64,000 nucleotides of DNA. Source: Metapseudomonas boanensis (GTDB taxonomy: Bacteria > Pseudomonadota > Gammaproteobacteria > Pseudomonadales > Pseudomonadaceae). The stretch spans positions 62,001 to 126,000 of the forward strand of contig NZ_JAGTIS010000009.1 in the NCBI RefSeq assembly GCF_018704125.1, given 5' to 3'. The position numbers and the translations under genes were made by a program. Of the stretch, positions 1 through 64,000 are shown piece by piece. The notes beneath the pieces are model-generated. The model searched no databases. It was not told the DNA's origin and was given only the letters and a program-made list of their open reading frames with translations. Position 1 is the first letter of the stretch. The number at the start of each line of letters is the position of its first letter.

Positions 1-336
1 CGGCGCGCACTCCTGGGCGTTGTTACGCACGCAGGCCTGCTGGCAAAGGATCTCCGTGGGGCAGACCCGGGCGCAGCTGCCACCGAGGATGTTGGCCGAG
101 AGGATTTTCTGCGCCGCGCCCTGGACGTTTTCCTGATGGATATTGCGGATGAAGGAGGGAATATCGATCTCGCTGGGGCAGGCGTTGACGCAGGGCGCGT
201 CATAGCAATACAGGCAGCGCGAGGCTTCCAGCTGCGCCTGACGGTCGTTGAGGGGTGGCGCCAGATCGCGGAAATGATCTGCGAGGGTGGCTCCGTCCTC
301 GTGCGGGCGGGGCAAGTGGTCCAGGGGCTTGATCAC
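1..336 (-). CDS. preT: NAD-dependent dihydropyrimidine dehydrogenase subunit PreT (N-terminal part, truncated by window edge)
   Basis: Iron-sulfur/flavin subunit that, with PreA, reduces uracil and thymine to dihydropyrimidines in the cytoplasm. Only the first 112 codons are in the window; the gene continues past the left edge. My hand translation shows two ferredoxin-like cysteine clusters typical of the glutamate-synthase-small-subunit family: C41, C44, C49 and C53 (around CLYCYDAPC and CPSEIDIPSFI) and C88, C92, C98 and C102. The chosen start is GTG at 336, eight bases after a GAGG ribosome binding site; upstream in-frame codons are open but lack a comparable site. It lies 128 bp downstream of the hydantoinase gene on the same strand, so co-transcription is likely. 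The FAD/NAD domains cannot be checked here. Confidence 0.85.
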   Translation of the reverse strand, partial: MIKPLDHLPRPHEDGATLADHFRDLAPPLNDRQAQLEASRCLYCYDAPCVNACPSEIDIPSFIRNIHQENVQGAAQKILSANILGGSCARVCPTEILCQQACVRNNAQECAP

Positions 337-464
337 GGTTATGGCCTCACAGTTATTGTGGTTTTGCAGCGCCGGTTCGGGAACCTGAGCCGGTGCTGAG
401 GCAGTGAACAGTTCATTGGTAACCACCCAGCCTCTGGGGGCGGGTGTGGCAATGGAGGCGCGGT

Positions 465-2079
<1,615 letters not shown>

Positions 2080-2100
2080 ATAAAAAAATAATTAATCACC

Positions 2101-2126
2101 AAAATGGTGAGGATGCTCACCGTTTT
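2101..2126. promoter_or_regulatory. Imperfect inverted repeat in the hydA-permease intergenic region
   Basis: AAAA-t-GGTGAG, four bases, CTCACC-g-TTTT. The arms pair at 10 of 11 positions. It could be an operator or a short RNA hairpin in the leader of the permease gene. Confidence 0.35.
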
Positions 2127-2157
2127 GACGCACTTGACAAGAACAGAAAATGGTCAA

Positions 2158-2175
2158 GATTTTCCATGGAAAATC
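2158..2175. promoter_or_regulatory. Perfect 18-bp palindrome GATTTTCCATGGAAAATC
   Basis: A fully self-complementary 18-mer midway between hydA and the permease gene. The rest of the interval to 2515 has only short unsupported reading frames and no repeat I could define. Confidence 0.5.
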
Positions 2176-2515
2176 AGCCGCTTGAACCCGGCATGGGAAG
2201 GGGCGGGGAAGCCGCAAGAAGGCCCGTCTGCACCAGATTGACCCTGACTGGGCGGACAGGCTGGGCGTCCGCCTGGCACTGATGGCGATGGAGGACATCT
2301 CCGTCGGGGTCATCGTTTGGGCAAATTTGTTTCAGATCAGCCAGTTATCTCCAGGTAGCGGGGCTTTCCAGGGTGATTGCGAGCTTTTCGGCATGTTTAT
2401 TGACTGCCCTCGCAACCGAACTGGCCGGCCTGGAGGTGCTTTACTGGCGATGCACGTACTCCGGCCATCGCATTAGCCCGATGAGCTAACAATCAGAAAA
2501 ATACTGGAGAGGCCT

Positions 2516-4006
2516 ATGCAACAGATCAGATCGGAAGTGATCGAGCGGGGCGGCCTGTACGAGCTCGCCGCAGGTGAAGATGTCCTCGACAGCCCCCGAT
2601 ACAACCACGACATAGCGCCGACCAAGGTGCAGGAGCGCACCTGGAACAAGTGGCACATCACTGCGCTCTGGGTCGGCATGGCCATCTGCGTGCCCACCTA
2701 CACCCTTGGCGGGGTGCTCACCGCTTACTTCGGACTCACGGTAGGCGAGGCACTACTGGCGATCCTGCTGGCCAATATCGTGGTACTCATCCCGCTGACG
2801 CTTAACGCCTTTGCCGGCACCAAGTACGGCATTCCCTTCCCGGTACTGTTGCGCTCGTCCTTCGGCATGGTTGGCTCCAACGTCCCCTGCCTGATTCGCG
2901 CCGTGGTCGCCTGCGGCTGGTTCGGCATCCAGACGATGTTCGGCGGCCTGGCCATCCACCTGCTCCTCGGTTCGCTGTTCGACGGCTGGAAGGCCCTGGG
3001 GGGGACCGGCGAGGTGATCGGCTTCATGATCTTCTGGGCCCTCAACCTGTGGGTGGTGCTGCGCGGTGCGGAATCGATCAAATGGCTGGAGACCCTCTCC
3101 GCCCCCCTGCTGGTGCTGGTCGGTGCCGGGCTGCTGGTATGGGCGCTGCCCCATGTGTCGCTGACAGAGCTGATGGCGCAGCCGCCGAAGCGCCCTGAAG
3201 GGGCTAGTGTCACCGGCTACTTCTTCGCCGGGCTGACGGCGATGGTCGGCTTCTGGGCCACCCTGTCGCTGAACATCCCGGATTTCAGCCGCTACGCGAA
3301 AAGCCAGAAGGACCAGATAGTCGGGCAGATCATCGGCCTGCCGCTGACGATGTTCCTGTTCGCCGCCCTCGGTGTGGTGATGACTGCCGCCTCGGCCTCG
3401 CTGGTGGGCGAAACCGTGGCCGACCCGGTGAACCTGATCGGCCATATCCAGAGCCCCATCTGGGTCGCCCTGGCGATGGCGCTGATCATCATCGCGACGC
3501 TCTCCACCAACACGGCGGCGAACATCGTCTCGCCGACCAACGATTTCCAGAACCTCGCGCCCAAGCGGATCGGGCGCACCAAGGCGGTGATGCTCACCGG
3601 GCTGGTGGGATTGGCGCTGATGGCTCATGAGCTGCTGAAGAAGCTTGGCCTGCTGGTTTCCGATGTCAGCCTGGAGACGGTGTATTCCAACTGGCTGCTG
3701 GGCTATTCCAGCTTGCTGGGGCCCATCGCCGGGATCATGGTCGTGGACTATTTCTTGATCAGGAAACAGCAACTCGATCTGCCTGGCCTATACCGTGACG
3801 GCGTCTACCCGGCCTGGAACCTGGCCGGCTTCATCGCCTTCGGCATGCCTGTGGCGCTGACCCTGATGTCGCTCGGCAGCGATATGTTCAGCTGGTTCTA
3901 TGACTACGGCTGGTTTACCGGCTCGCTGCTGGGTGGGCTGCTCTACTACGGGGTCTGCAGCCTGCGCAGGAGCCTTGCGGTGCGAGTCGCCAAAGCATCG
4001 GTATGA
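2516..4006 (+). CDS. NCS1-family nucleobase/hydantoin:cation symporter
   Basis: Inner-membrane permease of 496 residues. The N-terminal segment, with SPRYNHDIAPTKVQERTW at about residues 26-43, followed by a dozen hydrophobic stretches, is typical of the NCS1 (uracil, allantoin, hydantoin, cytosine) family. GGAGAGG sits just before the ATG at 2516. It is divergent from hydA and 63 bp upstream of an N-carbamoyl amidohydrolase, which suggests it imports the pyrimidine or hydantoin degraded here; substrate specificity is inferred from context only. The gene corresponds to the permease beside the hydantoinase in P. aeruginosa. Confidence 0.88.
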   Translation: MQQIRSEVIERGGLYELAAGEDVLDSPRYNHDIAPTKVQERTWNKWHITALWVGMAICVPTYTLGGVLTAYFGLTVGEALLAILLANIVVLIPLTLNAFAGTKYGIPFPVLLRSSFGMVGSNVPCLIRAVVACGWFGIQTMFGGLAIHLLLGSLFDGWKALGGTGEVIGFMIFWALNLWVVLRGAESIKWLETLSAPLLVLVGAGLLVWALPHVSLTELMAQPPKRPEGASVTGYFFAGLTAMVGFWATLSLNIPDFSRYAKSQKDQIVGQIIGLPLTMFLFAALGVVMTAASASLVGETVADPVNLIGHIQSPIWVALAMALIIIATLSTNTAANIVSPTNDFQNLAPKRIGRTKAVMLTGLVGLALMAHELLKKLGLLVSDVSLETVYSNWLLGYSSLLGPIAGIMVVDYFLIRKQQLDLPGLYRDGVYPAWNLAGFIAFGMPVALTLMSLGSDMFSWFYDYGWFTGSLLGGLLYYGVCSLRRSLAVRVAKASV

Positions 4007-4069
4007 AAATACGCTCGCCCCGGTGCGCCGGGCGGGCCGATACGACCTGTCCTGCTTGAGGAAATCGTC

Positions 4070-5353
4070 ATGACTGTCCTGCAAAGCGTCCTGCAGTCCG
4101 CCCATTTACATATCGACAGCCAGAGGCTCTGGCAGTCGCTGATGGAGCTTGCCAGGCTCGGAGCCACGGCCAAGGGCGGTGTCTGTCGCCTGGCCCTGAC
4201 CGATCTGGATCGTCAGGCCCGCGACCTGTTCGTGCAGTGGTGCGAAGCGGCAGGCTGCACGGTGAGCATCGATGCGGTTGGCAACATCTTCGCTCGCCGC
4301 GCCGGGCGCAACGCGCAGCTGCCACCGGTGATGACTGGCAGCCACATCGATACCCAGCCCACGGGCGGCAAGTTCGACGGCTGTTTCGGCGTGCTGGCCG
4401 GTTTGGAGGTGATTCGCACCCTCAACGACCTCGGAGTGGAAACCGAGGCGCCGTTGGAGGTCGTGGTCTGGACCAATGAAGAGGGCTCGCGCTTCGCCCC
4501 CTGCATGATGGGGTCGGGTGTGTTCGCGGAAAAATTCACCCTTGAGGAAGCCCTGGCCAAGACCGATGCCAATGGCGTGACGGTTGGCGAGGCACTCAAC
4601 GCTATCGGCTACGCGGGCAGTCGCCACGTCAGCGGACATCCGGTTGGCGCCTACTTCGAAGCCCATATCGAACAGGGGCCGATTCTCGAAGACCAACACA
4701 AGACCATTGGAGTGGTGCTCGGTGCGCTGGGGCAGAAATGGTTCGACCTCAAGCTGCGGGGTGTCGAAGCCCACGCTGGGCCGACGCCGATGCACCTGCG
4801 CAAAGATGCCCTGGTGGGCGCAGCGACGGTAGTCGCTGCGGTCAATCGCGCCGCTCTGGGCCATCAGCCCCATGCCTGCGGCACTGTCGGCTGCCTGCAA
4901 GCCTATCCGGGCTCGCGCAACGTGATTCCGGGGGAGGTGCGCATGACCCTGGACTTCCGTCACTTGGAGCCCGAACGCCTGGATTCGATGATCGCCGAGG
5001 TGCGTCAGGTTATCGACAACACCTGCAATGAACACGGCCTGAGCTACGAGCTGACCCCGACGGCCGACTTCCCGCCGCTGTACTTCGACAAAGGTTGCGT
5101 GGCTGCCGTGCGCGAAGCCGCTGAGGGGCTCGGCCTGACGCACATGGACATCGTCAGCGGCGCCGGGCATGACGCCATCTTCCTCGCCGAACTCGGCCCG
5201 GCCGGGATGATCTTCGTGCCGTGCGAGGGCGGCATCAGCCACAACGAGATCGAGAATGCCACTCCTGACGACCTGGGGGCCGGTTGTGCGGTGCTGTTAC
5301 GGGCGATGCTCAGCGCCTCGGTGGCGGTCGCCAAGGGTCGGTTGGCCGCCTGA
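4070..5353 (+). CDS. M20-family Zn-dependent N-carbamoyl amidohydrolase (beta-ureidopropionase type)
   Basis: Cytoplasmic hydrolase of 427 residues that removes the carbamoyl group from N-carbamoyl-beta-alanine or similar compounds, the last step after HydA. Metal-site motifs are visible: H92 and D94 in MTGSHIDTQ, D103 in GGKFDGCFG, E137/E138 in WTNEEGSRFAP, and a further His in YFEAHIEQGP. The dimerisation segment around LRGVEAHAGPTPM is also present. Related family members act on allantoate or N-carbamoyl-L-amino acids and carry the names amaB, hyuC and pydC, so I give no symbol. It follows the permease and probably shares its transcript. Confidence 0.87.
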   Translation: MTVLQSVLQSAHLHIDSQRLWQSLMELARLGATAKGGVCRLALTDLDRQARDLFVQWCEAAGCTVSIDAVGNIFARRAGRNAQLPPVMTGSHIDTQPTGGKFDGCFGVLAGLEVIRTLNDLGVETEAPLEVVVWTNEEGSRFAPCMMGSGVFAEKFTLEEALAKTDANGVTVGEALNAIGYAGSRHVSGHPVGAYFEAHIEQGPILEDQHKTIGVVLGALGQKWFDLKLRGVEAHAGPTPMHLRKDALVGAATVVAAVNRAALGHQPHACGTVGCLQAYPGSRNVIPGEVRMTLDFRHLEPERLDSMIAEVRQVIDNTCNEHGLSYELTPTADFPPLYFDKGCVAAVREAAEGLGLTHMDIVSGAGHDAIFLAELGPAGMIFVPCEGGISHNEIENATPDDLGAGCAVLLRAMLSASVAVAKGRLAA

Positions 5354-5450
5354 TTGGCCGATCTGCCAGAAGATAGCGTCGCGCGGTCAAGGATCGTTCC
5401 CAGGGGGTGGGAGAAGCTGGCGGGCCTCTTCTCCTCCTCCTGGAACCTCC

Positions 5451-5687
5451 ATGACCCTTGCCAACTGGTGCGTATTCATCGCCCTGTTTCTGCCTTACCT
5501 GTCCACGGCTACGGCCAAGTTCTCCGGGGGTGATTTCGACCCCCGGCAGAACCATGACCCGCGCACTTTCCTCGAGGAGCTTCCGGGCTGGCGCAAGCGC
5601 GCCGATTACGCCCAGCTCAACGCCTTCGAAGTGACCTCTACCTTTGCCGCGGCGGTGATCATCGCGCTGTTCGTGGTAGCGGCCTGA
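5451..5687 (+). pseudogene. Shortened MAPEG-family membrane protein
   Basis: A 78-residue frame beginning MTLANWCVFIALFLPYL and continuing through AKFSGGDFDPRQNHDPRTFL, LPGWRKRADYAQLNAFE and TFAAAVIIA, which I recognise as the first half of MAPEG-family proteins (usually about 130 residues with four membrane helices). Here the chain ends at LFVVAA right after the second hydrophobic segment. The last residues resemble the ordinary C-terminal end of such proteins, so an in-frame internal deletion of about 50 codons is a plausible reading; this is inference. A shorter functional variant cannot be excluded. No good ribosome binding site is visible. An upstream extension of the frame overlaps the amidohydrolase gene and is not part of the family. 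Confidence 0.6.
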
Positions 5688-5777
5688 GCCTGCGACCATC
5701 TGTCGCGAGGGTTGGCATCTTTGCGCGAGGTGCGGATACTGGCGGCCCGCCGTCAGCCCGACCCGTGATTTACGCCG

Positions 5778-9269
<3,492 letters not shown>

Positions 9270-9289
9270 CTATCGGTTTTCCTATTTAG

Positions 9290-10291
9290 TTACCGGTGGG
9301 TGAGTTCGCTTCGTGAATCTGGTTTGGCGAATTGCCTCACCTGAATCTGAAAGCCATTTCGTAAGCCAATGTAGAGGCTCTCGCCGGGCGTGAGCCCCGC
9401 GGCATTGGCCCAACGGGCCAGATCGTCCTGTTCGAAGCCCAACCAGAGATCGCCGCAGGCCTCCCTGGCCCAACTCTGATTGTGGCTGCACAACTCGGTC
9501 ACCAGCAGGCTGCCTCCCGGCTTTACCCGCTGTGCCAACAGCTTCATTGCGTCGGCTGGCGTGGCGAAATGATGCAAGACCATGTTCAGCACTACGCAGT
9601 CGGCTGCTATGTGTTCGTCATTCAGGGCGTCGGCGAGCTTGAGTTCGACGTTGCCCAGTCCTGCTGCGTTACAGCGCATCCGCGCCAGCTCCAGCATCGC
9701 CGGGCTGTTGTCCAGCGCGGTCACCTGGCTGAAGCGTCGGGCCAGGTCCGGCAGGAACCCGCCGTCGCCAGGGCCGACTTCCAATGCGGTGGCATCGCGC
9801 GCAAAGGCCAGGGCATCCAGCACGGCCAATACGCTGTCACGGTATTGCGGCAATCCTGCGATCAGGTCTTGCTGCGCCTGGAATTTCTCCGCCGCGCGGG
9901 TGAAGAAGTCGCGGCTGACGGCTTCTCGTTGCGCATGCACTTCCTTGATGCGCGCGCCGACCTCGGCTGGGAGGTCCAGTTCGTCGACCTCTGCCAGCAG
10001 GGCCGCGTGCAGCGTGCCGCCGAAGCGTTCGTTCTGCGGCAGGGCGCGGCGATAGAAAATCGCGTTGCCTTCGCGTCGTGTGGCTACCAGGCCAGCCTGG
10101 GCCAGCACCTTGAGATGGTGGCTCATGCCTGATTGACCGGTGGCGAAGATCTGCGCCAGTTCCAGTACGCCAAACGAGTCGTTGGCCAGGACGCGCAGCA
10201 CAGTCAGGCGCAGCGGGTCACCGCCGGCTTTGCACAGGGCGGCCAGCTCATCGCTGTCGTCGTGGCGGATCTGGGGTACGCGCAGGCTCAT
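9290..10291 (-). CDS. ArsR-family regulator fused to a SAM-dependent methyltransferase-type domain (SahR-like)
   Basis: A 333-residue two-domain protein. Residues about 15-90 form an ArsR winged helix with recognition helix in SGMSHHLKVLAQAGLV (54-69). Residues about 165-300 hold a class I methyltransferase fold with EVGPGDGGF at 171-179 and the acidic LDNS after strand 2. Proteins of this build beside methyl-cycle genes are known as SahR, which senses S-adenosylhomocysteine; I infer that role from the position just upstream of metK. The C-terminal domain may bind SAM or SAH as a ligand rather than methylate anything. A 28-bp palindrome lies 40 bp upstream of the start. Confidence 0.85.
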   Translation of the reverse strand: MSLRVPQIRHDDSDELAALCKAGGDPLRLTVLRVLANDSFGVLELAQIFATGQSGMSHHLKVLAQAGLVATRREGNAIFYRRALPQNERFGGTLHAALLAEVDELDLPAEVGARIKEVHAQREAVSRDFFTRAAEKFQAQQDLIAGLPQYRDSVLAVLDALAFARDATALEVGPGDGGFLPDLARRFSQVTALDNSPAMLELARMRCNAAGLGNVELKLADALNDEHIAADCVVLNMVLHHFATPADAMKLLAQRVKPGGSLLVTELCSHNQSWAREACGDLWLGFEQDDLARWANAAGLTPGESLYIGLRNGFQIQVRQFAKPDSRSELTHR

Positions 10292-10330
10292 AAGGCGCGC
10301 AGTCTAGCCCCCGAGTCCAGGTGTCGCAAT

Positions 10331-10358
10331 GCCAATATCAAAAAGTTTTGATATTGGC
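10331..10358. promoter_or_regulatory. 28-bp perfect inverted repeat, probable operator of the ArsR/SahR-like regulator
   Basis: GCCAATATCAAAA and TTTTGATATTGGC, 13-bp arms around AG. It sits between the leftward regulator-metK pair and the rightward tktA gene, 40 bp from the regulator start. The central ATATCAAAA...TTTTGATAT fits the long A+T-rich palindromes bound by ArsR dimers. The remainder of the 10292-10718 interval shows no supported gene. Confidence 0.65.
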
Positions 10359-10718
10359 TGATCAAAGGTCAGGCCGCGCCGCGCGCGAGCTTCGCGGAAG
10401 GCGGTTGGCGCCGGGCTCAGGGTTTGCCCTGGCCGCCATGAAACTGGGAGGAGTCACCGGGCAGGCGTTTTTCGCGTCCCTGGGCGTTGCCCTGGCGCTA
10501 ATGCTGGCTGTGGTCTGGTTGCGGTGATGTGCCATACGCTGGCTGGTTTGTGGCACGGCGAGCTGTTCCACGCCCCCTGTCTGACGGCCATCGAGGGGCT
10601 TGTAATGCGCTGAATGCGCAAACAACGACCATCTGTCATTGCCCGCGACCTGCCGGCTGGGCGAAAATGGCCGCCTTTTTTCGATTAGCCGTCTATTCAG
10701 ACCTGCAGGAGATAAGCG

Positions 10719-12719
10719 ATGCCCAGCCGTCGTGAGCGTGCCAATGCCATTCGTGCCCTGAGCATGGATGCGGTGCAGAAAGCCAACAGCGGCCACCCCG
10801 GCGCACCCATGGGCATGGCCGATATCGCCGAAGTGCTCTGGCGGGATTACCTGCAGCACAACCCGAACAATCCGCTGTGGCCCAACCGCGACCGCTTCGT
10901 GATGTCCAACGGCCATGGCTCGATGCTGGTCTACTCGCTGCTGCATCTCAGCGGCTACGACCTCGGCATCGAAGACCTGAAGAACTTCCGCCAGCTGCAC
11001 AGCCGCACTCCGGGCCACCCGGAATATGGCTACACCCCAGGCGTCGAGACCACTACTGGCCCGCTGGGCCAGGGCATCGCCAACGCCGTCGGCTTCGCCC
11101 TGGCGGAAAAAGTGCTGGCTGCGCAGTTCAACCGTGAAGGCCATGCCATCGTCGACCACAACACCTACGTGTTCCTCGGCGACGGCTGCATGATGGAAGG
11201 CATCTCCCACGAAGTCTGCGCCCTGGCCGGCACCCTGGGCCTGGGCAAGCTGATTGCCTTCTACGACGACAACGGCATCTCCATCGACGGCGAAGTCCAT
11301 GGCTGGTTCACCGACGACACCCCGAAGCGCTTCGAAGCCTACGGCTGGCAGGTGATCCGCAATGTCGACGGTCATGACGCCGACGAGATCACGACCGCCA
11401 TCGAGACCGCGCGCAAGAGCAGCGACCGTCCGACACTGATCTGCTGCAAGACCGTGATCGGCTTCGGTTCGCCCAACAAGCAGGGCAAGGAAGAGTGCCA
11501 CGGCGCTCCGCTGGGTGCCGACGAGATCGCCCTGACCCGCGCAGCCCTGGGCTGGAATCACGCGCCCTTCGAAGTTCCGGCTGACATCTATGCGGAGTGG
11601 GACGCCAAGGTTGCCGGCGCTGCCCGCGAAGCTGCCTGGAACGAGCGCTTTGCCGCCTATGCCGCTGCACACCCAGAGCTGGCCGCCGAGTTCCAGCGCC
11701 GTATCAAGGGTGAGCTGCCGGCTGACTTCTCCGCCAAGGCCGACGCCTACATTGCCGAAGTCGCTTCCAAGGGCGAGACCATTGCCAGCCGCAAGGCCAG
11801 CCAGAATGCACTGAACGCGTTCGGCCCGCTGCTGCCGGAATTTCTCGGCGGCTCCGCCGACCTGGCCGGCTCCAACCTGACCCTGTGGAAAGGTTGCAAG
11901 GGCGTCTCCGCTGAGGACGCTACCGGCAATTACATGTACTACGGCGTGCGTGAGTTTGGCATGAGCGCCATCATGAACGGCATCGCCCTGCATGGCGGCT
12001 TCATCCCCTATGGCGCCACCTTCCTGGTGTTCATGGAATACGCCTGCAACGCCGTGCGCATGGCTGCCCTGATGAACAAGCGTGTGCTGTTCGTCTACAC
12101 CCACGACTCCATCGGCCTCGGCGAAGACGGCCCGACCCACCAGCCGGTCGAGCAGCTCGCCAGCCTGCGCTGCACGCCGAACCTGAACACCTGGCGTCCG
12201 GCCGACGCGGTGGAATCTGCCGTGGCCTGGAAGTCCGCCATCGAGCGCAATGACGGCCCGTCGGCGCTGATCTTCTCGCGCCAGAACCTGCCGCACCAGC
12301 CACGTGATGCCACCCAGGTGGCGAACATCGCCCGCGGCGGATACGTGCTGAAGGACAGTGATGGCGAGCCGGAAGTGATCCTCATCGCCACCGGTTCCGA
12401 AGTCGGCCTGGCTGTTCAGGCCTGGGACGCACTCACTGCCCAGGGCCGCAAGGCTCGCGTGGTGTCCATGCCGTCCACCAACCTGTTCGACCAGCAGGAC
12501 GCCGCCTACAAACAGGCCGTGCTGCCAGTGCAGGTTGGCGCGCGCATCGCCATCGAGGCTGCGCACACCGACTTCTGGTACAAGTACGTCGGCCTGGAAG
12601 GCCGCGTCATCGGCATGTCCAGCTTCGGCGAGTCGGCTCCCGCGCCGGCGCTCTTCGAGCACTTCGGTTTCACCGTGGACAATATCGTCGCTACCGCCGA
12701 AGAACTGCTGGACGTCTGA
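10719..12719 (+). CDS. tktA: Transketolase
   Basis: Thiamine-diphosphate enzyme of the pentose phosphate pathway, moving two-carbon units between sugar phosphates. The protein has 666 residues, the usual size. Visible motifs are [18 protein letters not shown] (residues 24-41), the ThDP motif starting at GDG (154-156, in [14 protein letters not shown]), and the second-domain [17 protein letters not shown] segment. AGGAGA lies eight bases upstream of the ATG. It begins a rightward series with epd, pgk and fba. A REP-type inverted repeat separates it from epd. Confidence 0.97.
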
Positions 12720-12726
12720 CCCACCC

Positions 12727-12795
12727 GTAGGAGCGAGCTCTGCTCGCGAAGCTTTTTTGCGTCGCGCAGAGTTCGCGAGCGGAGCTCGCTCCTAC
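12727..12795. repeat. REP-type inverted pair (REPIN-like), GTAGGAGCGAGCTCTGCTCG family
   Basis: GTAGGAGCGAGCTCTGCTCG begins at 12727 and its near-complement ends at 12795 (GAGCGGAGCTCGCTCCTAC), separated by about 20 bp containing a T-run. It lies between tktA and epd. Such elements are extragenic repeats in Pseudomonas, moved by RAYT enzymes. It may also act as a transcript-stabilising or terminating hairpin. Confidence 0.8.
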
Positions 12796-12827
12796 AGGGA
12801 TTCCTTCCCCCAGCCCAGCGAGCGCCC

Positions 12828-13877
12828 ATGCCTAGCAATCGCCTCTTCAAAGTCGCCCTCAACGGATACGGCCGCATCGGTCGCTGCGTGCTGCGCGCGC
12901 TGTACGAGCGCAGTGGTGGGGCTAACTTCGAGATTGTCGCGTTGAACGATCTGGCCGATCAGGCCAGCGTCGAATACCTGACCCGCTTCGACTCCACCCA
13001 CGGCCGGTTCCCCGGCGAAGTGCGGGTGGACGGCGACTGCCTGCACATCAACGGCGATTGCGTGAAAGTGCTGCGAAACGCCGACCCCGAGGGTATCGAC
13101 TGGGCGAGTCTGGGCGTGGACCTGGTGCTGGAATGCTCCGGTCAGTACACCCATCGCGAGCAAGCCGAACGCTTCCTCGCGGCCGGCGCGCCTCGGGTGC
13201 TGTTCTCCCAGCCGATGGCCAGCGAGGCCGATGTCGACGCCACGATCGTCTTCGGCGTGAACCAGGCGAGCCTTACCGGCGGCGAAAGACTGGTGTCCAA
13301 CGCCTCCTGTACGACCAACTGCGGGGTGCCGCTTTTGAAACTTCTCGACGAGGCTGTGGGTCTGGAATACATCTCCATTACCACCATCCACTCGGCGATG
13401 AACGACCAACCTGTAATCGATGCCTATCACCATGAAGACTTGCGCCGCACGCGTTCGGCTTTCCAGTCGGTGATTCCGGTCTCCACCGGCCTCGCCCGGG
13501 GCATCGAGCGCCTGCTGCCGGAACTGACCGGGCGCATCCAGGCCAAGGCCATCCGCGTACCGACGGTCAATGTGTCCTGCCTCGACATCACCCTGCAGAC
13601 CGCCCGTGACACCTCGGCCGCCGAGATCAACCGGGTGTTGCGCGAGGCCGCCGAAAGCGGTCCGTTGAAGGGGCTGCTGGCTTACACCGAGCTGCCCCAC
13701 GCCAGCTGCGATTTCAACCACGATCCCCATTCCGCCATCGTCGACGGCAGCCAGACCCGCGTGTCCGGCCCGCGCCTGGTCAACCTGCTGGCCTGGTTCG
13801 ACAACGAATGGGGCTTCGCCAACCGTATGCTCGACACTGCAGATCACTACCTGCAGGTTTCCGCTGTTTCTCGTTAA
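12828..13877 (+). CDS. epd: D-erythrose-4-phosphate dehydrogenase
   Basis: NAD-dependent enzyme of the GAPDH superfamily, 349 residues, oxidising erythrose 4-phosphate to 4-phosphoerythronate for pyridoxal phosphate synthesis. The Rossmann motif is [16 protein letters not shown] (residues 10-25) and the catalytic cysteine is C161 in [12 protein letters not shown]. The position between tktA (which makes erythrose 4-phosphate) and pgk is the usual gammaproteobacterial order and supports Epd rather than glycolytic GAPDH. A role as a second GAPDH cannot be excluded from sequence alone. The gene begins shortly after the REP pair. Confidence 0.9.
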
Positions 13878-13905
13878 CAACCAGCCCCGTGAAGGACTGA
13901 CCCCC

Positions 13906-15069
13906 ATGACCGTGTTGAAAATGACCGACCTCGACCTCCAGGGTAAGCGCGTGCTGATCCGTGAGGATCTCAACGTGCCGGTGAAGGACGGCGTCGTGAA
14001 GAGCGATGCGCGCATCCTTGCTTCCCTGCCGACCATCAAACTGGCACTGGAGAAGGGCGCGGCGGTAATGGTCTGCTCGCACCTGGGTCGTCCGACCGAA
14101 GGCGAGTTCTCCGAAGAGAACAGCCTCAAGCCGGTCGCCGACTACCTGGCCAAGGCCCTGGGCCGCGACGTGCCGCTGGTCGCCGATTATCTGGATGGCG
14201 TCGACATACAGCCCGGCCAGGTCGTGCTGTTCGAGAACGTGCGTTTCAACAAGGGCGAGAAGAAGAACGCCGACGAGCTGGCGCAGAAGTACGCCGCCCT
14301 CTGTGACGTCTTCGTGATGGACGCCTTCGGCACCGCCCACCGCGCCGAGGGCTCGACCCATGGCGTGGCCAAGTTTGCCAAGGTTGCCGCTGCCGGCCCG
14401 CTGCTGGCCGCCGAGCTCGACGCCCTGGGCAAGGCCCTGGGCAGCCCGGCCCGCCCGATGGCCGCGATCGTCGCCGGCTCCAAGGTTTCCACCAAGCTCG
14501 ATGTGCTGAACTCGCTGAGCCAGATCTGCGACCAGTTGATCGTCGGTGGCGGCATCGCCAACACCTTCCTTGCCGCCGCGGGCTACAAGGTCGGCAAGTC
14601 CCTCTATGAGGCCGATCTGGTCGACACTGCCAAGGCCATCGCCGCCAAGGTCAGCGTGCCGCTGCCGGTCGACGTGGTGGTTGCCAAGGAGTTTGCCGAG
14701 ACCGCCGAGGCGACCGTCAAGGCCGTCGCGGATGTTGCCGACGACGACATGATCCTTGACATCGGCCCGCAGACCGCTGCTCAGTTCGCCGAGCTCCTGA
14801 AGTCGTCCAGGACTATTCTGTGGAACGGCCCGGTTGGCGTCTTCGAGTTCGACCAGTTCGGCAACGGCACCAAGGCCCTGGCCCTGGCCATCGCCGACAG
14901 CCCGGCCTTCTCCATCGCTGGTGGTGGCGACACCCTGGCCGCTATCGACAAGTACGGTGTGGCCGAGCAGATCTCCTACATTTCCACTGGCGGCGGCGCT
15001 TTCCTCGAGTTCGTCGAGGGCAAGGTGTTGCCGGCTGTGGAAGTGCTGGAGCAGCGTGCCAAGGCTTGA
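13906..15069 (+). CDS. pgk: Phosphoglycerate kinase
   Basis: Glycolytic/gluconeogenic kinase interconverting 1,3-bisphosphoglycerate plus ADP and 3-phosphoglycerate plus ATP. 387 residues, as in other Pseudomonas. Substrate-binding segments are [12 protein letters not shown] near residue 20, [13 protein letters not shown] near residue 60 and the nucleotide loop [13 protein letters not shown] near residue 345. It lies 28 bp after epd, with AAGGACTG before the ATG. It is followed at 47 bp by a small lipoprotein gene and then by fba. Confidence 0.97.
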
Positions 15070-15116
15070 ATCAACGGGGGCGCAGCGCCGCCCCTGGCTC
15101 AGGGAAGGAGAATCGG

Positions 15117-15434
15117 ATGAGAGCTGTGTTCGCTCTGGCGGCACTGGCCCTGATAGGCGGTTGTGGCAGCCAGCCGCCGTCGGATGACAATTGGACCCAC
15201 TGGGTCTGCGACAGCCAGGTCGAGCTACTCTGGCGTTTCGCCGACAGCGACAAGGAGCGCGTCGACCTGCGTCTGGGGGGCAGCGATGTCGTCCATCGCC
15301 TGAAGCTGGAGCGCTCCGGCTCCGGCAGCTTGTTCACTGACGGTAACCTGGCCCTTCACACCAAGGGTGATGAGGGGCTGGTCTACTGGGCCGCTACGGA
15401 TGATCTGATCGGGCGAGGCTGCAAAGCCCCCTGA
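15117..15434 (+). CDS. Small lipoprotein of the MliC/PliC (C-type lysozyme inhibitor) type
   Basis: A 105-residue exported protein. MRAVFALAALALIGGC gives a lipobox with C16 as the lipidated residue. The mature part begins with a WVCDSQ motif and contains SGSGSLFTDGNLALHTKGDE, which resembles the conserved loops of MliC-family inhibitors of C-type lysozyme. A final Cys pairs with the early one in this family (here C in GRGCKAP). GGAAGGAGA is the ribosome binding site. Its place between pgk and fba is conserved in Pseudomonas but has no evident metabolic link. Inhibitory activity is inferred. Confidence 0.7.
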   Translation: MRAVFALAALALIGGCGSQPPSDDNWTHWVCDSQVELLWRFADSDKERVDLRLGGSDVVHRLKLERSGSGSLFTDGNLALHTKGDEGLVYWAATDDLIGRGCKAP

Positions 15435-15489
15435 CGTTGTTTCTGCCGGGGCAGGATGCACGACCGCTCCTCCCGGAAACTTGAACCCG

Positions 15490-15511
15490 GCCTGCCCGTG
15501 CGGCAGGCTTT
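15490..15511 (+). terminator. Hairpin between the lipoprotein gene and fba
   Basis: GCCTGCC, five bases, GGCAGGC, followed by TTT. The short T-run makes it a weak terminator or attenuator. fba starts 40 bp further on. Confidence 0.45.
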
Positions 15512-15550
15512 GCACTTTGACAGCCCACCCACTCGGGAGACTGAAACACC

Positions 15551-16615
15551 ATGGCACTCATCAGCATGCGCCAGTTGCTGGACCACGCCGCCGAATTCGG
15601 CTACGGCGTACCGGCTTTCAACGTCAACAACCTGGAACAGATGCGCGCCATCATGGAAGCGGCCGACAAGACCGATTCCCCGGTGATCGTGCAGGCCTCC
15701 GCCGGTGCCCGCAAATACGCTGGCGCCCCCTTCCTGCGCCACCTGATCCTGGCTGCCATCGAAGAATTCCCGCACATCCCGGTGTGCATGCACCAGGACC
15801 ACGGCACCAGCCCAGACGTCTGCCAGCGCTCCATCCAGCTGGGCTTCTCCTCCGTGATGATGGACGGCTCCCTGCGTGAAGACGGCAAGACCCCGTCCGA
15901 CTACGAATACAACGTGCGCGTGACCCAGCAGACCGTTGCCTTCGCCCACGCCTGCGGCGTGTCCGTGGAAGGTGAACTCGGCTGCCTGGGTTCCCTGGAA
16001 ACCGGCCAGGCCGGTGAAGAAGACGGCGTTGGCGCCGAAGGCATCCTGGACCACAGCCAGATGCTGACCGATCCGGAAGAGGCCGCCGACTTCGTCAAGA
16101 AGACCCAGGTGGACGCCCTGGCCATCGCCATCGGCACCAGCCACGGCGCCTACAAGTTCACCAAGCCGCCGACCGGTGACATCCTCGCCATCGACCGCAT
16201 CAAGGAAATCCACAAGCGCATCCCCAACACCCACCTGGTGATGCACGGTTCTTCCTCGGTTCCGCAGGACTGGCTGGCGATCATCAACGAATTCGGCGGC
16301 GACATTAAGGAAACCTACGGTGTCCCGGTCGAAGAAATCGTCGAAGGCATCAAGCACGGCGTGCGCAAGGTGAACATCGACACCGACCTGCGTCTGGCTT
16401 CCACCGGTGCCATCCGTCGCTTCCTGGCCCAGAACCCGGCCGAGTTCGATCCGCGCAAATACTTCGCCAAGACCGTCGAAGCCATGCGCGACATCTGCAT
16501 CGCCCGTTACGAAGCCTTCGGCACCGCCGGCAACGCCTCCAGGATCAAACCGATCTCCCTGGACGGCATGTTCGCGCGCTACGCCAAGGGTGAGCTGGTC
16601 GCCAAGGTCAACTAA
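15551..16615 (+). CDS. fba: Fructose-1,6-bisphosphate aldolase, class II
   Basis: Zinc-dependent aldolase of 354 residues that splits or forms fructose 1,6-bisphosphate. The class II active-site motif is [12 protein letters not shown] (H81, D83, H84), with later motifs [18 protein letters not shown] and [10 protein letters not shown]. The last gene of the tktA-epd-pgk-fba group; in Pseudomonas it acts mainly in gluconeogenesis because the Embden-Meyerhof route is incomplete. CGGGAG lies upstream of the ATG. A strong terminator follows at 16636. Confidence 0.96.
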
Positions 16616-16635
16616 GGCGTCGAGCTGTTCCCTGG

Positions 16636-16660
16636 GAGCCCCGCATTGCGGGGCTCTTTT
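16636..16660 (+). terminator. Rho-independent terminator after fba
   Basis: GAGCCCCGC, ATT loop, GCGGGGCTC, TTTT. It ends the tktA-to-fba group. Confidence 0.9.
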
Positions 16661-16682
16661 GTATTCGCCCTGAGGAATGCCG

Positions 16683-17138
16683 ATGCGCCTACCGTTAACG
16701 ATCGGCCTTGCCCTGTTTCTGGGTGGCTGCGCCGCTACGCCGACCTTGGCCCCCGCGCCTCCACCCGGGCCGTTGCCCGGCGATCCGCAGCAGTGCCTCA
16801 GCCGCGCGGACTGCACCACCAAGACCTCGCGCACGTTGATGTTCGTCTTCGACTACGCCGAGGCGGGAGGTGCGCTGGTGCAGCGTAAGGGAAGTTGGTT
16901 GTTCACCCCGTCGGCGGCCAAGCCCACGGGCTGGCCCAGCCTGAAAATTCGTCTCGCGGATCCACCGACAGGGCGCTTCGAGTTCGCCAGCCAGTGTCCG
17001 GAGGGGGATTGCCGGATCGGTGAAGGTGACCTGCTGCGCGTCTATCGCAGCTATCTGGGCGAGCAGCCTTGCTCGTTGCTGGATTCCAAGGCTTTGGCTC
17101 GGTGCCTGGAGTCGACTTCCCGATCCCCCTCTCCCTGA
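16683..17138 (+). CDS. Hypothetical lipoprotein
   Basis: A 151-residue protein with signal peptide MRLPLTIGLALFLGGC (lipobox LGGC, C16), then a proline-rich linker and a cysteine-containing domain (CLSRADC, CPEGDC, CSLLDSKALARC). I do not recognise the family. The start at 16683 was preferred over 16677 because GAGG at 16672-16675 is seven bases from the former and one base from the latter. The last codons overlap the start of a C/T-rich inverted repeat, so the C-terminus (RSPSP) may derive from a repeat insertion. It is preceded by the fba terminator, so it needs its own promoter. Confidence 0.75.
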   Translation: MRLPLTIGLALFLGGCAATPTLAPAPPPGPLPGDPQQCLSRADCTTKTSRTLMFVFDYAEAGGALVQRKGSWLFTPSAAKPTGWPSLKIRLADPPTGRFEFASQCPEGDCRIGEGDLLRVYRSYLGEQPCSLLDSKALARCLESTSRSPSP

Positions 17139-17154
17139 AGAAAGAGGGGAGAGG
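17128..17154. repeat. CCTCTCCC...GGGAGAGG inverted repeat
   Basis: Eight-base arms around an 11-base loop at the convergent ends of the lipoprotein and alginate lyase genes. The arms resemble the C/T-rich core of the composite repeats at 28904 and 51150. It could serve as a two-way terminator. Confidence 0.45.
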
Positions 17155-17158
17155 CCCG

Positions 17159-17830
17159 TCATAACCCCCGATGCTCAATCCTCAGGTCATAGAAGGTCGC
17201 CGCACCGGCCTCGGTTTCGTATCCCGTGTTGTCCTGCACATAGGTACCCGCCTTGAAGTACAGCGACTTGGGCGCCCAGTCCGGCGACAGCTGCTGGCTC
17301 CAGAGATTGCCGTTGACCAGCACGCTGAGCTGGCCATTGGGTGAGAGGTTGATTACGTAGCTGAAGCGCTGGTTGAGGGGAACGCCGCTGAGCAGTGGGA
17401 TCACCGTGCTGGTCTCGTCATCCGGCGAGTTGCGCACTTTGGCGACGATGTTGGCGGTGCTGGTCCTGGTCTTGAACTGGTACTCGAGCTTGAGCAGCGG
17501 GCTGGTGCTGCCGAAGGCGTGGATCTGACCGATGACGATCTTCCCGGTCGAGGGCACTTGGCTCACGCGCAGGTTGGCGCTGAGGTAATTGTCGGCGTTG
17601 GAATATGTCCAGTTGCGCAGTTTGCCGTCGGCGTAGGTTTCGCGCAGCTCAGTACGGGGATAAGTCGCGTTGCTGGTGGTCGTGCCGTTCACCGGCGTCC
17701 AGAAGAACAGGCTGTCGGGCGTGGATTGAAAGTGCTGGTCCTGATAGCCACCCACCAGCAGCGGCGTCTCGATCGTGACGGCGGGCACGCCAACGGGGAG
17801 GGTCAGGTTCCAGGTGGCAAGGTCGATCAT
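17159..17830 (-). CDS. Polysaccharide lyase family 7 alginate lyase
   Basis: Beta-elimination enzyme that cleaves alginate or related uronate polymers. The 223-residue chain is essentially one PL7 beta-jelly-roll domain with all three signature segments: RTELRE (59-64), QIH (102-104) and YFKAGTYVQ (191-199). The start at 17830 (MIDLATWNLTLPVG) matches the common N-terminus of the family; the longer frame from 17917 lacks a signal peptide too. With no export signal, either secretion is by another route or the enzyme acts inside. A GTTCT-TTCG-AGAAC hairpin lies directly before the start codon. The gene stands alone and converges on the lipoprotein gene. Confidence 0.88.
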   Translation of the reverse strand: MIDLATWNLTLPVGVPAVTIETPLLVGGYQDQHFQSTPDSLFFWTPVNGTTTSNATYPRTELRETYADGKLRNWTYSNADNYLSANLRVSQVPSTGKIVIGQIHAFGSTSPLLKLEYQFKTRTSTANIVAKVRNSPDDETSTVIPLLSGVPLNQRFSYVINLSPNGQLSVLVNGNLWSQQLSPDWAPKSLYFKAGTYVQDNTGYETEAGAATFYDLRIEHRGL

Positions 17831-18366
17831 GACTGTGTTCTCGAAAGAACCTTCAGTCGGGCGCTGCGTATCCACGACGCTGCTTTCGCTCTGACGGCAA
17901 TCCGGCCAACTGCGCACGAACTAAAAGTGGAGGTTGCTGGTGTGGCAGTTGTCTGCCCTGTCGTCCGAAGGCGTGAATGGCCGCCTCGCGAGGGCTTTAT
18001 AGGGCCTGCCCGGTGGTTTGTCAGCCACTGATAGCCATTATGTTGGCGTCAATAAATTGGTGTTTTTCTCATTTGCCAGCATTTCGCTATTGGTCCGTGG
18101 CCGGACTCCGATGGGTGACAGGAATCGGAGCGCTTGATGGGCAAGGAGTTTCTTCCCGCGGGGGCGTCATTTTTTTGGAGGCCTGCCGGCATCGGCTCTT
18201 GAGGTAAGTGCGAAATATCCGACGAGCGGCAGCGTGATTTGTGAGTGATCCGCAGATGGGCATTCCAGAGACCTCGCACCCCAGGCATATCTCCGACGGC
18301 ACGGTCCTCGTGGTAGGTCGACGTCGGGTAGACTGTCGCGCCTTTCCCGTTACCGATACCTGTTGC
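17831..18366. other. Intergenic region between alginate lyase and YgjP-like gene
   Basis: 536 bp with no supported gene. It holds the hairpin at 17837-17850 before the lyase start and an A+T-rich patch near 18030-18100 that probably contains promoter elements. Short open frames on both strands have no family features. Confidence 0.5.
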
Positions 18367-18861
18367 ATGACGCCGCTCAAATACCTCCGGGGCTATCCCG
18401 CCCACCTGCAGGAACAGATTGCCCTGATGATCGAAGCGGGACGCCTGGGCGATTACCTCGAGCGGCGCTACCCCGGTCGGCATGAAGTGCAGAGCGACAA
18501 GGCGCTGTACAGCTACGCCATGACCCTGAAGCAGGAGCACCTGCGCAACGCCCCCGCGCCGGACAAGGTGCTCTACGACAACAAGCTGGACGTGGTGCAC
18601 AAGGCCCTCGGCCTGAACACGGCGATCTCGCGGGTGCAGGGTGGCAAGCTCAAGGCGAAGAAGGAAATCCGCGTGGCCTCGTTATTCAAGGAAGCGGCGC
18701 CGGAGTTCCTGCAGATGATCCTGGTGCATGAACTGGCCCACCTGAAGGAGCGCGACCATAGCAAGGCCTTCTACCAGCTGTGTGAGTACATGCTGCCGGG
18801 CTATCACCAACTGGAGTTCGACCTGAGGGTCTACCTGACCTGGCGCGAGCTGCCGCGCTGA
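18367..18861 (+). CDS. YgjP-like zinc metallopeptidase-fold protein
   Basis: A 164-residue protein with HELAHLKERDH (H121, E122, H125, H131), the zinc site of the YgjP/DUF45 (WLM-related) family. Residues before it include the family segment SLFKEAAPEFLQMILVHE. Some members, such as E. coli YgjP, have been assigned phosphatase-like activity on UTP, so peptidase activity should not be assumed. The start at 18367 gives MTPLKYLRGY; the frame is open upstream to 18241 but that extension has no family similarity I can see. The protein has no signal peptide and is likely cytoplasmic. Confidence 0.82.
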   Translation: MTPLKYLRGYPAHLQEQIALMIEAGRLGDYLERRYPGRHEVQSDKALYSYAMTLKQEHLRNAPAPDKVLYDNKLDVVHKALGLNTAISRVQGGKLKAKKEIRVASLFKEAAPEFLQMILVHELAHLKERDHSKAFYQLCEYMLPGYHQLEFDLRVYLTWRELPR

Positions 18862-18922
18862 TAGGTCTCGGCGCTGCCTGCTAGGCTGAACAGAGTTCAG
18901 TAGCGGCCTGAGGTCCCTGGAC

Positions 18923-19678
18923 ATGTACCTTGGCAGACGCGCGCTCGGTTTATCTTTCTGCCTGCTGTGCCTGATCCCCCTCGCCAGTGCGCGTGAGTGG
19001 ATTGCCGTGGGCACGGACTTCCCTGGGATCTTCCAGATGACCCCCGCCGGCGAGCCGCGTGGGTTGGGTGTCGATGTCCTGCGCGAAGTCGCTCGTGAGC
19101 TGGGAGATCAGGTGCGTTTCGAACTCTACCCTTGGGCGCGGGCGCAGAAGCGGGTGGAGGATGGGCTGGCCGACGTATTGATCGGCCCCTATCGGACGGC
19201 CGCCCGCGAACGACGCTTCCTGTTCAGCGAACCGGGCTTCTATCGCGATCGCATCGTCTTCTATGCCCGCGCCGGCACCACCAATGCCTGGGACGGTAGC
19301 CTGGGTAGCGTCCGGGGCCAGCGTATCGCGATCATTCATGGCTGGGTCTATGGCGAGCACTTCGAGGCCATGCGTGGTGGGCTCGATCTGCAAATGGCGG
19401 CTTCGGTGGAGAATGCCTTGAAGATCCTGATGGCCGAACGGGCCGACCTGGTGGCCAGTAACGAGCGCGATACCCGCCCCCGCATCACCGCCCTCGGCCT
19501 GGATCGCGAGGTCATCCGACTGGAGCCGGCCATCGACACCCAGATCGGCTATTTCGCCCTGCCCCGAGACTCGGGCCACAGCGCCCTGCGCGAGGCGATC
19601 GGGGGTGTACTGCGCAAGATGCGCGAAGATGGCCGCTTGGCGACGATGGCCGAACCCTACGCCATTCCCTTGCCTTGA
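18923..19678 (+). CDS. Periplasmic solute-binding protein, family 3 (orphan)
   Basis: 251 residues with a signal peptide (about 1-23, ending ASA). The mature chain has the family 3 SBP pattern: VGTDFPGIFQ, GLGVDVLREVARELG, the WARAQKRVEDGLADVLIGPYRTAAR segment and FSEPGFYRDRIVFYAR. The usual substrates are polar amino acids. There are no permease or ATPase genes beside it, so it may feed a distant transporter or act as a sensor partner. It starts 61 bp after the YgjP-like gene and precedes an HDOD gene. Confidence 0.85.
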   Translation: MYLGRRALGLSFCLLCLIPLASAREWIAVGTDFPGIFQMTPAGEPRGLGVDVLREVARELGDQVRFELYPWARAQKRVEDGLADVLIGPYRTAARERRFLFSEPGFYRDRIVFYARAGTTNAWDGSLGSVRGQRIAIIHGWVYGEHFEAMRGGLDLQMAASVENALKILMAERADLVASNERDTRPRITALGLDREVIRLEPAIDTQIGYFALPRDSGHSALREAIGGVLRKMREDGRLATMAEPYAIPLP

Positions 19679-19765
19679 GGCGGGCAGTTCAATCCGGGAA
19701 AAATGGCCATGGGCTAGCAGGGCTCGTCCGGCTACACTTGCCCGCAGCCAAGGGGGAGGGTTGGG

Positions 19766-20623
19766 GTGAGCGCAGCAGAGTCGGATTATTCGGTCTATCG
19801 CCGGGTCGTCACCCAGTTCATGAATGGCGAGGAGCAGTTGCCCAGCCTGCCGACCATCACCCTGGATATTCGTCGGGCTCTGGTCAACCCGAACACCAGC
19901 GTCCTGGGTCTGACTCGGGTCATCAGCAAGGACCCGGCCCTGAGCGCCTTGTTGATGAAACACGCCTCCAGCATTGCGTTTCGCACCACCCAGGCGCCGA
20001 AGACCCTGGAGCAGGTGATCCGCCTGCTGGGCATGCTGGAAGTTGACCGGGTAACCCTGGTGCACAGCCTGAAGAGCCTCTTCACGCTGCATGGCGTGGC
20101 GCACAGGAACCTGTTCATCAGTGTCTGGGGTCGCATGACCCAGCAGGCGAGCATCAGCGCGGTGCTGGCGCGTCCGCTGGGATTCCCCTCCGCCGATCAC
20201 GCACTGCTCGCCAGCCTGCTCAGCGATGTGGGAGAGCTGGCGATACTCTCGGCCTTCAAGGACGCCAGCCAGGTGCCGTCGCCTGAGGTCTACGCCCGTC
20301 TCTGCCGAGAGTACGGCAAGTCACTGGGCATCATCGTGTTGAAGAAGTGGGCGGTCGACGAATGCTACATCGACGTCGTGCGCAATGCTGGCGACTGGAC
20401 CTTCACCGAGGGGCGTGGCGTTTGCCTGATCGACCTGGTCAACCTTGGCCGCTACCACGCGTTGCGCGATGAAGACGTGCATGGCCGGCTCCCGCTCCTG
20501 GGCGAACTGGCGGCCCACCGGAAGCTGGTGCCGCCGCTGGACGCGCAGGATGCCACGGGTGCCTTGGCCCTGGTCGCCAGCCAGCAGGAAGCGATCCAGC
20601 GGATGACCAGTTCGCTGCGCTGA
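19766..20623 (+). CDS. HDOD-domain signalling protein
   Basis: 285 residues. The HDOD domain covers most of the chain: PSLPTITLDIRRALVNPN, LTRVISKDPALSALLMKHA, TLEQVIRLLGMLEVDRV, then an HD-like region (DHALLASLLSDVGELAIL). In HDOD proteins the HD metal residues are often lost, and they act as output or scaffold domains in signalling. The GTG start at 19766 follows GGGAGGG by five bases. There is no attached receiver or GGDEF/EAL domain. Target unknown. Confidence 0.85.
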   Translation: MSAAESDYSVYRRVVTQFMNGEEQLPSLPTITLDIRRALVNPNTSVLGLTRVISKDPALSALLMKHASSIAFRTTQAPKTLEQVIRLLGMLEVDRVTLVHSLKSLFTLHGVAHRNLFISVWGRMTQQASISAVLARPLGFPSADHALLASLLSDVGELAILSAFKDASQVPSPEVYARLCREYGKSLGIIVLKKWAVDECYIDVVRNAGDWTFTEGRGVCLIDLVNLGRYHALRDEDVHGRLPLLGELAAHRKLVPPLDAQDATGALALVASQQEAIQRMTSSLR

Positions 20624-20646
20624 ACCCGGTTGGGCTGGCACGCCTC

Positions 20647-20880
20647 TCAGAGCCGCCAGAATGGCTTCAGCGCTTCATCCAGCGCCTGTTCGCGAGTCAG
20701 ACCGACATCACGCAGGGCCCGGGCGTCGAGGTCGAGCAGGGCCTTGCGGGTGTGCAGTCTCAGCCAGAAGCGCGTCCAGCGGCTGCCCCCAATGCTCGTC
20801 GTTGTGCAAATCGGCTGCTGCTGTGCTTCTTCCAGCTCATGTGTGTGCAGGGTCAGGCGTATATCGCTCAGGCCGTTCAT
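20647..20880 (-). CDS. DUF1127-domain small protein
   Basis: 77 residues, with the C-terminal DUF1127 motif RKALLDLDARALRDVGLTREQALDEALKPFW. The start at 20880 follows a GAGGAG site. Arg-rich DUF1127 proteins are small, sometimes RNA-associated regulators of phosphate or carbon metabolism in other bacteria; no role can be assigned here. It is divergent from a MocR-type regulator, which probably controls it, because such regulators commonly act on the divergent neighbour. Confidence 0.85.
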   Translation of the reverse strand: MNGLSDIRLTLHTHELEEAQQQPICTTTSIGGSRWTRFWLRLHTRKALLDLDARALRDVGLTREQALDEALKPFWRL

Positions 20881-20942
20881 GGTGCGCTCCTCTTGCCCTC
20901 TGGCGGTGGGGTGGGACCATGATGGCGGTGTGGTGAAATTAG

Positions 20943-21034
20943 ATACAGACTCACGCTTTCGGTATTTTTCTAATACAGATTGCATGATTAGCTGTCTGAA
21001 TCGTAAATTTACTGACCATCTGTACTGGCTGTAT
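20943..21034. promoter_or_regulatory. Repeated ATACAGA / TCTGTA motifs between DUF1127 gene and MocR regulator
   Basis: ATACAGA occurs at 20943-20949 and 20973-20979, exactly 30 bp apart (about three helical turns). The inverted forms TCTGTAC at 21019-21025 and GCTGTAT at 21029-21034 follow closer to the regulator start. Spaced repeats of this kind suit dimeric MocR/GntR proteins. Confidence 0.55.
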
Positions 21035-21064
21035 CAATCTATATGGCACGGCGAGGGCACAGTC

Positions 21065-22480
21065 ATGAAGCTCTACATCAAGCTGGCGGAAACCCTTGGC
21101 GAGCGCATCGAGCAAGGCTATTACCAACCGGGTGACCGACTGCCTTCGGTGCGCTCGCTGAGCGTGGAGCACGGCGTCAGCCTCAGCACCGTACAGCAGG
21201 CTTACCGGATGCTGGAGGACAGCGGCCTGGCCGAACCACGGCCGAAGTCGGGCTATTTCGTCCCGCAGCGTCGCCACGCCCCGGCACTGCCCGCCGTCAG
21301 CCGAGCCCCGCAGCGGCCGGTCGACGTCTCCCAGTGGAATGACGTGCTGGATCTGGTCAAGCGCAGCGCGCAGGACAATGTGGTGCAACTGGGGCGCGGC
21401 ATGCCGGACATTAGTTCACCGACCTTGCGACCCCTGCTGCGCAGCCTCGGGCAGATCAGCCGTCGACAGGACAGCAACGGCCTGTATTACGACAGCATCT
21501 ACGGCACCCAGGCCCTGCGCGAGCAGGTGTCGCGGTTGATGCTCGATTCGGGCTGTCAGATCCCCGCCAGCGATATTGTGATCACCACGGGCTGCCACGA
21601 AGCGTTGTCGGTGTCGATCCGCTCCATCTGCGAGCCGGGCGACATCGTTGCCGTGGATTCGCCGAGCTTCCACGGCGCCATGCAGGCCTTGAAAGGCTTC
21701 GGTATGAAAGCCCTGGAGCTGCCGACCGACCCGGTCAATGGCATCAGCCTGGAGGCGTTGGAACTGGCCTTGGAACAGTGGCCGATCAAGCTGATCCAGC
21801 TCACGCCTAGCTGCAACAACCCGCTCGGCTACATCATGCCGGAGGACCGCAAAAAGGCGTTGGTGACCCTGGCGCAGCGCTATGACGTGGCGATCCTGGA
21901 AGACGACGTCTACGGTGACCTGGCCTACCGCTACCCGCGCCCGCGCACGATCAAGTCCTTCGACGAGGATGGCCGCGTGCTGCTCTGCAGCTCCTTCTCC
22001 AAGACCGTGGCGCCGGGGATCCGCGTGGGCTGGGTCGCGCCGGGCCGCTACCTCGACCGGGTGCTGCACATGAAGTACATCTCCACCGGCGCCACCGCCA
22101 CTCAGCCGCAGATGGCGCTGGCCGAATTCATCGGCAAGGGTCATTACGAACCTCACCTGCGGCGAATGCGCAGCCAGTACCAGCACAGCCGCGACCAGAT
22201 GATCGACTGGGTGATGCGCTACTTCCCCGAAGGCACCCGCGCCAGCCGTCCCCAGGGCAGTTTCATGCTATGGGTGGAGCTGAGTGAGGACTTCGACACT
22301 CTGCGTCTGAACCGCGCCCTGCTGCCCAAAGGTGTGCAGATCGCCGCTGGCAGCATCTTCTCCGCCTCCGGCAAGTACCGGAACTGCTTGCGCATGAACT
22401 ATGCGGCCAAGCCCACGCCGGCGCTTGAGGCCGCGGTGCGGGCGGTGGGGGAGACGGTGAAGGAGTTGATGGGGGAGTAA
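21065..22480 (+). CDS. MocR-type transcriptional regulator (GntR HTH plus aminotransferase-like domain)
   Basis: 471 residues. The GntR winged helix occupies about 1-75 (YYQPGDRLPSVRSLSVEHG, then STVQQAYRMLEDSGLAEPRP). The rest is a fold type I aminotransferase-like domain with the PLP-binding lysine K313 in SSFSKTVAPGIRVGW and the NPLGYIMPEDR segment. Such proteins use PLP adducts as effectors and seldom catalyse transamination. The start at 21065 was chosen because the upstream open frame runs through the operator region. The likely target is the divergent DUF1127 gene and itself. Confidence 0.9.
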   Translation: MKLYIKLAETLGERIEQGYYQPGDRLPSVRSLSVEHGVSLSTVQQAYRMLEDSGLAEPRPKSGYFVPQRRHAPALPAVSRAPQRPVDVSQWNDVLDLVKRSAQDNVVQLGRGMPDISSPTLRPLLRSLGQISRRQDSNGLYYDSIYGTQALREQVSRLMLDSGCQIPASDIVITTGCHEALSVSIRSICEPGDIVAVDSPSFHGAMQALKGFGMKALELPTDPVNGISLEALELALEQWPIKLIQLTPSCNNPLGYIMPEDRKKALVTLAQRYDVAILEDDVYGDLAYRYPRPRTIKSFDEDGRVLLCSSFSKTVAPGIRVGWVAPGRYLDRVLHMKYISTGATATQPQMALAEFIGKGHYEPHLRRMRSQYQHSRDQMIDWVMRYFPEGTRASRPQGSFMLWVELSEDFDTLRLNRALLPKGVQIAAGSIFSASGKYRNCLRMNYAAKPTPALEAAVRAVGETVKELMGE

Positions 22481-22529
22481 CGGCTATGCGGGGGTGTCGA
22501 CTTTTGTGGGGGCGTAGCGTTGCCCCAAC

Positions 22530-22979
22530 TCAAAGCCAGTGAGCATCCCAGAAGGGGTAGTCGCCTATCTGTTCCACCAGTCCGGCCCGCAGGGGATTAG
22601 CCACGATATAGCGGGCGACCTTGCGGATGTCTTCCTCCCTACGCAGGGCGTGATCGTGAAATCCCTTCTGCCAGATCGGTTGGGAACCCGGCAGAAAATG
22701 GCCCAACTGCCGGGAAGAGCGCCCCTTGAGCACCTTGACCGCAGTGGATATGGCAACCGGCCCGTTGAGTTGCAGCAGCCAGTGCAGGTGCTCAGGCATC
22801 AGTACCCAAGCGATGGAATGGAGCAGGTTCTGTTCTTGCAGGCGTCGCATTTCGGCGATGACCAGGCGGGCCATAGCGAAGTTCCTGAACAACGGCGCTC
22901 GCCCTTTAGTGGTAGTGGTGATGTGGTAGATCTGGCCGGCTCGAGATGCACGGCCCTTCAGACGATCGTCGCTCGGCAT
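22530..22979 (-). mobile_element. REP-associated tyrosine transposase (RAYT)
   Basis: A 149-residue HUH-type single-strand transposase related to IS200/IS605 TnpA, thought to mobilise REP sequences. The metal-binding HxH is H64/H66 in MPEHLHWLL and the likely catalytic tyrosine is Y124 in VARYIVANPLRAGLV; IYHITTTTKGRAPLF near the N-terminus is also typical. The start at 22979 (MPSDDRLKG) was chosen over 22985 (two codons longer), because GAGG is nine bases from the former and about three from the latter. RAYTs are usually single-copy, vertically kept genes. Several REP-like pairs lie elsewhere in the window, but I see no clear pair flanking this gene. Confidence 0.88.
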
Positions 22980-23127
22980 TTCCATTGCCCTCAGGGTGCA
23001 GAAGGCAATGACTCTATGGGGTGGGGAGTGACGGCTGGGCTGGAGCTGGCTGGGAAACGGATGATCCAGGAATGGGAAGCTGCCGAAGGCCGACAAGAAC
23101 AGCAGGGCAAGGCCCTGCCAAGCGCTT

Positions 23128-25305
23128 TCACGCCACCTTCCTCTCACTCAACAGGTGCGCCGCCAGGGTCCGCAGCGGGCCGAGCTGGCGGCAGATCAGG
23201 CCGAGTTCGGTCTGCACCAGGCGGGGGCGGTCGTTCATGTCTTCCGGGAGCTGCTCCAGAGCCTTGGCCAGTGTCTCTTCTTCATCTCGATGGATGCTGA
23301 TTGGGCGCCGGTCGGCGAGCCCCTGGGCGATGCAGTCGAGACTCTCGGCTATCTGTTCGGCGGCCTGTTCGGAGACCGGGGTTAGGGCTTCCCCCGGCTG
23401 TTCGCCACGATGCGCGCCAAGGGCAGAGAGGTAGCTGAGCAGGGTGTGGGAGAGCACCAGGAAGCGGAAACCGATATCCGCCTCCTTCCGGAAATGGCCG
23501 GGCTCCATCAGCATGTTCGATAGCGTGGTGGACAGCGCTGCGTCGGCATTGTGTGCGTTGCGCCGGGCCAGGCGGTAGGCGAGGTCGTCGCGCTTGCCGC
23601 TGGCGTACTGCTGCATGATCTGGCGCAGATAGCGGCTGTTGCAGCTCAGAGTGTTGGCCACCACCTGGTTGAGGCGTCGACCTTGCCAGTCGGGGAGGAT
23701 GAAGATCACCGCGAGGCCGGCGATCAGGCTGCCCAGCAGGGTATCCACCAGGCGCGGGAGGAACAGCCCGTAGCTGTCGCCGATCTGGTTGAAGCAAAAC
23801 AGCACCAGCAGGGTGATGGCGGCCGTGGCCAGCGTGTAGCGCGTGGCGCGAGTGGCGAAGAACACCACGCCGGCGATCACCGCAAAAACTGATTGTGCCA
23901 GGGCGTTGGGGAACAGATCGAACAGCGCCCAGCCGAGGGCCAGGCCGATCAGGGTGCCCGCGATCCGTTGCACGAGCTTACGTCGTGTCGCGCCGAAGTT
24001 GGGTTGGCAGACGAAGACTGTAGTCAGCAGGATCCAGTAGCCCTGGGTCGGGTGTATCAGGTGCAGTACGCCATAGCCGGCGGAGAGCGCCAGGGCCATG
24101 CGCAAGGCGTGACGAAACACCAGCGAGGTAGGCGTGAGGTTCTGTTTCAGACGTTCCCAGACATCCTTGAGCCCTTTCGGCGAGCGGTCCAGCAGGCTGC
24201 TGTCCTGTGCCTCTGCGAGGGCATCGGGGTTGCTCGCGTCGGTCAGCAGTCGGTCGAGGGTGGCGAGGTTGCCGGCCAGCGCGCTGAGCGAGCGCAGCAG
24301 GCCGCGCCAGGCGGGGTTGCTCTGCAGACGCAGGTGGTCGAGCGATTTCTTGAGGTCTTCCAGGGCCTGGGTGCCGTCCAGATAGTCGAACGGCTGGCGC
24401 ATCTGGATGGCCCGACCCAGGGCCTGACAGGCGCCGCCTTGCTGGCGCAGCAGACGCTGGCAGCGGAACAGCACGTCGCTGTGGAAGAAGGTCTCGGCCA
24501 ATTCGTTGTAGGGGTGGTGTGATGAGCTGGCGCGCTCGTGGATGTCCTGGGCCAGGAAATACAGCTTCAGGTAGCGGTTGACCTTGGGGCCGGGGCGGCC
24601 GTTGCCAACCCGGTGCAGAATGATTTCCTTGGCGGCATTGAGCGCGGCGACTACGCGGCCGTTCTGCTGGGCCAGGGCCAGGCGGCGCGCTTCGACATCC
24701 AGGTGGCGCACTGGCTCGAGCAGGGCGGACTTGAGCTTGAGGTACTGCCCCAGTTCACGGTACAGCCGGGCTAGGCTCTGTTGCACCGGCTGGTGGGTGA
24801 ACAACGCTTGCCAGAGGACGGAGAGCAGACCGTACCAGGCGGCACCGGCCACCAGCAGCAGCGGTTCTTGCCAAAGGTTGGTGGGGGCGCCGTCGCGCTG
24901 GTCGACGCCAATCATGGTGTAGATCGAGAGAATCAGCGTGGCCGAGGCGATGGTGGCGTAGCGCTCGCCGAGAGCGCCGAGCATGGTCAGGCCGAAACTG
25001 GCCAGGGCCAGGGCGCTGACGAAGACCCAGGGATAGGGAAACAGCAACTCCACCGACAGCGAGGCCAGGCTGAAGCAGCCCAGGATCACCAGCAGTGCGG
25101 TCAGGCGGCCCTGCCAGTTGTCGTCGGTTTCGGCCAAGGCACTGGCGATGATGCCGAGGAACAACGGGATCAGCAGGTCCATGCGGTCCTGCTGCCAGCA
25201 CAGCGCCATGCTCCCGGTAAGGGCAACGAAGACGCGCAGGCTGTAGCTGAATTTGTCCAGCGCCCACAGGCGGCGAAGTGATTCTGTAAGTCGGGTCGAG
25301 GGCAT
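23128..25305 (-). CDS. yccS: YccS-like FUSC-family inner-membrane protein
   Basis: 725 residues arranged as two blocks of about six hydrophobic helices (roughly residues 20-160 and 395-530), each followed by a large soluble region, as in the YccS/YhfK group of the FUSC superfamily. Recognisable segments are DNWQGRLTALLVILGCF in the first block and GYWILLTTVFVCQPNFGATR in the second, the latter being the FUSC signature. Related proteins include aromatic acid exporters, but YccS itself has no settled function. The gene stands alone on the minus strand between the RAYT gene and a solute-binding protein gene. Confidence 0.88.
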   Translation of the reverse strand: MPSTRLTESLRRLWALDKFSYSLRVFVALTGSMALCWQQDRMDLLIPLFLGIIASALAETDDNWQGRLTALLVILGCFSLASLSVELLFPYPWVFVSALALASFGLTMLGALGERYATIASATLILSIYTMIGVDQRDGAPTNLWQEPLLLVAGAAWYGLLSVLWQALFTHQPVQQSLARLYRELGQYLKLKSALLEPVRHLDVEARRLALAQQNGRVVAALNAAKEIILHRVGNGRPGPKVNRYLKLYFLAQDIHERASSSHHPYNELAETFFHSDVLFRCQRLLRQQGGACQALGRAIQMRQPFDYLDGTQALEDLKKSLDHLRLQSNPAWRGLLRSLSALAGNLATLDRLLTDASNPDALAEAQDSSLLDRSPKGLKDVWERLKQNLTPTSLVFRHALRMALALSAGYGVLHLIHPTQGYWILLTTVFVCQPNFGATRRKLVQRIAGTLIGLALGWALFDLFPNALAQSVFAVIAGVVFFATRATRYTLATAAITLLVLFCFNQIGDSYGLFLPRLVDTLLGSLIAGLAVIFILPDWQGRRLNQVVANTLSCNSRYLRQIMQQYASGKRDDLAYRLARRNAHNADAALSTTLSNMLMEPGHFRKEADIGFRFLVLSHTLLSYLSALGAHRGEQPGEALTPVSEQAAEQIAESLDCIAQGLADRRPISIHRDEEETLAKALEQLPEDMNDRPRLVQTELGLICRQLGPLRTLAAHLLSERKVA

Positions 25306-25536
25306 GGCGGCCTTGTGGGCTGATGTCCGGTTGCGGCTGTGTTGCCGGCTACAGCCTAAGGGCTTCGGCGCGTGCTGTCAGCCGCATCGTGGATGGGAGA
25401 TCGATTTGTCTTCTTGCAGGTGCGTCGAGTCAGATCCAGGGTTCGTGTTTGCTTGCACGATGGTGCTGGCTTGACTGGCCGCGCCCCAGGATTTGGTGCA
25501 GGCTAGGTGGGTCTACCGGCCAACAATCACTTTCGG

Positions 25537-26283
25537 ATGCCATGGATGAGAAGACGCTGTGGTGTAGTCTTTATCGCCCTGCTTTTCGCCCTGGGCGGTG
25601 CCCGGGCTGAGCAACTGCGCATGGCTGCAAATGTCTGGCCGCCTTTTACCGATGCGCGCCTGGTCGGCAACGGCCTGGCGAGCGAGGTGGTCAGCGCCGC
25701 ATTCAAGCGGGCCGGGCATACCACCGAATATGTCGAGGTGCCTTGGGTCCGAGCCCTGCGCGGGCTGCAGCAGGATGATTACGACCTGATCGTCAGCGCC
25801 TGGTACAGCGATGAGCGGGCCCGCTATGGCCTGTTCTCCGAACCCTACCTGACCAACCGGATCCTGTTCCTCAAGCGCAAGGGTACGCCTGTCGAGTTTG
25901 CCAATAGGGCAGACCTTGGCTCGCACAGCATTGCCGTCGGGCGCGGCTACAGCTACTCCGCTACCTTCGATAACGATGCGACGCTGAACAAGGTGCCGGT
26001 GCAGGACTTCCTGATGGCCGCAAGGATGCTTGCGGCCGGTCGCGTCGACTTGACCCTGGAGGACGAGTGGGTTGCGCGCTTCCACCTCAAACGCGAGCTC
26101 AAGGCAGTCAGTGATCAACTGGAGTTCCTGCCCCGGCCACTGAGCGAGAACGGCCTGCACATCCTGGTCCGCCGCAGCCACCCGCGCCACCGGCAGTTGG
26201 TCGAGGACTTCAACCGCTCAGTGCGGGCAATGAGGGAGGACGGCAGCTACGCGGCGATCTTCAGGCGACACGGTTTCGAGTGA
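25537..26283 (+). CDS. Periplasmic solute-binding protein, family 3 (orphan)
   Basis: 248 residues. The signal peptide is RRRCGVVFIALLFALGGARA, followed by a mature chain with ANVWPPFTDARLVGNGLASE, the VEVPWVRALRGLQQDDYDLI segment and SEPYLTNRILFLKRKG, all family 3 SBP features. ATG at 25537 and ATG at 25546 are both possible starts; no ribosome binding site decides between them, and a GTG at 25507 is also in frame. No permease or ATPase gene is adjacent. Proteins of this sub-type sometimes act as sensor inputs, which is inference here. Confidence 0.83.
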   Translation: MPWMRRRCGVVFIALLFALGGARAEQLRMAANVWPPFTDARLVGNGLASEVVSAAFKRAGHTTEYVEVPWVRALRGLQQDDYDLIVSAWYSDERARYGLFSEPYLTNRILFLKRKGTPVEFANRADLGSHSIAVGRGYSYSATFDNDATLNKVPVQDFLMAARMLAAGRVDLTLEDEWVARFHLKRELKAVSDQLEFLPRPLSENGLHILVRRSHPRHRQLVEDFNRSVRAMREDGSYAAIFRRHGFE

Positions 26284-26305
26284 AGACCGTGCGCCTCCCG
26301 ATTGT

Positions 26306-27685
26306 TCAGAGGGTTCGCACCTTGTAGGAACGGCCCTTGATCTTGCCATCGCTAAGGCGCTTGAGTGCCTGCTTGGCGATACCGCGCTCCACCGCGACGA
26401 AGGCCTGGAAGTCGAAGATAGCGATCTTGCCCACCTGGCTGCCGGGAATGCCTGCCTCGCCGGTCAGGGCGCCGAGAATGTCGGCAGGACGCAGCTTCTC
26501 CTTGCGGCCACCGTTGATGCACAGGGTCACCATGGGCGGCAGCAGCGGCTCTTTGTTCTTCACCACCAGCTCGTCCAGCCGCTGCCAGTTCAGCGGGGCC
26601 TTCTGCAGGTCTTCGATGGCCTGGGCGCGATTGGCCTCGGCGGGTGCTACCAGACTCAGGGCCAGACCTTTCTCACCGGCACGGCCGCTGCGACCGATGC
26701 GGTGAATGTGCACTTCCGGGTCGCGCGACAGTTCGACGTTGATCACCGCTTCCAGCCCGGCGATATCCAGCCCGCGCGCAGCGACGTCGGTGGCCACCAG
26801 CACACTGCAACTCTGGTTGGCGAACAGGGCCAGCACCTGGTCACGCTCGCGCTGTTCCAGATCGCCATGCAGCGACTGCGCCGATACACCATGGGATTGC
26901 AGATGGGCCTCCAGCTCCTGGCACTGCTGGCGGGTGTGACAGAAGGCGACGCAGGATTGCGGGCGCACCTGTTGCAGCAGGCGCAGGACGGCGTCCATCC
27001 GCTGGCGTGGGTCGATTTCGTAGAAGCGCTGCTCGATCTGGTTGTCGTCGTGCAGGGCTTCGACCTTGACCTGTTGCGGGTTGCGCATGAAAGTCTTGGC
27101 CAACTGTTCGATCCCGGCCGGGTAGGTCGCGGAGAACAGCAGGGTCTGCCGTTTCGCCGGTGTCTGCCCAATGATCTCGGCGATGCTGTCGTAGAAGCCC
27201 ATGTCGAGCATGCGGTCGGCTTCGTCCAGCACCAGGGTGTTCAGCCCGTCGAGGACCAGGGTGCCCTTGCGCAGGTGTTCCTGCACCCGGCCCGGGGTGC
27301 CGACGATGATGTGCGCGCCATGCTCGAGGGAGCCGACCTGCGGGCCGAAGGGCACGCCGCCGCACAGCGTCAGCACCTTGATGTTGCCGTGGCCGCGGGC
27401 CAGGCGGCGAATTTCCTTGGCAACCTGGTCGGCCAGTTCGCGAGTGGGGCACAGGACCAGCGCCTGGCAGCCGAAGAAGCGCGGATTGAGCGGCTCCAGC
27501 AGGCCGATGCCGAAGGTGGCAGTCTTGCCGCTGCCGGTCTTGGCCTGGGCGATCAGGTCGTGCCCTTTGAGGATCAGCGGCAAGCTCTGCGCCTGGATGG
27601 GCGTCATTTCCCTGTAGCCGAGGGTGTCGAGATTGGCCAGGGTAACGGCGGACAAGGGCAGGGTGCTGAAGGCGGCGGTGGTCAC
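26306..27685 (-). CDS. dbpA: ATP-dependent RNA helicase DbpA
   Basis: 459-residue DEAD-box helicase acting in 50S ribosome assembly at 23S rRNA helix 92. Motifs in order: Q-motif (TPIQAQSLP), Walker A AKTGSGKT with K54, PTREL (80-84), TPGR (130-133), DEAD (154-157), SAT, and HRIGRSGRAG (motif VI). The C-terminal 75 residues (INGGRKEKLRPADILGALTG, GKIAIFDFQAFVAVER) form the DbpA RNA-binding domain, which separates it from RhlB/RhlE. The gene converges on the solute-binding protein gene and is 22 bp from its end. Confidence 0.95.
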   Translation of the reverse strand: MTTAAFSTLPLSAVTLANLDTLGYREMTPIQAQSLPLILKGHDLIAQAKTGSGKTATFGIGLLEPLNPRFFGCQALVLCPTRELADQVAKEIRRLARGHGNIKVLTLCGGVPFGPQVGSLEHGAHIIVGTPGRVQEHLRKGTLVLDGLNTLVLDEADRMLDMGFYDSIAEIIGQTPAKRQTLLFSATYPAGIEQLAKTFMRNPQQVKVEALHDDNQIEQRFYEIDPRQRMDAVLRLLQQVRPQSCVAFCHTRQQCQELEAHLQSHGVSAQSLHGDLEQRERDQVLALFANQSCSVLVATDVAARGLDIAGLEAVINVELSRDPEVHIHRIGRSGRAGEKGLALSLVAPAEANRAQAIEDLQKAPLNWQRLDELVVKNKEPLLPPMVTLCINGGRKEKLRPADILGALTGEAGIPGSQVGKIAIFDFQAFVAVERGIAKQALKRLSDGKIKGRSYKVRTL

Positions 27686-27851
27686 GTTGATGGTCTGCTG
27701 GGGCGAATGGCTGCGCAGTTTAGCAGGAAGGCGCCTCGGCTCCCCGCTCGGAGACGGAATGAGCTTTCATCCCACGTCAAAGATGGATTGCGCTGGCCTG
27801 CTACCCTTGCGACAGTTCTTCTTCCTACCGTTGGCTGCCAAGGCGCTTGCG

Positions 27852-28880
27852 ATGCGTGTGCTCTGCCTCTTCAGTTTGCTGCTGTTGCACCTGCCTCTGC
27901 GCGCGGCGGAATGGTTTCCGCTGGAGGCCCAGGTCGATGGCCGTTCGGCCAGCTACCGACCGTTGATGCAGGCGAGCAAGCCCTGGCGTATTTGTGCGTT
28001 GCTGCCCCATGGCATGGACCGCTATTGGTGGGGCGTAGCCTGGGGACTCCACGAGGAGGCGCGACGCCAGGGCGTGCAGCTTGGGGTCTATGAAGCGGGC
28101 GGCTACCAATACCCAGATATGCAGCGGGCGCAGCTGACTCGCTGCATCCAGCTTGCCGCCGATGCCTATGTGGTCGCCGCCATCAATACCCAGGGGTTGT
28201 GTGACGAGATCGCCCTGCTGCACCGCGATGGCGTCCCGGTGATCGATCTGGTCAACCGCATCGACTGTCCCGGCATCAGTGCCCGCTCACAGGTGGACTT
28301 CGCCGATATGGCCAAGGCGGCGCTTGCCTATATCCAACGTCACAGTGGCGGACGCGCGGTGCGCGTAGGCTGGCTGCCCGGGCCACAGGATGCCGGCTGG
28401 GTTGCGGACGCCGAGCGTGGTCTGCAGGCTGCACTCAAAGGTGGTTCGGTGACGCTCGTATCGGGCGGTTATGGCCCGGTGGATCGCTCGACCCAGGCGG
28501 TGCTGGTGCGCCAGCTGCTGGCGCGCGAGCCCGAGCTCGATTACATCCTGGGGAATGCCGAGGCTGCGGCCTTCGCGGCCCAACTGGTGCGCAGCGGTGG
28601 TTCGCGCTATCGCGCCCAGGTGGTGTCGCTCTACGCCACTGAGCGGATTCTGGAGTCCATCAGGGATGGCGGGATCCTCGCAGCGCCTACGGATTCGCCA
28701 GTCATCCAGGCGCGGGTCGCAATCGACTTGGCAGTGCGGGCCCTGGAGGGAAAGCAATCGCCGGTGCGGGTCAGCCCGCTGATCGAGGTAATCGACCAGG
28801 CGAATCTGAAGCGCTTTGACTTCGGTCGCCTGATGCCACCCTCGGGGCATTGGATGATTCGGCAGGAGTTGCCGGAGTAG
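27852..28880 (+). CDS. TorT-like periplasmic sensor-type binding protein (orphan)
   Basis: 342 residues with a signal peptide (about 1-18, ending RAA) and a periplasmic-binding-protein type 1 fold. The segments WRICALLPHGMDRYWWGVAWGLHEEARRQG-like start (ICALLPHGMDRYWWGVAWGL), LGVYEAGGYQ and LDYILGNAEAAAFAA read like TorT, which binds trimethylamine N-oxide and presents it to the sensor kinase TorS in enterobacteria. No TorS, TorR or TMAO reductase gene is in the window, so ligand and partner are unknown. The start at 27852 follows the frame of the signal peptide. It ends just before a composite repeat and the betA terminator. Confidence 0.75.
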   Translation: MRVLCLFSLLLLHLPLRAAEWFPLEAQVDGRSASYRPLMQASKPWRICALLPHGMDRYWWGVAWGLHEEARRQGVQLGVYEAGGYQYPDMQRAQLTRCIQLAADAYVVAAINTQGLCDEIALLHRDGVPVIDLVNRIDCPGISARSQVDFADMAKAALAYIQRHSGGRAVRVGWLPGPQDAGWVADAERGLQAALKGGSVTLVSGGYGPVDRSTQAVLVRQLLAREPELDYILGNAEAAAFAAQLVRSGGSRYRAQVVSLYATERILESIRDGGILAAPTDSPVIQARVAIDLAVRALEGKQSPVRVSPLIEVIDQANLKRFDFGRLMPPSGHWMIRQELPE

Positions 28881-28903
28881 GGGGGGCTAGCGGGGCGGGG
28901 CTA

Positions 28904-28998
28904 CCCTCACCCCCGGCCCCTCTCCCAGAAGGAGAGGGGCGCGGTTCGTGCAGTCCATAGGCACCGCGCATGTCCCGTCGGGGCGAATTCATTCGTGA
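28904..28998. repeat. Composite dispersed repeat, copy 1
   Basis: A 23-bp C/T-rich core at 28904-28926 (begins CCCTCACCCCCGG, ends CCCCTCTCCC) forms a hairpin with GGAGAGGGGC just after, and is followed about 50 bp later by a REP-like GGGGCGAATTCATTCG. The same 23-bp core occurs inverted at 51150-51172, also next to a GAATTCATTCGCC element. Confidence 0.7.
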
Positions 28999-29030
28999 TG
29001 CAGCCTGCAAGGCTGCCTGTCTCCAAAACG

Positions 29031-29065
29031 AAACGGCCCCTGGCGTGGTGCGCCAGGGGCCGTTT
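29031..29065 (-). terminator. Terminator of the betIBA transcript
   Basis: AAACGGCCCCTGGCG, TGGTG loop, CGCCAGGGGCCGTTT: 15-bp perfect stem with the A/T ends that give a U-run. It lies 17 bp past the betA stop codon. Confidence 0.9.
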
Positions 29066-29081
29066 CATTCAGGCGGCTACC

Positions 29082-30770
29082 TTACAGCTGGCGAGCGGGG
29101 GTGCCGCGCACCGGCTTTTCACCGGCAACGTAGTACTTCGCCTTGCTGCGAGGCAGGCCTTTGCGGCCGCGGATTTTGTCGGCGATCTTCTCGGCGATCA
29201 TGATGGTGGTCGCGTTGAGGTTGCCGGTGATGATCTCCGGCATGATCGAGGCGTCCACCACACGCAGGCCTTCCATGCCGTGCACGCGGCCCTGGCCATC
29301 CACTACCGCCATGTCGTCGGTGCCCATCTTGCAGGAGCAGGAGGGGTGGAAGGCGGTTTCCGCGTGGGTGCGGATGAATTCGTCCAGTTCGGCATCGCTC
29401 TTGAGGTGTGCGCCCGGGCTAAGTTCGCGGCCACGGAACGGGTCCAGCGCAGGCTGCGCCATGATCTCGCGGGTGATGCGGATACCATCGCGGAATTCCT
29501 GCCAGTCCTGTTCGGCGGACATGTAGTTGAACAGGATGCTCGGGTGCTTGCGCGGGTCCTTGGACTTCAGGTGGATGCGACCACGGCTCGGTGAACGCAT
29601 GGAGCCCATGTGGGCCTGGAAGCCGTGCTCCTTCACCGCGTTGCTGCCGTTGTAATTGATCGCTACTGGCAGGAAGTGGTACTGGATGTTCGGCCACTTG
29701 AATTCCGGACGGGTGCGGATGAAACCGCCCGCTTCGAAATGGTTGCTGGCGCCCTTGCCACTGCCGAGGAACAGCCACTCGGCGCCGATCGCCGGCTGGT
29801 TCCACCATTGCAGGGCGGGATACATGGATACCGGCTCCTTGCAGGCATATTGCAGGTAGAGCTCCAGGTGGTCTTGCAGGTTGGCTCCGACGCCCGGCAG
29901 GTCATGCACTACGGGTATGTCGAGGTCGCGCAGCAGGGACGCCGGCCCCACGCCGGAGCGTTGCAGCAGTTGCGGCGAGGCAATGGCTCCGCTGCACACC
30001 AGCACTTCGCGGCGGGCATGCACGGTCACTGGGCTGTTGTCATCGCCCTTGAGGTAGGCGACGCCGATGGCACGCTTGCCGCTGAACAGCACGCGGTCAG
30101 CCTGGGCGTGGGTAACGATAGTCAGGTTGGAGCGGTTGCGCGCCTGGTCCAGGTAGCCGCGGGCGGTGCTGGAGCGGCGCCCCTTCGGGGTCACGGTCCG
30201 GTCCATGGGACCGAAGCCTTCCTGTTGGTAGCCATTCAGGTCTTCGGTGCGCGGATAACCGGCTTGCACGCCGGCCTCGATCATGGCGTGGAACAGTGGG
30301 TTGTTGCCGGCCTTGGGCGTGGTCACGCTCACCGGGCCTTCGCCGCCGTGATAGTCGTTCGGGCCGATGTCGCGGGTTTCCGCCTTGCGGAAGTAAGGCA
30401 AGCAGTCCAGGTAGGTCCAGTCTTCCAGGCCCGGCGCCTTGGCCCAGCTGTCGAAGTCCATGGCGTTGCCGCGGATGTAGCACATGCCGTTGATCAGCGA
30501 GGAGCCGCCCAGGCCCTTGCCACGGCCGCACTCCATGCGGCGGTTGTTCATGTAGGGCTCTGGATCCGTCTCGTAGGCCCAGTTGTAGCGGCGGCCCTGC
30601 AGTGGGTAGGCGAGGGCGGCGGGCATCTGGGTGCGGAAGTCCAGGCGATAGTCAGGGCCGCCAGCTTCGAGGAGCAGCACGCTGACGTCGGCGTCTTCGG
30701 TCAGGCGGGTGGCCAGGACGTTACCGGCAGAACCGGCGCCAACAATGATGTAATCGAATTCTTGTGACAT
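29082..30770 (-). CDS. betA: Choline dehydrogenase
   Basis: Membrane-associated GMC-family flavoenzyme of 562 residues that oxidises choline to betaine aldehyde. The FAD dinucleotide motif is [16 protein letters not shown] at the N-terminus, GMC signatures are [20 protein letters not shown]-like ([14 protein letters not shown]) and [16 protein letters not shown], and the active-site His is in [10 protein letters not shown] near the C-terminus. It is the last gene of betI-betB-betA. The 146 bp between betB and betA carry G/C-rich inverted repeats (CCCGGATTACGCCGGGCTACC type) that resemble extragenic repeats. A strong terminator follows. Confidence 0.96.
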
Positions 30771-30916
30771 GTGACTTACCTGCTAAATGACCCGGAGTGG
30801 CTCCGGGGCGCGGCAAACTTCTTCCCGGATTACGCCGGGCTACCGGGGCCATAGCCCGGAGGAAGGCTGGAAGCATGGCGTTCACGCTTCCAGGGCTTCG
30901 TCCAGGCTGGCATGGG

Positions 30917-32389
30917 TCAGAACACCGAGTAGTAGTCGCCCAATTCGACTTGGACAGACTTGATGCGGGTGTAGTGAGCCAGGGTGGTCAGACCGTTCTC
31001 GCGACCAACGCCGGACTGCTTGTAGCCACCGACGGGCATCTCGGCAGGCGACTCGCCCCAGGTGTTGATCCAGCAGATACCGGCTTCCAGCTTGTGGATC
31101 ACTCGGTGGGCGCGGGCCAGGTCGCGGGTGACGACGCCGGCGGCGAGGCCGTATTCGGTGTCGTTGGCGCGGCGAATGACTTCTTCCTCGGTGTCGTAGG
31201 CGAGGATGCTCATCACCGGCCCGAAGATTTCTTCGCGAACGATGGTCATGTCATCGGTGCAGTCGGTGAATACGGTCGCGGCGACGTAGGCGCCTTTGGC
31301 GAATTCGCCGTCGGTGACGCGCTCGCCGCCGATCAGCAGGCGCGCGCCTTCCTTGCGGCCGGCTTCGATATAGCCAAGCACGCTTTCCATGTGGGCGAAG
31401 CTGGTCAGCGGGCCGAAGTTGGTGTTGGCGTCTTCCGGGTTGCCCAGGCGAATGCGCTTCACGCGCTCGACCACCTTGGCTTCGAATTCGGCCTGCAGGG
31501 CGCGCGGGATGAATACGCGGGTGCCGTTGGTGCAGACCTGGCCGGAGCTGAAGAAGTTGGCCATGACGGCGATGTCGGCGGCACGGTCGAGGTCGGCGTC
31601 GTCGAAGATGATCAGTGGCGACTTGCCGCCCAGCTCCATGGTCACTTCCTTCAGCGAGGAACTGGAGGCGCTGGCCATAACCTTCTTGCCGGTGGAGGTG
31701 CCGCCGGTGAAGGAGATCTTCTCGATCAGCGGGTGCTCGGTCAGCCACTGGCCGACTTCACGGCCGCTGCCGGTGAGGACGTTGAACACACCGTCCGGCA
31801 CGCCGGCTTCGGTGTAGATTTCGGCTAGCTTCAGGGCGGTCAGCGGGGTGACTTCGCTGGGCTTGAAGATCATGGCGTTGCCGGCGGCCAGGGCCGGGGC
31901 GGATTTCCACATGGCGATCTGCACGGGGTAGTTCCAAGCGCCGATACCAGCGACCACGCCCAGGGGCTCGCGGCGGGTGTAGACGAAGCTGGTTTCGCGC
32001 AGCGGGATCTGCTCGCCTTCAATGGCAGGGATCAGGCCGGCGTAGTACTCGATCACGTCGGCGCCGGTCACGATGTCCACGGCGCGGGTTTCGGCCAGCG
32101 GCTTGCCGGTGTCCAGGGTCTCCAGCTCGGCCAGTTCGTCGTTGCGCTCACGGAGGATCTCCACTGCGCGGCGCAGGATGCGCGAGCGCTGCATGGCGGT
32201 CATCGCAGCCCAGACCTTCTGGCCTTCGACAGCGCTGGCGACGGCGCGCTCGACGTCGTCCTTGCCGGCACGCTGGACAGTGGCCAGCACTTCACCATTG
32301 GCTGGGTTCACGGTCTCGAAGCTGCTGCCGCTGGTGGAGTCGACGTAGCGGCCGCCAATGTAGAGCTTCTGTTCTTCGAATCGGGCCAT
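30917..32389 (-). CDS. betB: Betaine aldehyde dehydrogenase
   Basis: 490-residue NAD(P)-dependent aldehyde dehydrogenase converting betaine aldehyde to glycine betaine. Key segments are [33 protein letters not shown], the glycine motif [12 protein letters not shown], the general base in MELGGKSP and the catalytic Cys in [10 protein letters not shown]. The start at 32389 ([13 protein letters not shown]) matches the family; the 17 extra upstream codons do not. The gene starts 47 bp after betI on the same strand, so it is in the choline operon under BetI. Confidence 0.96.
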
Positions 32390-32436
32390 GGTGGTTGTCC
32401 TCTCTAGGTCTTGTGGGCGCAAGGCGGCCGGGCGGT

Positions 32437-33030
32437 TCAAGCCGCCTGCTTGGCCAGTTGTTGATCAAGGAATTCGTAAGCGAGCCGGCGGGCCTGCTCA
32501 GTATCGAAGGCCTCTCCGGACAGCGCGCCGCGCAGCCACAGGCCGTCGATCAGCGCAGCCAGGCCACGAGCGGCGGTACGGGCGCTTTCTACGTCGAGCT
32601 CGCGGCGGAACTGCCAGCAGAGATTCGAGTAGAGGCGGAGGTCGTTGATGCGCTGCAAACGGCGCAGCGATGGCTGGTGCATGCTGCTGGCCCAGAACGC
32701 CAGCCAGGTCTTCATGGCCGGGCCGTTGACCTGGGTTTCGTCGAAGTTGCCGTCGATGATCGAACGCAAATAGCCGCGCGGGGATTTATCGCGCATGGCT
32801 TCGCGGCGCTTGCGCACCGCCTCCTGCAAGTCGTTCATGAGGAAGCGCATGGTGGCTTCCAGCAGGCCGTTCTTGTCCTGGAAATAGTGGCTGATGATGC
32901 CGTTGGAGACCCCCGCCAGGCGGGCGATGTAGGAAATGCTGGCGTCACTCATCCCAACCTGGTCGACGGCCTCGAGGGTCGCGTGGATCAGCTGGGTGCG
33001 GCGCAGTGGCTGCATTCCAATCTTGGGCAT
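32437..33030 (-). CDS. betI: Choline-responsive repressor BetI
   Basis: 197-residue TetR-family repressor of the betIBA and betT promoters, released by choline. The N-terminal HTH is [20 protein letters not shown] followed by recognition helix [11 protein letters not shown]; the middle contains [20 protein letters not shown], which is typical of BetI. It is first in the leftward betIBA group. A perfect palindrome TTGAACGTTCAA lies 60 bp upstream in the gap shared with betT. A close paralog lies beyond betT at 35073-35678, with roughly three quarters identical residues by my hand count. Confidence 0.95.
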
Positions 33031-33089
33031 GGGGGCTCCTCCTCTCCGGCGTATCCGGGTGGGTTGAAATCCAGCCTACTTTATTTTTA

Positions 33090-33101
33090 TTGAACGTTCA
33101 A
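33090..33101. promoter_or_regulatory. BetI operator TTGAACGTTCAA
   Basis: A 12-bp perfect palindrome within an A+T-rich stretch (TTATTTTTATTGAACG) between the divergent betI and betT genes. BetI sites of Pseudomonas lie in this position. It is 60 bp from betI and 150 bp from betT. Confidence 0.8.
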
Positions 33102-33251
33102 ACAACAAAGAATAAGCTGCGCACCATGGAACGGGATGCGGCAGTTCGCCGCACCTTTTTCAGGCCATCGACCTGACCTCGGACGGTGGTGTGGGACTGT
33201 CGTTGCGCCCAACAGGCGCCTGCTTTCACTGCCCCTGGAGCCAATCTCCAA

Positions 33252-34847
33252 ATGAGTACTGCTTCTCCAACAACAAAAAGCCACGGGAAGGTGCGCCTGA
33301 ATCCGGTCGTGTTCTTCGGGTCCACTGCGCTGATCGTGCTTCTCACGGTTGCCTTGATCGCATTCCCCGACAGCGCAGGTGCCTGGCTCGGCCAGGCCCA
33401 GAGCTGGCTGTCGCGCAGCTTCGGCTGGTACTACATGCTGGCCATCGGCGCTTATCTGTTCTTCGTGCTTTACGTGGCGTTCTCCCGCTACGGCCATCTG
33501 CGCCTGGGTGCCGATGACGACAGGCCCGACTTCAGTTACGGCGCCTGGGCCGGCATGCTGTTCTCCTCCGGGATCGGCATTTCGCTGCTCTATTTCGCCG
33601 CCTCCGAGCCCATCGACCACCTCTACAACCCGCCGGAAGGCGAGCCGGGCAGCCAGTCCGCTGCGCGCCAGGCGCTGCAGCTGACTTTCCTGCACTGGGG
33701 CGTACACGGCTGGGCGATCTATGCGCTGGTGGGCCTGGCGGTCGGCTATTTCGCCTATCGCCACAAACAGCCGCTGGCCCTGCGTTCAGCGCTCTATCCG
33801 CTGTTCGGCGAGCGCCTGATGAAGGGCTCAGTGGGTAACGCGGTGGATTGCTTTGGCATCTTCGTGACCCTGCTGGGCCTGGTGACCAACCTCGGTATCG
33901 GTTCCCTGCAGGTCTCCTCCGGCCTTGAGTACCTGTTCGGCTTTCCGCACAGCCAGGGCGCGCTGTTGTCGGTGATCCTCGTGATGAGCGCGGTGGCCAC
34001 CCTGGCTGCGGTGTCCGGCATCGAGAAGGGCATCCGTCGCCTGTCGAACCTGAACATCATTCTGTTCAGCGGTCTGCTGGTGTTCGTGCTGCTCGCGGGG
34101 GATACCCTGCACCTGCTCAACGGTTTCGTACAGAACCTGGGCGACTACCTCAACGGCCTGGTGCTGAAGACCTTCGACCTCTACGTCTATACCGGCCAGT
34201 CCGGCAAGAGCGAAGAGTGGATGGGCCTGTGGACCCTGTTCTACTGGGCGTGGTGGATTTCCTGGGCCCCCTTCGTGGGCATGTTCGTGGCCCGTATCTC
34301 GCGTGGTCGTACCGTGCGCGAGCTGGTGTGTGGTGTACTGCTGATCCCGCTGGGCTTCACCCTGGCCTGGCTGTCGGTGTTCGGCAACAGCGCCCTGGAG
34401 CTGGTGATGAACCAGAACGCGGCAGATCTTGGCAAGGCGGCGCTGGAACAGCCGGCGATGTCGATCTACCTGCTTCTGGAGCATTACCCCTGGTCCAAGG
34501 TGGTGATCGGCCTCTCGATCTGCGTCGGCTTCGTGCTCTTCCTCACTCCGGCTGACTCCGGCTCGGTGATGCTGGCCAACCTCTCTCGTGAGGAGGGCGA
34601 TCTCGACGAAGACGCGCCGAACTGGCTGCGGATCTTCTGGTCCGCGCTGGTGACCCTGGTGACCATCGGCCTGTTGTTCGCCGGTAACTTCACCGCCATG
34701 CAGACCGTGGTGGTGTTGGCGGGGCTGCCGTTCTCGGTTGTGCTGTTGCTGTATATGTTCGCCCTGCTCAAGGCGATGAAGGCCGACCTGGCGGCGACCC
34801 AGCCGGTCCCGACGGTGCGGCCAGCACTGCGTGGCGAAGCGGCCTGA
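33252..34847 (+). CDS. betT: BCCT-family choline transporter
   Basis: 531-residue secondary transporter with about 12 membrane helices that imports choline for the Bet enzymes. The BCCT signature WAWWISWAPFVGMFVARISR (20 residues) is present, as are the N-terminal NPVVFFGSTALIVLLTVAL helix and the GIGSLQVSSGLEYL segment. The start at 33252 (MSTASPTTKSHGKV) was chosen; the frame open before it is intergenic. The C-terminal tail after the last helix is short (about 25 residues), unlike osmoregulated BetT forms with a long cytoplasmic tail, which suggests a catabolic rather than osmotic role; this is inference. Divergent from betIBA and shares the BetI operator. Confidence 0.94.
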   Translation: MSTASPTTKSHGKVRLNPVVFFGSTALIVLLTVALIAFPDSAGAWLGQAQSWLSRSFGWYYMLAIGAYLFFVLYVAFSRYGHLRLGADDDRPDFSYGAWAGMLFSSGIGISLLYFAASEPIDHLYNPPEGEPGSQSAARQALQLTFLHWGVHGWAIYALVGLAVGYFAYRHKQPLALRSALYPLFGERLMKGSVGNAVDCFGIFVTLLGLVTNLGIGSLQVSSGLEYLFGFPHSQGALLSVILVMSAVATLAAVSGIEKGIRRLSNLNIILFSGLLVFVLLAGDTLHLLNGFVQNLGDYLNGLVLKTFDLYVYTGQSGKSEEWMGLWTLFYWAWWISWAPFVGMFVARISRGRTVRELVCGVLLIPLGFTLAWLSVFGNSALELVMNQNAADLGKAALEQPAMSIYLLLEHYPWSKVVIGLSICVGFVLFLTPADSGSVMLANLSREEGDLDEDAPNWLRIFWSALVTLVTIGLLFAGNFTAMQTVVVLAGLPFSVVLLLYMFALLKAMKADLAATQPVPTVRPALRGEAA

Positions 34848-34862
34848 TCCTTTGCCAGTGGT

Positions 34863-34900
34863 AACGAAAAAGCCCAGTCCAGTGACTGGGCTTTTTCGTT
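34863..34900. terminator. Bidirectional terminator between betT and betI2
   Basis: AACGAAAAAGCCCAGTC, CAGT loop, GACTGGGCTTTTTCGTT: 17-bp perfect stem with A-run and T-run on opposite sides. It serves the rightward betT and could serve the leftward betI2 gene. Confidence 0.9.
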
Positions 34901-35072
34901 TCGCATGGGTAGGACGGGTCAGGCAGCACTCCGGTGAGCGCAGCGATACTCAACGAAGGGAATTGGCAGCTGCTTGATGGGTATCGCAGATGTCCGGCCA
35001 GGATGATCATGGGCAAACCCTTGCCTACGTGTCCCGGCAATCGTTATCTAGCTGTCCTGGCAGCACACAGGC

Positions 35073-35678
35073 TCAACCCATCCTGCGGGGTGCTGCCTTG
35101 GCCAACTGCAGGTCGAGGTATTCGAAGGCGATCCGCAGGGCCTGCTCGGTTTGGAACGCATCGCCAGATAGCGCACTTCGCAGCCACAGGCCGTCGATCA
35201 GCGCGGCCATGCCCCGCGCCGCGGCGCGGGCCTCGTCGAGCGGCAGTACACGGCGGAACTCACAGCAGAGATTGGAGTAAAGCCGGTGGTCGTTGATCCG
35301 CTGCAAGCGGCGCAGTGCCGGCTGGTGCATGCTGCTGGCCCAGAACGCCAGCCAGGTTTTCATGGCCGGGCCACTGACCTGGCTGTCATCGAAGTTGCCT
35401 TCAACGATGGCCCGCAGCTGCGCACGTGGGCTATCGTCCCGCAGCCTGGTGCGACGCTGGCGCACCGCACTGCTGAGGGCGGCCATCAGGTGACGCATTG
35501 TGGCTTCCAGCAGGCCGTTCTTGTCCCGGAAGTAGTGGCTGATGATGCCGTTGGAAACGCCGGCGAGACGGGCGATGTAGGCGATGCTGGCATCGCTCAT
35601 GCCGACCTGGTCGACGGCCTCGAGGGTGGCCTGGATCAACTGCGAACGGCGGATCGGCTGCATTCCGACCTTGGGCAT
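35073..35678 (-). CDS. BetI-like TetR repressor, second copy
   Basis: 201 residues, colinear with BetI over its length. The DNA-binding part (residues 1-62) differs from BetI at only six places, and the recognition helix [11 protein letters not shown] is identical; differences gather at about residues 63-103 and near the C-terminus, where ligand specificity would lie. A perfect 20-bp palindrome containing TTGATCGATCAA lies 54 bp upstream. It sits between betT and aguA, on the same strand as aguA. It may regulate itself, the choline genes, or the agmatine genes; none is proven. It probably arose by duplication of betI. Confidence 0.9.
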
Positions 35679-35731
35679 CAGGGATTTCCACCATGCTCTG
35701 CGGATTTGGGAGGGCGCAGTCTAGGGGGTAT

Positions 35732-35751
35732 TCGATTGATCGATCAATCGA
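35732..35751. promoter_or_regulatory. 20-bp perfect palindrome, probable BetI2 operator
   Basis: TCGATTGATCGATCAATCGA, with core TTGATCGATCAA at 35736-35747, which matches the BetI site TTGAACGTTCAA at 10 of 12 positions. A further partial copy GATTGATCGATC follows at 35755-35766. It lies between betI2 and aguA. Confidence 0.7.
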
Positions 35752-35817
35752 TGGGATTGATCGATCCTGGTCGGGCCAACCCCCTCGCGTTAACGAAGGG
35801 GCTACCGTCAGCTTCGC

Positions 35818-36924
35818 TCAGCGCTGTTGCGGCGCCGGTTGCTGCTGGGTGATGCAGTGGATGTTACCGCCGCCGAGGAGGATCTCCCGGCCTGGCACCA
35901 TGACCACTTCATGCTCCGGGAACACGCGCGCGAGGATCGCCTCGGCCGTGGCGTCCTTCGCATCGTCGAACTTCGGCGCGATGATGCCGCCGTTGACGAT
36001 CAGGAAGTTGACGTAGGATCCGGCAAGGCGGATCGACGGATCGCGCTCCTGGGTGCCTTCCACCAGATCGACGCCCGCGCATTCTTCCTCGGTGGCGTAG
36101 ATCGGGCCTGGAATTGGCATCTTGTGCACGACCAGCTGGCGGCCCTTGGCGTCGCGGGCGCTTTCCAGCACCTTCATCGCTGCCTGGCAACGCGGGTAGT
36201 TCGGGTCCTGCGGGTCGTCGGTCCAGGCCAGCAGCACTTCACCCGGGCGAACGTAGCAGCAGAAGTTGTCCACATGGCCGTCGGTCTCGTCGTTATACAG
36301 ACCGTCCGGCAGCCAGATGATGGTGTCTACCGCCAGGTGCTCGCGCAGCACTGCCTCGATCTGCTCGCGGTCGAGGTGCGGGTTGCGATTCTTGTTCAGC
36401 AGGCATTCTTCAGTGGTGATCAGCGTGCCTTCGCCATCCACGTGGATGGAGCCGCCTTCCAGCACGAAGCCGTCGGTGCGGTAGCGCTTGCTGTGCTCGA
36501 TCTCGAGGACCTTGCGCGCCACCTGGTCATCGCGGTTCCAGGGGAAGTAGAGGCCGCCGTCGAAGCCGCCCCAGGCGTTGAAGGTCCAGTCCACGCCACG
36601 TACGTCACCCTGGCCATTGACCACGAAGGTCGGGCCGGTGTCGCGCACCCAGGCGTCGTCGGTGCTGATTTCCACCACGCGGATGTTCGGCTCGTCCAGG
36701 CGGGCGCGGGCGTTCTCGTACTGGCCGGCGGAGACGCAAACGGTCACCGGCTCGAAGCGTGCGATGGCCTTGGCCACAGCGGTGAAGGCTTCCTGCGCGG
36801 GCTTGCCGCCCAGGCGCCAGTTATCCGGCCGCTCGGGCCAGACCATCCAGGTCTGGCTGTGCGTTTCCCACTCGGCAGGCATGCGGAAGCCGTCGTCGCG
36901 CGGGAGGCTGTTCAGTGTGTTCAT
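35818..36924 (-). CDS. aguA: Agmatine deiminase
   Basis: 368-residue enzyme hydrolysing agmatine to N-carbamoylputrescine and ammonia. The catalytic nucleophile is C357 in [13 protein letters not shown] near the C-terminus, and the family motifs [37 protein letters not shown] and DGHVDNF are all present. It follows aguB with an 89-bp gap and ends 140 bp from betI2. With aguB it supplies putrescine to the spu pathway. Regulation by AguR is expected because aguR lies upstream of aguB. Confidence 0.96.
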
Positions 36925-37013
36925 CGGTCCACCTCTATTTGCGAACTGGGGCCAGGGCCGGGCCCGCTACAGCAGGCATCCTGCGGCAGCGGACCAGGGC
37001 CCCGTGGCTGGAA

Positions 37014-37892
37014 TCAGGACGCCAGCGAGCCGTCCAGGGTCTTGATCGGGCCATAGAGGTTCGGGCGACGGTCACGGAACACACCCCAGGCGCTGCGTAC
37101 GCGCTCAAGCTGGTCGAGGTCGAAGCTATGCACCAGGATACCTTCCTCGGTCTGGTCCAGTTCCTCGACTTTTTCGCCGAACTGGTTGGCGATGAAGGAG
37201 GAGCCGTAGAAGGTGATGTCGTAACCGTCCTGCTCTTCCTTGCCGATGCGGTTGGAAGCCACCAGCGGCATCAGGTTGGCGCCGGCATGGCCTTGCTGCA
37301 CACGCTGCCAATGATCGCGAGAAATGATGTTGGGGTCATGCGGCTCGCTACCGATGGCGGTCGGGTAGAAGAGAATTTCGGCGCCGAGCAGTGCCATGCA
37401 GCGCGCGCTCTCTGGGTACCACTGGTCCCAGCAGATACCGACGCCGATCTTGGCGTAGCGGGTGTTCCACACCTTGAAGCCGGTGTCGCCCGGGTTGAAG
37501 TAGTACTTCTCGTGGTAGCCCGGGCCATCCGGGATGTGGCTCTTGCGGTAGATGCCGAGGTTGCTGCCATCGGCGTCGATGATCGCGATGCTGTTGAAGC
37601 GTGCGCGGCCGGCCAGCTCGAAGAAGCTGATGGGCAGCACGACTTCAAGCTCTTTGGCGACCTTCTGGAAGTGCGCGATGGCTTCATTGACTTCAGCTGG
37701 GGTCGCCAGCAACAGGTAGTCCGCATTGGGCTTCTGGCAGAAATAGGGGGTCTCGAAGAGTTCCTGGATCAGGATGATCTGCGCGCCCTTGGCGGCGGCC
37801 TGGCGGACCAGCTTCTCGGCGTTGGCGATATTCGCGGCGCGATCCCAGGAGCAGGCCATCTGGGTAGCGGCGACGGTAACGATGCGGGACAT
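37014..37892 (-). CDS. aguB: N-carbamoylputrescine amidohydrolase
   Basis: 292-residue nitrilase-superfamily enzyme that converts N-carbamoylputrescine to putrescine. The catalytic triad is E44 (LIQELFETPYF), K117 (YRKSHIPDGPGYHEKYYF region) and C154 (GVGICWDQWYPE). Length and motifs agree with plant and Pseudomonas AguB. It is first of the aguBA pair on the minus strand. The 198-bp gap to aguR contains an inverted repeat CGGATA-AA-TATCCG that could be the operator. Confidence 0.96.
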   Translation of the reverse strand: MSRIVTVAATQMACSWDRAANIANAEKLVRQAAAKGAQIILIQELFETPYFCQKPNADYLLLATPAEVNEAIAHFQKVAKELEVVLPISFFELAGRARFNSIAIIDADGSNLGIYRKSHIPDGPGYHEKYYFNPGDTGFKVWNTRYAKIGVGICWDQWYPESARCMALLGAEILFYPTAIGSEPHDPNIISRDHWQRVQQGHAGANLMPLVASNRIGKEEQDGYDITFYGSSFIANQFGEKVEELDQTEEGILVHSFDLDQLERVRSAWGVFRDRRPNLYGPIKTLDGSLAS

Positions 37893-38064
37893 GGAACACC
37901 TCGTAAGGACGATTACGAATAGGTCGTTAGAACCTAGCAGACGACCTGTGGCAATGCCGTGTCGGCGGGGCGGTGCCCGCCGTTCGGATGCTGACTTTAT
38001 AGTCGATAAAAATCCGTATTAGAAGCGTAATTTTTCTATTGCAGCGCAGTGATCGATTATTAAA

Positions 38065-38078
38065 CGGATAAATATCCG
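38065..38078. promoter_or_regulatory. Inverted repeat CGGATAAATATCCG, probable AguR operator
   Basis: Six-base arms around AA, in the A+T-rich gap between aguR and aguB (37893-38090). A related half-site AAATCCGTATTAG lies about 50 bp nearer to aguB. TetR proteins of this type bind such sites. Confidence 0.5.
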
Positions 38079-38090
38079 ATTTATGTCCAA

Positions 38091-38735
38091 TTAGTCCGCT
38101 TTCGGGGCCGGGCGTTTGGGTAGGAAGGGCGGCAGGTAGAGGCCGAGGTAGGCATCGAACACCCGCATGCCCTCCTCGGCCAGGCGCGGGGTGATTTCGC
38201 CGTGTAGCTGCACCGAGCGGGCATAGACACGGTCGCCCAGTTCCATGGCCAGAGCGAAGACGTCGATATCGTCGGGCAGGGTCGGCAGTTCGAAATGGCG
38301 CTCGAAGAGGATGTGCATCAGCCGGCCGAGTTCGATGTCGTGCTGGCGGTCGGCCTGGGTCACCTCGGTGAGGCCGTGTTGGGCCAGGATCAGTTGGCGC
38401 GCCGCGGCATCGGCGGCATAGATCGACAGCATGCGCTCCTCCACCAGCCGTGATAGATCGCGCCAGTGGCGCAGGCCGTCATGGGCGATGGGTTGCTGCA
38501 GGCAGGCGCGGAAAGCGGCATGCACGTCTGTGGTAAGGGCCTCGAGGATGGCCGGCACGCTGGAGAAGAAATGGTAGACGGAGGAGGGGGGCATCTCCGC
38601 GCGCTCAGCGACGGTGTAGATCGACAAGTTGGCAACGCCTTGCTCTGCGAGCAGGGTGCGGGCGGCGTCGAGTATCCCGGTGATACGCAGTTGGCTGCTG
38701 GCGCGAGGCTTGCGGGTAGTGGCGTGACGCGACAT
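38091..38735 (-). CDS. aguR: TetR-family regulator of agmatine utilisation
   Basis: 214-residue TetR protein. The HTH is RTLLAEQGVANLSIYTVAERAE-type (helix segment TVAERAEMPPSSVYHFFSSV), and the C-terminal domain is helical. In P. aeruginosa the gene upstream of aguBA encodes AguR, which represses aguBA and responds to agmatine and N-carbamoylputrescine. Same order here: aguR-aguB-aguA on one strand. The promoter for aguBA must lie in the 198-bp gap between aguR and aguB. It is preceded upstream by a REP pair and a solute-binding protein gene. Confidence 0.9.
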   Translation of the reverse strand: MSRHATTRKPRASSQLRITGILDAARTLLAEQGVANLSIYTVAERAEMPPSSVYHFFSSVPAILEALTTDVHAAFRACLQQPIAHDGLRHWRDLSRLVEERMLSIYAADAAARQLILAQHGLTEVTQADRQHDIELGRLMHILFERHFELPTLPDDIDVFALAMELGDRVYARSVQLHGEITPRLAEEGMRVFDAYLGLYLPPFLPKRPAPKAD

Positions 38736-38830
38736 GGGAGGCTCCTCTCCTTCGAGCCGCTATTGGACGTCAGGCCGCGGGGCGGCGGCAAGTGCGGGGA
38801 ATGGGCAGGGCGCTGCGCTGGCCGTTTGTC

Positions 38831-38906
38831 GTAGGAGCGAATTCATTCGCCTGGTAATCAAAATGGCGGCGGTGCAGCCCTTTGCGAATGAGTTCACACC
38901 CACAGG
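38831..38906. repeat. REP-type inverted pair, GAATTCATTCGCC family
   Basis: GTAGGAGCGAATTCATTCGC at 38831-38850 and GCGAATGAGTTCACACCC at 38884-38901 face each other. Related single copies are at 28977, 51100 and 59171-59250. Located between aguR and the solute-binding protein gene. Confidence 0.65.
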
Positions 38907-38927
38907 AGCAGGGCGCCACCTTGGGCG

Positions 38928-39986
38928 CTATTTCCCTGCGCGAAACGCGGCCCAGACCTGGTCGCGGGTGGCCCCGAGCTTTTCCGGCAGGGCCTCCAGT
39001 GGGAACAGCCGGCGCTTCGTGTCCTTGTCCGGGTAGAGGCCTGGCTGGTTGCGCAGAGCCTCGTCCAAGTACTGACGAGCATCCGCATTGCCACTGGGGT
39101 AGAGGGTTTCGCTGGTGATCCTGGCCGCGACCTGAGGCTCAAGCAGGTAGTCGATGAATCGGTGCGCCAGGTCGGCGCGGTAGGCGCTGGCAGGAATCAC
39201 GAGGTTGTCGATGAACAGCACCGAGCCTTCCTGCGGGACGATGAAGTTCACCGGCTGGCCGGCTGCTGCGGCATTCAGGGCATCGCCGACCCAGGCCATG
39301 GCGATGCAGAGTTTTCCGGCATTGAGATCGGCGATGTAGCGCTGGCTATCGACGTAGCGCAGGTTCGGACGCAGCGCGGCGAGCAAGTCGCCGCTGCGTT
39401 TCAGTCGGCTCGGGGCGCTGCGGGCGAGGCTGCGCCCCTGATAGTTGAGCAGGACCGCCAGGGTTTCGTCCGGGGCGTCCAGCAGGCTGATCCCGCATTG
39501 GCTCAGGCGAGCACTTTGCTGTGGATCGAAGAGCAGGCTCCAGCTCTGGGGAAGTGGGCCGCCAAAGGCCTTTTCCGCTTTCGGAGTGTTCACGGCCAGG
39601 CCAACAGCGCCCCAGAGGTAGGGCACCGCGTGCTGGTTATTCGGGTCGGAGGCGGCCACCTTGCTCAGCAGTTGTTTGTCGAGGTGCTTGCGATTGGGTA
39701 GCAGCTTGAAGTCCAGCGGCTGCAAGCGCCCGCTGGTGATTAGTCGAGGCAGTTCGTTATGCGAGGGAACCGCGACATCGATCGGCTCGCCACCGGCCAT
39801 GGCCTGGTCCAGTTCTTCGGCGCTGCTGAAGGTGCGGTAATCGACACGAATGCCGGTGTGTTGCTCGAAGTCCTTGAGCACCTGGGGGGCGATGTAATCG
39901 TTCCAGTTGTAGACGCGGATCAGGTCTTCGGCCTGAGCCAGCGTGGGGAGCAGTGCGAGCAACAGCGGGGCGAGCAAGCGGGGCAT
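38928..39986 (-). CDS. Polyamine-type periplasmic binding protein (PotF/SpuD family)
   Basis: 352 residues with signal peptide PRLLAPLLLALLPTLAQA. The mature N-terminus IRVYNWNDYIAPQVLKDFEQ and the segment DVAVPSHNELPRLI parallel SpuD and SpuE from the same window, so the protein belongs to the polyamine-binding group, though it diverges more. P. aeruginosa has the same extra gene between aguR and spuI. It lacks its own permease; it may use SpuFGH or be a sensor. The start at 39986 has GGGAGGAAGTC before it; the nine upstream codons are not needed. Confidence 0.88.
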   Translation of the reverse strand: MPRLLAPLLLALLPTLAQAEDLIRVYNWNDYIAPQVLKDFEQHTGIRVDYRTFSSAEELDQAMAGGEPIDVAVPSHNELPRLITSGRLQPLDFKLLPNRKHLDKQLLSKVAASDPNNQHAVPYLWGAVGLAVNTPKAEKAFGGPLPQSWSLLFDPQQSARLSQCGISLLDAPDETLAVLLNYQGRSLARSAPSRLKRSGDLLAALRPNLRYVDSQRYIADLNAGKLCIAMAWVGDALNAAAAGQPVNFIVPQEGSVLFIDNLVIPASAYRADLAHRFIDYLLEPQVAARITSETLYPSGNADARQYLDEALRNQPGLYPDKDTKRRLFPLEALPEKLGATRDQVWAAFRAGK

Positions 39987-40070
39987 GACTTCCTCCCTGA
40001 TGTGAACATGCAATCTCGGTCTTTTGGGGTTTTGCCGGTCGGAGAAGCCGAGCGAGCAATTGCGAAGAGG

Positions 40071-40104
40071 CAGATAAAACGACGCCGGCCCTTGGGGCCG
40101 GCGT
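40071..40104 (-). terminator. Terminator after spuI
   Basis: ACGCCGGCCC, TTG loop, GGGCCGGCGT (10-bp stem, 40082-40104), followed on the minus strand by GTTTTATC. It ends the leftward spuI transcript, 11 bp past the stop codon. Confidence 0.8.
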
Positions 40105-40115
40105 TGTGGACTCGC

Positions 40116-41495
40116 TTACACGGTATGCAGATACCAGTTGTATTCGAGGTCGGAGATGGAGTGTTCGAACTCCTCCAGCTCGCTTTCCTTACAGGCGACA
40201 AAGATGTCGATGTAATCCGGGCTGATGTACTTGGCCAGAATTTCGCTGTCGTCCAGTTCGCGCAGTGCATCGCGCAGGTTGTTCGGCAGGCTCTGTTCCA
40301 ATTGCTCGTACGAGTTGCCTTCGATGGGGGCGCCGGGCTCGATCTTGTTGGTCAGGCCGTGGTGGATACCCGCAAGGATCGCCGACATCATCAGGTAAGG
40401 GTTGGCATCGGCACCGGCAACGCGGTGTTCGAGGCGTACCGAGTCCGGGCTGCCGGTCGGCACGCGCAGCGCGACGGTACGGTTGTCCAGGCCCCAGCTC
40501 GGTGCGTTCGGTACGTAGAACTGCGCGCCGAAACGGCGGTAGGAGTTCACGTTCGGGCACAGGAAGGCCATCGACGCTGCCATGGTCTCGAGCACACCGC
40601 CGACCGCATGACGCAAAGCGGCGTTCTGCTCGGGATCATCGGCGGTGAAGATGTTCTTGCCGGTCTTCTTGTCGATGAGCGAAATGTGCACGTGCAGGCC
40701 GTTGCCCGCCTGGCCCGGATAGGGCTTGGCCATGAAGGTGGTGTCCATCTCATGGTCGTAGGCGATGTTCTTGATCAGGCGCTTGAGCAGCACCGCGTAG
40801 TCGCATGCCTTGATCGCATCGGTGACGTGGTGGAGGTTGACCTCGAACTGCGCCGGGGCGCTTTCCTTGACGATAGCGTCGGCCGGAATGCCCTGGACCT
40901 TCGCCGCTTCGAGGATGTCCTGGAGGCAGTCGGCATATTCATCCAGGTCGTCGATCAGGTAAACCTGGGTCGACTGCGGACGCTTGCCGGAGATCGGCGA
41001 GCGAGGCGGCTGCGGACGGCCGTTCAGGTTCTCCTGGTCGATCAGGTAGAACTCCAGTTCGAAAGCCGCGCAAATAGTCAGGCCCAGCTCGTCAAACTTC
41101 TCCACGACCTGACGCAGTACTTCACGTGGGTCAGCAAAGAAGGGCTGGCCTTCCAGTTCGTGCATGGTCATCAGCAGCTGCGCGGTAGGACGCTTCTGCC
41201 AAGGCTCGTCACTGAGGGTTCCCGGGATGGGATAGCAGATGCGGTCAGCGTCGCCGATGTCCAGGCCGAGGCCTGTACTTTCGACGGTGGATCCATTGAT
41301 GTCGAGAGCGAAGAGTGAAGCAGGGAGGTTGATGCCCTTTTCGTAGACTTTGTGGAGGCTGGCGCGTTCGATTCGCTTGCCTCGTACCACTCCATTCATA
41401 TCTGCAATTAGTAGGTCGACGAACTGGACCTCAGGATGTTCCTTAAGGAATTCGTTCGCTTCTTGAAGCTGAACGGCACTCGGGGGTACCGACAT
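40116..41495 (-). CDS. spuI: Gamma-glutamylpolyamine synthetase
   Basis: 459-residue glutamine-synthetase-fold ligase that joins glutamate to putrescine or other polyamines, first step of the gamma-glutamylation route. GS-type motifs: AFELEFYLIDQ (metal site), SAPAQFEVNLHHV, MAKPYPGQAGNGLHVHISL and NRTVALRVPTG. It is leftward and divergent from spuABC. The start at 41495 (MSVPPSAVQLQEANEFL) is the only well-placed ATG. A terminator follows. SpuB in the same cluster is a relative of similar size with a separate substrate. Confidence 0.94.
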   Translation of the reverse strand: MSVPPSAVQLQEANEFLKEHPEVQFVDLLIADMNGVVRGKRIERASLHKVYEKGINLPASLFALDINGSTVESTGLGLDIGDADRICYPIPGTLSDEPWQKRPTAQLLMTMHELEGQPFFADPREVLRQVVEKFDELGLTICAAFELEFYLIDQENLNGRPQPPRSPISGKRPQSTQVYLIDDLDEYADCLQDILEAAKVQGIPADAIVKESAPAQFEVNLHHVTDAIKACDYAVLLKRLIKNIAYDHEMDTTFMAKPYPGQAGNGLHVHISLIDKKTGKNIFTADDPEQNAALRHAVGGVLETMAASMAFLCPNVNSYRRFGAQFYVPNAPSWGLDNRTVALRVPTGSPDSVRLEHRVAGADANPYLMMSAILAGIHHGLTNKIEPGAPIEGNSYEQLEQSLPNNLRDALRELDDSEILAKYISPDYIDIFVACKESELEEFEHSISDLEYNWYLHTV

Positions 41496-41683
41496 GATGC
41501 AACACCTTTTTTGTTAAAAATATCAATCACGCAGAATCTAAGGTGAGAGTCAATCCGAATCACCCCAGGTTGTCAAGCTGACCCTATTTTGCCCTAAAAG
41601 TGGGCCTGATGGCCAGTTTTGGGGCGTTCCAGGGCGTTCATACTTCTCTCGGAGCCATGCCGGGCGCGGTGCTCAGTGGAGTG

Positions 41684-41724
41684 TGTTCAATTTTTTACGG
41701 CCCTATTGTGTAAAAAAATGAACA
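41684..41724. promoter_or_regulatory. Inverted repeat in the spuI-spuA divergent promoter region
   Basis: TGTTCAATTTTTTAC (41684-41698) and GTAAAAAAATGAACA (41710-41724) pair at 14 of 15 positions around an 11-bp spacer, 48 bp before spuA. It lies in a 276-bp A+T-rich gap and is a likely operator for the polyamine-responsive regulator (PauR in P. aeruginosa; identity not tested). Confidence 0.6.
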
Positions 41725-41771
41725 ACGCTAAGCTCGGTCGAAACCCATAACAGCAATAAAACGGGTGTCTC

Positions 41772-42524
41772 ATGGCTCGCCTGCCGTTGATCGGCGTAAC
41801 CGCTTGTACCAGGCAGTTAGGATCTCAGTCCTACCACACTGCGGGTGACAAATACGTTCGTGCGGTGGCGGTCGGAGCCGGGGGGCTTCCCCTGGTGATT
41901 CCGGCCCTCGCGGAACTCATTGATCAGCCAACTCTCCTGGCCAGCCTGGATGGACTGCTTTTCACCGGCTCTCCTTCCAATATAGAACCTCATCATTATC
42001 AAGGCTCGGCCAGTGAGCCGGGCACGCCGCATGACCCGGGGCGCGATGGCACCACTTTGCCTCTTATTAGCGCAGCAGTAGCGGCAGGTATTCCGGTGCT
42101 GGGGATCTGTCGCGGCTTCCAGGAGATGAATGTGGCATTCGGCGGCACCCTGCATCAGAAGGTGCATGAAGTAGAAGGACTCATGGATCACCGCGAGCCG
42201 GACGATCAGCCGCTCGAGGTCCAGTACGCCCCCCGTCATCCGCTGCATGTGCAGCCGGGGGGCATTCTCGACGGCATCGGCTTGCCGTCCGAGATCCAGG
42301 TCAACTCCATTCATGGCCAGGGCGTTGAACGTCTGGCGCCGGGCCTGCGTGTAGAGGCTCTGGCGCCAGATGGGTTGGTCGAGGCCTTTTCGGTCGAAGG
42401 CGCCAGCAGCTTTGCCCTCGGAGTGCAGTGGCACCCCGAATGGCAAGTTCGATCCAACCCAAACTATCTCGCCATCTTCCAGGCCTTTGGTGAGGCTTGC
42501 AGGAAGAGGGCGGGGAAACGCTGA
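41772..42524 (+). CDS. spuA: Gamma-glutamyl-GABA hydrolase (class I glutamine amidotransferase-like)
   Basis: 250-residue peptidase C26/GATase1-fold hydrolase that frees GABA (or related products) from gamma-glutamyl conjugates, PuuD-like. The nucleophile is C113 in LGICRGFQEMNVAFGG; the His/Glu partners lie in GVQWHPEWQV near residue 222. It begins the rightward spuABC group. It lies 145 bp upstream of spuB. The product belongs to the late step of putrescine catabolism. Confidence 0.93.
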   Translation: MARLPLIGVTACTRQLGSQSYHTAGDKYVRAVAVGAGGLPLVIPALAELIDQPTLLASLDGLLFTGSPSNIEPHHYQGSASEPGTPHDPGRDGTTLPLISAAVAAGIPVLGICRGFQEMNVAFGGTLHQKVHEVEGLMDHREPDDQPLEVQYAPRHPLHVQPGGILDGIGLPSEIQVNSIHGQGVERLAPGLRVEALAPDGLVEAFSVEGASSFALGVQWHPEWQVRSNPNYLAIFQAFGEACRKRAGKR

Positions 42525-42669
42525 ACGGGGAGATCGCCTGCAGTTAGCCGATGAGTTTGCCGGGTCATGGAGTTCGGACTGTACTGTCCGTGGCTGGAAG
42601 CCCCTGTGTGGACGATCGGTAGCAAACCTGCAGATGCCTTCTTGTGAAGCTCTCAATCCTGAGGTCTTT

Positions 42670-44028
42670 ATGACTACCAAGCTCGACCAGCTCACAAGCT
42701 GGCTGAAAGAACGCAAAATCACCGAAGTTGAATGCATGATCAGTGATCTTACTGGTATTGCACGAGGTAAGATCTCGCCGACGAACAAGTTTCTGGACGA
42801 GAAGGGCATGCGCCTCCCGGAGAGCGTGCTGCTGCAGACCGTAACCGGCGACTACGTCGAAGACGACATTTATTACGAGCTGCTCGACCCGGCCGACATC
42901 GATATGTTCTGCCGTCCTGACGAGCATGCCGTCTATCTGGTGCCTTGGGCTATTGAACCCACCGCGATGGTGATTCACGACACCTTCGACAAGCAGGGCA
43001 ACCCGATCGAGCTGTCCCCGCGCAACCTGCTCAAGCGCGTGCTCAAGCTCTATGCCGACAAGGGCTGGAAGCCCATCGTTGCGCCGGAGATGGAGTTCTA
43101 CCTGACCAAGCGCTGCGATGACCCGGACTTCCCCCTGCAGGCGCCGTTAGGCCGCTCGGGCCGCCCGGAGACTGGTCGCCAGTCCTTCTCGATCGATGCG
43201 GCGAACGAATTCGACCCGCTGTTCGAGGACATGTACGACTGGTGCGAAATGCAGGACCTGGATCTGGACACCCTGATCCACGAGGAAGGTCCGGCGCAGA
43301 TGGAGATCAACTTCCGTCACGGTGATGCCCTGGAACTGGCCGACCAGATCCTGGTGTTCAAGCGCACCATGCGTGAGGCCGCGCTCAAGCACAACGTGGC
43401 AGCCACCTTCATGGCCAAGCCGATCACCGACGAGCCGGGCAGTGCCATGCACCTGCACCAGAGCGTGATCGACATCAAGACCGGGAAAAACATCTTCTCA
43501 AATGAAGATGGCTCCATGAGCGAGTTGTTCCTGCACCACATCGGTGGCCTACAGAAGTACATCCCCGAGGTGTTACCCCTGTTCGCGCCCAACGTGAACT
43601 CGTTCCGCCGTTTCCTGCCGGATACCTCGGCGCCGGTGAACGTGGAGTGGGGCGAAGAGAACCGTACCGTGGGCCTGCGCGTACCGGATGCCGGGCCGCA
43701 GAACCGGCGTGTGGAAAACCGCCTGGCCGGCGCCGATGCCAACCCTTACCTGGCCATCGCCGCCAGCCTGCTGTGTGGCTACATCGGCATGGTGTCGGGC
43801 GCCAACCCGAGCGCGCCGGTGAAGGGCCGTGGCTACGAGCGCCGCAATCTGCGCCTGCCGCTGACCATCGAGGCGGCGCTGGAGCGGATGGAAAGCTGCC
43901 GGGATATTGAAGAATACCTGGGCAGCAAGTTCGTGAAGGCCTATGTCGCGGTCAAGCGCGCCGAACATGAAAACTTCAAACGGGTGATCAGCTCCTGGGA
44001 ACGTGAGTTCCTGCTGCTCTCCGTCTGA
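42670..44028 (+). CDS. spuB: Glutamine-synthetase-like gamma-glutamylpolyamine synthetase
   Basis: 452-residue ligase of the glutamine synthetase fold. The metal-site motifs are VAPEMEFYLTKRCDD, GPAQMEINFRHGD, MAKPITDEPGSAMHLHQS and NRTVGLRVPDAGPQNRRVEN. P. aeruginosa SpuB prefers diamines and related amines. The start at 42670 (MTTKLDQLTSWLKER) follows GAGGTC; the long frame open upstream to 42370 runs through spuA and is not used. It sits between spuA and spuC with spuI divergent, giving two such ligases in one locus. Confidence 0.93.
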   Translation: MTTKLDQLTSWLKERKITEVECMISDLTGIARGKISPTNKFLDEKGMRLPESVLLQTVTGDYVEDDIYYELLDPADIDMFCRPDEHAVYLVPWAIEPTAMVIHDTFDKQGNPIELSPRNLLKRVLKLYADKGWKPIVAPEMEFYLTKRCDDPDFPLQAPLGRSGRPETGRQSFSIDAANEFDPLFEDMYDWCEMQDLDLDTLIHEEGPAQMEINFRHGDALELADQILVFKRTMREAALKHNVAATFMAKPITDEPGSAMHLHQSVIDIKTGKNIFSNEDGSMSELFLHHIGGLQKYIPEVLPLFAPNVNSFRRFLPDTSAPVNVEWGEENRTVGLRVPDAGPQNRRVENRLAGADANPYLAIAASLLCGYIGMVSGANPSAPVKGRGYERRNLRLPLTIEAALERMESCRDIEEYLGSKFVKAYVAVKRAEHENFKRVISSWEREFLLLSV

Positions 44029-44091
44029 TCCAGAACGGAGTGTCGGCCACGCCGGCCGGCACTCCAGATGTGTGTATATCGAGGTATGGAT

Positions 44092-46717
<2,626 letters not shown>

Positions 46718-46732
46718 GCACGGCTCCCGTGC

Positions 46733-46753
46733 CCGGCGGGGACTCCCCGCCGG
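46733..46753 (+). promoter_or_regulatory. Hairpin after spuD
   Basis: CCGGCGGGGA and TCCCCGCCGG flank a single base. There is no T-run. Likely a stability or attenuation element that allows more binding protein than permease to be made. Confidence 0.45.
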
Positions 46754-46782
46754 TGCCCGGACCGAGAAGCAGAGAACCGTGA

Positions 46783-47955
<1,173 letters not shown>

Positions 47956-47969
47956 CGCACGGCCGGGAC

Positions 47970-47989
47970 GCCCGCCATCCGCGGCGGGC
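47970..47989 (+). promoter_or_regulatory. Hairpin between spuE and spuF
   Basis: GCCCGCC, six bases, GGCGGGC. No T-run. It sits 15 bp after the spuE stop and may reduce read-through into spuFGH or protect the upstream mRNA. Confidence 0.45.
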
Positions 47990-48095
47990 CCACCGCGCCA
48001 CCAAGGCGTAGCCATGCAGGATGCTTGGCTCTCGCCCATGCTGTAAAAACGCGCCCGGCCGCGGTGGTCGGGTAGTAAATTCTGGGAGTGTGGTA

Positions 48096-49238
48096 ATGGC
48101 AATAGCCTCCGGTGCCTACAAGAAAGCCCTCGAGGGCAACCAGCAGCCTAAAGAGGTGCTGGTGAAAATCGACCGGGTGACCAAGAAGTTCGACGAGACG
48201 GTGGCTGTGGACAGCGTGTCCCTGGACATCAAGAAGGGTGAGATCTTCGCCCTGCTCGGCGGTTCCGGTTCGGGTAAATCAACGCTGCTGCGCATGCTCG
48301 CAGGCTTCGAGCGGCCGACCGATGGACGCATCCTCCTCGACGGCGTCGACATCACGGATATGCCGCCCTACGAGCGCCCGATCAACATGATGTTCCAGTC
48401 CTATGCGCTCTTCCCGCATATGACTGTTGCGCAGAACATCGCCTTCGGACTTAAACAGGACCGTCTGCCTGCCGCCGAGATCGACCAGCGCGTCAACGAG
48501 ATGCTCAAGCTCGTACAGATGACCCAGTTCGCCAAGCGCAAGCCGCATCAGCTTTCCGGCGGTCAGCGTCAGCGCGTGGCTCTGGCTCGCTCGCTGGCCA
48601 AGCGTCCGAAGTTGTTGCTGCTCGACGAGCCGATGGGCGCCCTGGACAAGAAACTGCGTTCGCAGATGCAGCTGGAACTGGTGGAGATCATTGAGCGCGT
48701 GGGCGTGACCTGCGTGATGGTGACCCACGACCAGGAAGAGGCCATGACCATGGCCCAGCGCATCGCCATCATGCACCTGGGTTGCATCGAACAGATCGGT
48801 AGCCCGGTGGATATCTACGAGACTCCGATCAGCCGCCTGGTCTGCGAATTCATCGGCAACGTCAATCTGTTCGACGGCGAAGTGGTGGAGGACGCCGAGG
48901 CCCATGCGTTGATCGCCTGCCCGCAACTGGAGCGACCGATCTTCGTCGGCCACGGCGTGACCACCTCGGTGCAGGACAAGCGCATCACCTACGCCCTGCG
49001 TCCGGAGAAGCTGCTGGTCACCACCGAACAGCCCGCCTGCGAGTACAACTGGTCGCGCGGCAAGGTCCACGACATCGCCTACCTGGGCGGCCACTCGGTG
49101 TTCTACGTCAAGCTGCCAAACGGCTCCATCGTCCAGTCCTTCGTCGCCAACGCCGAGCGCCGCGGCACTCGTCCGACCTGGGATGACGAAGTGTTCGTCT
49201 GGTGGGAAGACGATAGCGGAGTGGTGCTGCGGTCATGA
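48096..49238 (+). CDS. spuF: Polyamine ABC transporter ATPase
   Basis: 380-residue ATPase of the PotG type. Walker A is GGSGSGKST (residues 55-63), the ABC signature is LSGGQRQRVALARSLAKR, Walker B is LLLLDEPMGALD, and a switch His follows in MVTHDQEEAM. The C-terminal region is a TOBE-type regulatory domain (IGNVNLFDGEV, ALRPEKLLV). The start at 48096 follows GGAG by nine bases. The stop overlaps the spuG start by four bases, showing translational coupling. Confidence 0.96.
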   Translation: MAIASGAYKKALEGNQQPKEVLVKIDRVTKKFDETVAVDSVSLDIKKGEIFALLGGSGSGKSTLLRMLAGFERPTDGRILLDGVDITDMPPYERPINMMFQSYALFPHMTVAQNIAFGLKQDRLPAAEIDQRVNEMLKLVQMTQFAKRKPHQLSGGQRQRVALARSLAKRPKLLLLDEPMGALDKKLRSQMQLELVEIIERVGVTCVMVTHDQEEAMTMAQRIAIMHLGCIEQIGSPVDIYETPISRLVCEFIGNVNLFDGEVVEDAEAHALIACPQLERPIFVGHGVTTSVQDKRITYALRPEKLLVTTEQPACEYNWSRGKVHDIAYLGGHSVFYVKLPNGSIVQSFVANAERRGTRPTWDDEVFVWWEDDSGVVLRS

Positions 49239-50143
49239 GAATTCCCAAACTGAAAAATGTGCTGCCGAGCGGCCGGCACCTCGTCATCGGGGTACCGTTC
49301 TTCTGGCTGTTCCTGTTCTTCCTGCTGCCCTTCGTCATCGTGCTGAAGATCAGCTTCGCCGAAGCGGACGTGGCGATTCCCCCCTACACGGACATCTACA
49401 CCTGGGCTGACAACCAGCTGCAGGTCATCCTCAACCTGGGTAACTACCTGATACTCAACGAGGACGAACTGTATTTGGCGGCCTATCTGGGTTCGCTGAA
49501 AATCGCCTTCTTCAGCACCCTGCTCTGCCTGCTGATCGGCTACCCGATGGCCTACGCCATCGCCCGCGCCGGCAAGGAAGCGCAGACCGTGCTGCTGTTG
49601 CTGATCATGATGCCGACCTGGACGGCGATCCTGATCCGCGTCTACGCGTGGATGGGCATCCTCAGCAACAACGGGCTACTGAACAGCTTCCTGATGGGCC
49701 TGGGCTTGATCAGCGAGCCGCTGCAGATCCTCAACACCAACACCGCGGTGTACATAGGCGTCGTCTACTCGTACCTGCCGTTCATGATCCTGCCGCTCTA
49801 CGCCAACCTGGTGAAGCACGACCCAAGCTTGCTCGAAGCGGCCTCGGACCTCGGTTCGAGCACCTTCAACAGCTTCTGGAAGATCACTGTGCCGCTGTCG
49901 AAGAACGGCATCATCGCCGGCAGCATGCTGGTGTTCATCCCGGTGGTAGGCGAGTTCGTGATCCCGGAACTGCTCGGCGGCCCCGAGACCCTGATGATCG
50001 GCAAGGTGCTCTGGCAGGAGTTCTTCAACAACCGCGACTGGCCGGTGGCATCCGCGCTGGCGGTGGTGATGCTGGCGATCCTGATCGTCCCGATCATTCT
50101 CTTCAACCGTAACCAGGCGAAAGAACTGGAGGGCAAGGTATGA
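49235..50143 (+). CDS. spuG: Polyamine ABC transporter permease (first)
   Basis: 302-residue inner-membrane permease of the PotH type with about six helices. The EAA-like loop is LLEAASDLGSSTFNSFWKIT, which docks to SpuF. It pairs with SpuH to form the channel. ATG at 49235 overlaps spuF by four bases and the stop overlaps spuH by four bases, so all three are translated as a unit. The N-terminus MRIPKLKNVLPSGRHLVIG is the usual one for this group. Confidence 0.95.
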   Translation: MRIPKLKNVLPSGRHLVIGVPFFWLFLFFLLPFVIVLKISFAEADVAIPPYTDIYTWADNQLQVILNLGNYLILNEDELYLAAYLGSLKIAFFSTLLCLLIGYPMAYAIARAGKEAQTVLLLLIMMPTWTAILIRVYAWMGILSNNGLLNSFLMGLGLISEPLQILNTNTAVYIGVVYSYLPFMILPLYANLVKHDPSLLEAASDLGSSTFNSFWKITVPLSKNGIIAGSMLVFIPVVGEFVIPELLGGPETLMIGKVLWQEFFNNRDWPVASALAVVMLAILIVPIILFNRNQAKELEGKV

Positions 50144-51018
50144 AACGCTTCGGTTTCTCCACCTTGATGCTGTGGGCGGGTCTGCTGTTCATCTATCTGC
50201 CGATGCTGATCCTGGTCATCTACTCCTTCAACGGTTCCAAGCTGGTAACCGTCTGGGGCGGCTGGTCGGTGAAGTGGTACGTTGGCCTGCTGGACAACAC
50301 CCAGCTGATGAGCTCGGTCGGCCGCTCCCTGGAGATCGCCCTCTACACTGCGGTGGCCGCGGTGGCACTGGGAACCCTGGCGGCCTTCGTGCTAACCCGT
50401 ATCCCGCGCTTCAAGGGGCGTACGGTGTTTGGCGGCATGGTCACTGCGCCGCTGGTGATGCCGGAGGTGATCACCGGTCTGTCGCTGCTGCTGCTGTTCG
50501 TGGCCATGGCGCAATTGATCGGTTGGCCCCAGGAGCGTGGCATCGTCACCATCTGGATCGCCCACACCACGTTCTGCTCGGCCTACGTGGCGATCGTGGT
50601 ATCGGCGCGCTTGCGTGAGCTGGACCTTTCCATCGAAGAGGCGGCCATGGACCTGGGCGCTCGACCTTGGAAGGTGTTCCTGCTGATCACCATCCCGATG
50701 ATCGCGCCTTCGCTGGCGGCGGGCGGCATGATGTCATTCGCCCTGTCGCTGGACGACCTGGTCCTGGCCAGCTTCGTCTCCGGTCCCGGCTCCACCACCC
50801 TGCCGATGGAGGTTTTCTCCGCCGTGCGCCTGGGGGTGAAGCCGGAAATCAACGCCGTGGCCAGCCTGATCCTGCTGACCGTCTCGCTGTTCACCTTCTT
50901 CGCCTGGTTCTTCACTCGCCAAGCCGAGGAGCGTCGCAAGCGGGCCGTCCAGCAGGCGATGGATACCATGGCCGAGGAAGCCGCCGGCTCCAGTTGGAAA
51001 CCGGCTCAGGCTGCCTGA
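50140..51018 (+). CDS. spuH: Polyamine ABC transporter permease (second)
   Basis: 292-residue permease of the PotI type, about six helices, EAA loop LSIEEAAMDLGARPWKVFLL and the next segment ITIPMIAPSLAAGGMMSFAL. Completes the SpuDEFGH importer. Its start overlaps spuG by four bases. The last gene of the spu locus; a strong terminator follows 15 bp after the stop codon, and hacB converges from the right. Confidence 0.95.
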   Translation: MKRFGFSTLMLWAGLLFIYLPMLILVIYSFNGSKLVTVWGGWSVKWYVGLLDNTQLMSSVGRSLEIALYTAVAAVALGTLAAFVLTRIPRFKGRTVFGGMVTAPLVMPEVITGLSLLLLFVAMAQLIGWPQERGIVTIWIAHTTFCSAYVAIVVSARLRELDLSIEEAAMDLGARPWKVFLLITIPMIAPSLAAGGMMSFALSLDDLVLASFVSGPGSTTLPMEVFSAVRLGVKPEINAVASLILLTVSLFTFFAWFFTRQAEERRKRAVQQAMDTMAEEAAGSSWKPAQAA

Positions 51019-51032
51019 TCGCTTAAGCCGAT

Positions 51033-51066
51033 ACGACAATGGCCACCTTTGGGTGGCCATTGTCGT
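51033..51066 (+). terminator. Terminator after spuH
   Basis: ACGACAATGGCCACC, TTTG loop, GGTGGCCATTGTCGT, then TTTC. 15-bp perfect stem ending the spu group. Confidence 0.92.
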
Positions 51067-51099
51067 TTTCAGTGGGGGCTTGGCAGGCCGCCGGCCTGC

Positions 51100-51172
51100 T
51101 TGGCGAATGAATTCACCCCTACAGAACTGCGCCGCTCCCTTCCCCCTTTGGGAGAGGGGCCGGGGGTGAGGG
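51100..51172. repeat. Composite dispersed repeat, copy 2 (inverted relative to copy 1)
   Basis: GGCGAATGAATTCACCCC at 51102-51119 is a REP-like element, and the 23-bp G/A-rich core at 51150-51172 is the exact complement of the core at 28904-28926. Between them, CCCCCTTTGGGAGAGGGG forms a hairpin. Located between spuH and hacB ends, 60 bp before the hacB stop. Confidence 0.7.
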
Positions 51173-51231
51173 ATGCCTCATGCCGCGCCAGAGCTGTTGG
51201 GCTTCAGATGCATTTGCCCAACCCGCAGTTC

Positions 51232-53613
51232 TCAGTTCGCCGGCTTTAGCACCAGCGTTTCCCGGCTGTTGGCTTTCACGTCTTCCTCGCTGAAGTGCAT
51301 CGGCAGGTATTCGCCTTTGATGTACGCCTCGGCCTGGTCGGCGTAGTGGCGGTCGAAGGGCACCCCGCTCTGGCCAACCGGGTTGATGCCCAGGCCGTGG
51401 GCACCGTCGGCGAGGTCGATCAGGCGACGCGTCGAGGGGCCGTAGATCACCTGCCAGGGCGCCGGGCCGACCCGGTGCGAGAGATTGTTCGGCGTTTCGT
51501 GGCCACCTGGTGCGGCAAAGGCCCCGACATTGAACAACCTATCCAGCGGCTGCTGCTGACCCAGCGGGTGGTTGTGCGTCAGGGGGTGCGCCGATCCCCA
51601 GATCCATTTGGCGCTGTCATCGCCAAAAGTCTTCTGCAGATGGGCGAGGCTCGCCTGCCAGGCCACCTTGACGATGTCGGCGCGTTTTTCGACAGGCTCG
51701 GTGCCGCGCTTATCCCACCAGGGCGAACCGGCATCCGCGGTCAGGCGTGGCAGGGCCACGTCGAGCGCGCGGGTCTGTAGCAGGCTGTCGAAGAATGCAT
51801 CGCCCAGTTCGTCGCGCATCACGGCGTTGGTCAGCTCGTAGGCCAGTTGGTTGAACAGGGTCGCTGGCACGGAGTCCAGTTCGTGATCGCCATTCCAGCT
51901 TGCCAGCTGCTCGACCAGCTGCTGCTCGCGTTCGCCGGTAGCTGCCGTGCGCAGCTCATCGAGGATGGGGGCGAGCAGACGCGGGGCGTAGCCGGTGCCA
52001 GGGTCCAGCTGCAGCGCCTGGCTGTTGTTCAGGTCCCACTTCACATCGGCCTGGGCCAGCTTCTGGTTCAGGCGCTGGCCGCGGTCCGGCAGGTTGTAAT
52101 AGCCGGGTATCGCGACGCCGGTGGGCGATTGCGGCTGGTAGTTGGCGGAGACGATGTAGCCGCGCTCGGGGTTCTCCTCTTGCGGGTTGGCGCTGAAGGG
52201 CAGGAAGCCGGGTTTGTCCGCCGCTGCAGAACTGCCATCGAGGATGAAGTAGGGGTTTACACCATCGGGACGCTGCGCAAGCTTGGCGGCAGCCCACCAG
52301 CCGATGTCCCCGTCGGCATTGGCCCAGATCACGTTCAGCCCGGGTGCGTGGATCTTTTCGGCAGCAGTGCGGGCCTTGTCCAGGGTGTTGGCGCGGTTGA
52401 GCTGATAGAAGGCGTCGAGGATAGGGTTCTCGGTTTCGAGGAAGGCCCACCACATGGCGATCGGCGTCTTTCCGGCGGCGGCGCCGAGGGCGTCGTTGAT
52501 GATCGGACCGTGGGCAGAGCGGCGCAGGGTCAGCGTGATCGGCTCGCCATCCTTGACCCGGATGGTCTCCTCACGTTGCTCGAGGTCGACCCAGCGGCCC
52601 TGGTACCAGACTTGCTGCGGGTTGTCCGGGTTGCTCTTCTCGGCAATCAGGTCGAGGTCGTCGTTCTGGAACATCGTCAGGCTCCAGGCGAACCGCTCGT
52701 TATGCCCCAGCGATGCCGTGGGATTGAGTGCCTGGTGATGGCCGTAGAGGTTGAAACCGGGGTAGCTCAGTTGTGCTTCGTACCAGACGGCGGGCACCGC
52801 GAAGCGGATGTGCGGGTCGCCAGCCAGCAGCGGCTTGCCACTGGCGGTACGACGGCCGGAGACGGCCCAGGCGTTACTGCCTTCGAACTGTGGCAGGCCG
52901 GCTTCTACCAGGGCTTGCTGGCTGAGGCGGGCGAGGCGGCTGAGGTCGTTCCAGTCATTGGTGGCCAGCGTTTGGCCGACCACGCCCTCGGGGTGCCATT
53001 CGAGGTCGAAAGCTTTCAGGTAGTCGGCGCCCAGCTCATCGCGCACATAGGTCAGCACCGGCTCGGTGCGGAAGGCAGCGGCAAAGCTGTAGGCCATGTA
53101 ACCGGCCACGGAAAGGGTGTCTTCGACGGTGAATGGGCGTTTCTCGATGCCCAGCAGGTCGAATTCCACCGGCGCCGGGCGGCTGCCCTGGAACTGGTTG
53201 ATGCCGTCGAGATAGGCCAGCAGCGCCTTGGCTGCCGGGCTGTTCATGTCCATCTTGCGCGCGTAGTCGTCGGCATGGGCCCGAATGCCGAGGGTGCGGA
53301 ACAGACGGTCGGTGTCGACCAGCCTGGCACCCAAGGCTTCGGCCAACTCGCCCCGGGCCAGGCGGCGCAGCATCTCCATCTGGAACAACCGGTCCTGGGC
53401 ATGGACGAAGCCGAGGGCGCGGTACATGTCGGCCTCGTTGGCGGCCTGGATATGCGGGACGCCGCGCTCGTCGTAGCGCACCGTGACTGGCGCATCGAGA
53501 TGGGCGAGGGTCAGTTCGCCGCTGCGCTGCGGCTTGCTGCTTTCGCTGTACCAAGCGGCGCCAGCGGCCGTGGCGGCGATGATGACACCCAGGGTGGTCA
53601 ACGTACGTTTCAT
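51232..53613 (-). CDS. hacB: Acyl-homoserine lactone acylase HacB (penicillin acylase family)
   Basis: 793-residue precursor of the Ntn-hydrolase penicillin acylase family. The signal region is LTTLGVIIAATAAGAAW. The autocatalytic serine of the beta subunit is S246 in FEGSNAWAVSG, so residues before it form the alpha subunit and spacer. The position directly beyond spuH matches P. aeruginosa hacB, whose product degrades acyl-homoserine lactones with longer side chains; specificity here is inferred. The start at 53613 follows GGAGAACC. An AraC-type regulator is divergent 107 bp away. The acylase is likely periplasmic. Confidence 0.9.
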   Translation of the reverse strand: MKRTLTTLGVIIAATAAGAAWYSESSKPQRSGELTLAHLDAPVTVRYDERGVPHIQAANEADMYRALGFVHAQDRLFQMEMLRRLARGELAEALGARLVDTDRLFRTLGIRAHADDYARKMDMNSPAAKALLAYLDGINQFQGSRPAPVEFDLLGIEKRPFTVEDTLSVAGYMAYSFAAAFRTEPVLTYVRDELGADYLKAFDLEWHPEGVVGQTLATNDWNDLSRLARLSQQALVEAGLPQFEGSNAWAVSGRRTASGKPLLAGDPHIRFAVPAVWYEAQLSYPGFNLYGHHQALNPTASLGHNERFAWSLTMFQNDDLDLIAEKSNPDNPQQVWYQGRWVDLEQREETIRVKDGEPITLTLRRSAHGPIINDALGAAAGKTPIAMWWAFLETENPILDAFYQLNRANTLDKARTAAEKIHAPGLNVIWANADGDIGWWAAAKLAQRPDGVNPYFILDGSSAAADKPGFLPFSANPQEENPERGYIVSANYQPQSPTGVAIPGYYNLPDRGQRLNQKLAQADVKWDLNNSQALQLDPGTGYAPRLLAPILDELRTAATGEREQQLVEQLASWNGDHELDSVPATLFNQLAYELTNAVMRDELGDAFFDSLLQTRALDVALPRLTADAGSPWWDKRGTEPVEKRADIVKVAWQASLAHLQKTFGDDSAKWIWGSAHPLTHNHPLGQQQPLDRLFNVGAFAAPGGHETPNNLSHRVGPAPWQVIYGPSTRRLIDLADGAHGLGINPVGQSGVPFDRHYADQAEAYIKGEYLPMHFSEEDVKANSRETLVLKPAN

Positions 53614-53720
53614 GAACGGTTCTCCTTGTTCTGGTGTCAGCATTGTCCTTGGCTGGCAGTGCCAGGGCATTGACCGGCGACTCGCGGGCTGGAAGTCTTT
53701 GGTCAATCCAAGGAGTGCCC

Positions 53721-54767
53721 ATGTCCCACGACGACGCTGATGCCTGGCCCATTTCGCCTTTGACCCATTCCGCCACCCTCAGGCGCCTGCTCTACGAGGC
53801 GCTGACCGAGCTCGGCCTGGACCCGACTCGCGTCTACCAGGGCATCAACCAGCATCGGCGCCTGCGGCCTCCGCCAACGGACGGGCGTCTGTGCCATGAC
53901 GAGGCGCCGTTGTTCTGGATGGCCGCTGATGCGCTGACCGGCGATCCCGACATCGGCCTGCACCTTGGCGAAGTGATGAAGCCGCGCCTGCTGGATGTGG
54001 TCGGTTATCTGTTGCTGGCCAGTCGGGATCTGGAGCAAGCGCTGGAAAGCTTCCTGCGTTTCCAGCACATTCTTTCCGGCGGCTTCGTCGCCCACCTTCA
54101 GGTGGACGGCCGGCACGCACGCCTGGTGCTCGACCTCAACTACTTCGGCTTCCCTTCGCTGCGCCAGCAAATGGAGTGCCTGGCCCTGCTGTTCACCAAG
54201 CTGCTCAAGTTCATCACGGACGATGAGTTCTGCCTCGACGGCGTGGAGTTTCGCCACCCCAGACCGCGGCGCGTCGGCGAACATTTCCGCCTGTTCGGTG
54301 TGTCGCCGAGTTTTGCCGGCGAGCACGATGCCCTGGTATTTCCTGCTGCGCTGCTCAAACGGCCATCGCGCACCGCCAATCCAACCATGCACCGCCTGCT
54401 CTGGCAGCATGCCGAAGCACAGTTGGCTGCGCTGGCGGAGAACGACCTGCTCAATCGTCTGAGTTATCTGTTGGGAGTGCGTCTGGGGCGGGCAGATTGT
54501 TCGATGGCGGCGTGCGCAACCGAGTTGGGGCTATCCGCGGGTGCCCTGCAGCGGGCCCTGGCCGACCAGGGTAGCAACCTGCGGCGGGTGCGCGAATCAG
54601 TGCAGCAGGCGCGGGCTCAGGCCCTGCTACGGGAAGGCCAAGCAATCCGCGAAGTAGCTCGCGCCTGTGGTTTCACCGAGCTGTCGCCTTTCTACCGGGC
54701 GTTCCGCCGCTGGTACGGCATGCCACCGGAAGCCTATCGGGAGCGGCTCTTGGTCAAGGTTCCGTAG
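53721..54767 (+). CDS. AraC-family transcriptional regulator
   Basis: 348 residues. The N-terminal part contains the Arabinose_bd domain pattern (HATLRRLLYEALTELGLDP-like opening, LDVVGYLLLASRDLEQALESF), and the C-terminal 90 residues form the AraC HTH pair: CATELGLSAGALQRALADQG and IREVARACGFTELSPFYRAF. It is divergent from hacB, so hacB is a natural target; that is inference. AAGGAGTGCCC precedes the ATG. Its 3' end overlaps the end of the next gene by 14 bases in convergent orientation. Confidence 0.9.
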   Translation: MSHDDADAWPISPLTHSATLRRLLYEALTELGLDPTRVYQGINQHRRLRPPPTDGRLCHDEAPLFWMAADALTGDPDIGLHLGEVMKPRLLDVVGYLLLASRDLEQALESFLRFQHILSGGFVAHLQVDGRHARLVLDLNYFGFPSLRQQMECLALLFTKLLKFITDDEFCLDGVEFRHPRPRRVGEHFRLFGVSPSFAGEHDALVFPAALLKRPSRTANPTMHRLLWQHAEAQLAALAENDLLNRLSYLLGVRLGRADCSMAACATELGLSAGALQRALADQGSNLRRVRESVQQARAQALLREGQAIREVARACGFTELSPFYRAFRRWYGMPPEAYRERLLVKVP

Positions 54768-55335
54768 TTGTCCTCCAGCTGCAGAAACAGCCGGAGGCCA
54801 GGGTTCCTGCGGCGGCGACGGGGCGGTTGGCGATCAGGGCTTCGAGGACGGGCTCGATGAAGCTGTTGGCGGAATTGCATACAGCACCTTCGCTGTAGGG
54901 GCCGAAGTAAGCCAGGTGACCGTCCTTGTCCCAGATGCCCACCGCTGGTACGGCGGGCACCTGGTCGGCCCCCGGCACCTCTTTCAGCGGCTGCAAGGCT
55001 TGCAGGGTGGGCGGCAGGTGGCCCGAGCTGCCGGGCTTCTGCACGGCATAGAACTCGACGCCTTGGGCCACGAAGCGCTCGATCAGTTCAGCCAAGTGTT
55101 GCTGGTTGCCGGCATTGCATGGGCAGGCCGGATCCCAGAAGTGCACCAGGCGGATCGGCCCCGGCCCGGCCAGGTTCACCGGAAGCTGCAGGTTCTCCCC
55201 GGAGAACACCGTCGCCTGTGGATTGAAGGGGCGGATATAGCGTGTCTCGTACCAGCGATAGGCGGCGAAGGTTGCGGCGATACAGGCGACTACGAGCAGA
55301 CAGCTGAGCAGGGTCTTGGGGCTGGACGAACGCAT
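54754..55335 (-). CDS. Membrane-anchored thioredoxin-fold protein with CPC motif (DUF6436-like)
   Basis: 193 residues. A membrane helix covers about residues 8-27 (LLSCLLVVACIAATFAAYRW), then a periplasmic domain with LVHFWDPACPCNAGNQQHL, placing C71 and C73 where thioredoxins carry CxxC. A second pair, CFC, lies near the C-terminus (GCFCSW). The CPC spacing is rare and may bind metal or have unusual redox behaviour. Start at 55335 (MRSSSPKTLL). Possible AhpC/SCO-like thioredoxin relative. Overlaps the AraC gene by 14 bases at the 3' ends. Confidence 0.7.
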   Translation of the reverse strand: MRSSSPKTLLSCLLVVACIAATFAAYRWYETRYIRPFNPQATVFSGENLQLPVNLAGPGPIRLVHFWDPACPCNAGNQQHLAELIERFVAQGVEFYAVQKPGSSGHLPPTLQALQPLKEVPGADQVPAVPAVGIWDKDGHLAYFGPYSEGAVCNSANSFIEPVLEALIANRPVAAAGTLASGCFCSWRTTTEP

Positions 55336-55445
55336 GCGGAGTTGGCCATACAAAGGGCGTGTAGCTTGCCACGTCGCGATGCGCAGCAGAATATCGTCAG
55401 CCAATCAGGGCGCCAGGATGCCCTGTGGATATCGTTACTTAGCCG

Positions 55446-56402
55446 ATGGAACCCCCAATGCTCGAGACCTTCCAACCCGACCTGCTGCGTTCGATGCTGC
55501 GCCCATTGGCCGCAGGGCCTGCCAACTTGCGGCAGGCCAAGGTCTACCAGGCCTACTACGGGTTGGATTTCGCCCAGAAGCATCTGGGGCTGCGGACGAG
55601 TCTCGGCTGCCTCCAGGTCGGCGGCTACTCGGTGGTCACCCAGTTGTGGTGGCCGGCAGGGGCCCACGCCAGCTTGGTGCTGCTGCACGGCTATTACGAC
55701 CACATGGGCCTCTACCGCCACCTGATCGACTGGGCCTTGGGCATGGGTTTCGCAGTGCTGTCCTGCGACCTGCCCGGGCACGGTTTGTCCAGCGGCGCGC
55801 GGGCCAGCATCGGAGACTTCGCTGAGTATCAGGCCACTTTGGCGGCCCTGCTGGGCGAAGCCGAGGCGCTGCAGCTGCCGCAGCCCTGGCACCTGGCCGG
55901 ACAGAGCACGGGCGGCGCTATCCTGCTCGATTACCTGCTGACCGGCTCGCCGCGCGAGGAGCTCGGCGAGACCCTGCTGTTCGCCCCCCTGGTGCGGCCA
56001 CGGGCCTGGGGCTGGTCAAAGCTCAGCTATCACCTGATGCGCCCCTTCGTCGAGGGCATTCCCCGGCGTTTCAGCGTCAACTCCAGCGACCCCGAGTTCA
56101 TCGACTTCGTCCATCACCGCGACCCGCTACAGCCGCAAACACTGCCTACCGCCTGGGTCGGCGCGCTGGCCCGTTGGGTCCCGCGTATCGAGGCGGCGTC
56201 CCGTTCGAGTCGGCGCCCCTTGGTGGTCCAGGGGGAAGGTGACATGACGGTGGACTGGCAGCACAACCTTGAGGTGCTGGAAGACAAGTTCGATCATCCT
56301 GATGTGCTGATGCTGCCGGGGGCCGGTCACCATCTGGTGAACGAGTCTCCTGCCTATCGCCAGCGCTACTTCCAGTTCCTCCGGGAACGGCTCGGCCGAT
56401 AG
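55446..56402 (+). CDS. Alpha/beta hydrolase (serine aminopeptidase / lysophospholipase-like)
   Basis: 318 residues with an alpha/beta hydrolase core: LVLLHGYYDHMGLYR (oxyanion region, H81-G82), CDLPGHGLSSG, and the nucleophile S154 in HLAGQSTGGAIL. The acid and base are likely in VVQGEGDMTVDW and GAGHHLVNES. The pattern resembles monoacylglycerol lipases and PldB, but the substrate is unknown. There is no signal peptide. Start at 55446 or 55458, with no clear ribosome binding site for either. It stands alone between the thioredoxin-fold and DUF2059 genes. Confidence 0.82.
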   Translation: MEPPMLETFQPDLLRSMLRPLAAGPANLRQAKVYQAYYGLDFAQKHLGLRTSLGCLQVGGYSVVTQLWWPAGAHASLVLLHGYYDHMGLYRHLIDWALGMGFAVLSCDLPGHGLSSGARASIGDFAEYQATLAALLGEAEALQLPQPWHLAGQSTGGAILLDYLLTGSPREELGETLLFAPLVRPRAWGWSKLSYHLMRPFVEGIPRRFSVNSSDPEFIDFVHHRDPLQPQTLPTAWVGALARWVPRIEAASRSSRRPLVVQGEGDMTVDWQHNLEVLEDKFDHPDVLMLPGAGHHLVNESPAYRQRYFQFLRERLGR

Positions 56403-56438
56403 CTCGGGCACTGCGGCGATTACGCGACCCCGCGCTGC

Positions 56439-57206
56439 TCAGTAGCCTTGCTGCACCGGCGTCAGGCTTGATGCGTCCTGGCCGACCGCCAAGCCTGCGC
56501 GGACTGCGGCCAGGGCGGCCTGATAATAGGCCTTGCCATCGGGCGACTCGGCGAAGGTGACGAATTCCTCCAGCTCCAGGTCGGACAGGTCGCGGTAAAC
56601 GTAGAGCAGTGTGTTATCCAGATCGTTGCCGATCTGCTCCATCAGCCGCTGGCGCTGACCATCGATCATGCCTTGGGTCTGGTCGCCACCGAGCAGGCCG
56701 GGGAGCATCTGGCTCAGACTGTCGGCGGCGACGCCGGCGAGGGCCAGGCTGACCTCGGCCCCAGCCTCGCGGGCGGGCAAGGCCTGGGCCAGGTGGCGGA
56801 CCAGCAAGCGCCGGGTGGCGCTGGCCTCGATGCGCGGCAGGCCGCCGGTATGCATGGCTAGCTGGTCGCGACGCGTGGCCAGGACCTCGGCGGCGATGAT
56901 CTTGCGTCCCAGGGGTGACTGGAAGAACGTCAGGGCCGGACGTGGATCGTTCAACTGGTTGCGCAGGGCTGTCTGCGCGCGCTGGTCGATGGCTTGGGGT
57001 TGGAAGCGGCGATTGCTGTTGTCCACCAGCGCCTGGTAAACGGCCGGCGGCAGCGTCTGCTGATAGCGCTGCTGGGCCGCTGCCAGGGCATCGTTGAAAT
57101 GCGCGCGTTGGTCTGCCCAACCGGCGGCCTGGTAGAGGCTGGCATGATCGTCAGCCAGGGCGGGAAGGCCAAGCAGCAGCAGGGCAACAGTGAAAAGCAG
57201 GCGCAT
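56439..57206 (-). CDS. DUF2059-domain periplasmic protein
   Basis: 255 residues. The signal peptide is RLLFTVALLLLGLPALA; the mature chain is mostly helical. The C-terminal part (DLSDLELEEFVTFAESPDGKAYYQ) is the DUF2059 motif, found in exported proteins of unknown function. An earlier similar segment, ALTFFQSPLGRKIIAAE, suggests two related repeats, at about residues 95-115 and 205-230. Start at 57206 follows GGAG. It converges on the alpha/beta hydrolase gene. Confidence 0.8.
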   Translation of the reverse strand: MRLLFTVALLLLGLPALADDHASLYQAAGWADQRAHFNDALAAAQQRYQQTLPPAVYQALVDNSNRRFQPQAIDQRAQTALRNQLNDPRPALTFFQSPLGRKIIAAEVLATRRDQLAMHTGGLPRIEASATRRLLVRHLAQALPAREAGAEVSLALAGVAADSLSQMLPGLLGGDQTQGMIDGQRQRLMEQIGNDLDNTLLYVYRDLSDLELEEFVTFAESPDGKAYYQAALAAVRAGLAVGQDASSLTPVQQGY

Positions 57207-57425
57207 GGAGTCTCCTTGATGGCGCAATCCACAATACCCATGGGACTCGGGCAGGATAGCCTCGGTTCGGTAGAGGGCGGGTCTATCGGACGGACGATAA
57301 GCGGCTGTCAGGCCCAGGCGGAACGAGCGGCTATTTTCAGCGGACTCGAGCCTTATTGTCGATACGACAGAACGCTCCTCGAGCTATGTCGGACAAGTCC
57401 TACGCACTGGTAGAATGGCGCCATC

Positions 57426-58046
57426 ATGACGCCCCCCTTCGACACTTCGATCTTCACCCAAATCAGCGGTGATCTGGCCCGATGCGGCTGGTCGCACCAC
57501 GCTGCTGTGTTGCCTGCCGAGTTGGTCGTCGCCCTGGCTGCCGAATGCCGCACTCGGGCAGCCGAAGGCGACCTCACCCCCGCAGCGGTTGGCCGCGCCG
57601 ATGGTCAGCAGGTACGCGAAGGCATCCGTGGCGACCGGATCGACTGGCTCGACGCCGGGCAGTCCATGGCGAGCGACGCCTACCTGAGTCTGATGGACGA
57701 ACTGCGGCGGGTGCTCAACCGTGAGCTGTTCCTTGGCCTGGAGGATTTCGAGTGCCATTTCGCCCTCTATCCTCCAGGCGCGTATTACCAGAAGCACCTG
57801 GACCGTTTCCGCGACGACGATCGCCGCGCGGTCTCTGTGGTGGCCTACCTCAATGCCGACTGGCACGAGGAGCACGGCGGAGCCCTGCGCCTGTACCTGG
57901 GCGAGGGTGAGTGTGATGTACCTCCGTTGGGTGGCAGCCTGGTGGTGTTCCTGTCCGCAGAACTGCCACATGAGGTGTTGCCGGCCACGCGCGATCGACT
58001 CTCGTTGACCGGCTGGTTCCGCCGACGTGGCGGCGGGCCGTTCTGA
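57426..58046 (+). CDS. 2-oxoglutarate/Fe(II)-dependent oxygenase (prolyl 4-hydroxylase-like)
   Basis: 206 residues of the SM-20/P4Hc type. Iron ligands are H124 and D126 (YYQKHLDRF) and H182 (LPHEV); R191 (DRLSLTGWF) would bind 2-oxoglutarate. The scaffold includes VSVVAYLNADWHEEHGGALR, which is typical of bacterial P4Hc proteins. In P. putida such a protein hydroxylates elongation factor Tu; I infer this as one candidate function, not a proven one. It has its own start 220 bp from the DUF2059 gene and is followed by a DUF523 gene on the same strand. Confidence 0.88.
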   Translation: MTPPFDTSIFTQISGDLARCGWSHHAAVLPAELVVALAAECRTRAAEGDLTPAAVGRADGQQVREGIRGDRIDWLDAGQSMASDAYLSLMDELRRVLNRELFLGLEDFECHFALYPPGAYYQKHLDRFRDDDRRAVSVVAYLNADWHEEHGGALRLYLGEGECDVPPLGGSLVVFLSAELPHEVLPATRDRLSLTGWFRRRGGGPF

Positions 58047-58131
58047 TGGCGATCATTGCCCCCAGACCCGGAAGGTACTGCGCAGGTCGGTGATGTGTTA
58101 TCCGGCCGAGTGGACCCTTGAGGAGTTGAGA

Positions 58132-58623
58132 ATGCAGAAGATCCTGGTCAGTCGTTGCCTGCTCGGGCAGCGGGTGCGTTATGACGGCGGCACCCACGGC
58201 CCGTTCGGCCCGCTGGAGCGCTGGCAAGCCGAGGGGCGCATCGTGCCGCTTTGCCCCGAAGTCGCGGGCGGCTTGCCGACGCCGCGTGCGCCGGCAGAAA
58301 TCCCCAGCGGCCAGGGTGCTCGTGTGCTTGAGGGCGAGCTGCCGGTCATGACCGATGACGGCCAGGATGTCACCGCCGAGTTCGTCGCTGGGGCGCGGAT
58401 CGCCCTTGATCTGGTGGCCACCCACGGCATCCGCATGGCGGTGCTCAAGGCGCGGAGCCCGTCGTGCGGTAATCGTGAGAACTATGACGGCAGCTTCAGC
58501 GGGACCCGAGTGGCGGGCGAGGGCGTTACCGCAGCCGCCTTGCGCAGCGCCGGAGTCGAAGTATTCAGCGAGGAAGAGCTGGACGAGGCAGTGGCCCGCC
58601 TCGCGGAGCTGGACAAATCTTGA
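58132..58623 (+). CDS. DUF523-domain protein
   Basis: 163 residues. The family signature is visible: KILVSRCLLGQRVRYDGG at the start, PLCPEVAGGLPTPRAPAEI in the middle and LKARSPSCG near residue 108. The conserved cysteines suggest metal or iron-sulfur binding, but no function is known to me. Start at 58132 was set by GAGGAGT; the open frame before it is not conserved. It follows the oxygenase gene by 85 bp and may be in the same transcript. Confidence 0.85.
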   Translation: MQKILVSRCLLGQRVRYDGGTHGPFGPLERWQAEGRIVPLCPEVAGGLPTPRAPAEIPSGQGARVLEGELPVMTDDGQDVTAEFVAGARIALDLVATHGIRMAVLKARSPSCGNRENYDGSFSGTRVAGEGVTAAALRSAGVEVFSEEELDEAVARLAELDKS

Positions 58624-58703
58624 TACCGCTGCATCGGCATCGGGGCTGAACCATGCGGGGAGAGAACGGTCTGGAATGGGGCTCATACAACATGGAGAAC
58701 GTT

Positions 58704-59135
58704 ATGAGAACTTTGCCTTACCTGGGCCTTGCGACTCTGCTGGTCGGGACTTCAGCGACTGTCCTTGCGGCCATTCCGCGAACGCCTGCACCCGAGGGGG
58801 CGCAGGTGTACTTCATCGAGACGCAAGATGGTGCGACCGTGGGCCAGACCTTCACCGTCAAGTTCGGCCTCAAAGGTATGGGCGTGGCGCCTGCTGCCGT
58901 CGATGCGCCCGCTACGGGCCACCATCACCTGCTTATCGACCTGAATGATGAACCCGCGATGGATATGCCGCTGCCGATGACCGACAACATCCGTCATTTC
59001 GGCAAGGGCCAGACGGAAACCCAGTTGACGCTGCCGCCCGGCAAGCACAGCCTGCAACTGCTGGTCGGTGACAAGAACCACGTCCCGCTGGATCCGCCGG
59101 TGATCTCCGAGAAGATCACAGTGATCGTGCAATAA
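58704..59135 (+). CDS. DUF4399-domain exported protein
   Basis: 143 residues with a signal peptide RTLPYLGLATLLVGTSATVLA. The mature chain has VYFIETQDGATVGQTFTVKF, GHHHLLIDLNDEP and GKHSLQLLVGDKNHVP, which I recognise as the DUF4399 pattern. The triple His could bind metal. Start at 58704 follows GGAG by six bases; a start four codons upstream is possible. No operon partner is evident; a REP pair and terminator follow. Confidence 0.8.
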   Translation: MRTLPYLGLATLLVGTSATVLAAIPRTPAPEGAQVYFIETQDGATVGQTFTVKFGLKGMGVAPAAVDAPATGHHHLLIDLNDEPAMDMPLPMTDNIRHFGKGQTETQLTLPPGKHSLQLLVGDKNHVPLDPPVISEKITVIVQ

Positions 59136-59170
59136 AGACACTCATCACTGGCAAGCCCGGAAACGGGTTG

Positions 59171-59250
59171 TCGTGTGAATTCATTCGCAATGAACCGCTC
59201 GGCAGTTCTGGGCAGGCCTTCGGCTTGTTTCGCGAATGAATTCGCACCTG
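59171..59250. repeat. REP-type inverted pair, GAATTCATTCGC family
   Basis: TCGTGTGAATTCATTCGCAA at 59171-59190 and TTCGCGAATGAATTCGCACC at 59229-59248 face each other across about 40 bp. Between the DUF4399 and serA ends. Confidence 0.65.
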
Positions 59251-59268
59251 CAAGGCGACAAAGCAAAG

Positions 59269-59296
59269 AAAAAGGGAGGCCTAGGCCTCCCTTTTT
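59269..59296. terminator. Bidirectional terminator between DUF4399 gene and serA
   Basis: AAAAAGGGAGGCC, TA, GGCCTCCCTTTTT: perfect palindrome with A-run and T-run, 17 bp from the serA stop codon. Confidence 0.88.
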
Positions 59297-59312
59297 CAAT
59301 CACGAAGGGTGC

Positions 59313-60542
59313 TTAGAACAGCACGCGGCTGCGGATGGTGCCGTTGACGTGTTGCAACTTCTCCAGCGCGAGGTCGGAGTACTCGGCATCGACGTCGATC
59401 ACCACGTAGCCCACTTTCTCGTCGGTCTGCAGGTACTGGCCGGAGATGTTGATGCCGTTGTCGGCGAACACCTTGTTGATCTCGCTCATCACGCCCGGCA
59501 CGTTCTGGTGGATGTGCAACAGGCGATGCTTGCCCGGGTGCGACGGCAGCGCCACCTCCGGGAAGTTGACCGAGGACACCGAGGTACCGTTGTCGCTGTA
59601 CTTGACCAGTTTCTCGGCCACTTCCAGCCCGATGTTGGCCTGGGCTTCGGCGGTGGAACCACCGATGTGCGGAGTCAGGATCACGCGGTCCAGGCCACGC
59701 AGCGGGCTCTCGAACTCTTCATCGTTGGACTTGGGCTCGACCGGGAACACGTCGATGGCGGCGCCGATCAGGTGTTCGTCCTTGATGGCCTCGGCCAGGG
59801 CGTCCAGCTTCACCACGGTACCGCGGGCGGCGTTGATCAGGATGCCGCCCTTCTTGATCGCGCGGATTTCCTTCTCGCCGATCATCCACTGGGTGGAAGG
59901 CAGCTCAGGCACGTGGAGCGAGACGATGTCGGACATGCCGAGCAGCTCGTGCAGGTTGCCCACCTGGGTGGCGTTGCCCAGCGGCAGCTTGGTCACGGTG
60001 TCGTAGAAGAACACCTGCATGCCCAGCGCTTCGGCCAGGACGGACAGCTGGGTACCGATGGAGCCGTAGCCAACGATGCCGAGCTTCTTGCCGCGGATCT
60101 CGAAGGAGTTGGCAGCAGACTTGATCCAGCCGCCGCGGTGGCAGGAGGCGTTCTTCTCCGGAATACCGCGCAGCAGCAGGATGGCCTCGGCCAGCACCAG
60201 TTCGGCAACGGAGCGGGTATTGGAGTACGGGGCGTTGAACACCGCGATGCCGCGTTCGCGGGCGGCAGAAAGGTTGACCTGGTTGGTGCCGATGCAGAAG
60301 CAGCCCACCGCGATGAGCTTCTTGGCGCAGTCGAACACCTCGTCGGTGAGCTGGGTGCGCGAGCGGATGCCGATGAAGTGTGCGTCGGCGATCTTTTCCT
60401 TCAGTTCTTCACCCGAGAGGGCGCCCTTCAGGTACTCGATGTTGGTGTAGCCGGCGGCCTTCAGGGTGTCCACGGCGTTCTGGTGGACGCCTTCGAGGAG
60501 AAGGAACTTGATCTTGCTCTTTTCGAGAGAGGTCTTGCTCAT
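59313..60542 (-). CDS. serA: D-3-phosphoglycerate dehydrogenase
   Basis: 409-residue NAD-dependent enzyme that begins serine synthesis by oxidising 3-phosphoglycerate. The Rossmann glycine motif is LGIVGYGSIGTQLSVLAE near residue 160, with the active-site Arg and His in the segments INAARGTVV and LTPHIGGSTAEAQ. The C-terminal 75 residues form an ACT domain (GVMSEINKVFADNGINISG), which permits serine feedback. Length and form match E. coli SerA. It is divergent from a D-2-hydroxyglutarate dehydrogenase-type gene across 178 bp. Family members can also reduce 2-oxoglutarate to D-2-hydroxyglutarate. Confidence 0.96.
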   Translation of the reverse strand: MSKTSLEKSKIKFLLLEGVHQNAVDTLKAAGYTNIEYLKGALSGEELKEKIADAHFIGIRSRTQLTDEVFDCAKKLIAVGCFCIGTNQVNLSAARERGIAVFNAPYSNTRSVAELVLAEAILLLRGIPEKNASCHRGGWIKSAANSFEIRGKKLGIVGYGSIGTQLSVLAEALGMQVFFYDTVTKLPLGNATQVGNLHELLGMSDIVSLHVPELPSTQWMIGEKEIRAIKKGGILINAARGTVVKLDALAEAIKDEHLIGAAIDVFPVEPKSNDEEFESPLRGLDRVILTPHIGGSTAEAQANIGLEVAEKLVKYSDNGTSVSSVNFPEVALPSHPGKHRLLHIHQNVPGVMSEINKVFADNGINISGQYLQTDEKVGYVVIDVDAEYSDLALEKLQHVNGTIRSRVLF

Positions 60543-60720
60543 CTGCGTACCTATGTATCCCGGTAAAAATGACGAAGCGGGCCGTGGGGCGGCTACCCGG
60601 AAAATCGGCTGAAGCGCACGATTCGCGGGGTGCGTATGCTAGCATGAACTCCTTTTTCCTTGCTCGGTTGCGACCTGAATCGTTCTCAGGGCGACCATGA
60701 ATGATTTGAGAGTTCCGCTG

Positions 60721-62112
60721 ATGACCAACACTGCCCTGATCGAAGAGCTGAAGACCCTGGTTGAACCCGGAAAGGTCCTGACCGACGCCGAATCCCTGGA
60801 TGCCTACGGCAAGGACTGGACCAAGCATTTCGCCCCAGCGCCGCTGGCTATTGCCTTCCCCAAGACCGTCGAGCAGGTGCAGGCCATCGTGCGCTGGGCC
60901 AACCAGCACAAGGTCGCGCTGGTGCCTTCGGGCGGTCGTACCGGCCTCTCCGCGGCTGCGGTTGCGGCCAATGGCGAGGTGGTCGTGGCGTTCGACTACA
61001 TGAACCAGATCCTCGGCTTCAATGAGTTCGACCGCACTGTGGTCTGCCAGCCGGGCGTGGTTACCGAGCAGCTGCAGAACTTCGCCGAAGACAAGGGCCT
61101 CTACTATCCGGTGGACTTCGCCTCCGCCGGTTCCAGTCAGATTGGTGGCAACATCGGGACCAATGCCGGCGGGATCAAGGTGATCCGTTATGGCATGACC
61201 CGTAACTGGGTGGCTGGCATGAAGGTCGTCACCGGTGCTGGCGAACTGCTGGAGCTGAATCGCGACCTGATCAAGAACGCTACCGGCTATGACCTGCGCC
61301 AGCTGTACATCGGCGCTGAGGGCACGCTGGGTTTCGTGGTTGAAGCGACCATGCGTCTGGACCGTGCGCCGAAGAATCTCACCGCCATGGTGCTGGGTTC
61401 GCCCGACCTCGACTCGATCATGCCGGTGCTGCACGCCTTCCAGAGCAAGCTGGACCTGACTGCCTTCGAGTTCTTCTCCGATAAGGCCATGGCCAAGGTG
61501 CTGGCCCGTGGCGACGTGCCGGCCCCATTCGAGACCGAGTGCCCCTTCTATGCGCTGCTGGAGTTCGAGGCTGCTTCCGAGGAGATCGCCAACGATGCCC
61601 TGGCTACTTTCGAGCACTGCGTGGAGCAGGGCTGGGTGCTGGACGGCGTGATGAGCCAGAGCGAGCAGCAGCTGCAGAACCTGTGGAAGCTGCGCGAGTA
61701 CATCTCCGAGACCATCTCGCACTGGACGCCATACAAGAACGACATCTCGGTGACCGTTTCCAAGGTCCCGGCCTTCCTGCATGACATCGACGCCATCGTC
61801 GAAGCCAACTACCCGGACTTCGAAGTGGTCTGGTTCGGCCACATCGGCGACGGCAACCTGCACCTGAACATCCTCAAGCCGGACAATCTCACCAAGGACG
61901 AGTTCTTCGCCAAGTGCGCGACCGTCAACCAGTGGGTATTCGAGACCGTGCAGAAGTACAACGGCTCGATCTCCGCCGAGCATGGTGTGGGCATGACCAA
62001 GCGCGACTACCTCGGCTACAGCCGCTCGGAGGCCGAGATCGCGGTGATGAAGGCGATCAAGGCGGTGTTCGATCCCAACGGCATCATGAACCCCGGCAAG
62101 ATTTTCAACTGA
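60721..62112 (+). CDS. FAD-linked oxidase, D-2-hydroxyglutarate dehydrogenase type
   Basis: 463-residue flavoenzyme. The N-terminal FAD-binding-4 domain has VPSGGRTGLSAAAVAANGE, SAGSSQIGGNIGTNAGGI and GAEGTLGFVVEATMRL. The C-terminal domain has the metal/substrate segments WFGHIGDGNLHLNI and SAEHGVGMTKRDYLG. In Pseudomonas the orthologous neighbour of serA oxidises D-2-hydroxyglutarate back to 2-oxoglutarate, passing electrons to an electron-transfer flavoprotein, and so pulls the SerA reaction; I recall this from P. stutzeri work. Start at 60721 (MTNTALIEELKTLVEPG); ATG at 60697 is less typical. Confidence 0.88.
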   Translation: MTNTALIEELKTLVEPGKVLTDAESLDAYGKDWTKHFAPAPLAIAFPKTVEQVQAIVRWANQHKVALVPSGGRTGLSAAAVAANGEVVVAFDYMNQILGFNEFDRTVVCQPGVVTEQLQNFAEDKGLYYPVDFASAGSSQIGGNIGTNAGGIKVIRYGMTRNWVAGMKVVTGAGELLELNRDLIKNATGYDLRQLYIGAEGTLGFVVEATMRLDRAPKNLTAMVLGSPDLDSIMPVLHAFQSKLDLTAFEFFSDKAMAKVLARGDVPAPFETECPFYALLEFEAASEEIANDALATFEHCVEQGWVLDGVMSQSEQQLQNLWKLREYISETISHWTPYKNDISVTVSKVPAFLHDIDAIVEANYPDFEVVWFGHIGDGNLHLNILKPDNLTKDEFFAKCATVNQWVFETVQKYNGSISAEHGVGMTKRDYLGYSRSEAEIAVMKAIKAVFDPNGIMNPGKIFN

Positions 62113-62367
62113 AAGCTACTGCGCTCGGCCAGGTGTTGTTGAAAACAGGCTCGGACAGCAGGCTCGCCTGCTGAAGCCCGAAAGGGCGGCCCGAACGAAC
62201 GGAGTGAGCACTGCTCATACAGCTCGTAAACGCCGCTTCCTCGCCAGCTTTACTCGCTGGCGCTCGTCCTTCGGGCCCGCTTACGGCTGTTACTTCCGAT
62301 GGTCGTTTCGCCTAGCCTGGCCTTCGCTCGTCACGCTTTCAGATTTGCGTCCAACAGGAGTCGGTCA
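62113..62367 (+). repeat. Multi-hairpin intergenic element
   Basis: 255 bp without a gene. Hairpins: CAGCAGGC/GCCTGCTG at 62156-62173; GCCC-GAAA-GGGC at 62176-62187 (GNRA loop); TGAGCA/TGCTCA at 62205-62217; CGCCAGC/GCTGGCG at 62242-62262. An outer pair GGCCCGAA (62188-62195) and TTCGGGCC (62270-62277) encloses the last two. It could be a dispersed Pseudomonas repeat or a structured RNA. Confidence 0.5.
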
Positions 62368-63033
62368 ATGAGCTACCAGCATCACTACGTCGATGGCACC
62401 CCGATCCACTACTCCCTGGGCAAGGTGGTGTGCGTCGGCCGCAATTACGCGGAGCACGCCAAGGAGCTGAACAACCCGGTACCCACCGAGCCGCTGCTGT
62501 TCATCAAACCGGGCTCCTGCGTGGTGCCGCTGGCCGGCGGCTTCAGCATCCCAGAAGACCGCGGTGCCGTGCACTATGAGGCGGAAATCGCCGTACTGAT
62601 CGGCAAGCCGCTGTCGCGCCGCCCGGATGCCGAGGAAGTGCGCGATGCCATCTCCGGTTTCGCTCCGGCACTGGACCTGACACTGCGTGACGTCCAGGCC
62701 AAGCTGAAGGAAAAGGGCCTGCCCTGGGAAATCTCCAAGTCCTTCGATGGTGCGTGTGTGCTTGCGCCCTTCATCCCGGGAGACGCCATGGAGGATCTCG
62801 GCGACATCGGCATTCGCCTCAGCATCAATGGCCAAGTGCGCCAGGACGGCAACAGCCGCGACATGCTCAACCCCATTCTGCCGCTGATCCAGCACATGGC
62901 CGGGCATTTCAGCCTGCAGCCAGGCGATGTGATCCTGACGGGCACGCCGGTCGGTGTCGGGCCACTGGAAAAAGGCGACACGCTGGTGCTGGAGCTGGTC
63001 GGCCACACTGCCTTTGAAAGCCAGGTCATCTGA
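62368..63033 (+). CDS. Fumarylacetoacetate hydrolase-family protein (acylpyruvase-like)
   Basis: 221 residues of the FAH fold. KVVCVGRNYAEHAKELNN opens the domain, HYEAEIAVLIGK supplies metal-site glutamates, and GDVILTGTPVGVGPLEKGD is the family's C-terminal motif. Related proteins hydrolyse acylpyruvates or decarboxylate oxaloacetate. The start at 62368 follows CAGGAG. P. aeruginosa has this gene in the same position after the flavoenzyme. A role in clearing by-products of central metabolism is inference. Confidence 0.87.
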   Translation: MSYQHHYVDGTPIHYSLGKVVCVGRNYAEHAKELNNPVPTEPLLFIKPGSCVVPLAGGFSIPEDRGAVHYEAEIAVLIGKPLSRRPDAEEVRDAISGFAPALDLTLRDVQAKLKEKGLPWEISKSFDGACVLAPFIPGDAMEDLGDIGIRLSINGQVRQDGNSRDMLNPILPLIQHMAGHFSLQPGDVILTGTPVGVGPLEKGDTLVLELVGHTAFESQVI

Positions 63034-63122
63034 AGCAGATTCGGACCGGTGGGAAGTGCCTTCACGGAACTTTCACAAGGCTCGGGTTATCTCTTGCCGA
63101 CTTATTGATCGAGTAATAGCCG

Positions 63123-64000
63123 ATGGCCCTCACTCTCCCGCAGTTCAATCGCCGTAGTCGACTGCTTCTCGCGCTGGCGGGCGCTTTCATCGGCTGCGTC
63201 GCCCTGACGCGCTACATGCATTGGGATGACCGTGCGCTGGTCTGGCTCGGCGAACAGCAGCTGACGCCGCAGCAGAGGGCCGCCAGCATCTGGCTGCCGG
63301 GCTACAAGGCGGTGTTGCAGGGCAAGCCGCTGGCAGGCCTGGAAGAGGACGAGACCTCCGACCTGGCCTACAACCCGGTCACCGGCACTCTGTTCACCGT
63401 GACGGGCAAATCGCCAACGCTGGTGGAAATCAGCCGTGAGGGCGAGGTACTGCGGCGCATTCCACTCAAGGGCTTCTCCAACCCCGAGGGGGTGGCGGTG
63501 CTGGAGGGCGGCCATGTGGCGGTGACCGACGAGCGTCGGCGCACCCTGACCATTTTCGAGCTGGACCCGCAAACCCGTGAGCTGGCTGTCGGACAGGCAC
63601 CGGATTTTGACCTGGGCTTCCCTGATTCGGGCAACAAGGGTTTCGAAGGCATTGCCTGGGACCCGGCCCAAGGTCGTCTGCTGCTGGGTAAGGAGCGTGG
63701 CCCTACGGCGATGTTCAGCCTGGGCAGCGACGGTAGTCGGGCCTTGGGCGAAGCGCTGCGCCCGCTGCCCAGTTACGGGTTGGGGATGCGCAACCTCTCG
63801 GCCCTGAGCATCGATCCGCGTACCGGCCACATCCTGGTGCTCTCCGCGCAATCCAACCTGCTGCTGGAACTGGATGAACAAGGTCAGCCTGTCAGCTTCA
63901 TCAGCCTGCTGGGTGGTTTCAACGGCCTCGACAAAGGCATTCCGCGTGCGGAAGGCGTAGCCATGGATGAAAGTGGCGATATCTACGTCGTCAGCGAGCC
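63123..64000 (+). CDS. SdiA-regulated (YjiK-like) beta-propeller protein, truncated by window edge
   Basis: The first 292 codons are present; the gene runs off the right edge. Near the N-terminus a hydrophobic segment (RLLLALAGAFIGCVALTRYM) forms a likely membrane anchor. The rest repeats short beta-propeller patterns such as SDLAYNPVTGTLFTVTGKSP, GFSNPEGVAVLEGGHVAVTD and KGFEGIAWDPAQGRLLLGKE, as in the SdiA-regulated family. These proteins are periplasmic, of unknown activity. Start at 63123 was chosen by GAG and the anchor. It lies 89 bp after the FAH-family gene, same strand. Confidence 0.85.
   Translation, partial: MALTLPQFNRRSRLLLALAGAFIGCVALTRYMHWDDRALVWLGEQQLTPQQRAASIWLPGYKAVLQGKPLAGLEEDETSDLAYNPVTGTLFTVTGKSPTLVEISREGEVLRRIPLKGFSNPEGVAVLEGGHVAVTDERRRTLTIFELDPQTRELAVGQAPDFDLGFPDSGNKGFEGIAWDPAQGRLLLGKERGPTAMFSLGSDGSRALGEALRPLPSYGLGMRNLSALSIDPRTGHILVLSAQSNLLLELDEQGQPVSFISLLGGFNGLDKGIPRAEGVAMDESGDIYVVSE

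Follow-up and report, generated by a model that had tools for sequence, protein, structure and literature searches.

Two BetI-type repressors at one choline locus and the operator code that they probably share

The 64-kb stretch of DNA analyzed here (the window) carries two genes for BetI-type repressors, betI1 and betI2, flanking the choline transporter gene betT as had been described (Table 1). Comparison with related genomes points, with a probability of roughly 0.6, to two repressors that share one operator code and are released by choline, BetI1 contributing feedback within betIBA; for these BetIs, repression, cross-binding, the choline ligand and feedback are all predictions from sequence. 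The paired BetIs are a variation on the well-known choline switch. Family models, neighboring genes, a palindrome before betI and core residues are the same as for the BetI of betIBA and betT in Escherichia coli and Pseudomonas (TIGR03384/NF001978), but here the locus has two copies, the first in the betB leader and the second on the far side of betT. In the available portion of a recent report, characterized bet clusters other than that of Ruegeria are described with one betI (PMC12442346). The literature searched contained no two-BetI system in Pseudomonas, while one of another kind has been published for Alphaproteobacteria.

Table 1 Features of the bet locus (window positions; promoters and operators are predictions)
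Feature	Position	Strand	Description
betA	29082..30770	-	choline dehydrogenase; NCBIfam betA, 928.6 bits
betB	30917..32389	-	betaine aldehyde dehydrogenase; NCBIfam BADH; leader abuts betI1
betI1	32437..33030	-	diverged BetI-type TetR repressor, apparently the extra copy, in betI-betB-betA position
betI1-betB-betA promoter	33073..33101	-	proposed; TTGAAC (half of box1), 17 nt, TAGGCT
box1, TTGAACGTTCAA	33090-33101	.	predicted BetI operator between betT and betI1-betB-betA
betT	33252..34847	+	BCCT-family choline transporter; divergent from betI1, convergent with betI2
betI2	35073..35678	-	BetI found genus-wide, apparently the inherited copy
betI2 promoter	35718..35747	-	proposed; TTGATC (half of box2), 18 nt, TAGACT
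box2, TTGATCGATCAA	35736-35747	.	predicted BetI operator of betI2 itself
TTGATCGATCCT	35757..35768	.	degenerate second box copy adjoining box2

The two BetI copies and their origin

Both BetI proteins score above threshold in the two BetI equivalog models of NCBIfam (PRK00767.1, 289.7 and 300.4 bits with a cut-off of 118; TIGR03384, 246.0 and 257.5 bits with a cut-off of 201.3), and their genes show the linkage to betA, betB and betT that marks the family. The transporter scores above the cut-off of the BCCT model TIGR00842 (505 bits) and below that of the BetT model PRK09928 (600.4 bits; cut-off 695). BLASTP aligns BetI1 and BetI2 with 152 of 196 residues identical (78%), in agreement with the approximately 150 of 197 that the preliminary description had counted by hand. 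Its observations that the recognition helices are identical and that differences gather in the ligand domain are borne out as well, the 11-residue recognition segment being the same in both proteins and identity amounting to 54/60 over residues 1 to 60 versus 98/136 over residues 61 to 196. A structure model of BetI1, the copy modeled, has nine helices and a TetR fold (mean pLDDT 80.8); the 50 PDB matches listed out of 888 are TetR-type or putative regulators as far as their titles say, and the choline complex 4kwa is among those listed.

Across 103 BetIs, that of E. coli included, residues F96, D97, W109, F112, W113, D162 and W165 hardly vary, and neither BetI1 nor BetI2 has lost the conserved aromatic residues. 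BetI1 differs from ordinary BetI at 15 diagnostic residues, fixed or nearly fixed, eight of which fall at residues 67 to 90; positions 149 and 187 map to predicted helices 8 and 9 of the model and position 146 beside helix 8. These two helices usually form the dimer interface of TetR proteins. BetI2 has one such diagnostic difference, under slightly different thresholds, and three shifts of its own in the 14 two-BetI species (positions 27, 70 and 74). The 15 changes may alter the response of BetI1 and could reflect a shift in ligand or in the choice of partner. For BetI2, the different ligand suggested previously thus finds no support in this comparison, and if one copy changed its response, the residue pattern makes BetI1 more likely than BetI2.

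Both genes look constrained, with median dN/dS of 0.119 for betI1 and 0.117 for betI2 in 14 genomes; dN is lower for BetI1 in 77 of 91 genome pairs, and the medians are equal because dS of BetI2 is also higher. GC content is alike (0.635 and 0.655). Gene conversion between the copies in the window's genome is unsupported, as third-position identity within the genome is about that between genomes. In this comparison, from which the L149 row was excluded as out of register, one block had lower identity within than between genomes, and a 63-base identical stretch was seen in L134.

By trees and gene order, BetI2 is the inherited repressor and BetI1 the added one. betI2 lies at the same place, with its box, in all 18 species of the genus examined and groups in trees with the ordinary BetIs found in other Pseudomonas, while betI1 is present in 14 of the 18 and forms a clade of its own (14 rows, support 100/100) on a long stem of 0.36 to 0.39. 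The earlier proposal of two BetI copies with BetI2 as the duplicate therefore stands as to the two copies and is reversed as to which is derived. Annotation is corrected with it: what occupies the canonical betI position in these species is probably a gene other than the inherited one. BetI1 seems, from these comparisons, to have entered the choline operon once, in the ancestor of the 14 species. betI1 sits between the older box1 promoter and a betB leader that is common to species with and without it. In a tree of BetB, BetT and BetA, the 14 species group together (92/99, 96% of 200 bootstrap trees) with the single-BetI species outside, although all three genes belong to this one locus and the key branch does not reach the 95 bootstrap mark. 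The source may have been an early duplication within the genus or a transfer from a related Pseudomonas. A 276-genome sample of the class yielded, at 1e-60, only two matches besides the window's own (57 and 58%), and the best-ranked plasmid record matches BetI1 at 62.5%. Approximately unbiased (AU) tests gave p values of 0.70 (quick tree) and 0.17 (careful tree) for BetI1 grouped with BetI2 of all 18 species, 0.0465 for BetI1 with BetI2 of the 14 species, 0.30 for BetI1 with 12 BetIs of the citronellolis-nitroreducens kind, and 0.75 for the 18 BetI2 sequences as a single clade.

Operator boxes and promoters

A near-identical palindrome precedes each betI, as had been noted from the letters, and for both copies it is conserved, as is typical of the BetI family. 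The pattern TTGANCGNTCAA matches only at box1 and box2 in 64 kb, with 0.04 matches expected, and none of 100 shuffled sequences had two; given its conservation in relatives, the pair of boxes is, on sequence grounds, much more than chance. Box1 is found in all 18 species, as TTGAACGTTCAA in 11 and as TTGATCGTTCAA or its complement in seven. Box2 is strict in 17 and reads TTGATTGATCAA in the remaining one, and in the alignment of 18 genomes the adjoining copy is not conserved as a palindrome. Both boxes also persist in all four species without betI1 (box2 is a variant in one of them), so a single BetI evidently serves the two sites there. L034 and L070, outside the genus and with one BetI each by genome search, have box1 beside betB and a box before the sole betI.

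A wider survey covered 76 other stretches with one betI (781,206 bases). TTGA-N4-TCAA occurs 59 to 87 bp before betI in 66 of them, and the remaining 22 matches all lie 48 to 266 bp before betB; the box model is incomplete, since ten stretches have no strict box before betI. At the base that distinguishes box1 from box2, both A and T occur in these boxes, 23 of which are mixed. Box1 and box2 thus look like one operator code, within the natural variation of a single BetI box. Separate specificities for the two are not favored, because the A/T base varies among one-betI stretches, often within one box, and because single-BetI genomes have both types. The same observations lend support to the cross-talk between the repressors suggested previously.

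The proposed betI1-betB-betA promoter is conserved in all 14 two-BetI genomes, and its core at box1 is nearly unchanged across six single-BetI and five two-BetI loci. The TAGACT of the proposed betI2 promoter is invariant in all 18 genomes. A consensus promoter scan returned no sigma-70-type site, including at both proposed promoters.

Proposed regulation and alternatives

BetI2 would be the ancestral repressor behind box2, where it would repress itself; in species without BetI1 it would also have to repress betBA and the divergent betT at box1. A diverged BetI1 would then have entered once between the box1 promoter and the ribosome-binding region of betB, a position from which it would be expressed along with BetB and BetA and be subject to repression at the same box, adding a negative feedback loop within the operon. 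Given nearly the same DNA-binding domains and the same aromatic residues, both proteins most likely bind both boxes and are released by choline. Mixed BetI1/BetI2 dimers would be possible, and the BetI1 changes clustered around helices 4 and 5 may tune affinity or choline coupling. The genus apparently preserves the locus as it was before and after the gain, with one BetI and both boxes in four species and two BetIs in fourteen. Locus and promoter core are the same in the two groups, so that what a new repressor copy costs, what it brings and how it is insulated can be tested directly.

Interference is expected between paralogous repressors that retain a common operator, unless target or signal diverges. 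In a rather unlikely arrangement, the pair would be insulated as in Ruegeria pomeroyi, both proteins sensing choline, BetI1 holding box1 (betI1BA and betT) and BetI2 controlling itself or a few remote genes, without mixed dimers. As far as the available portion of the source goes, R. pomeroyi and other Alphaproteobacteria likewise have two BetIs in a split bet cluster, both sensing choline, neither regulating the other's targets (Liu et al. 2025, PMC12442346), a precedent for a BetI pair in which the targets differ and the effector is common; the lower dN of BetI1 would also suit a protein that has the main job. However, the recognition segments here are identical and the DNA-binding domains nearly so, both box types coexist in genomes with one BetI, and of the 15 diagnostic positions three lie in or beside helices 8 and 9. 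Moreover, according to the same portion of that source, the Ruegeria BetIs share 33.5% identity, one in each of two deep clades, versus 78% here; Ruegeria BetI2 has two overlapping non-consensus boxes, whereas both boxes here fit one consensus; and Ruegeria betI2 is divergent from betTA, whereas here betT diverges from betI1 and converges on betI2.

It is unlikely that BetI1 changed its ligand response while keeping its DNA specificity, such that homodimers and heterodimers compete at shared boxes and integrate two signals, or one at two thresholds. If true, betIBA, betT and in some species gbdR would be under a natural two-input gate of single origin, for which the sister species without BetI1 provide a comparison. 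More doubtful is a new or second ligand for BetI1, such as betaine aldehyde, carnitine or another quaternary amine, the shared boxes reading two signals; this fits the long stem and the clustered diagnostic changes followed by constraint, but in its ligand domain BetI1 retains the conserved aromatic and acidic residues. It is improbable that BetI1 has replaced a decaying BetI2 on its way to loss: dN of BetI2 is the higher in most of the 91 genome pairs, but betI2 has no internal stop in any of the 18 species and retains its box, and its median dN/dS is the same, its dS being higher too.

Least credible is the earlier reading of BetI2 as a duplicated repressor answering a ligand of the adjoining agmatine or putrescine genes: betI2 does sit between betT and aguA in the window, but it is a standard BetI with one diagnostic change, aguA is not beside it in any of the 17 other species (ten have it at a distance of 174 to 188 kb, two at a greater distance within the contig, and five on a different contig), no further box lies near the agu genes allowing up to two mismatches, and box2, being downstream of the aguA stop codon, cannot be their operator. 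On gene order, the agmatine neighborhood is accidental.

Boxes at gbdR and elsewhere

In P. aeruginosa, gbdR is reported to be repressed by BetI (Sanchez et al. 2017, as cited in the available portions of the review PMC10418997 and of PMC13415123). Similarly, in eight of the 18 species here gbdR is preceded by a BetI-type box, with one changed base in the window's genome, but the box is degenerate in the other ten, including all four single-BetI species. A BetI site upstream of betT1 is reported for P. synxantha in the available portion of PMC12442406.

In the window's genome, TTGATCGATCAA occurs a third time (C5:85756; L008:1501-1512). This site was set aside as a target, as it falls inside a 145-codon reading frame. 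By eye, the product of this frame is MarR-like. Ten further box matches outside bet and gbdR were examined in the genus. The pair common to G002 and G012 precedes a sulfatase-domain gene, that common to G007 and G008 lies inside a 1239-codon frame, and four matches are unshared between species; these may be chance occurrences or remote targets. The pair common to G003 and G017, two single-BetI species, precedes a gene with chalcone/stilbene synthase domains.

Relationship of the two BetI repressors

The two-repressor arrangement is real and conserved. BetI1, encoded with betB and betA, and BetI2, encoded across betT, each exceeded the cut-offs of both BetI models, with BetI2 scoring slightly higher. 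As the preliminary description had proposed (about 150 of 197 residues in common, with differences gathered in the ligand domain), the proteins are identical at 152 of 196 residues, the DNA-binding domain accounting for 54 (of its 60 residues) and the remainder for 98 (of 136). BetI2 had been taken for the duplicate; the correct direction is readable only after comparison, and it is the reverse. Searching 18 species of the genus (E 1e-60) recovered a pair of BetIs from 14 and a single BetI from four. The place across betT was occupied in all 18, and the empty place in the four single-BetI species was that of betI1. Among 148 genomes sampled from the family, a match at 1e-70 was obtained in 82: all 18 from the genus, plus 64 more that had one BetI apiece. 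Pseudomonas sp. RIT-PI-AD (L034) and P. duriflava (L070), outside the genus, have the order betI-betT-betB-betA and one BetI per genome.

The phylogeny suggested in the preliminary description separated BetI1, not BetI2: the 14 BetI1 proteins formed one clade (support 100/100), whose stem measured 0.39 in an unrooted tree of 98 rows and 0.36 in a rooted tree of 103 rows (backbone near BetI1 weakly supported in the latter, 85/79), and BetI2 fell among ordinary BetIs in groups of 14 and four. Rows were thinned by omitting L013–L016 (repeats of genomes already included), two in three of L054–L092 from the 98-row tree, and four in five of L051–L092 plus L157–L159, L161, and L162 from the 103-row tree. 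The six-row outgroup, with several long branches, included one row of the same family placed there by choice (L169); AU tests were run without L170 and L171.

BetI1 carries 15 fixed or nearly fixed residues that are seldom found in BetI2 or other BetIs; eight lie at 67–90 (helix 4 end, link, and helix 5 of the predicted fold). BetI2 differs from other BetIs at one diagnostic position (176), under a looser threshold than for BetI1, and in the 14 two-BetI species BetI2 shows three shifts peculiar to it, at 27, 70, and 74. Aromatic residues 96, 109, 112, 113, and 165 and acidic residues 97 and 162 are near-invariant across 103 BetI rows including E. coli BetI, which favors, but does not prove, a ligand common to both repressors. 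Across 14 genomes, median dN/dS was equal for the two betI genes (0.119 and 0.117), as compared to 0.094 for BetB and 0.101 for BetT; BetI1 dN was below BetI2 dN in 77 of 91 genome pairs, and BetI1 median dS was also lower.

Features of the bet locus, BetI1 diagnostic residues, and second AguA homologues
Feature	Position	Strand	Remarks
betI1	32437-33030	minus	then betB, betA, also minus
betT	from 33252		opposite strand to betI1-betB-betA
betI2	35073-35678	minus	beyond betT; aguA and aguB upstream
BetI1 diagnostic positions	12, 33, 67, 69, 74, 79, 84, 86, 87, 90, 131, 139, 146, 149, 187		residues
Second AguA homologues	G003:C16:73386, G007:C146:20002, G008:C1:224197, G017:C1:4547295		genome:contig:position

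Probable gain and insertion of betI1

In a joined BetB, BetT, and BetA tree (23 rows, BetT present in 21), the 14 two-BetI species grouped together (92/99; recovered in 96% of 200 bootstrap trees), and the four single-BetI species, L034, and L070 fell outside. A single gain of betI1 would explain this topology without any losses, in a tree that, being built from proteins of the same locus, is not an independent species tree. A 46-base promoter core around the predicted operator between betT and betI1 (box1) hardly differs between the six aligned loci without betI1 and the five that have it; L070 departs most. The betB leader, CGCCTTGCG ... ACCT-(A)GAGAGGAC ... ATGGCCCGATTC, is likewise common to both kinds of locus; a script search found it in four single-BetI and 13 two-BetI genomes, with a variant in the remaining two-BetI genome (L134) and a differing leader in L034. 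With core and leader both shared, betI1 thus lies inside the leader, having the older promoter on one side and the ribosome-binding region of betB on the other.

Predicted operators and proposed overlapping promoters

The two palindromes of the preliminary description were confirmed in place; no other TTGANCGNTCAA occurs in the window, where 0.04 matches would be expected. Across the 18 species, box1 reads TTGAACGTTCAA in 11, the other seven having TTGATCGTTCAA or its complement, and box2, before betI2, reads TTGATCGATCAA in 17 and TTGATTGATCAA in one; both kinds occur in all four single-BetI genomes. These predicted operators would thus form one operator code. In the window's two proposed promoters, one box half occupies the place expected of a −35 element, with TAGGCT or TAGACT at a distance of 17 or 18 nt; TAGACT is unvarying in 18 of 18 betI2 promoters. 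A generic promoter scan picked up neither in the window, so that these box-overlapping promoters are inferred from conservation.

Among 76 stretches with one betI each in the stretch (L017–L092; BetI searched genome-wide for L018, L019, L034, and L070 only), TTGA-N4-TCAA lay 59–87 bp before betI in 66 (38 AACGTT, 23 ATCGTT, two ATCGAT, two AGCGTT, and one locus with two overlapping variants). The strict box was missing within 150 bp of betI in ten; L025, L032, and L033 have a longer palindrome, TTGATCGAACGATCAA, where it is missing. The remaining 22 matches in 781,206 bases all lay 48–266 bp before betB. A separate box 48–144 bp before betB was observed in 20 of 76 stretches (within L017–L062, L034 and L070 apart), and the split arrangement may have developed from such a box.

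The BetI machinery itself is already known. A BetI-type box also precedes gbdR, whose product activates glycine betaine catabolism (match to the NCBIfam GbdR model), being strict (TTGAACGATCAA) in seven species and degenerate in ten, including all four single-BetI species; in the window's genome it reads TTGAACGCTCAA (G000 contig C17:411-422, outside the window). It adjoins a conserved GGCAC-N5-TTGC stretch that resembles a sigma-54 promoter. Sigma-54 activation and BetI repression of P. aeruginosa gbdR are stated in a review passage (PMC10418997), which gives outside support to assignment of the box to BetI.

Flanking genes and related systems

The placement between choline and agmatine genes, noted in the preliminary description, did not generalize: aguA is present in all 18 species and beside betI2 only in the window's genome, lying in the other 17 at 174–188 kb (10), farther on the same contig (two), or on another contig (five). 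The neighborhood is one genome's peculiarity, with no conserved pairing. At 35678-36924 of the window, betI2 abuts aguA, and gbdR of the window's genome is on another contig (G000:C17:411-1649); in G002, G010, and G015, gbdR lies ∼8 kb beyond betI2 and aguA ∼180 kb away. The point just upstream of betI2 in the window's genome may be either a rearrangement breakpoint or a misjoin. Each of the four species without betI1 has a second AguA homologue, 52 to 53% identical.

Ruegeria pomeroyi has two BetIs, 33.5% identical, both answering choline and with separate targets, and that 2025 report gives co-occurrence of both types in Alphaproteobacteria only (PMC12442346). A conserved BetI site upstream of P. 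synxantha betT1 is mentioned in a passage of another (PMC12442406). Among the matches listed by a literature search, with subscription papers mostly outside its scope, no two-BetI description in Pseudomonas was found. The two-BetI locus offers a natural experiment in repressor duplication.

Elsewhere in the genus, in two of the four single-BetI species (L205:3042, G003; L208:3017, G017), a BetI-type box immediately precedes the start of a gene encoding chalcone/stilbene synthase domains. TTGATCGATCAA lies ∼95 bp before a sulfatase-domain gene in two related species (L213:2029, G002; L216:1996, G012), with an EptA/B-like N-terminal match just below cut-off.
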